From assembly GCA_944364005.1 (NCBI GenBank), contig CALVVW010000005.1, forward strand, positions 1-37,796: a DNA stretch of 37,796 bases. The letters run 5' to 3'. Source of the DNA: an uncultured Bacilli bacterium (GTDB lineage Bacteria > Bacillota_I > Bacilli_A > RF39 > UBA660). Positions within the stretch are counted from its first letter, which is position 1. The number at the start of each line of letters is the position of its first letter. The translations under genes were made by a program, and so were the position numbers. Below are positions 1-37,796 of the stretch, piece by piece. The notes beneath the pieces are model-generated. The model worked only from the letters and a program-made list of their open reading frames with translations, was not told the origin of the DNA and made no database searches.

Positions 1-482
1 GTTTTTTCTTTTTGAAGTTTACTCTTATCCAAATTCATAATAATAGCAAACCATTTATCACTTTTTTCATTTCGAAAAACTCCGTAGTCAGGAAACTTCT
101 CCCATAAAAATTCTGGATGTACTTGATATTTTTCTTTTATCTTCATAGAAATACGATTAGATTGATCAAACATAAAGTCTTCTTCTATAAAACAACAATT
201 AGCAATATCTCGTAAAATATTTCGATACTCTTCTTTCACCGTATTAGCAAAATCTCCTACCACATCATCTATACGAAAGTTTGTATATTCTTCCTCCATA
301 TCTAAATCATATACTTTTCCAGTAACTACACTTGCCTCATCCACTTTTATCTCCGCTTTAAAACTATGATTCATAAACTCCTTAGAATAAATATAGTAAG
401 GTCCATTCTTTTTAAAGCCATAAGAAATTAGAGCATCTTTCTTTATCCTTCTTTTTCTAAATATTTCTTCTTCAATACTCAT
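1..482 (-). CDS. MmcQ/YjbR-like protein, 3' end outside window
   Basis: Open frame of 160 codons that runs off the left edge, read from ATG at 482 (MSIEEEIFRK). The last visible part has the pattern of the MmcQ/YjbR (CyaY-like fold) family: FLWEKFPDYGVFRNE followed by KWFAIIMNLDKSKL, near residues 125-155. The ~110 residues in front form the N-terminal half seen in longer YjbR proteins, with charged helices and GYGF/GPYYIY-like strands. The family binds DNA in structural predictions but its cellular role is not established. It lies 36 bp upstream of the S51 peptidase in transcription order, so the two may be co-transcribed. The C-terminus cannot be judged. Confidence 0.7.
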   Translation of the reverse strand, partial: MSIEEEIFRKRRIKKDALISYGFKKNGPYYIYSKEFMNHSFKAEIKVDEASVVTGKVYDLDMEEEYTNFRIDDVVGDFANTVKEEYRNILRDIANCCFIEEDFMFDQSNRISMKIKEKYQVHPEFLWEKFPDYGVFRNEKSDKWFAIIMNLDKSKLQKEK

Positions 483-518
483 ACTCGACCCCCTATTTCT
501 TTGATTATATCATAAAAT

Positions 519-1193
519 CTATATTTTCTTTTCTCCAAATATTTCTGGAACTCCTCCAACAAATTCTAACTCTCCATCATGATAAACTACCATTTGTGTA
601 TCCGTAATCGCATATATTGGAAAGGGATTCTCTTTTAATACTCGTTTATAAAAGCTCTTCGTCCACTTCTTATGATCTTCTCTCATATAGTGAGGTATAA
701 TATTAAAGTTTACAAGATTTAACTCTTCATGCATTTTGGCTAAATCCCAATCTTTTGGATATCTCTCTTTCCAGAAATCTGCACTCGTTATTTTCCTTCC
801 TAAAACAATAGAGCCTGCTGATGTTCCCATGATTACTTTTTCATTTGCCATTTGTTTTAAAATATCTATCGTATCTGTTTCTCTAAACAACTTCTCTAAT
901 ATATGTTGACGACCTCCAACAATATAAATTAAATCTGCTCTTTGAAAATGTTTTTTTATTTCTTCTTTATCATAAACCCTAAAATTTACAAAATCAATCG
1001 TTCCACCGATATATTTTTCTATGTTTGCTAACTCTCTAATTAACCATCTTTTATCACGTGTTTCATCTAATCCTACATAAGCTTCATTGATAATCGCAAC
1101 ATTTATTTTTTCTAATGGTTTTCCTACTAATTCTTCTACCTTTTTAGCAATTTCATCTGTTGTAAAACCTTGTGATGCTAAAGCTAGTCTCAT
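519..1193 (-). CDS. Peptidase S51 family (dipeptidase E / cyanophycinase-like)
   Basis: 224 aa, close to the size of peptidase E. The class I glutamine-amidotransferase-like fold is shown by the strand IYIVGGRQ (residues 89-96) and the nucleophile elbow MGTSAGS, with Ser125 as the likely catalytic serine, and His168 in NIIPHYM as the likely base. In the family this serine hydrolase cleaves Asp-X dipeptides or related isopeptides in the cytoplasm; the substrate here cannot be read. ATG at 1193 is preceded by a strong AGGGAGG with 7-base spacing, which fixes the start. A TGA-extended TATAAT lies about 40 bp upstream, so it probably has its own promoter. Confidence 0.85.
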   Translation of the reverse strand: MRLALASQGFTTDEIAKKVEELVGKPLEKINVAIINEAYVGLDETRDKRWLIRELANIEKYIGGTIDFVNFRVYDKEEIKKHFQRADLIYIVGGRQHILEKLFRETDTIDILKQMANEKVIMGTSAGSIVLGRKITSADFWKERYPKDWDLAKMHEELNLVNFNIIPHYMREDHKKWTKSFYKRVLKENPFPIYAITDTQMVVYHDGELEFVGGVPEIFGEKKI

Positions 1194-1231
1194 TATTTTT
1201 CCTCCCTAATTTTTATATTATTAATTTTTTC

Positions 1232-1237
1232 ATTATA
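1232..1237 (-). promoter_or_regulatory. Extended -10 promoter for the S51 peptidase gene
   Basis: On the minus strand the sequence reads TTGATATAAT, that is a consensus TATAAT preceded by TGA (extended -10). No good -35 hexamer is present 16-18 bp upstream, which is tolerable for an extended -10 promoter. It lies 39 bp upstream of the start codon. Confidence 0.5.
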
Positions 1238-1272
1238 TCAACCACATTTATTATACAGTTTAATTTAAAGCT

Positions 1273-2127
1273 TTACTTATTTTCTATTTTTTCTTTATCA
1301 TCAATATATTTATAATTTAATCTATTGTCATTAGTAATTACTGATGCTTCTAATTTCTTTTCTAAATCCTCTCTAGCAACTTTTGCGGTATTTCCACCCA
1401 TTCTTGCTATTTTTTTATTTTGCTCTAGGCCATAAGGATTGTGTTTTTTAGCAAGTTCTCTCGTTGCTATTTCTCCTAAATCTGCTAAAGCGACTTCAAT
1501 ATCAGACATATTATCTCTTAAAGATTCCTTCCTAAGACCTTTATACTGCTTATATTCTTTAGCACTCATTCCTGACCATTCTTTATATATTTCATTAGTC
1601 AGAATTGCAAATTCTTTTTCTTCTGTAATATTTCCGGCTCGCCAAACATCAGTCAACGTTTTTCTATCTTGGATGCCTTTTACTCTTTTAGCAATCCAAA
1701 CCTCATCATAACCTTTTGCTCTGTATAAATCTATTGATCTTTGAGCAGCAATTGATGGATCAAATATTTCATCGACTCTTTCACTACCTAAGTGTGCTAA
1801 CCATTGCTTTATAGGTTCAGCATTTTTACTAGGAATAGACTCAATAATTCTAAACATTCCTTCAATATCAACAACATCAGTATTATAATATTTACCATCA
1901 GAAGCTTTTAATTTCAGCTGGTTACAATTTGTAACCGACTCATTTCCTTCTTGCTTTAATCTGTGTTTTAAAACTTTCCAATAATTTCTTGGATTATCAC
2001 TTTCTGAGATAACTCTAACAATATCTACAACACTTATAAAGTATTTCTCCTGTTCTTTATCCCAGACTGTTCTTATAGTTTCATTATTAAATATCTTATT
2101 TACTAAATGCATTTTATCTTGATTCAT
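1273..2127 (-). CDS. BRO-N domain protein, DinD-like (DNA-damage-inducible D type)
   Basis: 284 aa. The N-terminal ~115 residues look like a BRO-N/phage antirepressor domain (VWDKEQEKYFISVVDIV at 21-37, then NYWKVLKHRLKQEG), and the C-terminal part has the conserved blocks of DinD-type proteins (MSDIEVALADLGE, ELAKKHNPYGLEQN, ARMGGNTAKVAREDLEK). In E. coli, DinD is SOS-induced and acts on RecA filaments; that role is known for the family but not shown here. ATG at 2127 has AAAGGAGA at good spacing. The promoter 170 bp upstream carries a LexA/DinR-like box in its spacer, which supports damage-controlled expression. There are no phage genes around it, so I read it as a chromosomal DinD-like gene rather than a prophage antirepressor. 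Confidence 0.75.
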   Translation of the reverse strand: MNQDKMHLVNKIFNNETIRTVWDKEQEKYFISVVDIVRVISESDNPRNYWKVLKHRLKQEGNESVTNCNQLKLKASDGKYYNTDVVDIEGMFRIIESIPSKNAEPIKQWLAHLGSERVDEIFDPSIAAQRSIDLYRAKGYDEVWIAKRVKGIQDRKTLTDVWRAGNITEEKEFAILTNEIYKEWSGMSAKEYKQYKGLRKESLRDNMSDIEVALADLGEIATRELAKKHNPYGLEQNKKIARMGGNTAKVAREDLEKKLEASVITNDNRLNYKYIDDKEKIENK

Positions 2128-2231
2128 TATTTCTCCTTTACTATATTAATTATATTTTTACTGCATCTTTTTTAATAATTCAAACATAATCTTTAGGATA
2201 ACTACTTCCACATTTTAGATATGTCTAACTT

Positions 2232-2270
2232 CTAACACTTAAGCCTTTGAAAACAATTAATTCTAAACAT
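2232..2270 (-). CDS. 12-codon leader ORF behind the SOS-like promoter
   Basis: ATG at 2270 opens MFRINCFQRLKC followed by TAG. It has a good Shine-Dalgarno (AGGAGAG, 7-base spacing) placed about 17 nt after the predicted transcription start of the dinD-like unit, so ribosomes should load on it first. It ends 104 bp before the dinD-like start codon. It could be a leader peptide or a small damage-induced peptide; it is too short to recognise, and chance cannot be excluded. Confidence 0.4.
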   Translation of the reverse strand: MFRINCFQRLKC

Positions 2271-2292
2271 AATATTCTCTCCTGACGAGAAC

Positions 2293-2321
2293 ACTATATA
2301 ATACGTTTGTTCGTATGTCAA
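2293..2321 (-). promoter_or_regulatory. Promoter with SOS-like box for the dinD-like gene
   Basis: On the minus strand: perfect TTGACA (2316-2321), 17-bp spacer, TATAGT (2293-2298). Inside the spacer, 2300-2313 reads CGAACAAACGTATT, matching 12 of 14 positions of the Bacillus DinR/LexA consensus CGAACRNRYGTTYC; it also contains the short inverted repeat ATACG-N6-CGTAT. A repressor bound here would block RNA polymerase. The match in the second half-site is weaker (GTAT instead of GTTC). Confidence 0.6.
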
Positions 2322-2378
2322 CTGTTTTTTATCAAGTTTTCAAATTTGTTTTTTTAAAAGCAAATCCCTTATAAATTT

Positions 2379-2407
2379 AAAAAAGAGCAACATTCAATTC
2401 GTTGCCC
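2379..2407 (-). terminator. Intrinsic terminator of the ABC-2 operon
   Basis: Minus-strand hairpin with arms GGGCAAC and GTTGCTC (one G-U pair), 9-base loop, followed by six T. It begins directly after the permease stop codon. Confidence 0.85.
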
Positions 2408-3079
2408 TTAATACTCTTTCTTTTTAAAATTTTTATAAGATATCTTATAAGAAATATAATATAAAACTGCGGATACTAATATCAAAATAGGAATACCAAA
2501 ACGATTCATAAAATGATTTATCTCTTTTATATTAATATCAAATCCCATTTTTGTAATTAGAAATCCTACTCCTGCAATCATTAATACTAATAGAAATATT
2601 AATAAAAACATTTGAATTCTACCTTTTTCTGCTCCAAAACGATAAACACTTGGTATTTGAATTGCTTGGATAAGAGCAACACCAAATATTCCACTAATGA
2701 CTGTTACAAGTAATCCCTGATAGTCTAGTCTAATTAAGTCATCTGGTCTCATCACATTCATAACATTTACAATAATAATTGTTAATAAAATTCCAATAAT
2801 ACCACCTAGGATATTACCAACTATCGCTAGAACATATTTACTCATAACAATTTCTTTTCTAGTTAGAGGAAGTGCTAAAATATATTTTTCGGCATGTGAT
2901 GCCTCATCATAATTAAATGTTGAAAGAATAATCATACCAATCATAACTGTAATAAAGGTAGGTGCAAAATTTACAGCATCCGTTCCAATCATTCCCATAC
3001 TACAAAAAATAAGAATAAGAAATAACGTTGTTTTATAGCTAGATAAATTAAGTAAATCCTTAATAATTAATCCTTTCAC
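2408..3079 (-). CDS. ABC-2 type transporter permease (PF13346-like)
   Basis: 223 aa with six predicted membrane segments (about 17-32, 38-54, 82-107, 122-142, 154-176, 195-211). The start MKGLIIKDLL and the cytoplasmic block EKYILALPLTRKEIVMSKY (64-82) are typical of the ABC2_membrane_5 permeases. These pair with a cytoplasmic ATPase to export peptides or lipophilic compounds, as in the PmtB/PmtD subunits for phenol-soluble modulins. Its start overlaps the ATPase gene by 4 bp, so the two are translationally coupled. The substrate cannot be deduced; a peptide or membrane-active compound is the usual inference for GntR-ATPase-permease units. Confidence 0.85.
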   Translation of the reverse strand: MKGLIIKDLLNLSSYKTTLFLILIFCSMGMIGTDAVNFAPTFITVMIGMIILSTFNYDEASHAEKYILALPLTRKEIVMSKYVLAIVGNILGGIIGILLTIIIVNVMNVMRPDDLIRLDYQGLLVTVISGIFGVALIQAIQIPSVYRFGAEKGRIQMFLLIFLLVLMIAGVGFLITKMGFDINIKEINHFMNRFGIPILILVSAVLYYISYKISYKNFKKKEY

Positions 3080-3936
3080 TTTCCTTCTCCTTTCACATAA
3101 AATAACATAATATCTTCAATACTAGGTTTATCAATTACTGCAAATTTATATTTTTTCTTAACCATATCTTTATCTGATACTAATACTTGATAAGAATATT
3201 TATCCTTTCTATAACTGATATAGTCTTTCTTTTCTATGCGCTGAAATTCTTTTTCATCACACTTTACAATTCCATAATTTTCTAATAAATCAATAGTTGG
3301 TAAATTGAAGATAATTTTTCCTTGATGAATAAAAATAATATAGTCAGCAATCTGTTCTAAATCGGTAGTAATATGCGAAGAAAGTAAAACAGAACGATTT
3401 TCTTGTTCTAGAATATACTTCCTAAAGATATCTAATATTTCATTTCTAATAATAGGATCTAATCCACTCGTTGCTTCATCTAATATTAATGCCTTAGGAT
3501 GATGAGAAAGTGAGGTTGCAATCTTTAATTTCATTTTCATTCCACTAGAGAATTCTTTCACAATCTTATCTTCTGGCAATTGAAATTCTTTTAAATAATC
3601 AAAATATTTATCTTCATCCCAGTTTTTATAAAACTGCTTCATAACTTTATTTATCTGTTTTGCTGTTAAGTATTCCGAAAGAAAACTATCATCTAACACA
3701 ACACCTAACTCTTCTTTAATCTCTTTTTCACTATTCTTACTATCTTTTCCAAAAACTTTAATCTCACCATCAAACTTTATCATATTAAGAATAGCTTTCA
3801 ATGTTGTTGTCTTGCCGGCACCATTTTCACCAATCAGTCCAACAACAGCACCTTCTGGAATCGTAAAACTAACATTATCTAACCGAAACCCGGGATACGT
3901 TTTAGATACATTTCTAACCTCTATCGTATTTTTCAT
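3076..3936 (-). CDS. ABC transporter ATP-binding protein
   Basis: 286 aa, a single nucleotide-binding domain of ABC-2 exporters. Visible are Walker A GENGAGKT (36-43), a signature FSSGMKMKL (129-137), Walker B ILDEATSGLD (151-160) and the H-loop LLSSH. The C-terminal ~70 residues after the core are a short accessory region. It powers the adjacent six-helix permease. The gene overlaps both neighbours by 4 bp, giving a tight GntR-ATPase-permease operon. The signature SSGM in place of SGGQ is common in this subfamily. Confidence 0.93.
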   Translation of the reverse strand: MKNTIEVRNVSKTYPGFRLDNVSFTIPEGAVVGLIGENGAGKTTTLKAILNMIKFDGEIKVFGKDSKNSEKEIKEELGVVLDDSFLSEYLTAKQINKVMKQFYKNWDEDKYFDYLKEFQLPEDKIVKEFSSGMKMKLKIATSLSHHPKALILDEATSGLDPIIRNEILDIFRKYILEQENRSVLLSSHITTDLEQIADYIIFIHQGKIIFNLPTIDLLENYGIVKCDEKEFQRIEKKDYISYRKDKYSYQVLVSDKDMVKKKYKFAVIDKPSIEDIMLFYVKGEGK

Positions 3937-4316
3937 AAATCCTCCTCAAAAATAATTTTAAACAACTCCACAACTTCTTCTTTTGTGATATTAGAAATCT
4001 TCGAAATATTATATATTTTTTCTATATATTCTTGTATTTCTTTTAGTTTTTCTTCATGAATTAACTCCAAGTTTTTAGGAGCAACAAAACTTCCCTTTCC
4101 AGGAATCGTTTTAATAAATCCTTCCTGTTCTAATTCATCATAAGCTCTTTTCACCGTCAAGAAACTAATTTTTAAATCATTAGCTAATACTCTAACAGAA
4201 GGTAGAGCTTCTTCTTCCATTAATTCATCATTACAAATAGCTTCTTTAATAGCATTCTTTATCTGCTTAAAAATCGGTATATCACTACTATTACTAATAA
4301 TTATATTCAAACGCAT
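3933..4316 (-). CDS. GntR family regulator (YtrA/PmtR type)
   Basis: 127 aa from ATG at 4316: an N-terminal GntR winged helix (IPIFKQIKNAI, then LPSVRVLANDL, VKRAYDELEQEGFI, PGKGSFV) and only ~50 residues of C-terminal helices, the short YtrA architecture without a metabolite-binding domain. Such regulators repress their own ABC transporter operon. In-frame TTG at 4322 and GTG at 4319 also exist, but an AGG seven bases ahead of ATG 4316 and family alignment favour ATG. The predicted transcription start is only about 12 nt upstream, so the mRNA is nearly leaderless. A 23-bp perfect palindrome covers the -10 box and is the likely operator. Confidence 0.9.
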   Translation of the reverse strand: MRLNIIISNSSDIPIFKQIKNAIKEAICNDELMEEEALPSVRVLANDLKISFLTVKRAYDELEQEGFIKTIPGKGSFVAPKNLELIHEEKLKEIQEYIEKIYNISKISNITKEEVVELFKIIFEEDL

Positions 4317-4323
4317 CACCAAC

Positions 4324-4363
4324 CTGTTATATACACTATATAACAGTTATAACAGATTGTCAA
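4324..4363 (-). promoter_or_regulatory. Promoter and 23-bp palindromic operator of the GntR-ABC operon
   Basis: Minus strand: TTGACA (4358-4363), 17-bp spacer, TATAGT (4335-4340). A perfect inverted repeat, arms CTGTTATATA and TATATAACAG around a 3-bp centre, spans 4324-4346 and covers the -10 box and start site. A further CTGTTATA half-site lies in the spacer as a direct repeat. This is the arrangement expected of autorepression by the GntR protein. Confidence 0.85.
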
Positions 4364-4366
4364 CAT

Positions 4367-4398
4367 AAAAGAAAAGATTATCCTAAAATAATCTTTTC
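4367..4398 (-). terminator. Terminator downstream of the alkD-like gene
   Basis: Minus-strand hairpin with perfect 11-bp arms GAAAAGATTAT / ATAATCTTTTC and a 6-base loop, followed by TTTT. It sits a few bases before the -35 box of the GntR promoter, insulating the two units. Confidence 0.75.
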
Positions 4399-4408
4399 AA
4401 CACATAAA

Positions 4409-5068
4409 TTAAATATATTTACTAGCTTCTCTAATACTTAGTTTATCTAATTTATCCTTATATTTATCAATCAACTCTTTTACCCAGGTTGGATTAGTTT
4501 TCGAATATTCTCTTAAGCTCCAACCAATAGCTTTATTAATGAAAAACTCACTACTTCCTAAATTATTTACTATAATTTTTTCTAGTAACTCTTTATTCGT
4601 CTTTTCTTTTCTATTTAATTGATGATCAATAGCTATTCTTCTTAACCAGAAATCTTTCTCTTTTGACCATACTAACATCAGCTTATCTACTCTACTATCT
4701 CTTAGACCAATCTCCCCAATAACAGCATCAAAACAATCTATCGTATCCCACCATTCTTTTCTAATAATATATTGTTTTATTTTAGGGATATCTTCATAGG
4801 TTAAATAATCTTTCATTGCAAGCAAATAATCACATACAAAATATTGAAACTCCCTATGAGAATCCTGATAACATTGATCTAAAAATTTCCAATCAATCTT
4901 TTCTAACTTTTTCTCCTCTTTTAAAAAATCTTTATATACTGCTTTTCTCTTAGGAGTAGAAATACCATAAAAAAGAAATAAATTCCTCATATATTTCGCC
5001 ATACTAATAGCATTTTCTCTATCTTCTATTTCTTCAAATTTCCTTTTGATTTCTAAATATTTATCCAT
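4409..5068 (-). CDS. DNA alkylation repair protein, AlkD-like
   Basis: 219 aa, all helical, with the HEAT-like repeat pattern of the AlkC/AlkD superfamily: MAKYMRNLFLFYGISTPKR near the N-terminus, then EWWDTIDCFDAVIGE, FWLRRIAIDHQL, and FFINKAIGWSLREYSK. AlkD is a DNA glycosylase that removes positively charged N3- and N7-alkylpurines without base flipping; the WWDTID and WLRR blocks form part of its DNA-binding groove. Length matches the family (about 220-240 aa). It ends at its own terminator. Along with tag at 22788 and the dinD-like gene it gives the window three separate DNA damage functions. Confidence 0.9.
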   Translation of the reverse strand: MDKYLEIKRKFEEIEDRENAISMAKYMRNLFLFYGISTPKRKAVYKDFLKEEKKLEKIDWKFLDQCYQDSHREFQYFVCDYLLAMKDYLTYEDIPKIKQYIIRKEWWDTIDCFDAVIGEIGLRDSRVDKLMLVWSKEKDFWLRRIAIDHQLNRKEKTNKELLEKIIVNNLGSSEFFINKAIGWSLREYSKTNPTWVKELIDKYKDKLDKLSIREASKYI

Positions 5069-5123
5069 AATTGTCCTACTTTCATCTATCTAGTCTTGAG
5101 TATGATTTAATTTTTTTATTTTA

Positions 5124-5354
5124 TCAATTTCCCTGATTATTTTGTTTCTCTTTAATTAATTCTCTGGTTAACTGAATAGCTTCCACTATAAATACTATAC
5201 CTATAATTCCTAATGGTAATATATAAAAGGTAAAAGCAAGTCCCCAGGGATCAGCATCAAAAAATGCAATAAAACTTTGATAAACTAAAATAATACCAAT
5301 AATCCAACAAATGATTGTTAACAAATAATCCAATATTTTTTTAAACCTTTTCAT
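5124..5354 (-). CDS. Small two-helix membrane protein
   Basis: 76 aa, unknown family. Two hydrophobic segments, about residues 10-30 and 41-58, separated by a short FFDADPWG loop, with a basic N-terminus and a polar C-terminal helix. ATG at 5354 directly follows the TGA stop of the upstream gene, and the AAGGAGA that serves as its ribosome binding site is inside the last three codons of that gene, so translation is coupled. Part of a run of small membrane protein genes. Confidence 0.7.
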   Translation of the reverse strand: MKRFKKILDYLLTIICWIIGIILVYQSFIAFFDADPWGLAFTFYILPLGIIGIVFIVEAIQLTRELIKEKQNNQGN

Positions 5355-5684
5355 TCATTTTCTCCTTCTACTTATTTTTCCAATCAAACTACCTATCAAT
5401 ACACCTAAATAAGAATCTATCAAATACCATACGGTATATACCAAAGCAGTATAATTATAATGAATATAGACCGTTGGAATAAATACTATTGCTACAACAA
5501 AAGGATAAATAATTCTTACTTTTCCTTTTGAAACAGCTCCAAATATGACAGATAGCATCAAAGTAGAAAACAAAAGAACAATAATCAGTCCCAGACCATC
5601 TGTTGGACCAGCAGTAAAAGGAAATAAATAAAATAACATTATCTGAATCATTAATATAATCATTTCTTTTAAATATTTTTTCAT
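5355..5684 (-). CDS. Small integral membrane protein, unknown
   Basis: 109 aa with four hydrophobic stretches (about 7-25, 31-50, 58-76, 80-100) and a basic KISRRRK tail. I do not recognise a family. TAGGAGAAATT precedes ATG. A shifted frame (5455-5742) overlaps it, but the strong ribosome binding site and hydrophobic pattern favour this frame. It lies in the same direction as its neighbours with gaps of 0 and 32 bp. Confidence 0.7.
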   Translation of the reverse strand: MKKYLKEMIILMIQIMLFYLFPFTAGPTDGLGLIIVLLFSTLMLSVIFGAVSKGKVRIIYPFVVAIVFIPTVYIHYNYTALVYTVWYLIDSYLGVLIGSLIGKISRRRK

Positions 5685-5716
5685 AATTTCTCCTACCTAA
5701 CGTAAATACTATATCT

Positions 5717-5917
5717 TTATTTTTTCTTATCGTATGTCGCAATACAAATAAACAATAAAACTACACCAATAATCTCCATTCCTACAGAAAGTCCTAACAA
5801 CAAACCTGATGTAAACTCTGAAAAATTAGTAGCACCTTCTGTAAAATACATTCTAGATAGCGATAACACTTCTGCTAAAATAATTAATATAGTAGCAGAT
5901 ATTAACTTCTTTGACAT
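5717..5917 (-). CDS. Small two-helix membrane protein
   Basis: 66 aa: helix 1 about residues 5-22, helix 2 about 36-60, ending in the charged tail YDKKK. No family recognised. AGGTG sits ahead of the ATG. It follows the DUF5684-like gene by 7 bp, so it is likely co-transcribed. Confidence 0.65.
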   Translation of the reverse strand: MSKKLISATILIILAEVLSLSRMYFTEGATNFSEFTSGLLLGLSVGMEIIGVVLLFICIATYDKKK

Positions 5918-5924
5918 AAAACAC

Positions 5925-6431
5925 CTACTTCAACTTTTTTTGATTTCTTATAATAAATAAAATAATACTTCTTGAAAATCCTAATGTTAATACATTTAAT
6001 ATAGTCAATAGATCCACAAACTTTCCAGTTACTTTTTTCATAATGTGATGAGATAAAACTACATTAAAAATAAAACTTAAAACTAATAAAATAATAATTA
6101 AGAAAAATATCATCGTATTAACACCATCTGGTAAACTAGTTGCATAATAAGAAATGATAATCAGTAAAAAAGCCAGTACATCTATTCCACATAATAACTT
6201 TCCCAAACCTTGTTTATCAGCAAATTTCCCTAATATACATTTATTATAAAATGGTATCCAAGAAGTAATTGGATATTTATAATGATTCGCTTTCGATACT
6301 GCATATAGAAAAATACTTTCAAAAATATAATTAATAAGCATATATGCAAAAACAACCAAAGCAACAACTACAAATACTATAAACATAGACATTAAAATAC
6401 TTAATAATATAAATACACTAATTCCACCCAT
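5925..6431 (-). CDS. Multi-helix membrane protein, DUF5684-like
   Basis: 168 aa from ATG at 6431, chosen over the longer frame to 6455 because AAGGAG lies seven bases ahead of it and the shorter form does not run into the ybaK gene. About four membrane helices; between helices 1 and 2 is SWIPFYNKCILGKFADKQGLGK, which resembles the 'IPFYN' block of DUF5684 membrane proteins. Function unknown. Starts 4 bp after the ybaK stop codon. Confidence 0.65.
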   Translation of the reverse strand: MGGISVFILLSILMSMFIVFVVVALVVFAYMLINYIFESIFLYAVSKANHYKYPITSWIPFYNKCILGKFADKQGLGKLLCGIDVLAFLLIIISYYATSLPDGVNTMIFFLIIILLVLSFIFNVVLSHHIMKKVTGKFVDLLTILNVLTLGFSRSIILFIIRNQKKLK

Positions 6432-6435
6432 GGTA

Positions 6436-6900
6436 TCACTCCTTACAAACATCAACCCATTCTTGATAACAAGATGCTTCTTCTAACTCTCTTATTGTTA
6501 ATTTTACCGCACTATGACTATTGCCGCAAGCAGGATAGATAACATCATACTTTTGTAGCGACCGATCTAAATACACTTCTACTCCTTCCAAAACACCAAA
6601 CGGGCAAACACCTCCTACTTTATGACCAATCATTTTTTCAACAGCATCCACAGGAATCATTTTCGCTTTTTGATGAAAAAAAGCTTTATATTTACTATTA
6701 TCTATTTTTGCATCTCCTGCTGCAACAATTAAAATTGGCTTTCCCTCTACTAAAAATGATAATGTTTTTGCAATCTCGCCTGGACTACATCCTAAGGCTT
6801 TCGCCGCGTCTTCTACCGTTGCGGAAGAAGTATCAAATTCCATAATTTTACCTTCTAATCCATATTTTTTCAAATGTTCTTTTGCTCTTTCTAATGACAT
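6436..6900 (-). CDS. ybaK: YbaK/EbsC family aminoacyl-tRNA deacylase
   Basis: 154 aa, the full length of a free-standing YbaK/ProX editing domain. Conserved blocks: CSPGEIAKTLSFLV with the lysine of the active site, ILIVAAGDAKIDNSK, KMIPVDAVEKMIGHKVGGVCPFGV (VGGVCPFG is the family hallmark), and YPACGNSHSAVKLT. These enzymes hydrolyse mischarged tRNAs such as Cys-tRNA(Pro); some members accept other amino acids and the specificity cannot be read here. Located between a VanZ-like gene and small membrane protein genes, with no tRNA synthetase nearby. Confidence 0.9.
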   Translation of the reverse strand: MSLERAKEHLKKYGLEGKIMEFDTSSATVEDAAKALGCSPGEIAKTLSFLVEGKPILIVAAGDAKIDNSKYKAFFHQKAKMIPVDAVEKMIGHKVGGVCPFGVLEGVEVYLDRSLQKYDVIYPACGNSHSAVKLTIRELEEASCYQEWVDVCKE

Positions 6901-6913
6901 AAACTACTCCTAA

Positions 6914-7996
6914 CTATTTGCAAAAACTCTCTTCATAACGCAAATTTTTATTTCCTACATAAATATCTTTATTGCCTTCTGTTGTACGACATAAAACAAA
7001 CGCTATATTTTCTTTTGGATTAACATAAGTAGCAGTCCCTCCATCCCAGAGAGTTTCTTTTTGTTCTAATTTTTCTTTTATATCTTTCCTAGTTAATTCT
7101 CCATTTTCTAGTGCTTCTTGTAGCGACATTTGATAATTATCTTCGGTCTCATAAACTACATCGACACAATCCAAATATAAATAATATCCTTCCATCTCTA
7201 TTTTTTCTAACTCCGAACACCTATCTTGATTGCTCACATAGAAAGTCTGAGTAATTACTTGCTCGATAGCTACCATATTCACAAACATCATAATGTCAAC
7301 TAAAATAATAAATAGAAAAGTAATACTCCATAAAACAATTTTACCTATTTTAGGAATATGAAAATCTTGATAAAATAATCTTTTTAATTTATCTATTAGT
7401 TTTACCTTATTAAGTAAAATAACAAATAATAACCCGCCTCCAATATTTAAAATAAAGTCATCAATATCAAATCTACCAGTAGAGGTTACTAACTGTAAAA
7501 TTTCAATTACAAATACGGTAACTACCAAAACAACAAATTGCTTCTTTAACTTACAATACTTCTTATCTTTCAACATTAATAAAAAAGAAAGTGGAACAAA
7601 AGCTATTAAGTTACCTAAGATATTAGTAATTTTAATTCCGATATTAGCAATACCAGTAAGATAACTAATAATAGTTTTAAAAGGAATAATATTAATTGTT
7701 CTTGTATAATCTTCTAAAAACTCTTTATTAAAGAAACTGACTCCTGGTCTATTAATAAACATCGTTAATGATAATAATAAAACAAAATATAAAATGATGT
7801 ATTTCGTAATGTTTTTCTGATAAAACTCCTGCTTATTAATAATAATACCTGTGCTAAAGACAAGTAACGCTAACAACAAAATTAAAACTAATGCTGCAAG
7901 ATAAGAAAAACTATACGGATTTAAAAAAACAGAAACGATAAATAATATCATAGAAAGCAACAATATTATATAATGCGATATATTTATTTTTTTCAT
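6914..7996 (-). CDS. VanZ-like membrane protein with C-terminal extension
   Basis: 360 aa from ATG at 7996; the longer frame to 8020 contains the AAAGGAG ribosome binding site in its own coding sequence, so 7996 is the better start. The first ~240 residues carry several membrane helices with the VanZ-like pattern (NIIPFKTI, GNLIAFVPLSFLL, FVIEILQLVTSTGRFDIDDFILNIGGGLLF). The last ~120 residues form an extracytoplasmic, Cys-containing domain (QDRCSELEK, LYLDCVDVVYE) not normally in VanZ. VanZ from enterococci gives low-level teicoplanin resistance; most chromosomal relatives have unknown roles. Confidence 0.8.
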   Translation of the reverse strand: MKKINISHYIILLLSMILFIVSVFLNPYSFSYLAALVLILLLALLVFSTGIIINKQEFYQKNITKYIILYFVLLLSLTMFINRPGVSFFNKEFLEDYTRTINIIPFKTIISYLTGIANIGIKITNILGNLIAFVPLSFLLMLKDKKYCKLKKQFVVLVVTVFVIEILQLVTSTGRFDIDDFILNIGGGLLFVILLNKVKLIDKLKRLFYQDFHIPKIGKIVLWSITFLFIILVDIMMFVNMVAIEQVITQTFYVSNQDRCSELEKIEMEGYYLYLDCVDVVYETEDNYQMSLQEALENGELTRKDIKEKLEQKETLWDGGTATYVNPKENIAFVLCRTTEGNKDIYVGNKNLRYEESFCK

Positions 7997-8058
7997 AAGA
8001 ACTCCTTTCATTTTAAACAATAAATTTAAAAGATAAATTTCTATTTTTATAAATTATT

Positions 8059-8670
8059 TTATTTAAAATACGCTTTATACCAAACACCTATTTCACTATC
8101 TTCTACTTTTATTTTGTTATTTTTCTCTAACAAAATAGTACTGATATCTTTTATTCTAGCAACAGAATCTCCATCATAGACTACAATAATAATTTCTCTT
8201 CCATCTTTTAAAGATACATATAATTCATTTTTCTGATGAAGAGAATTAGTACAATGTTGATAAGACTCCTTCATTTTTATAGATACAATATCTTCATACC
8301 GAAAACTTACAATTTCTTTTTTATATAATACAATAATATAATAATCAGTCAAAACAAAATCATGGTGATAGCTAGAGCAAGCTTCATGGCAATACCAGTA
8401 TAGTATTTTTCCTATTTTACCAATTAATCCTTGCTCGACTAAATAATCCTTAATTTTCTTCTTATGATAAATAATTTTCATGTCACGAAAAATTAAAAGC
8501 ATAATAACTACTATCATAAATATAGCAAAAACAAAAAATTGAATATTGTATTGAAATGCTACATATAAAATCACCAAAAATATAATAAAATAAACAATCC
8601 ATCCAAATAACCGATACCATATTTCTATACTAATATAGTCATCAACAGATTTTTCTTTACTGCTTTTCAT
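8059..8670 (-). CDS. Membrane-anchored protein with PH-like C-terminal half, unknown
   Basis: 203 aa. Two membrane helices (about 22-42 and 47-62) are followed by a soluble beta-rich half (FVLTDYYIIVLYKKEIVSF, then VSIKMKE and LYVSLKDGREIIIVVYDG), the layout of YcxB/PH-like bacterial membrane proteins, though I cannot confirm the family. Several Cys and His residues in WYCHEACSSYHHD are unusual. AGAGGTAG precedes ATG at 8670. Function unknown. Confidence 0.65.
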   Translation of the reverse strand: MKSSKEKSVDDYISIEIWYRLFGWIVYFIIFLVILYVAFQYNIQFFVFAIFMIVVIMLLIFRDMKIIYHKKKIKDYLVEQGLIGKIGKILYWYCHEACSSYHHDFVLTDYYIIVLYKKEIVSFRYEDIVSIKMKESYQHCTNSLHQKNELYVSLKDGREIIIVVYDGDSVARIKDISTILLEKNNKIKVEDSEIGVWYKAYFK

Positions 8671-8705
8671 ATTCTACCTCTTGCCTTCATTATACCCGAT
8701 TTTTA

Positions 8706-8736
8706 AACAAAAGAAAACTAGATATTGTATCCAGTT
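8706..8736 (-). terminator. Terminator after the 80-aa membrane protein gene
   Basis: Minus-strand hairpin AACTGGATA / TATCTAGTT with one G-U pair, followed by a T-rich tract (TTCTTTTGTTT). It begins 5 bp after the stop codon and resembles in sequence the terminator at 9021-9049. Confidence 0.7.
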
Positions 8737-8740
8737 CAAT

Positions 8741-8983
8741 CTATGTTTCTTTTTCTTCTATAATTTGTGCTTCTTTGATATCCTCTTTTTTCTTTTTTAC
8801 TTTCTTATTCACTTTCTTTTTTATTTTTTGAAAAAAATCAGTTCTCTTAATTATAAAAAAGAAAAGTGCTATTAATCCTAGTACTAATAATACTGGCAAA
8901 GCAACAAAAAAGAAGAACCAAAATACTGCTATTGCAATAGCAAATCCTAAAATAATAAATAAAATATCTTTTACTTTCTCCAT
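8741..8983 (-). CDS. Small membrane protein with lysine-rich tail
   Basis: 80 aa: two aromatic-rich helices (about 7-26 and 28-46), then a strongly basic stretch with lysine runs (52-66) and an acidic end. No family recognised. It stands between two similar terminators, so it is probably a monocistronic unit. Confidence 0.65.
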   Translation of the reverse strand: MEKVKDILFIILGFAIAIAVFWFFFFVALPVLLVLGLIALFFFIIKRTDFFQKIKKKVNKKVKKKKEDIKEAQIIEEKET

Positions 8984-9020
8984 AACATCCCTCGAACATT
9001 ATTATACAGAAAAATACTAA

Positions 9021-9049
9021 AAAAGAAAACCAGATATTACTATCTAGTT
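9021..9049 (-). terminator. Terminator at the end of the TetR-controlled redox operon
   Basis: Minus-strand hairpin AACTAGATA / TATCTGGTT with a short loop, followed by TTCTTTTTT. The first arm includes the TAG stop codon of the flavin reductase gene (9040-9042). Confidence 0.75.
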
Positions 9050-9594
9050 TGCTTCTTTGTAAACATACATGCATCTATCACATCACCAGTTTTTAAATAC
9101 TGGTAAGTTGGAAATTCAAACAACACTGGTTTTAACTTTTGATAATCTATTTTCCCCTTTTCATTTAATACCTTATCAGCAACAAAAGTATGTACAGGTA
9201 CTAAAACAAAGTTTTCAAATCCTGGCGTTTCATAAATATCCTCTACCCTACATTCGATAGAAACAGGAGCTTCTGTAATAATAGGTGTATGTAACTCTCC
9301 TATTTCATAATTAAAAGCTTCAGATTTATCTATCTTTTTTCCACTAACGCACCCTACATAATCAGCTTTTTCTAACATCTCTTCATCTACTAAATTAATA
9401 GATAATGATTTATTTTCCTTAATTAATTCATTAGTATAATGCGTTTTAGATAAACTAACTATATAATGATCATGGCCTAATATTCCTAGATGACCTACTA
9501 ATAAATAATTAGGTTTATCTTCTTTCATAGCACCTATTACTACAATTAAACTGGGATATAGAGCAAGAGAAGTGCCAATATCTTTTTTACTCAT
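9040..9594 (-). CDS. Flavin reductase-like (FMN-binding split barrel) protein
   Basis: 184 aa. Fits the flavin reductase/flavoredoxin fold: YPSLIVVIGAMKEDKPNYLLVGHLG at the N-terminus, HYIVSLSKTHYTNELIKEN, SLSINLVDEEML, DYVGCVSGKKIDKSE, and SIECRVEDIYETPG. Such proteins bind FMN and pass electrons from NAD(P)H or ferredoxin to flavin or a partner. Its start overlaps the CMD gene by 8 bp. Last gene of the redox operon; its stop codon is part of the terminator stem. Confidence 0.82.
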   Translation of the reverse strand: MSKKDIGTSLALYPSLIVVIGAMKEDKPNYLLVGHLGILGHDHYIVSLSKTHYTNELIKENKSLSINLVDEEMLEKADYVGCVSGKKIDKSEAFNYEIGELHTPIITEAPVSIECRVEDIYETPGFENFVLVPVHTFVADKVLNEKGKIDYQKLKPVLFEFPTYQYLKTGDVIDACMFTKKQTR

Positions 9595-10339
9595 TAATAT
9601 CCATCTCCTTCATCATATTAATAGCAGCAAATACAGAAGGAAAGCCAATATAGGGTAAGCATTGCATTAATGCCGCATATTGTACCTCTAGACTATTTCC
9701 CACTTTGATATTACCAAGAACATGTGCTTTTAATGGTCCTATTTGTCCTAGTGTTGTTAGTACACAAAGCACTAATAATTCTCTTGTTTTTACAGATAAA
9801 CCTTTTCTAGTATAGAAGTCTCCAAATCCTAACTCTGTTAAAAATCTAGGAATAGCTTCTCTTATTTCTTTTGGTAATGCTTGATATTTATCTTTAATCT
9901 CTGTTCCATAAATTGGCGACTGAATCTTTGAACCCTTTTCAAAACGATTCTCTTCTGTTGTTGTTCTAGCCTCCTCTAAAGGCAAAGAAATATTACTTTC
10001 TACAAACACTTCATTCATGGTAGAAATAGCATTTAATGTCTTTGGAAAACCAATAAATGGTGCACAGTTATAAATAGCTTCCCTAATTTCTAAAGGACTA
10101 ACTCCCACATTAAGAGAAGCCTTAACATGTGCTTTTAACTGGGGTAATGTTTGCATCGTAGTTAATACAACTACCGTAATTAATTCTCTCATCTTATTAT
10201 CTAAAGAACCAATCTGGCTAATTTCTCCAAAAATAAATTTCTGTAAAATATCCATAAACTCTGGATCTGTTTTATCAGGAGTTCTTTTATTTTGAAACAA
10301 CTCCTCAAATTGTCTATCACAAATATCTGTTCTTGTCAT
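9587..10339 (-). CDS. Tandem carboxymuconolactone decarboxylase-like protein
   Basis: 250 aa with two CMD modules: the first around residues 25-110 (MRELITVVVLTTMQTLPQLKAH, then IREAIYNCAPFIGFPK), the second around 150-245 (TRELLVLCVLTTLGQIGPLKAH, then QYAALMQCLPYIGFPSV). Neither has the CXXC of AhpD, so peroxidase activity of the AhpD type is unlikely. Two-module CMD proteins are often found with cupins, flavodoxins and ABM monooxygenases, exactly as here, but their substrates are mostly unknown. Confidence 0.88.
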   Translation of the reverse strand: MTRTDICDRQFEELFQNKRTPDKTDPEFMDILQKFIFGEISQIGSLDNKMRELITVVVLTTMQTLPQLKAHVKASLNVGVSPLEIREAIYNCAPFIGFPKTLNAISTMNEVFVESNISLPLEEARTTTEENRFEKGSKIQSPIYGTEIKDKYQALPKEIREAIPRFLTELGFGDFYTRKGLSVKTRELLVLCVLTTLGQIGPLKAHVLGNIKVGNSLEVQYAALMQCLPYIGFPSVFAAINMMKEMDINE

Positions 10340-10364
10340 TTTATCATTTCCTCTCTCTTTTAAA

Positions 10365-11024
10365 CTATTTATTTCCTCTTTTCTCTACAACTATCTTCAT
10401 TACAAAATAAGTTATCATAATAATACAAAACAAAATTACTAAATATTCTAAATAAAACACTATTGGATTCTGACCATAATCAAAAAACTTAAACATCGTC
10501 ACTAAAAGCAAATCTTTCCATAGCGCATTTTTTAAAAAGGCATAAACACCATAAACTAACAACAAAAATATTAGTAAATAAAATGTATATTCAAAAGATG
10601 TTGTCTTTACTTTATTTTTAATTTTGTCAAAGCATACCCTTAAATGTAGTCCTAAATGTATACCTATAAAAATTAATCCCCAGGCCGTAGAAGATAAGTG
10701 TAATCCTCTAGCAAACATAGTAGTTTTAATATTTAAAAATGAAAATACAGTAGAAGATATCATAATTGCACTTATCATAATACATAGCATATCTATAAGT
10801 AGTAAAAAATCAGTAATAGTAGATATTATTCTTTGTGTAGTATATTTTCCTTTTGGCAAGGCCTTATACCATTTAATATTAATAATATGATGAATGATAA
10901 ATAAAATAAATGTAATTACTCCTAAAATCTCATGAACTGTATTTCCTGTAATATGATAACCCGTTAGTATTAGGAATAAAATAAACATTATAATATCTAT
11001 TATCATTTGTAATTTCTTTTTCAT
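10365..11024 (-). CDS. DUF4405 family membrane protein (cytochrome b561-like fold)
   Basis: 219 aa with six predicted helices. The first four hold histidines in a DUF4405-like arrangement (GYHITGNTVHEILG, IHHIINIKWY, RGLHLSSTAWG, GIHLGLHLRV), which could bind b-type haem as in cytochrome b561-like membrane proteins; this is inference from position. Such a protein could pass electrons between the membrane quinone pool and the anchored flavodoxin encoded next to it. Start is 1 bp from the flavodoxin gene stop. Confidence 0.8.
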   Translation of the reverse strand: MKKKLQMIIDIIMFILFLILTGYHITGNTVHEILGVITFILFIIHHIINIKWYKALPKGKYTTQRIISTITDFLLLIDMLCIMISAIMISSTVFSFLNIKTTMFARGLHLSSTAWGLIFIGIHLGLHLRVCFDKIKNKVKTTSFEYTFYLLIFLLLVYGVYAFLKNALWKDLLLVTMFKFFDYGQNPIVFYLEYLVILFCIIMITYFVMKIVVEKRGNK

Positions 11025-11025
11025 A

Positions 11026-11664
11026 CTAATATCCTATACTATTTAACCATTCTCTAACATCACTTTGTGAATTCTTTGCATCATCTCCGTAGATAGCAAG
11101 TCCTTCTGTTACAGTAGCATCAGGTTCTTCTTCTTGAATATTAGAAGGTGTTCCTGATAATCCGCTTCCTCCATGAGTAATAAATGGAGCAATCGTTTTT
11201 CCTGATAAATCATAATTATCTAAGAAAGTATAAATTGGCATTGGCATATCTCCCCACCAGTTTGGATAACCTAAAAAGATGGTATCATATTGATCAATAT
11301 TTTCAATTGTTGTACTTAATTCTGGTCTAGCATTATCTTGTTGTTCTTCTTGAGCATAATCTACTAACTCATCATAATCTTCAGGATAAGTTTGAACTGT
11401 TTCTAAACGAATGATATCTCCTCCTACTTCATCATGAATGATATTAGCAACTGCTTCAGTATTGCCACTCATCGAAAAATATAATACTAAAATATTAGCA
11501 TCATCACTTGTTACATTGGTATTATCATTGTTATCATTTTCAATTGCATGATTACGATTACTATTAGTGTTTGTATCACTACTTCCTGTAAACATATAAA
11601 TAGATACTCCTGCTATTGCAATTATTACAACAGCAACAATTAACATTATTATTTTTTTATTCAT
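11026..11664 (-). CDS. Membrane-anchored extracytoplasmic flavodoxin
   Basis: 212 aa: an N-terminal signal anchor (residues 4-26), an Asn/Asp/Thr-rich linker to about residue 52, and a flavodoxin domain (54-212). The FMN phosphate loop is YFSMSGNTEAV, aromatic contacts are in GYPNWWGDMPMP, and the third loop is THGGSGLSGTP. The export signal with a long linker puts the flavin outside the membrane. No lipobox cysteine is seen. AGGAGAG precedes the ATG. Probably a partner of the DUF4405 protein downstream. Confidence 0.9.
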   Translation of the reverse strand: MNKKIIMLIVAVVIIAIAGVSIYMFTGSSDTNTNSNRNHAIENDNNDNTNVTSDDANILVLYFSMSGNTEAVANIIHDEVGGDIIRLETVQTYPEDYDELVDYAQEEQQDNARPELSTTIENIDQYDTIFLGYPNWWGDMPMPIYTFLDNYDLSGKTIAPFITHGGSGLSGTPSNIQEEEPDATVTEGLAIYGDDAKNSQSDVREWLNSIGY

Positions 11665-11682
11665 TTTCTTCTCTCCTATTTA

Positions 11683-12243
11683 TTAGTCATTTTTTATTTC
11701 CTTTAACATTTTCGCCAATTCCTTGGCATGTTTTAATGCTTTTTCTTTGATTTCTTTGCTTTTTTCTTGTCTTATTTGATAGGAAACACCATATGTTTTT
11801 ACTGCACCATAATAAACCATTTGGCATTGTTTGCAAGTAGCTTTGATGGGATTTAAAAAATCCTCTATCGTGTATGCCCTTTTGCCCTCTTTTGTATAAG
11901 TTTCTTCTGGTGCTCCAGTAGTAAATGATATGATTAGTTTCTTTCCTTTTAATTTGTCTCCTGTAGTACCATGAGAAAATCCATGTTGAAATACTTCTTC
12001 CATCCATTTTTCTAGTAAGGATGGCATGGAATACCAAAATATAGGATATTGTAAAACTATGATGTCTGCTTTCTTTAATTTTTCTTGTTCTTTTTCTACA
12101 TCAATCTTATAATCAGGATATAATTCGCTTAACAGATCAAATTCAAGATCTGGCAATAATTCTTTTAGTCTATATAAAATTTCTTTGTTAGCAACAGAAT
12201 CATCTAAATTTGTATGTCCTGAAACTATTAATATATTGACCAC
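11683..12243 (-). CDS. NAD(P)H:quinone oxidoreductase-like flavoprotein (MdaB/KefF-like)
   Basis: 186 aa. Flavodoxin-like fold of the NAD(P)H dehydrogenase (quinone) family: NILIVSGHTNLDDSVANKEI, DIIVLQYPIFWYSMPSLLEKW, KKLIISFTTGAPEETY. These cytoplasmic FMN or FAD enzymes reduce quinones by two electrons and so limit redox cycling. The start is GTG at 12243 with AGGAAAA upstream. Located 8 bp after an ABM monooxygenase gene, a classic pairing (as MdaB-YgiN in E. coli). Confidence 0.88.
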   Translation of the reverse strand: MVNILIVSGHTNLDDSVANKEILYRLKELLPDLEFDLLSELYPDYKIDVEKEQEKLKKADIIVLQYPIFWYSMPSLLEKWMEEVFQHGFSHGTTGDKLKGKKLIISFTTGAPEETYTKEGKRAYTIEDFLNPIKATCKQCQMVYYGAVKTYGVSYQIRQEKSKEIKEKALKHAKELAKMLKEIKND

Positions 12244-12251
12244 TAATTTTC

Positions 12252-12542
12252 CTACCCTTCCTTAAATTTTTCTACTTTCATACTCAACTTATATTTATTA
12301 CGTAATTCTGCAATTTCTTGCATCATTTCTGATTTGTGATGAAAATCTAAAGCTTCCTCGTTTTTCCAACGGTCTAGAAGCATTACCGTTTCGGGATCTT
12401 CCATCGGAAAGAAATATTCATATCGTTCGTTTCCTTCCTCATTTCTTATTTTATCTACAAGACCAGAAGATATCATTTCTTCAGCAAACTTTTTAGCATT
12501 ACCATTTTTTCCTTTATAATAAATATTTATTGTTAAACTCAT
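12252..12542 (-). CDS. ABM-domain quinol monooxygenase-like (YgiN type)
   Basis: 96 aa, a single antibiotic biosynthesis monooxygenase-type ferredoxin-like barrel: SLTINIYYKGKNGNAKKFAEEM, ERYEYFFPMEDPETVMLLDRWKN, ALDFHHKSEMM. The cofactor-free YgiN family oxidises quinols and works with quinone reductases such as the downstream gene product. AAGG precedes ATG with 7-base spacing. Confidence 0.88.
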   Translation of the reverse strand: MSLTINIYYKGKNGNAKKFAEEMISSGLVDKIRNEEGNERYEYFFPMEDPETVMLLDRWKNEEALDFHHKSEMMQEIAELRNKYKLSMKVEKFKEG

Positions 12543-12560
12543 ATTATAACCTTCTTTCTT

Positions 12561-12973
12561 CTATACTATATTGACATTAGGATATGTTTTTTGTAAATCT
12601 TCCGTAGCCGGTCCTAATGGTGATCCTCCAGATGTACAAAATGTAATGATTTTTTTATTCGTCAAATCAATTTGATCTAAAAAAGTTTTTACTACATTTG
12701 GTGCGACTGCCCTCCATATTGGAAATCCAACGAAAATCGTATCATAAGTATCAATATTGATATTTATATCTTCCATGTCTGGTCTAAATTTTTATCTCTA
12801 CTTTCCTTTGATGATCTGCTATTTTCATTCATCCAATCTAAATCTTCGTTTGTATACCTTTCTTTTGGAATGGTTTCAAATAAATCTCCTCCAACTTCCC
12901 GAGCTAATTGCTCCGCTTTTCTTTTGGTTACTCCACTAGCAGAAAAATAACTAATTAATATTTTTCCCGCAAT
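12561..12973 (-). pseudogene. Frameshifted, truncated flavodoxin
   Basis: Two overlapping pieces of one flavodoxin. The N-terminal piece (12764-12973) reads GKILISYFSASGVTKRKAEQLA and stops at 12764; the C-terminal piece (to 12561) continues with RPDMEDINI, DTIFVGFPIW and TFCTSGGSPLGPATED in the -1 frame. The switch falls at an in-frame A AAT TTA heptamer (12785-12791) inside an A5 run. There is no ATG: the only codon well placed after AGGAGA is ATT at 12971-12973. The C-terminus ends early at YPNVNIV, lacking the last helix. Three lesions argue for a decaying gene; programmed frameshifting is a less likely alternative. Confidence 0.75.
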
Positions 12974-13404
12974 TATTCTCCTAACTTTTCATATTCCTCA
13001 TCCGTAACTTTTTCTAACCATTCATTAGAAGTATTCTCTCCTGGTACTTCGATTGAAATATGAGAAAACCAAGAATCTTTTTTAGCACCATGCCAATGTT
13101 TTACATTTGCAGGAATGACAATTACTTTTCCTGGTTCTAGGCTAATAGCAGCTTTTCCTTCTTCTTGATACCAGCCATATCCTGCTGTACAAATTAAAAT
13201 TTGTCCTCCACCTTTATTCGCATGATGAATATGCCAATTGTTTCTACATCCTGGTTCAAATGTTACATTTGCTAAAAAAAGAGGACTATTTTGATCTACT
13301 AAGGGATTTAAATAACTATTTCCTATAAAATACTTAGCAAAAGCATCGTTTGGATTTCCTTTTCCAAATACATTAACTTTCTCAAATTCTTTTTCGTTCA
13401 TCAT
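12973..13404 (-). CDS. Cupin domain protein
   Basis: 143 aa, one beta-barrel cupin. Motif 1 is GCRNNWHIHHANKGGGQILI with the metal-binding His residues, motif 2 is PGKVIVIPANVKHWHGAK with another His. The N-terminal NPNDAFAKYFIGNSYLNPL block is shared by cupins that accompany carboxymuconolactone decarboxylase-like proteins. Role in the operon unknown; metal-dependent isomerase or oxygenase functions are possible. AGGAGAG precedes ATG. Confidence 0.9.
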   Translation of the reverse strand: MMNEKEFEKVNVFGKGNPNDAFAKYFIGNSYLNPLVDQNSPLFLANVTFEPGCRNNWHIHHANKGGGQILICTAGYGWYQEEGKAAISLEPGKVIVIPANVKHWHGAKKDSWFSHISIEVPGENTSNEWLEKVTDEEYEKLGE

Positions 13405-13416
13405 TCATCTCTCCTT

Positions 13417-13735
13417 TTATAAAATAATATTTATGAAAAGTCCTAATATTAAGGAACTTATCATCGTAAATAATAAATATATAATAAAGTTTTTAGTTCC
13501 CAGTACTATTTTTAATGCCCACAGATTGGTAATTTTTGTTGCTGGTCCTGTAATCATAAACGATGTTGCAGCACCTAGACTCATACCTCGATTTAACCAG
13601 TCTTGAAGTAATGGTATCGTTCCTCCACCACAAACATGTAAAGGAACACCAATCGTTGCGGCTAACAAAACAGCATAACCATTATTTTCTCCGAATAAGG
13701 TAACTATAGTCGTTACTAGTAGGTGATACATCATC
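13417..13735 (-). pseudogene. C-terminal fragment of a YraQ/ArsP-type permease
   Basis: About 105 residues with the diagnostic second half of PF03773 permeases: GVPLHVCGGGTIPLLQ, then MSLGAATSFMITGPATKITN and two more helices. Intact family members are about 300 aa, so the whole N-terminal half is missing. The frame stays open upstream to 13788, but those codons belong to a different, anchored protein read in another frame, so the join looks like a deletion. A cysteine in GVPLHVCGGG is the one linked to organoarsenical transport in ArsP. It is probably not functional. Confidence 0.7.
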
Positions 13736-13870
13736 GCTTTCAGATACATTATAACCGCCATGATATTCAACCGTTTCCTCATTATCATTTCCTAAAAATT
13801 GAAATACAATAACATTTGCTATTACAACTACCAGTACTACCACTAAGAAGATAATTATTTTTTTCTTCAT
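13682..13870 (-). pseudogene. N-terminal remnant of a membrane-anchored protein
   Basis: 62 codons: a signal anchor (MKKKIIIFLVVVLVVVIANV) and a short polar linker (NDNEETVEYHGG), ending at the point where permease sequence begins in the +1 frame. The anchor resembles those of the anchored flavodoxin and cyclophilin-like proteins in the same operon, so it may be what is left of a similar exported redox protein. No folded domain remains. Confidence 0.55.
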
Positions 13871-13872
13871 AA

Positions 13873-14406
13873 TTAAACTCTCTTTCCTAGATGATAAGCT
13901 TCTTCTTTATAATATTTTTCAGTAGATGCTCCTGGATAACCATATCCCTTCGCAAGTATCATACCTTGATTATCTAAGTTCAAATAATCTATTAAAATAT
14001 CAATGTGTTTTTTAATTCCACTCATAACAACTTCATCATTATTCCAAGCTGTCGCAATAAATACAGATTTCAAATGCTTACTTTGTATCCTTCCATTTCT
14101 AGAATAAAATCTATCAATCGCACTCTTGATCTGAGCCGAAAAACCAAAATAATATATTGGAGTTGCAAATACAATCATATCTGCTTCTTCAATATGATCT
14201 AGGATGTTAGGCATATCATCTTTAAATATACAATCGCCATTCATCCCGCAGTGATTGCAACCAATACAAGGATGTATATTCAAAAGAGCTGTATCAAATC
14301 GTGCTACTTGATGACCTTTCTCTGTTGCTCCTTTCATAAATTCTTCTACTAACGTATTAGATGTTCCATGTAGATTATGACTTCCAGTTAGAACTACAAT
14401 ATTCAT
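13873..14406 (-). CDS. NADPH-dependent FMN reductase / iron-sulfur flavoprotein-like
   Basis: 177 aa. N-terminal MNIVVLTGSHNLHGTSNTLVEE is the FMN phosphate loop of the flavodoxin-like reductases; HPCIGCNHCGMNGDCIFKDDM (about 45-65) is the four-cysteine block seen in iron-sulfur flavoproteins; VFATPIYYFGFSAQIKSAIDRF is the second flavin loop. It probably reduces flavin, quinones or small electron acceptors. Lies 5 bp after the cyclophilin-like gene. Confidence 0.88.
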   Translation of the reverse strand: MNIVVLTGSHNLHGTSNTLVEEFMKGATEKGHQVARFDTALLNIHPCIGCNHCGMNGDCIFKDDMPNILDHIEEADMIVFATPIYYFGFSAQIKSAIDRFYSRNGRIQSKHLKSVFIATAWNNDEVVMSGIKKHIDILIDYLNLDNQGMILAKGYGYPGASTEKYYKEEAYHLGKRV

Positions 14407-14411
14407 ATTTT

Positions 14412-14918
14412 TTATTCACTCCCTATCCTTTCTATAGTGATTTTTCCAGAAAGATTTTCAATTTGATTACTTCCTTCTATGGCTCTACCTAGTTCATAAA
14501 GACTACTAGAAGAAGAAAAAGAATCATAAAACATAACAACATCTGCCCAGGGAGCATAATAAGCAAGAACTCCTCTACCTCCCTTAGTCGCAAGCTCTGT
14601 ATCATCTGTATTTAAATCACTACTAGGATAAAAAATCTTTTCATTAGAACTAAAATTTTCTACTTCTGTCGTTAGTGGAAGTTGACGATATAAATTGCTT
14701 GCTGCTGTACTATCATTTAGTTCATAGATAATCGTATTATTACCATCACTTACACTGATTCGCATCAATCCTGCCTCACTTTCTCTATTCTTATTTTCTC
14801 CACTTACCGTGATATTTTCTCCTGAATTATTTGTTTCTCTAGAGGTATTTTGCATGCATATCATTATTCCTATGGCCACTATAACTACGATTATGACTGG
14901 TATGACTATTTTTTTCAT
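14412..14918 (-). CDS. Membrane-anchored cyclophilin-like fold protein
   Basis: 168 aa: signal anchor (3-23), short Asn/Ser-rich linker, then a cyclophilin-like domain of the PF18050 type (LMRISVSDGNNTIIYELNDS, AASNLYRQLPLTTEVENFS, KGGRGVLAYYAPWADVVMFYD, YELGRAIEGSNQI). This family often sits beside flavodoxins and is not thought to be a prolyl isomerase; its role is unknown. Second gene of the operon, 9 bp after the TetR gene. Confidence 0.8.
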   Translation of the reverse strand: MKKIVIPVIIVVIVAIGIMICMQNTSRETNNSGENITVSGENKNRESEAGLMRISVSDGNNTIIYELNDSTAASNLYRQLPLTTEVENFSSNEKIFYPSSDLNTDDTELATKGGRGVLAYYAPWADVVMFYDSFSSSSSLYELGRAIEGSNQIENLSGKITIERIGSE

Positions 14919-14927
14919 AAATTCTCC

Positions 14928-15533
14928 CTATCCTAATAATTTTTTTATTCCAGTATAGGCAATTTCATAAATAGAATGATATTTATAGTTTATCCCTGCT
15001 TTCTCCATAGCTTCTTTTTGTTTTTTTGTCACTATTGCATAAGGGTATATACCAAACATAAATGGAAAAAACGAATAAATAAATTTCATAACTTCTTCAT
15101 CATCCATATCCTTAAAAAATTGATTCACGCAAAGTTTTACAGAGTGAACCGCATTACCATATGCTTCTTTAAATTCTATTAATCTTTCCATTCTACTGTT
15201 TTCTTCTAAATCGTACATATTCATAGATAGTAGTTTTAATAGTCTTTCTCTTTCAGCAATTGTATGTGCTAATAGACTAGCAAACTCCTCTTTGGTAAGA
15301 GCATCATTATCACTTCTAATCTTATCTATCGCCTCACTCCATTCTTCGTATTCTCTTTGAAATAATGCTAAAAATATTTCTTCTTTAGTTTCAAAGTAGT
15401 TATATATGGAGGGCCTAGAAAACGATGTTTGTTCACTTATCAATTTTATTGTAATATCTTTAAAATTATATTTGTCATATAACTCTTTACAAGCATGAAC
15501 TATTTCCTCTTTTCTTAAATTGCTATGTGACAT
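14928..15533 (-). CDS. TetR family regulator of the redox operon
   Basis: 201 aa from ATG at 15533. The longer TTG frame to 15602 would begin inside the -35 box, whereas AAAGGAG lies seven bases ahead of 15533. Helix-turn-helix: IVHACKELYDKYNFKDITIKLISEQ then SRPSIYNYFETKEEIFLALF. The C-terminal domain has the usual ligand-binding helices but the ligand is unknown; by context an electrophile or quinone is likely. Two TGACA-N3-TGTCA sites flank its promoter, pointing to autorepression and control of the downstream operon. Confidence 0.92.
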   Translation of the reverse strand: MSHSNLRKEEIVHACKELYDKYNFKDITIKLISEQTSFSRPSIYNYFETKEEIFLALFQREYEEWSEAIDKIRSDNDALTKEEFASLLAHTIAERERLLKLLSMNMYDLEENSRMERLIEFKEAYGNAVHSVKLCVNQFFKDMDDEEVMKFIYSFFPFMFGIYPYAIVTKKQKEAMEKAGINYKYHSIYEIAYTGIKKLLG

Positions 15534-15547
15534 AGTATCTCCTTTCT

Positions 15548-15602
15548 CTGACATTGTGTCAGTTTCTAATATCATTATATGTGTTTTCTGACACAATGTC
15601 AA
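15548..15602 (-). promoter_or_regulatory. Consensus promoter with two TetR operators
   Basis: Minus strand: perfect TTGACA (15597-15602), 17-bp spacer, perfect TATAAT (15574-15579). Operator 1, 15589-15601, reads TGACATTGTGTCA on the minus strand and overlaps the -35 box; operator 2, 15548-15562, reads CTGACACAATGTCAG on the minus strand and lies just after the start site. The two cores are reverse complements of each other, about 40 bp (four helical turns) centre to centre, a layout suited to cooperative repression. Confidence 0.9.
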
Positions 15603-15653
15603 TTATTTTTTAAAATTTTAAATCGACATTTTAAAAAGCAAAATTCTTATAAA

Positions 15654-15691
15654 CAAAAAAGTATTCAATTTACCGTCGCAAATTGAATACT
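15654..15691 (-). terminator. Terminator of the ABC-F unit
   Basis: Minus-strand hairpin with perfect 12-bp arms AGTATTCAATTT / AAATTGAATACT and an 8-base loop, followed by six T. It lies 107 bp after the ABC-F stop and just after a small 33-codon frame. Confidence 0.9.
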
Positions 15692-15697
15692 ACCTAA

Positions 15698-15799
15698 CTA
15701 AACGAAATCAAGTATTTCCATTTTAATGTATGTTTTTTTCCCTATATTTATAACATCATAATCACAAACCTTTACTTTCTTCAAGATTTTCAACTTCAT
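15698..15799 (-). CDS. Possible 33-aa basic protein coupled to the ABC-F gene
   Basis: ATG at 15799 overlaps the TAA stop of the ABC-F gene (TAATG), the usual layout of translational coupling. It encodes 33 residues starting MKLKILKKVKVCDYD and ending MEILDFV, basic at the N-terminus and hydrophobic at the end, and stops just before the terminator. No family recognised; no strong ribosome binding site of its own. It could also be the remnant of a longer gene. Confidence 0.4.
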   Translation of the reverse strand: MKLKILKKVKVCDYDVINIGKKTYIKMEILDFV

Positions 15800-17421
15800 T
15801 ATACTAATTCCGTATTTAAATAATAGTAATAATGTAGAAGTTCTCTTTTATATTCTACAACTTTTCCTTCTGGTAATACTAACATTCTGGTTACTCCTAT
15901 TTGTTCTACAAATGCTGGATTATGACTAACCATAATTAAAGTACCTGTATAATTTTTAAAATTTTCTCCAATGATTGCTTGTGTTTCTGGATCAAAGTGA
16001 TTTGTTGGTTCATCTAAAATAATAATGTTAGTTCTTTGAATTAATATCTTACATAAGGCAACTCTGGCTTTTTCTCCTGGAGATAGGACATTTACTTTTT
16101 TAAATACATCATCGTTTGAAAATAAAAAATTTCCTAGGAAAGTTCGTAGTTCTTGGTCATTATAGTTAGGATTATCAATATTTTCTAAAATTGTTTTATT
16201 CTCATCTAATATTTCTAACTCCTGGGCATAGTAAGCAATACTCGCATGATACCCGTACTCAATTTCTCCTTGAATAGGTTTTAACTGCTTCATAATCAAT
16301 TTTAATAAGGTCGACTTTCCTACACCATTTTCTCCAACGATTAAGAATTTTTCTCCTCTTGCCATTTGAAAAGAAAGATTGCGATATAAATCTTTTTTAT
16401 TTGGATAGTGGAACGTTAGATGATTGACTTCTAATGGTATCTTACCACTTTTTTCTAATGGCTCTACCTTCATCGTAACTGTTTTATATTTTTCTTCTCT
16501 GCTTTCCAATTCCTCTAACTTTTTCTCTAACATTTTTTTACGAGACTGACCCATTTTCTTTAATTTGTGATTGGTAGCAGATGCCTGTTCTGCTCTTTTT
16601 ACCACTTCTTCTAAATGTTTAATTTCTCGTTCTTGTTCTCGAATTCTTAATTCCTTCTGCAACATCTCATCTGCATATAATCTTTTAAACTCTGTATAAT
16701 TTCCTTTATATACTTTTATCTTATGAGTAACTTTATTAATAAACATAGTTTTCGTAATCACTTCATTTAAAAAATCAATATCATGACTAATTACTAAGAC
16801 CATACCATGATAATTTTTTAAATAATTCGTAACAAAATCTTTCGTCTTCATATCTAAATGATTTGTAGGCTCATCTAAAAGTAAAATATCAGAATTAGAA
16901 AAAAGAAGTCGGGCAAAAGCTATTTTTGATTTTTGTCCTCCGGATAAATCCCCTACCTTCATCTCTAGTAATTCGCTTTCTATTTTCATATTCTCAATCA
17001 AAGATAACAATTCATCTTCTGCAGTATACTGATGCAGACTATCTAATTCATTTTGTATTTGTTGCGCTCGTCTTAATAATCGTTTCTGCTCTTTTTCTTC
17101 TACATTAGGAAGCGTTTCATAAATACTATTTAGCTCTTTTTCTAATTTTTCGATTGGTCTAGCCTGATAAAGATAATCTAACACATTCATTTCCTTATCT
17201 TGAAAACTTATCTCTTGTGGAAGATAACCAATCTTTTTATTATGAATAGTAACCTTTCCACCATCTAATCTCTCTTCCTTTAAAATAATCTTAAATAACG
17301 TAGTCTTTCCAGCACCATTTACACCAACAACACCTACTTTATCTTTTTCTTCAATACTAAACTCGGCGTCATCATAAATTACTTCACTACCAAAAGCTAA
17401 GTACATATTTTGTCCTTTCAT
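15799..17421 (-). CDS. ABC-F family ATPase (ribosome-associated type)
   Basis: 540 aa with two ATP-binding domains and no membrane helices. Domain 1: Walker A GVNGAGKTT (33-41), LSGGQ (159-163), LLLDEPTNHLD (180-190). The linker (about 245-320) is a long charged coiled coil, the P-site tRNA interaction motif region. Domain 2: GENGVGKST (363-371), LSPGE (446-450), IILDEPTNHFD (467-477). ABC-F proteins act on the ribosome; some rescue stalled or drug-bound ribosomes. Whether this one gives antibiotic protection cannot be read. The start is ATG 17421 although its ribosome binding site is weak; ATG 17406 has AAAGGA but would cut into the first strand. Confidence 0.9.
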   Translation of the reverse strand: MKGQNMYLAFGSEVIYDDAEFSIEEKDKVGVVGVNGAGKTTLFKIILKEERLDGGKVTIHNKKIGYLPQEISFQDKEMNVLDYLYQARPIEKLEKELNSIYETLPNVEEKEQKRLLRRAQQIQNELDSLHQYTAEDELLSLIENMKIESELLEMKVGDLSGGQKSKIAFARLLFSNSDILLLDEPTNHLDMKTKDFVTNYLKNYHGMVLVISHDIDFLNEVITKTMFINKVTHKIKVYKGNYTEFKRLYADEMLQKELRIREQEREIKHLEEVVKRAEQASATNHKLKKMGQSRKKMLEKKLEELESREEKYKTVTMKVEPLEKSGKIPLEVNHLTFHYPNKKDLYRNLSFQMARGEKFLIVGENGVGKSTLLKLIMKQLKPIQGEIEYGYHASIAYYAQELEILDENKTILENIDNPNYNDQELRTFLGNFLFSNDDVFKKVNVLSPGEKARVALCKILIQRTNIIILDEPTNHFDPETQAIIGENFKNYTGTLIMVSHNPAFVEQIGVTRMLVLPEGKVVEYKRELLHYYYYLNTELV

Positions 17422-17441
17422 GGTGTCACCAACTTTCTATC

Positions 17442-17794
17442 CTACTTTATTTTATCTTTATAAAATTCATTTTCCTTTAACATTTCTTTGATATTTTTAA
17501 ATTGTGTTTCTGCTAATGGTTCACATAATTTTAATACTTCATCATCTTGATAGTTTTTTACAGCTACTTTTTTATCCCTTCTTTTAAAGAAAATAAAAAG
17601 ACAACTTCACTTTCTTTTAAATATTCATTCCAATAGCCTTCTTTTAAGTGTTTTGAAATAAATTCTTCCCAGATTTTTTCTTTTTCTTTAGGAAATGTTA
17701 CTTTATAATTTTCTTGATCTTGTTCTATTACAAAATTTTCTTGTTCTAATTCTTTTATAGAATTATCTACTCCCAGAACATAACTATAATATAT
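17442..17794 (-). pseudogene. Frameshifted gene for an unknown ~117-aa protein
   Basis: The first frame (17564-17794) reads SYVLGVDNSIKELEQENF to LKEGIKK and stops with TAG; the -1 frame continues at once with VAVKNYQDDEVLKLCEPL to FYKDKIK at 17442. The switch is an in-frame A AAA AAG heptamer (17567-17573) directly before the TAG. Joined, it would be a 117-aa acidic, helix-rich protein of no family I recognise. There is no ATG: AGGAGA is followed at suitable distance by ATA (17792-17794). The missing start and the shift suggest decay or an indel error, but the -1 signal deserves checking. Confidence 0.6.
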
Positions 17795-17795
17795 T

Positions 17796-18899
17796 TTATT
17801 TTTCTCCTACATGTTTTCTTTTTTCTTTTCTTTCTACCTGTTCTAGTGGAAATACTTCATTTGGCAAATTATTTTTAAACGCCACACTTTCTTCTGGAGT
17901 TCCATATAGTTTTATTAATGATTTCATATGTTCTTTTACTTCTTCTTTTTCTGTACAAATATAAAGAGGATTCTGTAATACAAAATAACAATACGTAAGT
18001 AGACTTCCAAGACTACTAACAGAAGAATGATTCGTATCTTCTAAGGGAAGATAAACTTCTTTTACTCCATCTAAGATATTCTGATTTTTTAGATGCATAA
18101 AAGTTAATTCTCCACAATTACTTAGTATTAATTTATCTCCTACTTTTTCGTATTCAAATTCTCTTGGTAAAACACTTAAATCTTTTGCAGTAGAACAAGC
18201 AATACGAAAACCATTTTTTCTAGCTTCATCTATCGTATTTGGATGATCAAAATGCATACAATATACTTTATTTCGCAACTCTTCTGGCACTATTTGTTTT
18301 AATACATTAAAATCTAGATGAACTACAGGTATGGATAAAGTTACATCGACATAAATTTCAGAAAATTCCGTACGTACTAATTCTTCAATATATTTAGTAT
18401 CAATAGAGTCGCTGGTATATAATACTTTTCCTTTTTGTGTTTCAAACATTAAAGAATAACATTTTCCTTCTAACTCTGGAGAATGTTTTGTTTTTAAAAA
18501 TTTCATGCTTTGGAATCTTTTAAATTTACCTTCGATATCACTACTTGTTAAAAATCTACATTTATCTTCTGAAATAGAAAAAATATCTAATAAAGTATCT
18601 ATATCTTCTTTTAGAGCATCTTTCTCTTCTCCAGGTATGATAATATTCAGTTTCTTATTTAAATTATTATCACAATAGTCCACCAATTGCCCTAATCCCG
18701 CAATATGATCAGAATGAGTATGAGTAAATACTACATAAATATCTTTAATATCAGTAAATGACTCCTGTTCTTTTAATTGTTCAAATGCAGTTTCACCACA
18801 GTCAATTAAAAATAACTGGTCTTCTTCAATAAAATAAGCACAATTATTATATAAACTTGTTTGAAAAGCAGATCCTATTCCTAAAAATTTTAAATTCAT
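17796..18899 (-). CDS. MBL-fold hydrolase with degenerate C-terminal repeat
   Basis: 367 aa. The N-terminal ~235 residues are an RNase Z-like metallo-beta-lactamase fold: HTHSDH (60-65), His139, Asp164 in YTSDSID, and HFDHP (His216) are the expected two-metal ligands. Residues 257-320 look like a second copy of the start of the domain: LILSNCGE...LKNQ against LFLIDCGE...LKEQ (29-45), and EDTNHS with SLGSLLTYC against HTHSDH with GLGQLVDYC; the metal ligands are lost in the copy. Substrate unknown: phosphodiester or other small ester. The gene is followed directly by the frameshifted 17442-17794 gene. Confidence 0.85.
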   Translation of the reverse strand: MNLKFLGIGSAFQTSLYNNCAYFIEEDQLFLIDCGETAFEQLKEQESFTDIKDIYVVFTHTHSDHIAGLGQLVDYCDNNLNKKLNIIIPGEEKDALKEDIDTLLDIFSISEDKCRFLTSSDIEGKFKRFQSMKFLKTKHSPELEGKCYSLMFETQKGKVLYTSDSIDTKYIEELVRTEFSEIYVDVTLSIPVVHLDFNVLKQIVPEELRNKVYCMHFDHPNTIDEARKNGFRIACSTAKDLSVLPREFEYEKVGDKLILSNCGELTFMHLKNQNILDGVKEVYLPLEDTNHSSVSSLGSLLTYCYFVLQNPLYICTEKEEVKEHMKSLIKLYGTPEESVAFKNNLPNEVFPLEQVERKEKRKHVGEK

Positions 18900-18947
18900 T
18901 CTATTCCTCTTTTCTATTTCTCCCTATTATACCAGAACATTTCTTCT

Positions 18948-19565
18948 TTAACAATTACTAACGTACTTTCTAATAAACTTAATTAAAGCATTGCAAAGCC
19001 TTTCCATATTTTCAGCATTATCAATATTTCTATATTTTCCATTAATTTCTATTTGAATCACATCTATTTCTGTTTTACCAAAAATATATTTAGTAATTCC
19101 TCCCCCTTTAAAAGGATTATTCAAAGCTATTTCATAAATACCGGACTCAAAAAAAGCATTTCTCAAGTTTTTAATCGTAGAATGTCTGACGGATAAATTA
19201 TTTAATGTACCAAATTCTACATCAAATTCTCTTCTACTAGAAGCACCGTGAATATCAATTAATAATTTTACACCATGCTCTTGAATAAATCTTTCTAATA
19301 ATAATTTAAAATCATCGACTTCTTCCCAATTAGAATCTATTTTGGTTGCTCTTTGTTTAATTAAATAACTACAATCCGTCTTATTACTAACATATTTTGC
19401 AATGGCTTTTGTAAAAGGTTCATTCAGTTTTATCGACCCGTCCCTTTTTCTTTGCTTCATCGTATGAGGAGCAGTTAAAATAATCGGAATACTTCCCTTT
19501 TTCATCAAATAAGTACTTTCTATCTTTGCATTTTCTAATTTATCTATCTCTTCTTTAAATGTCAT
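18948..19565 (-). CDS. N-formylglutamate amidohydrolase-like protein
   Basis: 205 aa from ATG at 19565, chosen for AAGGGTG upstream and for its 11-bp overlap with the DUF1810 gene. Motifs of the FGase superfamily: PIILTAPHT with His34, LLIDIHGASSRR with His106, and IDVIQIEING, together the zinc site of this metallopeptidase-like fold. Family members remove formyl or acyl groups from amino acids; the true substrate here is unknown, and no histidine-utilisation genes are nearby. Confidence 0.8.
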   Translation of the reverse strand: MTFKEEIDKLENAKIESTYLMKKGSIPIILTAPHTMKQRKRDGSIKLNEPFTKAIAKYVSNKTDCSYLIKQRATKIDSNWEEVDDFKLLLERFIQEHGVKLLIDIHGASSRREFDVEFGTLNNLSVRHSTIKNLRNAFFESGIYEIALNNPFKGGGITKYIFGKTEIDVIQIEINGKYRNIDNAENMERLCNALIKFIRKYVSNC

Positions 19566-20001
19566 ATTCACCCTTCTTACCTTTCTCATTGTCTAATATT
19601 ACTATTGTTTTTTGATCCAGCTCATTATAAAAATATTTTCTTAACACTTTTATAAATACTTTTTCTTTCTTATCTACCATATGAAATAAAGTCATACATG
19701 ATTTTAACTTTAATGTATCAACACTACCTAAAACATCTGCAATATTAGAAACATCTAATTCTAATAGAGCTTGTGATATTTCCAATAACCTACTTTTTAA
19801 AAGAGGATTTTCTAAATAAAGAATAGCTTCTTCAAAATTTTGAATTGCATAATATTTAGATATTTGAGAGTGTCCCAGCCCTTTAATTTGCGGAAAAATA
19901 AACCATATCCAATGACTTCTCTTTTTCCCAGCTTTAATTTCTGCTAAAGCATGGATATAAGTATTCTCTTGCGCTTTTAGAAAACGGTTTAAATCACTCA
20001 T
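19555..20001 (-). CDS. DUF1810 family protein
   Basis: 148 aa. Strong family pattern: DLNRFLKAQENTYIHALAEIK, GKKRSHWIWFIFPQIKGLGHS, ISKYYAIQNFEEAILYLENP, and DVLGSVDTLKLKSCMTLFHMV. The role of the family is unknown. Its start overlaps the flavodoxin gene upstream by 8 bp and its end overlaps the FGase-like gene by 11 bp, so the three are translated together. Confidence 0.92.
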   Translation of the reverse strand: MSDLNRFLKAQENTYIHALAEIKAGKKRSHWIWFIFPQIKGLGHSQISKYYAIQNFEEAILYLENPLLKSRLLEISQALLELDVSNIADVLGSVDTLKLKSCMTLFHMVDKKEKVFIKVLRKYFYNELDQKTIVILDNEKGKKGEYDI

Positions 20002-20491
20002 CGCATCCTCTTCTTGCTAAAACATACTCTATCATAGGCTTTAACTGCTTTTTATTGACAAAATTTCCTCCTACCATAAAAAGCTGAATCATTGCTTTAT
20101 CTCTATGGTTTTCCAGTGCAATAGCTCGTCCTACTATTTTTAATAATTTTTGATAAAACTTATTTAATTTTTCATAATTAATCCCGCCACGTAAATAAAA
20201 CAATTCTTGTCTAATATGATTATACGTTTTTAATTTTTCTATATATTCTGTACTTTTAGGATAGGCACCTACTGCTCCAACACAACATATCTGATACTTT
20301 TTATTCATCTTCTTATATCCAACGAAAGAAGTTGCTCTTACCCAGGATAAATAGATAATTTCTTCCTTCTTTTTTACCTTCTCTTTAGCATCACGAACAG
20401 AGTAGCATGGTATTTTTAACTCTTTACTAAGACTCTCAGCATACTCTTGTGTATGCCCTGTCTTACTCTGATAAACAATAGCTTTAATCAT
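19994..20491 (-). CDS. Flavodoxin-like protein
   Basis: 165 aa. MIKAIVYQSKTGHTQEYAESL is a flavodoxin phosphate loop; IIYLSWVRATSFVGYKK and QICCVGAVGAYPK fill the positions of the flavin-contacting loops. The C-terminal part (YQKLLKIVGRAIALENHRDKA) is longer than in small electron carriers and resembles HemG/EFR1-like flavodoxin domains without ferredoxin. Cytoplasmic; partner unknown. Overlaps the DUF1810 gene. Confidence 0.8.
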   Translation of the reverse strand: MIKAIVYQSKTGHTQEYAESLSKELKIPCYSVRDAKEKVKKKEEIIYLSWVRATSFVGYKKMNKKYQICCVGAVGAYPKSTEYIEKLKTYNHIRQELFYLRGGINYEKLNKFYQKLLKIVGRAIALENHRDKAMIQLFMVGGNFVNKKQLKPMIEYVLARRGCDE

Positions 20492-20505
20492 ATATATAAT
20501 CCTCT

Positions 20506-21111
20506 CTAATTCTTTTTCTGTTTTAAATAACTATCTCGATAAGCTAATAATTTTGTTTTTGCTCTTGGTAAATTGTAAGATGCTGCTAACTCTAAATAGT
20601 ATTTAGACTTATCCAAATCTTGTTTTGTACCTGTTCCTGTATAATAAAAATTTGCTCCTAAATCATAGATTGCCGCAATATGACCCTTCTCTGCCGCATC
20701 ACTAATTAACTCAAAAGCTCGTCTTTTATCTTCCTTAACATCACCGAAGCCAAAATAGTAATAAGCACCTAGACAAAAGATAGAAAAAGTCTGCCTTTCA
20801 GGATATTCTTTTTCTTTTTCTATTAAATCTAGTAATAAAGGATAGGCAGAAACAAATAACTCATAGGCCTTATCCTTATCTTTTAAAACACCATCACCAA
20901 AGTAGTAGCACGCACCAAGGCCATAGATAGCTCTAGGATCACCTTTTTTAGCACCTTCTTGATACCAGTAAACTGCCTTTTCTAAATCCTGGTCTACTCC
21001 ATTTTCACCACTATCATAGCTTCTTCCTAAAAGATAGCAACAAAGACCATCGGTTGCTGCCTTTTTTTCTAACTCTTCTATATTAAAAATTAATGGTACT
21101 ATCTGATTCAT
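20506..21111 (-). CDS. Sel1-repeat (TPR-like) protein
   Basis: 201 aa from ATG at 21111, which overlaps the stop of the upstream gene as ATGA; the upstream frame to 21138 has no ribosome binding site. About four Sel1-like repeats of ~36 residues: CYLLGRSYDSGENG...AVYWYQEGAKKG, AIYGLGACYYFGDG...AYELFVSAY, FCLGAYYYFGFGD...AFELISDAAEKG, AIYDLGANFYYTGTG...YYLELAAS. Such repeats build a superhelix for protein-protein contact. Coupled to an ankyrin-like gene, suggesting a scaffold pair; partners unknown. Confidence 0.85.
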   Translation of the reverse strand: MNQIVPLIFNIEELEKKAATDGLCCYLLGRSYDSGENGVDQDLEKAVYWYQEGAKKGDPRAIYGLGACYYFGDGVLKDKDKAYELFVSAYPLLLDLIEKEKEYPERQTFSIFCLGAYYYFGFGDVKEDKRRAFELISDAAEKGHIAAIYDLGANFYYTGTGTKQDLDKSKYYLELAASYNLPRAKTKLLAYRDSYLKQKKN

Positions 21112-22772
21112 TTTCTTGTTTTTCCTTTCCATAAGCATTGCATTTTTTTAAAAAGTGTTTTTTTCTTAGTAGATTCTGTTATATCTGATACTTCTTGACA
21201 TGGTAGTTCTTCTGGTGTTTCTAGTAGATTGTTTTCTTCTACAAAATGATATTTTGTTAGAAACTCATTTGCTTTTTCATAGCATGCTCTAATTCTAGTA
21301 ACTTCTGATTCATTAGGATGAATAATAGTCATAAACTTAGCTATTCTATATTCTGGTACTTTAAAGCAAACCTTTGACTCTGCCGGTAGTATAAAATTAT
21401 CTAACTCTTCTCTTATTTCTTCTTTTTCTTCAAAATGATTCACAGTCTTTTTTTCTAGATTTTCATTGATTTCTCTAAGATACTTAGTCTTACTAAAAAG
21501 CAAAGCATATGCTAATTGATCTTTGACATTCCAACTATCACTTCTATTATATAATGCCTCTTCTGCTAATTGAGTAATTTCTAAAACTACTTTTCTATCT
21601 ATATTATCAGAATAATATTCTATATATCTATGAATCATTTCTAATGTTACAGTACTTATTTCTATATTAGGATGATTTAATAGATAAGTAAAACTATCTA
21701 CATCTTGATAAAAGGCACAAGCCAGTGCTGTCTCATCACAGACTTCTTCTCTTGGCCAACGTTTTGTTATTATAATCTTTTTTACGATTTCTCTTTTATC
21801 TTTTATATTACTATATTCTAGTCTGTTTATAATATCTAGTGTTAATCGTGCTGAGAATCTTTCGTCTAAAATAATACTATATAAAAGATTTAGATGTCCT
21901 GGAAATATTTCGTCTATGGATTCGTAAATTCTTCCATTTTTAGGATTTATATAATTTTTTAGAGCATAAGTTGCAAGTGTTCTACGATATTCCATTTTAC
22001 TTGGTTCTCTAGTTTGATTTATATCAAAATCTTCTCTTTTCATCATGTCATAAAATAAATCTAATGAGTCTGCATCTAACATATATTTCGGTAATGTATA
22101 ATCTCCCCAGGTATCTAGTGACATCCAATCTGATTTTTTCCTTGTTTTTATTACCTTTTTTAACATTTGAGTTACAAAACTCTTTGTTTTACTTGTATCA
22201 TAGGGAAATGGTACTAATTTTGTTGTTCCCCATTCTGCAAATTTTTTTCGCGTAATATCATGAATCTTTATAAACTCCATCATACCAAAAGAAATATCTT
22301 CCTGTTTTAATAACTCATTAAATATACTAAGTCTAACCTCTAACGATTTTTCTAATTTTTTTATAAACTCTACTTCCTCAATGGTATAAGATTTCGCTAC
22401 TGTCCAGCTATTTTCCTTTTTCGTTTCCACTTCATAGAAAGGTTCTACTAGAGCCTGATAAGGATTTAATCCTGTTCCTACTTGTTTTATAAATTCTTCA
22501 TCCTCTAATAATAGTTTGGCAACTTTAGGGCAAGCGTAGTAGCATGCTGTAGCAAGTAAATTTTCCTCTTCTTCTCTTGACTTAGTTGTCTTATTTTCTC
22601 TTCTATTTAAGTGTGTTCTATCAAAATATTTATTCTCTAATAATTGTAAAGCAATATTTTCATCCCCTGCTACCATAGATAAAAATACTAAATCATGTCC
22701 ATCTTTATCTTTAATATTGATATCTCCTGTAACTATATTTTCTCTAATTTTAGTTAAAACATCCTTTTCCAT
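21108..22772 (-). CDS. Large ankyrin-like helical repeat protein, unknown
   Basis: 554 aa, cytoplasmic. The N-terminal ~110 residues have a degenerate ankyrin pattern (INIKDKDGHDLVFLSMVAGDENIALQLLENK and LLATACYYACPKVAKLLLEDEEF); a further copy appears near ETALACAFYQDVDSFTYLLNHPNI. The rest is charged helical repeat with no family I recognise, ending in a basic tail. ATG at 22772 is preceded by AGAGGTG. Its last bases overlap the Sel1-repeat gene. Probably a scaffold or sensor; no catalytic motif seen. Confidence 0.65.
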   Translation of the reverse strand: MEKDVLTKIRENIVTGDINIKDKDGHDLVFLSMVAGDENIALQLLENKYFDRTHLNRRENKTTKSREEEENLLATACYYACPKVAKLLLEDEEFIKQVGTGLNPYQALVEPFYEVETKKENSWTVAKSYTIEEVEFIKKLEKSLEVRLSIFNELLKQEDISFGMMEFIKIHDITRKKFAEWGTTKLVPFPYDTSKTKSFVTQMLKKVIKTRKKSDWMSLDTWGDYTLPKYMLDADSLDLFYDMMKREDFDINQTREPSKMEYRRTLATYALKNYINPKNGRIYESIDEIFPGHLNLLYSIILDERFSARLTLDIINRLEYSNIKDKREIVKKIIITKRWPREEVCDETALACAFYQDVDSFTYLLNHPNIEISTVTLEMIHRYIEYYSDNIDRKVVLEITQLAEEALYNRSDSWNVKDQLAYALLFSKTKYLREINENLEKKTVNHFEEKEEIREELDNFILPAESKVCFKVPEYRIAKFMTIIHPNESEVTRIRACYEKANEFLTKYHFVEENNLLETPEELPCQEVSDITESTKKKTLFKKMQCLWKGKTRK

Positions 22773-22787
22773 AATTCACCTCTAAAG

Positions 22788-23330
22788 CTAATGTTTTTGA
22801 TAAAGAAAACAGTCCTGCTCATGAGAATTTATCACTCCTACCGCTTGTAAATAAGAATAAATAATTGTTGTACCAACAAATCTCATGCCACGCCTTTCTA
22901 AATCTTTTGATATCCTATCTGATAACTCTGATTTTGTCTTATCATATTCATAAATAATTTGATTATTAGTAAAATTCCATAAATAATTAGAAAAACTTTG
23001 ATATTCCTTCTGAATATCCATATAAACCTTTGCATTCTTAATTACTGCAATAATTTTCCTTCTATTTCTAATAATTCCTGTATTTTGTAGAAGTTCCTCT
23101 ATCTTTTTATCATCATACTTACTAATTTTATCATAATTAAAATTATCAAAAGATATTCGAAAAGCTTCTCTTTTATTTAAAACACATTCCCAAGAAAGTC
23201 CCGCTTGAAACGACTCCAACAATAACATCTCAAATAGTTTATTATCATCATATACAGGAACTGCCCATTCCTCATCATGGTATTTTACATATAAAGGATT
23301 CTTATGATTTACCCAGCTACATCGATTCAT
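22788..23330 (-). CDS. tag: DNA-3-methyladenine glycosylase I
   Basis: 180 aa from ATG at 23330 (MNRCSWV, aligning with E. coli Tag MERCGWV); an ATG at 23342 is also possible. Conserved: NPLYVKYHDEEWAVPVYDD with the zinc-ligand His, FEMLLLESFQAGLSW with the purine-pocket Glu, and a C-terminal INSHEQDCF supplying the last His and Cys ligands that close the zinc snap with Cys4. It excises 3-methyladenine from DNA. The start follows the DUF1653 stop within 2 bp. Confidence 0.93.
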   Translation of the reverse strand: MNRCSWVNHKNPLYVKYHDEEWAVPVYDDNKLFEMLLLESFQAGLSWECVLNKREAFRISFDNFNYDKISKYDDKKIEELLQNTGIIRNRRKIIAVIKNAKVYMDIQKEYQSFSNYLWNFTNNQIIYEYDKTKSELSDRISKDLERRGMRFVGTTIIYSYLQAVGVINSHEQDCFLYQKH

Positions 23331-23331
23331 A

Positions 23332-23592
23332 CTATTTTCCATGAAAATTACCTGCAACACTTTCTACCTCTTGTAGTTCAAAACGATATTTTTGTTTTGC
23401 CTTAGGATATTTCTCATGATTCACTTCTTCTAAAAAATCATTTAATGGTCTTACCCAGCAACTTCCATCTTCATATAATTTTCTATATACTACCATCTCT
23501 TCTAAAGTTTCACTATTTTTTACAATTTCTTCTACCAAATAATAATCACCTTTAAAATGTCTATAGATTCCATGTATTTTAATATCTCTCAT
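23332..23592 (-). CDS. DUF1653 domain protein
   Basis: 86 aa, a small SH3-like beta protein: IHGIYRHFKGDYYLVEEIVKNSET, VVYRKLYEDGSCWVRPLNDF, and the EVNHEKYPKAKQKYRF end are the family signature. Function unknown; often beside DNA repair or nucleotide-related genes, and here directly ahead of tag. Confidence 0.9.
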   Translation of the reverse strand: MRDIKIHGIYRHFKGDYYLVEEIVKNSETLEEMVVYRKLYEDGSCWVRPLNDFLEEVNHEKYPKAKQKYRFELQEVESVAGNFHGK

Positions 23593-23625
23593 ATTCTACC
23601 TCTTTTCTTCTAATCTTAGTATATC

Positions 23626-24788
<1,163 letters not shown>

Positions 24789-24801
24789 TTAAGACTTCTT
24801 C

Positions 24802-24830
24802 ATTATATCGTAAACAAAAGAAAAAGACAA
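24802..24830 (-). promoter_or_regulatory. tgt promoter
   Basis: Minus strand TTGTCT (24825-24830), 17-bp spacer, TATAAT (24802-24807). The -35 box is shared with the second arm of the preceding terminator. Confidence 0.65.
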
Positions 24831-24847
24831 GTAAGAATACTGTGTCT
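24816..24847 (-). terminator. Probable terminator of the Gre-like operon
   Basis: Minus-strand arms AGACACAG and CTTGTCT pair over seven bases with one bulged C, then TTTTTCTTTT. It is 4 bp after the stop of the last Gre-operon gene. Confidence 0.6.
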
Positions 24848-24851
24848 CCAT

Positions 24852-25475
24852 TTACTTTCTTCCTTTATTTATTTGATATTGATCTCTGAATGCTTTCACT
24901 TTTCTTTTAGCCTGTTCTAAAGATTTCTCAGTCGCATCAGAAAATAACGGGATATAATCCGGTCTGTTTTCATCAATTAATGATATAACATTTTGATTAC
25001 TAGCTTTCAGGCTTGCATCTACTTCGCCTAACACATTCTTCACCTTATAAAGATAATCAAAGGTAGCATTACGTTGTTGTAATAAAGTAAGATGATTTCC
25101 AGAAGTTATATTATTAGAAGTAATTTTGACACCCTTTAATATTTCTGTACTAGTCATAACCATATCCTTGGACAAATTCCCTAATACTCTAGACTTTCTC
25201 ACAAAAGTTGCTGTCTTTTTTCCACCAAATCTACCTACTAGACTAGCAAATTTAAAAGTCTTGATAGTCCCTTTTATTTCAGGACCTTTACTTATGTCTT
25301 TCAGTTCTACTGCTAAGTTTTTTATATACTTAAAAAATATAGATTTCTCTTCTTCTGTCAAAGGTTCCATCATTTCAACTTTAGCAAGGATAACTGGCAA
25401 CTCGACCATAGCTTTCGTAGTTTCAATCATAATTTTTCTTAGTTCTTCACTATCTATCTCGTTTTGAAGACTCAT
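24852..25475 (-). CDS. Unknown helical protein in the Gre-like operon
   Basis: 207 aa, third gene of the operon. No family recognised and no membrane helix or signal. The N-terminal half is acidic helix (NEIDSEELRKIMIETTKAMV, MEPLTEEEKSIFFKYIKN), followed by a basic glycine-containing stretch (FASLVGRFGGKKTATFVRKS) and a C-terminal amphipathic helix ending in KGRK. The basic middle could contact nucleic acid; that is a guess. AAGGTG precedes ATG. It may be the functional partner of the two Gre-like proteins. Confidence 0.7.
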   Translation of the reverse strand: MSLQNEIDSEELRKIMIETTKAMVELPVILAKVEMMEPLTEEEKSIFFKYIKNLAVELKDISKGPEIKGTIKTFKFASLVGRFGGKKTATFVRKSRVLGNLSKDMVMTSTEILKGVKITSNNITSGNHLTLLQQRNATFDYLYKVKNVLGEVDASLKASNQNVISLIDENRPDYIPLFSDATEKSLEQAKRKVKAFRDQYQINKGRK

Positions 25476-25523
25476 TGTTACACCTTCTTCCTGTAAATAA
25501 AATACTGGCTTTATCTATTGTGA

Positions 25524-26039
25524 TTACTTCATATTTCTCATTTTTAAATGTGTCTTTCCTATTCCTGGTCTATCATATTCCATACTAGTAATTAACACCT
25601 CTATTCTTTCACCATCTCTGGTATCATAATGAAACCTAGAACCTAATTTTTTATGATAAACCGCTTTACCAAAATCACTATTATAAGTTAAATAAAGAGA
25701 AGATGGCTCGTTTGATACTTTTTTCTCAATTAATATAACATCTAAAAACTCCATATCTTCCTTACTATACTTTAAAAAAGCCTTAAAATGAGAACCTATT
25801 TCTACCCGTTCACTATTAGGATTTGAAATGATAGTACTATCTTTTAATAAATCAGATAACTTTTGAATTCTATCTGCATTTTCCTGTATTTTCCAAATAG
25901 CATCATAGTCAGAGTCCCCTGGTCGTGTATAGCAAGTCGCTTTATCTCTTTCTTTTGCCTCATTTAATAATTTAATCTCTTCTGCTAATTTATGTATTTC
26001 TTGTTGCATAATTGTTACTTGATCAGTAAGTAATTTCAT
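25524..26039 (-). CDS. Gre-factor-like protein, single module
   Basis: 171 aa, the length of GreA (about 158). Residues 1-72 are a two-helix coiled coil with an acidic turn RPGDSDYDAIW (39-49) at the place of the GreA tip GDLKENAEY, whose acids (Asp41, Glu44 in E. coli) support RNA cleavage in the polymerase secondary channel. Residues 78-154 follow the GreA/GreB C-terminal pattern: VEIGSHFKAFL, LYLTYNSDFGKAV, then ERIEVLITSME. It is too divergent to be the housekeeping GreA. The leader and first codons resemble those of the upstream 410-aa gene, implying duplication. Could also bind another target. Confidence 0.6.
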   Translation of the reverse strand: MKLLTDQVTIMQQEIHKLAEEIKLLNEAKERDKATCYTRPGDSDYDAIWKIQENADRIQKLSDLLKDSTIISNPNSERVEIGSHFKAFLKYSKEDMEFLDVILIEKKVSNEPSSLYLTYNSDFGKAVYHKKLGSRFHYDTRDGERIEVLITSMEYDRPGIGKTHLKMRNMK

Positions 26040-26051
26040 AATATCGCCTCT

Positions 26052-27284
26052 TTATTTCTTTAATTTTTGATAAAGCAATGGATTAGAAATCCTACTAGCA
26101 TCCTTACTGTTATCGATATCAAAAGCAAATACAGTATAAACAGAACCTTCCTGAGAAACTAAAACACTATTTTCTTCCGTTAATCCTACAATTTGTCTAC
26201 CAATAGGACTATCAACTTCTAAATAATTAGTATCTAATTCCAAAGAAACTGCTCTTTGAATAAGTTCTACTCTTTTACTTTCGCCTGTCTCATTACATAT
26301 TAAACTGACATGACTACCGATGTCTATTTTTTCTCCATTAGTTTCAGGATTTACTCTTGGTACAGACGTTAATAAATAATCAATCTCCTCTAATCTAGTA
26401 GTTAATGTATTTAATTTCGCATTCTTTTCTTCATAAGAGAAAACATTTTCTTGATTAATATTTTGTACTCTACCAGATTTTCTTCTTTTCAATCCATTTT
26501 CCATCAAATAAAAAGTAAAGCAATTTTTTAGGTTTCTATTATCTATTCTTTTAAATAACTGGCTATAAATACTGATCTCTCTATCTTTATTTATTGCATA
26601 TTCTGCTTTATCTACGACAGTATATTCTCTTGGGATGTCATCAGCAATACAAATTGTAACTTTCGTACCTGGAACTAATTCGTCCATTTCAGATTTTTCT
26701 TTCACCATTTCTTGAGTAACCAAATCTTTTTCTAATTCCAATAATTCTACTTGACTATCCGTTAAATATGAAACTTCTGACAACTCTCGATGTGGAAGAT
26801 ACTTTACATATTGATCAATATCATCAACAATTCCTGTAACAGTAGCAGTCATCTGTTGTTTTGTCTCTGGTGAAAGATAGGTTACTTCATCTCCTGTAAC
26901 AGCACCACGTAATGCTTTACCAATAGCAGTATTCAAACTAATACAGTTAATATCTGTCATCCCAATTTTAGTATCTACTAAAGTATATAGTTCTGGTTGT
27001 TCTTCTCCTAGAAATTGTAAAAAGAACTTCGTTCCTAACTCTATCTTAGTAGTATCAATTTCCCTAACTCGGTCACCTTGCCTTAAGGCATCTGCAAAAG
27101 AAGTTTTCATCTTTTCAGTCAATAAATATTGAGATTCACTAAATAGATTACTCCCGTCATTTAACATTGCTTCAGAGTCTCCATGCTTTAATCCGGAAAA
27201 ATAATTCTTAAAACTAGATAAGGCTTCTTTCTCTATTTCCAATGCGTTCAACAACGCTTGAACTTGTTCTGGTATTAACTTCAT
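26052..27284 (-). CDS. Gre-factor-like protein with three C-terminal-type modules
   Basis: 410 aa. The N-terminus (1-78) is a helical hairpin with acidic turn LKHGDSEAML (32-41), matching the GreA tip position. Three stretches then fit the Gre C-terminal domain: 80-153 (IELGTKFFLQF, then ISLNTAIGKALRG and GDEVTYLSPE; clearest), 203-277 (LVPGTKVTICI, weak), and 319-391 (IDIGSHVSLIC, then LEVDSPIGRQIVG; clear). Short helical pairs separate them (about 176-201 and 283-305). I know of no described Gre protein with this layout. First gene of the operon, own promoter, 12 bp before the single-module paralogue. Confidence 0.6.
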   Translation of the reverse strand: MKLIPEQVQALLNALEIEKEALSSFKNYFSGLKHGDSEAMLNDGSNLFSESQYLLTEKMKTSFADALRQGDRVREIDTTKIELGTKFFLQFLGEEQPELYTLVDTKIGMTDINCISLNTAIGKALRGAVTGDEVTYLSPETKQQMTATVTGIVDDIDQYVKYLPHRELSEVSYLTDSQVELLELEKDLVTQEMVKEKSEMDELVPGTKVTICIADDIPREYTVVDKAEYAINKDREISIYSQLFKRIDNRNLKNCFTFYLMENGLKRRKSGRVQNINQENVFSYEEKNAKLNTLTTRLEEIDYLLTSVPRVNPETNGEKIDIGSHVSLICNETGESKRVELIQRAVSLELDTNYLEVDSPIGRQIVGLTEENSVLVSQEGSVYTVFAFDIDNSKDASRISNPLLYQKLKK

Positions 27285-27309
27285 ATAATCGCCCTTTCAT
27301 GTATTGCCT

Positions 27310-27339
27310 ATTATAACACAACACACCATGGCTTTTCAA
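27310..27339 (-). promoter_or_regulatory. Promoter of the Gre-like operon
   Basis: Minus strand TTGAAA (27334-27339), 18-bp spacer, TATAAT (27310-27315) with an extended TGT in front. It lies 26 bp upstream of the start codon. Confidence 0.75.
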
Positions 27340-27380
27340 TCAATTTTCTTTATAAATTTCATCTAAAAATACTATTTAAT

Positions 27381-27407
27381 AAAAAAAGCATCACTTTATA
27401 GCGACGC
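27381..27407 (-). terminator. Terminator overlapping the stop of the 256-aa anchored protein
   Basis: Minus-strand arms GCGTCGC / GTGATGC (two G-U pairs), 6-base loop, then seven T. The loop-distal arm and tail contain the end of the coding frame. Confidence 0.8.
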
Positions 27408-28161
27408 TTACTAATCCATAATTTCCATCTTTATCCCGAATAAAAGTAAAAGTAGTAATAGGCAAGTTATTTTTTACTGACTGATACTCTTCCTCTGTAA
27501 TTTCATAATAATCACCAAAACCTCCTAATACTGGATTTTCTCCATTCCTACTATCGATAGCACTTTTATAATATCCCGTGACAGGTCCACAAGTTCCATA
27601 ACAATAGTCACCATACAATATATTTACTCTAACTGTATAAATTTTATCTTTCTTCTGACCATCAAGATAATAGATTTCTGCAGGATAGATACCCGCTCCA
27701 CCATGTCCATGAATATCTTGAAAAAAGTATTCTCTTTTTGCACTATCATACCGGTATAATACACCATCTCCCAAAAAGCATTGAATATCTTCATGAATAT
27801 AAGGATGATTATCTCCAAAATATTTTTCTAATACTTTTTCTAAGTCACTTTCCATAAAATCAGAGAATTTATTTTCTAGTTGCATTGATGCAAAATATAA
27901 AACTTCTTGATTATCTAAAGTACTTTTTTCAGTAATTGGATAACTATCTGCAAAATAAGGAGTATAAACTTTTATCTGTTCTAATAAGGTGTTTTTTTCT
28001 TCTTTTGTTACCTCTTTTATTTCTAATTCCTTTTTTTCTTTTCTTGATTCTTCTTTATTTATTACTTGATCATAGATGATGTATCCTGAGATACCAAATA
28101 AAGTAATTATTAAAATAATAATTACAATTACTCCCTTGTTACTCTTTTCCTTTTTTATCAT
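27391..28161 (-). CDS. Membrane-anchored extracytoplasmic protein, unknown
   Basis: 256 aa: signal anchor (10-32), charged lysine/glutamate linker, then an exported domain with LEKVLEKYFGDNHPY, CFLGDGVLYRYDSAKREYFF, IHGHGGAG, and a CYGTCGP pair of cysteines; it ends with FTFIRDKDGNYGLVSV. The order of these blocks matches the 267-aa protein at 33427 (AYERLFGSGTYH, MSYDSVNSRYV, GCGVAI, YTFQMGNDGFYYYVGV), so the two are likely diverged paralogues. No known family recognised. Confidence 0.75.
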   Translation of the reverse strand: MIKKEKSNKGVIVIIILIITLFGISGYIIYDQVINKEESRKEKKELEIKEVTKEEKNTLLEQIKVYTPYFADSYPITEKSTLDNQEVLYFASMQLENKFSDFMESDLEKVLEKYFGDNHPYIHEDIQCFLGDGVLYRYDSAKREYFFQDIHGHGGAGIYPAEIYYLDGQKKDKIYTVRVNILYGDYCYGTCGPVTGYYKSAIDSRNGENPVLGGFGDYYEITEEEYQSVKNNLPITTFTFIRDKDGNYGLVSVAIK

Positions 28162-28181
28162 TTTTATACTCCTATTTTATA

Positions 28182-28928
28182 TTATTCATTATAAAATTTT
28201 CTTGCTAGATCTACTACTTTATCAAGTTCTCCTTCTTTTTTGAAGCGATGGTCAGCTCCTTTAATAATTTCCATTTTAGTATTATATTTTTTCATAAATG
28301 CAATGGAATCCGTTATTGGAGCTGTATCATCTTGATCACCATGAATAATTAATATCTTATTTTTATTTGTTTGATAAACATCAAATATTTGATTATCTAT
28401 TAATTCTTTATAAAATGAATAATTCACCTTTAATTCTCTTTCATATCCAACGATAGTGTAACCTTTCTTTTCAAATTCGTCTAGACTATCGTTTAAAATG
28501 GCATTGACAAATATTTTATCCATTGCGATTGCAGGGCATCTAAGAACTATGCGATTATATAGACAATTTTTCTTAGAAATTAAAAGCAATAGCAAGTATG
28601 CTCCAAAACTAGTAGCAAAATAATCAATACTTGCATCTGGATATTTTTCTTTATAATAATTCTCTACAGTCAAAATATCATGAAAGCAATTATCTAATGT
28701 TAAATAGTCTCCATCTACCTCACTTTTTCCGTGACCTGGTAAATCTAGAGCAACAGTCATTGTATTATCATCTAACATCTTCTCTGCTAATGATGCGATT
28801 GCACTACTTTCGTTGTCCCCTGCGAATCCATGAATAGCAAATATCACTCTTTCTACTTTACTTGGCATCCATACTTTACATTCAATATTATATTTTTCTC
28901 CCTTGATTTTCTGATACATTGTTTTCAT
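28182..28928 (-). CDS. Alpha/beta hydrolase
   Basis: 248 aa, serine hydrolase fold: VIFAIHGFAGDNESS (oxyanion strand), VALDLPGHGKSE, nucleophile elbow YFATSFGAYL (Ser in A-T-S-F-G, the first Gly replaced by Ala), acid in IIHGDQDDTAPI, and base in KGADHRF. It resembles monoacylglycerol-lipase or YqkD-like esterases; substrate unknown. ATG at 28928 and 28919 are both possible. The start overlaps the tail of the frameshifted transglutaminase-like gene by 41 bp. Confidence 0.85.
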   Translation of the reverse strand: MKTMYQKIKGEKYNIECKVWMPSKVERVIFAIHGFAGDNESSAIASLAEKMLDDNTMTVALDLPGHGKSEVDGDYLTLDNCFHDILTVENYYKEKYPDASIDYFATSFGAYLLLLLISKKNCLYNRIVLRCPAIAMDKIFVNAILNDSLDEFEKKGYTIVGYERELKVNYSFYKELIDNQIFDVYQTNKNKILIIHGDQDDTAPITDSIAFMKKYNTKMEIIKGADHRFKKEGELDKVVDLARKFYNE

Positions 28929-29603
28929 TTCCTTTCTTTATTATCTCTACTAATTGTATTGCACCTTCTATTCCATTACAGGAAATTGTTGTAGGCCTTT
29001 TTAAAAAATCTTCGGCTCTTTCACCTACTCCATTTTCTCCTAATTTATTATTAGAAAATTGTTCATCTGGGATAATATAAATCATACTATCCATATACTT
29101 ATTAAAATCATATCCTTTTTTTCACAGTTTGCTTGTCGTTCTGGATCTAATATTTTATAAGTACCATCTTTATCCTCAGCAACAACTACATAATGAAGTA
29201 ACTGTTTATTAGCTCCAGGTAATTTTGCTAATAACGTGTGAGTTTTTATATCATACATAGCTAACAACACCCTAACTGCTTCCGCATATCCTGCACACAT
29301 TGCTTCTTTTAAAGCAAGTGCTGCATACCCGGTTCTATAAATTTCTTCATATTTTGGAAAAAAATCTATTTCACCCATAAATTCTTCAAAATATGAATGT
29401 CTAATATTTACTGTACTTTTAATATAATCATTTACTAATTTAATAGGATTTGTATTTACATATTCTGTTGCTTCAAAACTTTTATATAGAATGTCTAGGC
29501 GTTCATATAAAACTTCTATCATTTCTTTACTATAAAATTCACTGCCATGACAGGACTCACATATTATTGAATTTATTTTAATTTGTTTCTCCAACGATAA
29601 CAT
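28888..29603 (-). pseudogene. Transglutaminase-like protein interrupted by a -1 shift
   Basis: The first frame (29082-29603) carries the whole catalytic core: MCAGYAEAVRVLL (Cys103), LLHYVVVAED (His137), YKILDPERQ (Asp153). It then runs into A AAA AAG (29115-29121) and ends nine codons later, while the -1 frame continues GYDFNKYMDSMIYIIP down to 28888. Joined at the heptamer the protein is 238 aa and reads smoothly. A missing A in the A7 run gives the same result, so this may be an assembly error, a real mutation, or programmed frameshifting of the dnaX type. The core is complete even without the tail. ATG 29603 has AGGGGGG upstream. Confidence 0.7.
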
Positions 29604-30354
29604 GATTTCCCCCCTCTTTTAATTGTTTTACCATAATATTATAAGATTGGTAGATATTAAAATATTTTTTTAATGAAATATTTTGATATCTAAAATTTCT
29701 TATTAAAAATGGTTCTTTATAAAAGCTTTTTAAAGATGTGATATAATCAATATTTGTGTTTTCTAAAAATAAGAAGTTATCAATCCATACTTTAACATTT
29801 TCTAATTCTTCATATTGGTTTTGTTTTTCTATATAGCAAGCCTTTATATTTTTATCTAAATAAATATAAATATTAGATTCCTTAGAGTACGTTTCTAGTA
29901 GTTTAGAATTCTTTATTTTTAAAATTTCTAGTAGATTTTGTTTTTCTTCTATAGATGCTTTTTTCCATTTACAAATAGACTCTTTATTAGCATGTGAAAG
30001 ATAGTCTTCATTAATATATAAATCGTCAAATCCGTTTTTTAAGAAGAATTGCTGACAATGTATTGGAGTTCCATAGAAAAAACTGTTTTTATTACCAAGA
30101 ATCATTGTATGATATTCTTTTTCTATTTCTTTTTCTGCTTGTCTTAATAAGTATGTTCCTATCATTAAATTTTGAAACTCTTTTTTCACACATATTAATA
30201 ATAAATGGTTTTGTTTCATTGCTACAAAACCTAATACTTCATTATTTTTTTCATATTTGATGATTTTTGCTTTTTTTAATTGTTCTGTAAAGAAATTATA
30301 ACTGTATCTTTCTTTTAAAAATAGTTCCTTATAAATTTGATACAATGTATTCAT
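29578..30354 (-). CDS. GNAT acetyltransferase-like protein
   Basis: 258 aa. The N-terminal ~130 residues fit a GNAT fold: FTEQLKKAKIIKYEKNNEVLGFVAMKQ, then LLLICVKKEFQNLMIGTYLLRQAEKEI (acetyl-CoA loop, with Q-N-L-M-I-G in place of Q-x-x-G-x-G/A), and FFLKNGFDD. The C-terminal half may be a second, degenerate GNAT module (KACYIEKQNQYEEL). Substrate unknown. AAAGGAG precedes ATG; its end overlaps the transglutaminase-like gene by 26 bp. Confidence 0.65.
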   Translation of the reverse strand: MNTLYQIYKELFLKERYSYNFFTEQLKKAKIIKYEKNNEVLGFVAMKQNHLLLICVKKEFQNLMIGTYLLRQAEKEIEKEYHTMILGNKNSFFYGTPIHCQQFFLKNGFDDLYINEDYLSHANKESICKWKKASIEEKQNLLEILKIKNSKLLETYSKESNIYIYLDKNIKACYIEKQNQYEELENVKVWIDNFLFLENTNIDYITSLKSFYKEPFLIRNFRYQNISLKKYFNIYQSYNIMVKQLKEGGNHVIVGETN

Positions 30355-30394
30355 GTCATTCTCCTTTGACTTTAGATGATTATTTTTTCTGTGG

Positions 30395-30835
30395 TTATTT
30401 ACCTTTTCCTTGTTGTAAACTCATCTCATAAATAGCATTTTGTAATTCTATAAATCTAACTTGTGCTTCTTGTTGAAATAACTTTAGTTGTTTTCCCATC
30501 TCTTCTAATTCTTTCTTTTTTAAAAAATGGCGATATTTATTCTTAATTTCCTGTCGAAATTTTTCTATTCTATTTAACGCTTCTCTTAGACTTTCTCCTG
30601 TATCATCATCACTAGTTAATAATTCCATTAGAATAGCTATTAATTTTTGATATTCCTTAGATACTTTCTTTTCTACCAAAGGATGCACCAACTTACTATT
30701 AATTACAATAATATTTTTAATATTTGTATTTTGTATCACAAATATCTTTTTACTACTTCCCATGGGAAAACCATAGAATTGCTCACTAAACTCTATCTTT
30801 TTCATTTTCTTTTTTTCTTTCGTGACTTGATACAT
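30395..30835 (-). CDS. Unknown coiled-coil protein next to trmD
   Basis: 146 aa, no family recognised. A small beta-rich N-terminal part (KKIFVIQNTNIKNIIVINSKLV) is followed by long charged helices (KVSKEYQKLIAILMELL, IEKFRQEIKNKYRHFLKKKELEEMGKQ). No membrane segment. AGGTGGTATT before ATG, 8 bp after trmD, so probably in the same operon. Confidence 0.65.
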   Translation of the reverse strand: MYQVTKEKKKMKKIEFSEQFYGFPMGSSKKIFVIQNTNIKNIIVINSKLVHPLVEKKVSKEYQKLIAILMELLTSDDDTGESLREALNRIEKFRQEIKNKYRHFLKKKELEEMGKQLKLFQQEAQVRFIELQNAIYEMSLQQGKGK

Positions 30836-30843
30836 AATACCAC

Positions 30844-31509
30844 CTACTTTTCTAATAAATCAGGTCTTCTATCTCTAGTTCTCTCTAAACTCTGCGCTCT
30901 ACGATACTCTTCTATCTTTTTATGATCTCCTGAAGTGAGTACCTCAGGTACTTCCATTCCTCGAAACACTCTAGGTTTTGTATACGTTGGATAGTCCAAT
31001 AAATGATGATTGAACGAATCCATTTGATGAGACTCTTCTTCAATCACACCAGGTAAGAGTCTTACAATAGAATCCGTAATCACCATACTAGCTAATTCTC
31101 CCCCGGTTAATACATAGTCACCAATACTAATTTCTAAATCACAAATAGACCTAATTCTCTCATCGAATCCCTCATAATGACCACAAATAAATATCAAATG
31201 TTTCTCTGAAGATAAATCATAGGCCATCTGTTGCTTATAAGGAATACCATCTGGTGTTAATAAAATGACTTTACTATCTTCTGTTTTAATACTTTCAACA
31301 CAATCAAAAATAGGTTGACAAGTAAGTACCATTCCACATCCACCACCATAAGGAGTATCATCTACTTTATGATGAGGATCCGTAGAATAATCTCTAAAAT
31401 TATGAAGATAAATCTCTACTTTGCCTTCTTCTTGTGCTCGTTTGATAATAGACTGAGAAAAAACACCTTCAAACATCTCTGGAAAAAGTGTTAGTATATC
31501 TATTTTCAT
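30844..31509 (-). CDS. trmD: tRNA (guanine-N1)-methyltransferase
   Basis: 221 aa from the second ATG ([13 protein letters not shown]), which has better spacing to AGGTGG than ATG 31512. SPOUT-class trefoil knot: [31 protein letters not shown], and [13 protein letters not shown] with the AdoMet-binding loops, then the C-terminal [15 protein letters not shown]. It makes m1G37 in tRNAs, preventing +1 frameshifting; essential in many bacteria. Preceded by rimM as usual, but rpsP and rplS, which normally flank this pair, are absent. Confidence 0.97.
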
Positions 31510-31517
31510 CATACCAC

Positions 31518-31997
31518 CTACATCTCTAACATTTGATCAATTAAAATTTCTTTTTTCTTAGTATCAATTTTTACTAATGGCGACTTCATTGGAACCAATA
31601 TTTCTTTATCTAATTGTACTCTCATAATTTTATTCGTAGGACTTGCTAGAAATATTTCCTTTATTATTCCCTTTTTTCCTGATGTTGTCAAGACTTGAAA
31701 TGTCATTAAATCCTCATCTAGTACTTCATTATCATCTAATAACAACTCTTCTTTATCAATATATACCTTCTTTTTTAACAAAAACAAAACTTCATTAATA
31801 TCATGATAATCATCTAACGTTACCATATCAAACTGCTTATGAACACGATAAGACTTAATCTCATATGACTTATCATCAATAAGTACTTGATTACCTACCC
31901 TAAAAGCTTTCTCTTTATATGGAAAAGAACTTTTAATTTTTATTTCACCTTTAATTCCATGAGTAGATACAATTCTACCTAAATATATCTTTTTCAT
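31518..31997 (-). CDS. rimM: Ribosome maturation factor RimM
   Basis: 159 aa from ATG at 31997 ([21 protein letters not shown]); the longer frame to 32045 lies in the trmH end. The N-terminal RimM barrel ([50 protein letters not shown]) is followed by a PRC-barrel ([21 protein letters not shown]). It binds S19 and helps 30S head assembly. It starts 1 bp after the trmH stop. Confidence 0.93.
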
Positions 31998-31998
31998 A

Positions 31999-32733
31999 TT
32001 ACTTATCCATCTCATATAGTAGAATACTTGCAGCAACAGCAACATTCAAACTTTCTACTTTCTCATTCATTTGTATATATAATCTTTTATCACATTTATC
32101 TAAAGTAGTAGAACGTATACCATTTCCTTCATTACCAACAATTAATGCAAACTTCTTTCTATCCTTTTCAGCTAAATCACATACATTCATTCCATAGTCA
32201 ACACTACTTCCATAAATAGGAATTTCTTTATCATGCAACAAGTCTAATACTTTATCAATCTTTCTACTAATTACATTCAAGTGAAATAACATTCCTTGTG
32301 TTGCTCTTACTACTTTAGAATTATAAATATCAACAGAGTTTTCAGATAGAATAACCGTATCAATATCAAAGGCTTTTGCACTTCTAATAATCGTTCCCAC
32401 ATTTCCAGGATCTTGTACTTCATCTAATATTAAAAATTTTGATCCTACTAAATCCCTATCAGGTAATTTTCTACATAAAGCCATAACGCTAGCAGGTGTA
32501 TCAACCTCAGATATCTTATAAATAATTTCTCTTGTTACATAAACATAAGGACAAGGTAGTGGCAAAGCTTGATTTTCTTCCATAATCAATTCTTCAATAA
32601 TTCCGCTTTTAAATGCTTCTAGCACTAGATGCATACCCTCTACAATAAACTCACCATATTCATCACGATATTTTTTCTTCTTCAATTTTGTATATTTTTT
32701 TACTTTTTCATTATCTAAACTTGTAATTACCAT
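31999..32733 (-). CDS. TrmH/SpoU family RNA 2'-O-methyltransferase
   Basis: 244 aa. N-terminal substrate-binding domain, then a SPOUT domain with motif 1 EVQDPGNVGTIIRSAKAF, motif 2 FALIVGNEGNGI and motif 3 QMNEKVESLNVAVAASILLYEM. It methylates a ribose in rRNA or tRNA; the site is not deducible. In B. subtilis a gene of this family (ysgA) lies next to sspI, and sspI is 1.6 kb away here, suggesting it may be the YsgA counterpart (recalled synteny, not checked). Confidence 0.92.
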   Translation of the reverse strand: MVITSLDNEKVKKYTKLKKKKYRDEYGEFIVEGMHLVLEAFKSGIIEELIMEENQALPLPCPYVYVTREIIYKISEVDTPASVMALCRKLPDRDLVGSKFLILDEVQDPGNVGTIIRSAKAFDIDTVILSENSVDIYNSKVVRATQGMLFHLNVISRKIDKVLDLLHDKEIPIYGSSVDYGMNVCDLAEKDRKKFALIVGNEGNGIRSTTLDKCDKRLYIQMNEKVESLNVAVAASILLYEMDK

Positions 32734-33371
32734 TAAAACTCCTTCATTTCCTTTCTATATTTCTTATAGTCTGGCATATTTTCTTCTACTAAATCCCAAA
32801 ATTTAGTAGAATGATTTGCATAAATTAAATGAGATAATTCATGTACAATAACATAATCTAAATATTTTAAATCTCTCTTCATTAATTCTAAATTTAAAGT
32901 AATCGTCTTTGTTTTCACATTACATACTCCCCAACGAGTACTCATCTTTCTAATTCTTAAATCTGGATAGGGAATCCTTTTAGAAAAGCGATGATATATT
33001 TGATCTAGATGATCTTTATAAATTACTTTAGCTTGCTTTTTATACCAGTCATCGATATTAATTTTTTTATTTATGAATACTTTATTTTCTCCAAAGGAAA
33101 TATTACAGTACTCTACATATACAATATCATATTTTTTACCTAGATAAAAGAAGCCTGTATTATTTTCATTCTTAATTTTTTGACTTTTTATCATTCTTTT
33201 AATTTGCCTCGTATTTTCTTCTATGATTTTACTAATAGCTTTATCACTAGTAAAATAATTAGTAGTAACTTTAATTGTCATATCTTTTTTTACTCTAATA
33301 TAAGTATTTTTATTACTTCTTTTTCTCTCAATTTCTATCGCATAAACTTGATCATCAATTTGAAGTTTCAT
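32733..33371 (-). CDS. YgjP-like zinc metallopeptidase-fold protein
   Basis: 212 aa. KMSTRWGVCNVKTKTITLNLEL and VIVHELSHLIYANHSTKFWDLVE are the family signature: HELSH (177-181) and His187 form the zinc site. The N-terminal ~110 residues are the usual beta-rich part. Protease activity is assumed for the fold but not well established for the family. TAATG overlap with the trmH gene makes it the first gene of the ygjP-trmH-rimM-trmD unit. Confidence 0.93.
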   Translation of the reverse strand: MKLQIDDQVYAIEIERKRSNKNTYIRVKKDMTIKVTTNYFTSDKAISKIIEENTRQIKRMIKSQKIKNENNTGFFYLGKKYDIVYVEYCNISFGENKVFINKKINIDDWYKKQAKVIYKDHLDQIYHRFSKRIPYPDLRIRKMSTRWGVCNVKTKTITLNLELMKRDLKYLDYVIVHELSHLIYANHSTKFWDLVEENMPDYKKYRKEMKEF

Positions 33372-33401
33372 AGTACCACCAAGAATATTTTACTATAAAT
33401 T

Positions 33402-33428
33402 AAAAAGAAAGGAAAGCCTACCTTCCTT
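33402..33428 (-). terminator. Terminator overlapping the stop of the 267-aa anchored protein
   Basis: Minus-strand arms AAGGAA / TTCCTT (extendable by a G-U pair) followed by TCTTTTT. The first arm contains bases of the TAA stop codon (33427-33429). Confidence 0.75.
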
Positions 33429-34230
33429 ACTCTTTTGTTCTCTCTACTCCAACATAATAGTAAAATCCATCATTTCCCATCTGAAAAGTATAAGTATATT
33501 GTGCTAAACTATCTTGATAACTGTTAACATAACCTCTAATATCTTCTTCTGTAGAACTAGTACTAGTAGTGAAAGATACTTCATCAGTTAAGTCAACATC
33601 TTTATATAATTTGCCTGTACTACTATCATAAAACGCTACCGCAGTAACAACAGTCAATGTATCATTCTCTTTTTGAGCATTTATAATTTCTTCATATACA
33701 TCAATTGGACTTATAGCTACTCCACATCCATCTACAGTAGTAACATAACGACTATTAACAGAATCATAAGACATACTAGCACAACCTAAAGTAAAACTAT
33801 TAATATTATGATAAGTACCAGAGCCAAATAACCTTTCATAAGCCTCTTTGACATCCTCTTCATCAACATATCCAACATTTCCTTCACTATCGGCTGGACT
33901 AATTGGTGTTAATTGAACACCCTTGGTATTCGTAGCAATAGCGAATTTATATTCATCTGACATATCTTCTACTTTACTTCCACCATTTTCATAAATTAAT
34001 TTATCAAATTTTTCTGCTGGATTATGAACTTGTTGTATCAATGCTTTTATATTGGCATTATCTGTATCTATTTCTATAATTTTGGATGTTTCTTGCTTTT
34101 CTTCTGTTCTATTTTCTTGTGTTAATCCAGGAATTTCTATTATTTGTTTTTCTATTAAGATATAGATAACTAATCCTAATATAATAATCAATAAAATAAC
34201 TAATAATGTATTATTTTTATTCTTTTTCAT
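33427..34230 (-). CDS. Membrane-anchored extracytoplasmic protein, unknown
   Basis: 267 aa: signal anchor (8-27), polar linker, and an exported domain with VGYVDEEDVKEAYERLFGSG, LGCASMSYDSVNSRYVTTVDGCGVAI (two cysteines likely bonded outside the cell), TVVTAVAFYDSSTGKLYKD, and the ending YTYTFQMGNDGFYYYVGVER. Similar in layout to the protein at 27391. AAAGGAG precedes ATG. Function unknown. Confidence 0.78.
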   Translation of the reverse strand: MKKNKNNTLLVILLIIILGLVIYILIEKQIIEIPGLTQENRTEEKQETSKIIEIDTDNANIKALIQQVHNPAEKFDKLIYENGGSKVEDMSDEYKFAIATNTKGVQLTPISPADSEGNVGYVDEEDVKEAYERLFGSGTYHNINSFTLGCASMSYDSVNSRYVTTVDGCGVAISPIDVYEEIINAQKENDTLTVVTAVAFYDSSTGKLYKDVDLTDEVSFTTSTSSTEEDIRGYVNSYQDSLAQYTYTFQMGNDGFYYYVGVERTKE

Positions 34231-34252
34231 AAACTATTTCTCCTTTAATCGT

Positions 34253-34281
34253 ATTATGACAAAAAATATTGATATAAACAA
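34253..34281 (-). promoter_or_regulatory. Promoter of the 267-aa anchored protein gene
   Basis: Minus strand CATAAT (34253-34258) with extended TGT, 17-bp spacer, weak TTGTTT (34276-34281). It is divergent from the sspI promoter. Confidence 0.5.
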
Positions 34282-34287
34282 GTATTT

Positions 34288-34339
34288 TTGATTTTTAATT
34301 TGTAAAATATGTATAATTTAAAATGATTTATTCATACTA
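34288..34339 (+). promoter_or_regulatory. sspI promoter region: sigma-G/F-type, with overlapping sigma-A-like match
   Basis: GTATA (34311-34315), 17-bp spacer, CATACTA (34333-34339) matches the forespore consensus GHATR / CATWHTA in every position. A sigma-A-like TTGATT-N18-TATAAT (34288-34317) overlaps it. sspI in B. subtilis is forespore-expressed under sigma-G, so the first reading is preferred. The forespore start site would be only about 12 nt ahead of the ATG. Confidence 0.7.
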
Positions 34340-34357
34340 CAGTTAGGAGGGAAAAAC

Positions 34358-34594
34358 ATGAACTTAAGTATAAGAGAACATATTATTAATAATTTTAAAG
34401 GAGATAATTATGATACTTTGAAAAGAGCAATTGATGAATCAGTAGCTTCTCAAGATGAAGTTACTCTACCAGGCCTAGGTGTTTTCTTAGAAATCATCTG
34501 GGAAAATTCAGATCAAGAGTTAAAAAATCAATTAGTCGAAATTATTAAAAAACGTGTAGAAAAAGGGTTAGAGGATGAAAAAAAGGAAAATTAA
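34358..34594 (+). CDS. sspI: Small acid-soluble spore protein I
   Basis: 78 aa, against 71 in B. subtilis SspI. It starts MNLSIREHIINNFKGDNYDT (B. subtilis begins MDLNLRHAVI) and holds the family core LPGLGVFLEIIWENSDQELK (B. subtilis LPGLGVLFEVIWQ). SspI is a minor SASP made in the forespore and found in dormant spores; its exact role is unclear. Strong AGGAGGG with good spacing. It is the only clear plus-strand gene of the window and ends in a bidirectional terminator shared with the HPt-receiver gene. It marks the organism as spore-forming. Confidence 0.93.
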   Translation: MNLSIREHIINNFKGDNYDTLKRAIDESVASQDEVTLPGLGVFLEIIWENSDQELKNQLVEIIKKRVEKGLEDEKKEN

Positions 34595-34606
34595 TTTCCT
34601 TTTTTT
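34578..34606. terminator. Bidirectional terminator between sspI and the HPt-receiver gene
   Basis: Arms AAAAAAGGAAA (34579-34589) and TTTCCTTTTTT (34595-34605) around a 5-base loop; works on both strands. It contains the sspI stop (34592-34594) and touches the TAA of the convergent gene (34605-34607). Confidence 0.9.
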
Positions 34607-35438
34607 AGTTTAAATCTTTAAAATAAATTGTTTTTTCTACTACTCTTTTAATATCAATATCATTGAAAGGTTTTTTTATCATATCTACAATTTGATACTT
34701 AAAAGCTTTATCAATTGTCTCTTTAGAAGAATCTCCTGAAATAATAGATACTGGCATTTCTGTAAACAATTGATTTTGCTTCATATAATCAAGTACAGCA
34801 AAGCCATCAACATTAGGCATATTCAAGTCAAGTAAAATAGCCTTAATATTATTATTTCCCTGATTAGCTTTAATAATTTCTAAAGCTTCCTTACCATCTT
34901 TTGCTACGCCTACTTTATACGTATTACTAAAGATTCTGCTTACAAAGTTTCTTACAATATTAGAGTCATCAGCAACCAAAATAGTTGGCTCCTCATATAC
35001 TTCTCCTAAGGAGATGATAGAGGGTTGTTCTTCTAATAGTTCTGCAGCATCTCTGTTGGAAGAAGAATTTTCTACTTCTTCTTTTCCTAAATATTGTTTT
35101 ACAACATGGGTTAGGCGATCCACTTCTTTCATTAGTTCATCATAAGTATCATAAATATAGTATACATCCCCTGCTTTGCTCTTCATTTCTTGATTATAAG
35201 CAAGCTCTGCTAATTTTGTAAAACCAAAATATTTTGCATCACTTTTTAAAGAATGAACATAAATTGCATAGTTGTTCATATCTTTCGCATTCTTATATTC
35301 TTCTAATTTTGGTATTTTTTGAGAAACACCTAATAAGAATTCTCCAACGGTATCATTATATGTTTGCATATCTCCAAACAATTCTAAACTTTTATCAATA
35401 TCTACACCATTTTCTTTCAAAAAATCAACGTTCAACAT
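34605..35438 (-). CDS. HPt-receiver fusion protein
   Basis: 277 aa. Residues ~1-118 form a histidine phosphotransfer four-helix bundle with YVHSLKSDAKYFG (His62 phospho-acceptor). A Ser/Asn/Glu linker leads to a receiver domain (152-275): VADDSN (Asp157, Asp158), ILLDLNMPNVDG (phospho-Asp204), ISGDSS (Ser234) and IKKPF (Lys256). There is no output or kinase domain, so it would shuttle phosphate in a relay or act by protein contact. No kinase gene is nearby. Own promoter; convergent with sspI, which invites but does not prove a sporulation link. Confidence 0.9.
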   Translation of the reverse strand: MLNVDFLKENGVDIDKSLELFGDMQTYNDTVGEFLLGVSQKIPKLEEYKNAKDMNNYAIYVHSLKSDAKYFGFTKLAELAYNQEMKSKAGDVYYIYDTYDELMKEVDRLTHVVKQYLGKEEVENSSSNRDAAELLEEQPSIISLGEVYEEPTILVADDSNIVRNFVSRIFSNTYKVGVAKDGKEALEIIKANQGNNNIKAILLDLNMPNVDGFAVLDYMKQNQLFTEMPVSIISGDSSKETIDKAFKYQIVDMIKKPFNDIDIKRVVEKTIYFKDLN

Positions 35439-35470
35439 ATTTCCATCCTCTTATACTTTCTTTTAATTTG

Positions 35471-35499
35471 ATTATAGCTCAAAATGAAAACTTCTGCAA
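35471..35499 (-). promoter_or_regulatory. Promoter of the HPt-receiver gene
   Basis: Minus strand TATAAT (35471-35476) with a 17-bp spacer and weak TTGCAG (35494-35499). AGAGGA lies just ahead of the start codon at 35438. Confidence 0.55.
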
Positions 35500-35511
35500 T
35501 CTTTTCTTAGT

Positions 35512-36732
35512 CTACATTGTAACGGTAGAAGATATTTGCTGTTTTTTTCCCATAGTTACTTCTCTATTCTTACTATTCTTAACTAACTCCAAATACAAAT
35601 TATCTTTTGCTGAATCTTTATTATTAAAATAATCATCAATTAGTTCACTAGTAGTTTTAAACCGTATATGACCATTATCTTTTACAAATTCATAATGAAA
35701 TTGGGAATATTTATTATATAGCTGAGGCTTTTCATTTAATAACGACAAAGTTTCCTCTTCCACTCGGACTTTCTTACCATCAATTACTCTCATTGTATCA
35801 TGATTAGTAAGTAGTGCATAATCTGCTGCATATTCCTTTTTCTTAGACTCATCTAAAGCTCCAAACATCATTTTTCTAAAATGTTGCTCAAAAAGTAAAC
35901 CATAAACTCTAGCATCCACTTCTATGAGCATATGATAATAATTGTCATCATATATTTTTTGATTTCTTTTACGAATCATACTTTCATAAAACATAATTAA
36001 ATCATTTCTATCCTCTACAATACGATGATAGCGTTTATAATTTTGATATACATGACGAGCTTCATGACCAAGAGTATTTAAAATGAAAGTACCACCATGA
36101 TGAATAAAATTATCAAAATTTTCCTCATCAATACGCGCAACATAAGCCTGTGTTTCTCCTGCTGTATCTTCTTCTAATTTTTTCTTCTCTAATGTCGCAT
36201 CTTTGGCAGCTTTTTTAATAATCTGACAAAAGCATTGCTGCAAAGCACCATACACTAACTCTGGTGAATAATGTACAACCTGACTAGCAGTATTAGCAAT
36301 AACAATATTTTGCATAGCAGAAGCAAACTGTTCTTGATAATAATCTCCATTATCAAACAAATTAATAAGAGCTTCTTGGTCTGTCTTTGATAACTCTTTA
36401 GCACTGGCTAACTCATGAATCATCTTTTTTGCCCAAGATAAGTATTCCCTATTAATATCCTCCCTAGATAAATCAGAAACGAGAGAACTATATTTATCCA
36501 ATTTCAGTAAACTTATCATAACAAAAGAATCTTTTAATTCTTCCTCACTAAGATTTCCTAAAATGTCTATTATTTTCTCTACATCTTCTTTCAATGCTAA
36601 ATTTTCACTACCACAAAATTCACAATCCAAGGTTTGATTAGAAGCTTCCCCTCCACAATTAGGGCAACGGCAATCTTTTGCAACTTTTTGTTGTTCAGTT
36701 AATAGTTCCTTTTTCCAATTCGCTTCTAACAT
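35512..36732 (-). CDS. Zinc-ribbon metallopeptidase-like protein (HEARH)
   Basis: 406 aa, cytoplasmic. An N-terminal zinc ribbon (CPNC at 23-26, CEFC at 37-40) is followed by a helical region and a gluzincin-like core: LNTLGHEARHVYQNY (HEXXH at 223-227) and, downstream, MLIEVDARVYGLLF with Glu271 as the likely third zinc ligand. I do not recognise the family; the HEXXH-E spacing of about 44 residues suits a metalloprotease. AGGA lies eight bases ahead of ATG 36732, within a 53-codon gene that overlaps its start by 38 bp. Confidence 0.7.
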   Translation of the reverse strand: MLEANWKKELLTEQQKVAKDCRCPNCGGEASNQTLDCEFCGSENLALKEDVEKIIDILGNLSEEELKDSFVMISLLKLDKYSSLVSDLSREDINREYLSWAKKMIHELASAKELSKTDQEALINLFDNGDYYQEQFASAMQNIVIANTASQVVHYSPELVYGALQQCFCQIIKKAAKDATLEKKKLEEDTAGETQAYVARIDEENFDNFIHHGGTFILNTLGHEARHVYQNYKRYHRIVEDRNDLIMFYESMIRKRNQKIYDDNYYHMLIEVDARVYGLLFEQHFRKMMFGALDESKKKEYAADYALLTNHDTMRVIDGKKVRVEEETLSLLNEKPQLYNKYSQFHYEFVKDNGHIRFKTTSELIDDYFNNKDSAKDNLYLELVKNSKNREVTMGKKQQISSTVTM

Positions 36733-36856
36733 GAATTAAATCCTCAGTTTCCTTAATTTGATATAAAATAACCTTACGCATCTCATCATCGGTTTCATCT
36801 TCATACAGTTTTTTTAAAGCTTCTAATTTTTCTTCCAGTGTCATTTGAAAATTCAT
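36695..36856 (-). CDS. 53-aa acidic helical protein, coupled to the metallopeptidase
   Basis: ATG at 36856 has a strong AGGAGGAATAT leader and opens MNFQMTLEEKLEALKKLYED, an acidic amphipathic helix, ending RSELEKGTIN with TGA at 36695. It overlaps the next gene by 38 bp in another frame and supplies that gene's ribosome binding site. No family recognised. It may be a small partner or inhibitor of the metallopeptidase; that is inferred from position only. Confidence 0.7.
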   Translation of the reverse strand: MNFQMTLEEKLEALKKLYEDETDDEMRKVILYQIKETEDLIHVRSELEKGTIN

Positions 36857-36896
36857 ATATTCCTCCTATGTTTATTTTCTTACCTTGTATGAGAAC

Positions 36897-36926
36897 AATA
36901 TAACACAAAACAAAGCATTATGGCAA
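36897..36926 (-). promoter_or_regulatory. Promoter of the 53-aa / metallopeptidase unit
   Basis: Minus strand TTGCCA (36921-36926), 18-bp spacer, TATATT (36897-36902) with extended TGT. It follows directly on the preceding terminator. Confidence 0.65.
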
Positions 36927-36952
36927 TTAAAAATAGTTACTAAAGCAACTAT
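36926..36952 (-). terminator. Terminator overlapping the stop of the Rossmann-like gene
   Basis: Minus-strand arms ATAGTTGC / GTAACTAT (one G-U pair), TTTA loop, then TTTTTAATT. The TAG stop codon (36949-36951) is in the first arm. Confidence 0.8.
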
Positions 36953-37635
36953 CTTTGATTATAAATAATAGGATAAGGATTTTGATATTTCTTTGCCATT
37001 TTTACTTTTTTTAATTCACCAAGATGACCATCTCTTACCGCTTTTCTCGCTTCATATATCATACTACTCTCCCAATCGTCATCCATAAATATTGGCATGT
37101 CATTTTGACAAGAGCCCTCACAAAGTGCAATCATAAAATCAATGCGATTACGTTTTGCTAAATCAATAGCTGTCTGTGTTCCATCACATGGCATAAATCC
37201 AATAATCATATCAGCATTTAGTGATTCATCTTTTTGTAATCTTCTTTTTTCTAATAATAAATTAGGCAAATTAGAATCTGTAGTAATTAACTTATCATCA
37301 TAGACAGTAATCGTTCCGTTCGTCTGGCGAAGTGCTATCTTTTTTGCTAAAGAAGGGATTTTTCCTCCTCCTATTTCCACGATATTTCTGTTAATATCAA
37401 AATTTTCTTCTAATAAGTTTGCAAATCCTTCATATACATTTTTATCAGGATCTAACATATCCAATTCATCATAGACTTGTCGTAAAATATCAACTACTAA
37501 AGCAGACGTCTTACCCCAGGTGCGGTTATCTAGGATAAGTTTTTTTTCATCTAGACTATAATCACCGGCATGCTCTCTCAAAAATTTATCAATTTGATAA
37601 AATATTCTAACTCCTGTAATATCTTCTCTTATCAT
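36949..37635 (-). CDS. Rossmann-fold, methyltransferase-like protein
   Basis: 228 aa. The middle has NRNIVEIGGGKIPSLAKKIA (a glycine-rich VEIGGG loop like class I methyltransferases or UPF0146), then TITVYDDKLI, and DMIIGFMPCDGTQTAIDLAKRN and FMIALCEGSC. The N-terminal ~75 residues are helical. There is no clear catalytic motif, so the substrate and even the activity are uncertain. AGAGGA precedes ATG, and TATAAT lies about 30 bp upstream. Confidence 0.6.
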   Translation of the reverse strand: MIREDITGVRIFYQIDKFLREHAGDYSLDEKKLILDNRTWGKTSALVVDILRQVYDELDMLDPDKNVYEGFANLLEENFDINRNIVEIGGGKIPSLAKKIALRQTNGTITVYDDKLITTDSNLPNLLLEKRRLQKDESLNADMIIGFMPCDGTQTAIDLAKRNRIDFMIALCEGSCQNDMPIFMDDDWESSMIYEARKAVRDGHLGELKKVKMAKKYQNPYPIIYNQR

Positions 37636-37666
37636 AATTATTCCTCTTCGTTAACCTAATAGATAC

Positions 37667-37694
37667 ATTATACTATCATTTTATGTAATTACAA
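37667..37694 (-). promoter_or_regulatory. Promoter of the Rossmann-like gene
   Basis: Minus strand TTGTAA (37689-37694), 16-bp spacer, perfect TATAAT (37667-37672). Confidence 0.6.
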
Positions 37695-37721
37695 AGAAAA
37701 AACATGCCATTTAGGCATGTT
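37694..37721 (-). terminator. Terminator for a minus-strand gene beyond the right edge
   Basis: Arms AACATGCC / GGCATGTT (8 bp perfect), 5-base loop, followed on the minus strand by a T-rich run. The plus-strand tail is poor (TTC), so the minus direction is favoured. Confidence 0.65.
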
Positions 37722-37723
37722 TC

Positions 37724-37752
37724 AGACTGTTGACAAATATGTTTAACAGTCT
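37724..37752. other. Inverted repeat overlapping the edge promoter
   Basis: Perfect 8-bp arms AGACTGTT / AACAGTCT with a 13-base centre, followed on the plus strand by TTTTC. It could be a weak plus-strand terminator or an operator touching the -35 box of the promoter at 37752-37780. Confidence 0.5.
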
Positions 37753-37780
37753 TTTCATTTTTAAATAATTTTGATATAAT
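37752..37780 (+). promoter_or_regulatory. Plus-strand promoter for a gene beyond the right edge
   Basis: TTTTCA (37752-37757), 17-bp spacer, perfect TATAAT (37775-37780) with an extended TGA. No start codon with a ribosome binding site fits in the remaining 16 bases. Confidence 0.55.
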
Positions 37781-37796
37781 AAATATGCGAGTGATA

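Follow-up and report, generated by a model that had tools for sequence, protein, structure and literature searches.

Our computational analysis identifies a lineage-specific family of Gre-like genes that lies upstream of tgt, is extra to the canonical greA, and differs in sequence, gene number and unit number between close species. All its members met in these searches come from a single family of uncultured Bacilli. In the window (the whole 37,796-nucleotide stretch of DNA that was analyzed), it is represented by a 410-aa protein composed of two complete Gre units in tandem, the second with an additional Gre-C domain nested in it, and by a 171-aa single-unit paralogue (Table 1). This Gre variant is real and is unusual in both architecture and tempo, hinting at a possible undescribed kind of polymerase-docking protein. 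We tentatively favor a role as non-cleaving factors of the secondary-channel type, which would dock on RNA polymerase (RNAP) in the manner of GreA and act as its competitors or modulators.

The three ORFs of 410, 171 and 207 aa lie where a preliminary description of the sequence had placed them, all on the minus strand with tgt next, and the SD/start regions of the first two are alike, as had been noted (GGGCGATTATATGAAG and AGGCGATATTATGAAA). Judging by their spacing and the consensus sites around them, the three genes may be transcribed as a single unit. The promoter-like site was the top score of its scan (49 sites found against 49.6 expected by chance) and falls within a stretch that is 88% identical to locus L054. 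One terminator-like hairpin was found against 2.2 expected by chance, and neither kind of site was commoner in the scanned region than in shuffles. Rfam gave no match to an RNA element across 21000-32000, and a search for integration-marking repeats in 24700-27500 returned short repeats only, none of them copied at both edges of the interval. Beyond the upstream edge of the slot, window positions 27391-28161 encode a 256-aa protein whose N-terminal stretch looks hydrophobic by eye and which has no Pfam family above cut-off. Each of the ten genus loci that cover that side has a relative of it ahead of the Gre slot, with identities of 59.5-69.4% for the three that were compared.

Table 1. Features of the Gre-like locus, in window coordinates.
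Feature	Position	Strand	Basis
tgt, 3' neighbor of the Gre-like family	23646..24776	-	ORF, locus comparison
Interval without alignable DNA in G001 (about 2.5 kb)	24835..27380	.	DNA alignment
207-aa protein, variable accessory gene of the slot; no family assigned	24852..25475	-	Pfam, NCBIfam, locus comparison
171-aa single-unit Gre-like paralogue	25524..26039	-	Pfam, NCBIfam, family profile, pairwise comparison
Tandem Gre-like protein of 410 aa: two Gre units, with a Gre-C nested in the second	26052..27284	-	ORF, Pfam, AF2, fold comparison
Coiled coil of unit 1 (residues 5-69), with a poorly modelled tip at 33-43	27078..27272	-	
Gre-C1, residues 79-153	26826..27050	-	Pfam PF01272, AF2
First helix (A) of the unit 2 coiled-coil hairpin, residues 176-201	26682..26759	-	AF2, fold comparison
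Gre-C2, residues 208-277, between helix A and helix B	26454..26663	-	AF2, fold comparison
Second helix (B) of the unit 2 coiled-coil hairpin, residues 284-307	26364..26435	-	AF2, fold comparison
Gre-C3, residues 319-391	26112..26330	-	AF2, fold comparison, conservation
Conserved patch within Gre-C3, residues 339-367	26184-26270	-	Conservation analysis
Promoter-like site, TTGAAA-18-TATAAT, TG before -10, 11/12	27310..27339	-	Just upstream of the 410-aa gene
Terminator-like hairpin where the 256-aa gene ends, at the slot's upstream edge	27386..27409	-	

Gre-C (PF01272) was the sole Pfam family above cut-off on the 410-aa protein (E 4.6e-15, 55.8 bits against a cut-off of 26.9, best stretch residues 79-145). 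The protein combines a coiled coil at the N terminus with a PF01272 C-terminal domain, as GreA and GreB do. In the AF2 model (mean pLDDT 85.5), residues 86-152, 208-277 and 325-391 form beta/helix domains of the Gre-C type, which bears out the earlier recognition of three Gre C-terminal-like stretches. The accompanying picture of one coil followed by three C-terminal modules gives way to a different one, since it had missed helices A and B, which together with Gre-C3 make up a second complete Gre unit. According to the model and the fold comparison, two units lie in tandem, and Gre-C2 splits the coiled-coil hairpin of unit 2, where it occupies the position of a Gre factor's catalytic tip. Both units match Gre folds, with RNAP-bound Gfh1 as the top structural match of each and HelD also among the matches. 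The unit 1 coil of this predicted model is of GreA-like length and is arranged as in GreA and RNAP-bound Gfh1, with pLDDT under 50 at its tip. Assignment to an unrelated family was considered and set aside; sequence matches of the 410-aa protein among solved structures were weak, mostly to HSP90, with a best E of 0.012.

A profile of 22 relatives matched both the 410-aa (E 2.5e-48) and the 171-aa protein (E 1.2e-22), with E-values calculated for a search space of the ORFs of 37 fetched loci only, and direct comparison of the two proteins gave a weak resemblance (E 7e-5). This common profile and weak mutual similarity uphold the view that both are Gre relatives. PF01272 remained below cut-off on the 171-aa protein (E 0.002, 18.5 bits). 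The NCBIfam greA model (TIGR01462) matched it at E 1e-8 but far below its cut-off, scoring 35.4 bits there and 70.2 bits on the 410-aa protein, neither of which reaches the curated cut-off of 139. By sequence, the 171-aa protein gave weak Gfh1-type matches among solved structures (E 0.08-0.16). No family above cut-off was assigned to the 207-aa protein by Pfam or NCBIfam. Its proposed part as a constant partner did not survive the locus comparison: relatives occupy the slot at just two other genus loci (L065 and L066), and the slot of L053 holds in its place a 98-aa ORF to which the 207-aa query gave no match. The constant neighbor of the Gre-like genes is tgt, not the 207-aa gene.

Among 35 testable loci, 34 have tgt 3' of the Gre-like genes, and it is on the same strand in all 34 loci that contain it. 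The count derives from 37 loci chosen as better matches, not at random, of which L070 ends inside its Gre gene, L127 is a canonical greA, and L113 is the exception; in the latter genome (G230), the Gre-like member lies about 197 kb from tgt on the same contig. The spacing between the Gre-like gene and tgt is within 163 bp at 29 of the 34 loci, including one overlap of 10 bp, and 680-774 bp at the other five, among them the window, with one or more other ORFs between. Upstream, the slot is flanked by queA in some genera and by trmD and a 146-aa gene in others. There are also empty sites within the carriers' genera, where queA or the 146-aa gene directly abuts tgt (L129-L134, L139, L145). In all, 28 tgt loci, each spanning 1.5 kb or less per side, had no adjoining Gre gene; since they come from 30 hand-picked genomes with no match or a weak single-unit match (two of the 30 without a tgt hit), they show empty sites and not their frequency. 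On a tgt tree (FastTree, 62 rows), the presence label requires at least 9 changes against 20.6 in shuffles, none of 500 being as low, a count that cannot separate gain from loss.

Further features were observed around the slot. ORFs of 387 aa (L128, 4399-5562) and 403 aa (L126, 3706-4917) lie in the queA-Gre interval, the former without a Pfam family above cut-off, and ORFs of similar size occur at L123 and L124. At L055 (9261-9956), the gap that separates the Gre gene from tgt encodes a 231-aa protein with hydrophobic stretches by eye and no Pfam family. On the 3' side of tgt, L064 (1408-2832), L065, L067 (5969-7417) and L068 have a gene of some 475 aa, which looks Fic-like by eye and is absent from the window. 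The tgt genes of L106 and L139 group apart from their own genera on a quick tree, which may be due to transfer or mis-binning.

The family takes several forms. Protein searches with the 410-aa query returned 14 relatives, comprising 12 three-module proteins, the two-unit P0014 and the partial match P0008, and two-unit queries returned 33 proteins, including P0014 again and the 186-aa P0046. The first 106 residues of P0008 equal the window protein and are followed by another domain (PF08812); it was omitted as a probable chimera or disruption. Unit number varies by locus, with one-unit, two-unit, three-module and about 560-aa forms; the member at L066 is shortened to 115 aa, and the paralogues at L067 (143 aa) and L055 (142 aa) have far shorter coils by eye. 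One genome carries four consecutive Gre-matching ORFs (534, 341, 167 and 307 aa) in its queA-tgt interval (L109, 5150-9296), the last two of which may be pieces of one broken gene.

At the order level, 253 of 385 genomes matched the profile at E 1e-8, the matches listed being mostly single ORFs of 155-180 aa like canonical greA, and 24 of 385 matched at E 1e-16 or better, a threshold that excludes some genuine but weaker members, among them G020 (best E 9.2e-15). In a class-level set of 395 genomes, not all of which need lie outside this bacterial family, two passed E 1e-16, both of them from the same family. A strong PF01272 match, taken as canonical greA, was present in 59 of 60 relatives. 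These include all 16 genus genomes compared (a set that excludes the window's own assembly), which answers the earlier question of a normal greA elsewhere in the affirmative for these congeners. Canonical GreA is 90-100% identical across the 12 genus loci compared. A phage origin found no support in 50,697 phage records, where the 410-aa protein had no match at E 0.01. Among the titles and abstract openings listed from the open-licence PMC literature, there was neither a multi-unit Gre protein nor a Gre-tgt linkage.

Divergence in the slot is abrupt. The window and G001 are 92.6% identical in DNA at 22794-24834 and 85.4% at 27381-28018, on either side of the unalignable interval. G002 and G015 are 95% identical around tgt, yet their slot has no alignable DNA. 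Two slot pieces can be aligned with L054 (70.6% and 88%), and most of the slot with L053. Protein identity between the window and L054 is 41.4% for the 410-aa protein and 27.5% for the 171-aa protein (whose 154-aa counterpart may not be an orthologue), against 97.6% for tgt and 91.4% for trmD. The corresponding values for the 410-aa protein, the 171-aa protein and tgt are 42.2%, 32.1% and 95.7% with L055 and 89.2%, 81.3% and 96.8% with the closer L053. Between the window and L054, dN is 0.527 for the 410-aa gene and 0.012 for tgt, and dS is 1.05 and 0.74, a 1.4-fold difference at values near saturation. For the L053 pair, dN/dS is 0.33 (410 aa), 0.29 (171 aa) and 0.05 (tgt). Within the 410-aa gene, it is 0.19 in unit 1, 0.37 in the linker and helix A, 0.57 in Gre-C2, which has the highest dN of the modules, and 0.43 in helix B and Gre-C3, the last value from 8 changes. 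Every dN/dS value computed is below 1.

One alternative to our favored reading is that the Gre-C modules bind a partner other than RNAP, such as Tgt or some other protein encoded in the tRNA-modification operon, and that the linkage to tgt reflects this. The constant position of tgt in queA and trmD contexts alike (34 of 34 loci) fits this idea, and Gre-C3 departs from GreA at the S121 position. However, tgt remains 96-98% identical at L054 and L055 while the Gre-like proteins are 27-42% identical, and thus shows no matching change; moreover, the 28 selected loci have tgt without an adjoining Gre gene, and the two genes are unlinked in G230. Since carriers cluster on the tgt tree, the linkage is perhaps an inherited position only, and overall we regard such a partner as rather unlikely.

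Alternatively, the slot might be a conflict locus, whose products shield the RNAP secondary channel from phage factors, as decoys or guards, and are diversified or swapped in an arms race. The sharp interval edges against G001 and between G002 and G015, the dN of 0.53 against 0.012 for tgt with dS just 1.4-fold higher and near saturation, the dN/dS of Gre-C2 and the sister species with empty sites would all agree with this, and PMC8195603 proposes GreA/B-C as an RNAP-engaging part of bacterial conflict proteins. We nevertheless consider it improbable: an effector domain was not found, the phage records held no match, and PADLOC returned nothing for the 410-aa protein and one weak partial match to the 171-aa coil (BrxF, E 7e-4 over 29 residues). 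In addition, every dN/dS lies below 1, and relaxed selection would look alike. A bolder variant, to which we also assign a low probability, would have multi-unit RNAP secondary-channel plugs arise from a hypervariable locus, with one Gre unit docked on the polymerase and the nested, rapidly changing Gre-C2 at the second hairpin tip recognizing a variable partner, perhaps a phage transcription factor, as a polymerase-mounted sensor or shield.

Conservation was computed over 10 sequences, after near-duplicates (P0001, P0009, P0011) and the two-unit P0014 were dropped from 14 rows; P0046 was dropped from a second set. At the unit 1 tip, 0 of 13 positions are invariant. The GDLxEN-type tip with its acidic pair (D41/E44) occurs in 0 of 48 family ORFs; the single instance among 49 Gre-matching ORFs is L127, whose GDLSEN tip marks it as canonical greA. 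The acidic turn of the preliminary description is present in the window tip (GDSEA) but is poorly conserved and poorly modelled. Most three-module sequences have a GD or GE pair there, so that one acid may be kept and residual cleavage is possible. These acids, and the GreA-like length and arrangement of the unit 1 coil, could mean that Gre activity is kept, in which case unit 1 would cleave transcripts despite its relaxed tip and unit 2 would be a regulatory appendage. We find this distinctly improbable in view of the missing GDLxEN tip, the absence of any invariant tip position, the far shorter coils of the L067 and L055 paralogues and the canonical greA already in these genomes. It is very unlikely that the family consists of duplicates that are under loose constraint, have no important role and are on their way to being lost, as patchy presence on the tgt tree and shortened members such as that of L066 might suggest, given the dN/dS of 0.33 and 0.29 in the closest pair and a patch that is conserved over wide divergence.

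That patch in Gre-C3 has a mean pairwise identity of 66%, with 14 of 29 positions invariant, against 47% for the whole of Gre-C3 and a comparable 49% for Gre-C1. In E. coli GreA, the substitutions S121P and P5S lower RNAP binding, while S124L keeps binding and loses antipause activity (PMC7527559). By eye, and in E. coli GreA numbering, P5 is retained across the family and position 121 of Gre-C1 is S or T; Gre-C3 has an invariant E (E356) at the S121 position and an invariant SP at 124-125. Since S124L spares binding, the conserved serine of this SP is no argument for binding, and the comparison of binding residues is mixed. Unit 1 looks fit to dock on RNAP, and Gre-C3 retains a conserved face that may meet RNAP or some other partner.

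Our leading reading, non-cleaving factors of the secondary-channel type with GreA-like docking, has in our view a somewhat less than even chance of being correct. Fold, nesting, locus and rate were computed; docking on RNAP and competition with GreA are inferred. The protein would attach, GreA-like, to the beta' rim of the secondary channel via Gre-C1 and the base of coil 1, perhaps assisted by Gre-C3. Unit 1 could then insert its coil, lacking a GDLxEN tip, and block or slow the polymerase or displace GreA in a Gfh1-like manner, without stimulating cleavage. Because a globular domain caps its hairpin, unit 2 could not enter the channel; it would stay outside, where it would either make a further contact or bind a partner that changes fast. 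Paralogues with short coils might act as Rnk-like rim binders. Several points weigh against this proposal: the S121 position of Gre-C3 is E356 and not serine, Gre-C1 is conserved overall as much as Gre-C3, the GD/GE pair could allow residual cleavage, and Gre-C is FKBP-like, with room for other partners. Nor does the proposal explain the tie to tgt, and the G230 member lies far from it. A new polymerase-binding or regulatory system, as originally suggested, remains plausible as a hypothesis.

One clade has duplicated, fused and split Gre units beside an unchanged GreA, without the catalytic tip, and the family thereby constitutes a natural experiment on the possible fates of a secondary-channel factor. 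Protein divergence at near-ordinary synonymous rates suggests a selective pressure, perhaps on polymerase access, in gut Bacilli.

Gre factors are normally small, single-unit proteins. PMC4598747 agrees with this. Like GreA and GreB, both units of the 410-aa protein have the fold of a coiled coil with an FKBP-like Gre-C; unlike them, the protein has two tandem units with a Gre-C nested in the second hairpin, and the family is devoid of the GDLxEN tip and additional to canonical greA. Gfh1 of Thermus and Rv3788 are Gre-type RNAP inhibitors, the latter competing with GreA, and they are single-unit proteins active at acid pH (PMC4598747). A Gfh1-type inhibitor acts on RNAP with a pH-dependent flip of the C-terminal domain; the 410-aa model, one static prediction, resembles the RNAP-bound form, and the comparison is one of form. 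The same applies to Rnk, a single-unit protein of other taxa with a Gre-C and a coil too short for the active center (PMC4598747), as the 142-143-aa paralogues appear to have. Conflict proteins of the EAD10/TPR-GreA/B-C-PIN type likewise put Gre-C to use in proteins that evolve rapidly and are not elongation factors (PMC8195603). In contrast to these, the 410 residues are accounted for by Gre-type parts, and TPR, PIN or effector domains were not found, although the published PIN is itself divergent (PMC8195603). Finally, HelD also carries a Gre-like arm within a larger RNAP-binding protein, but HelD is an NTPase, whereas the 410-aa protein has no such domain and is built from Gre units throughout.
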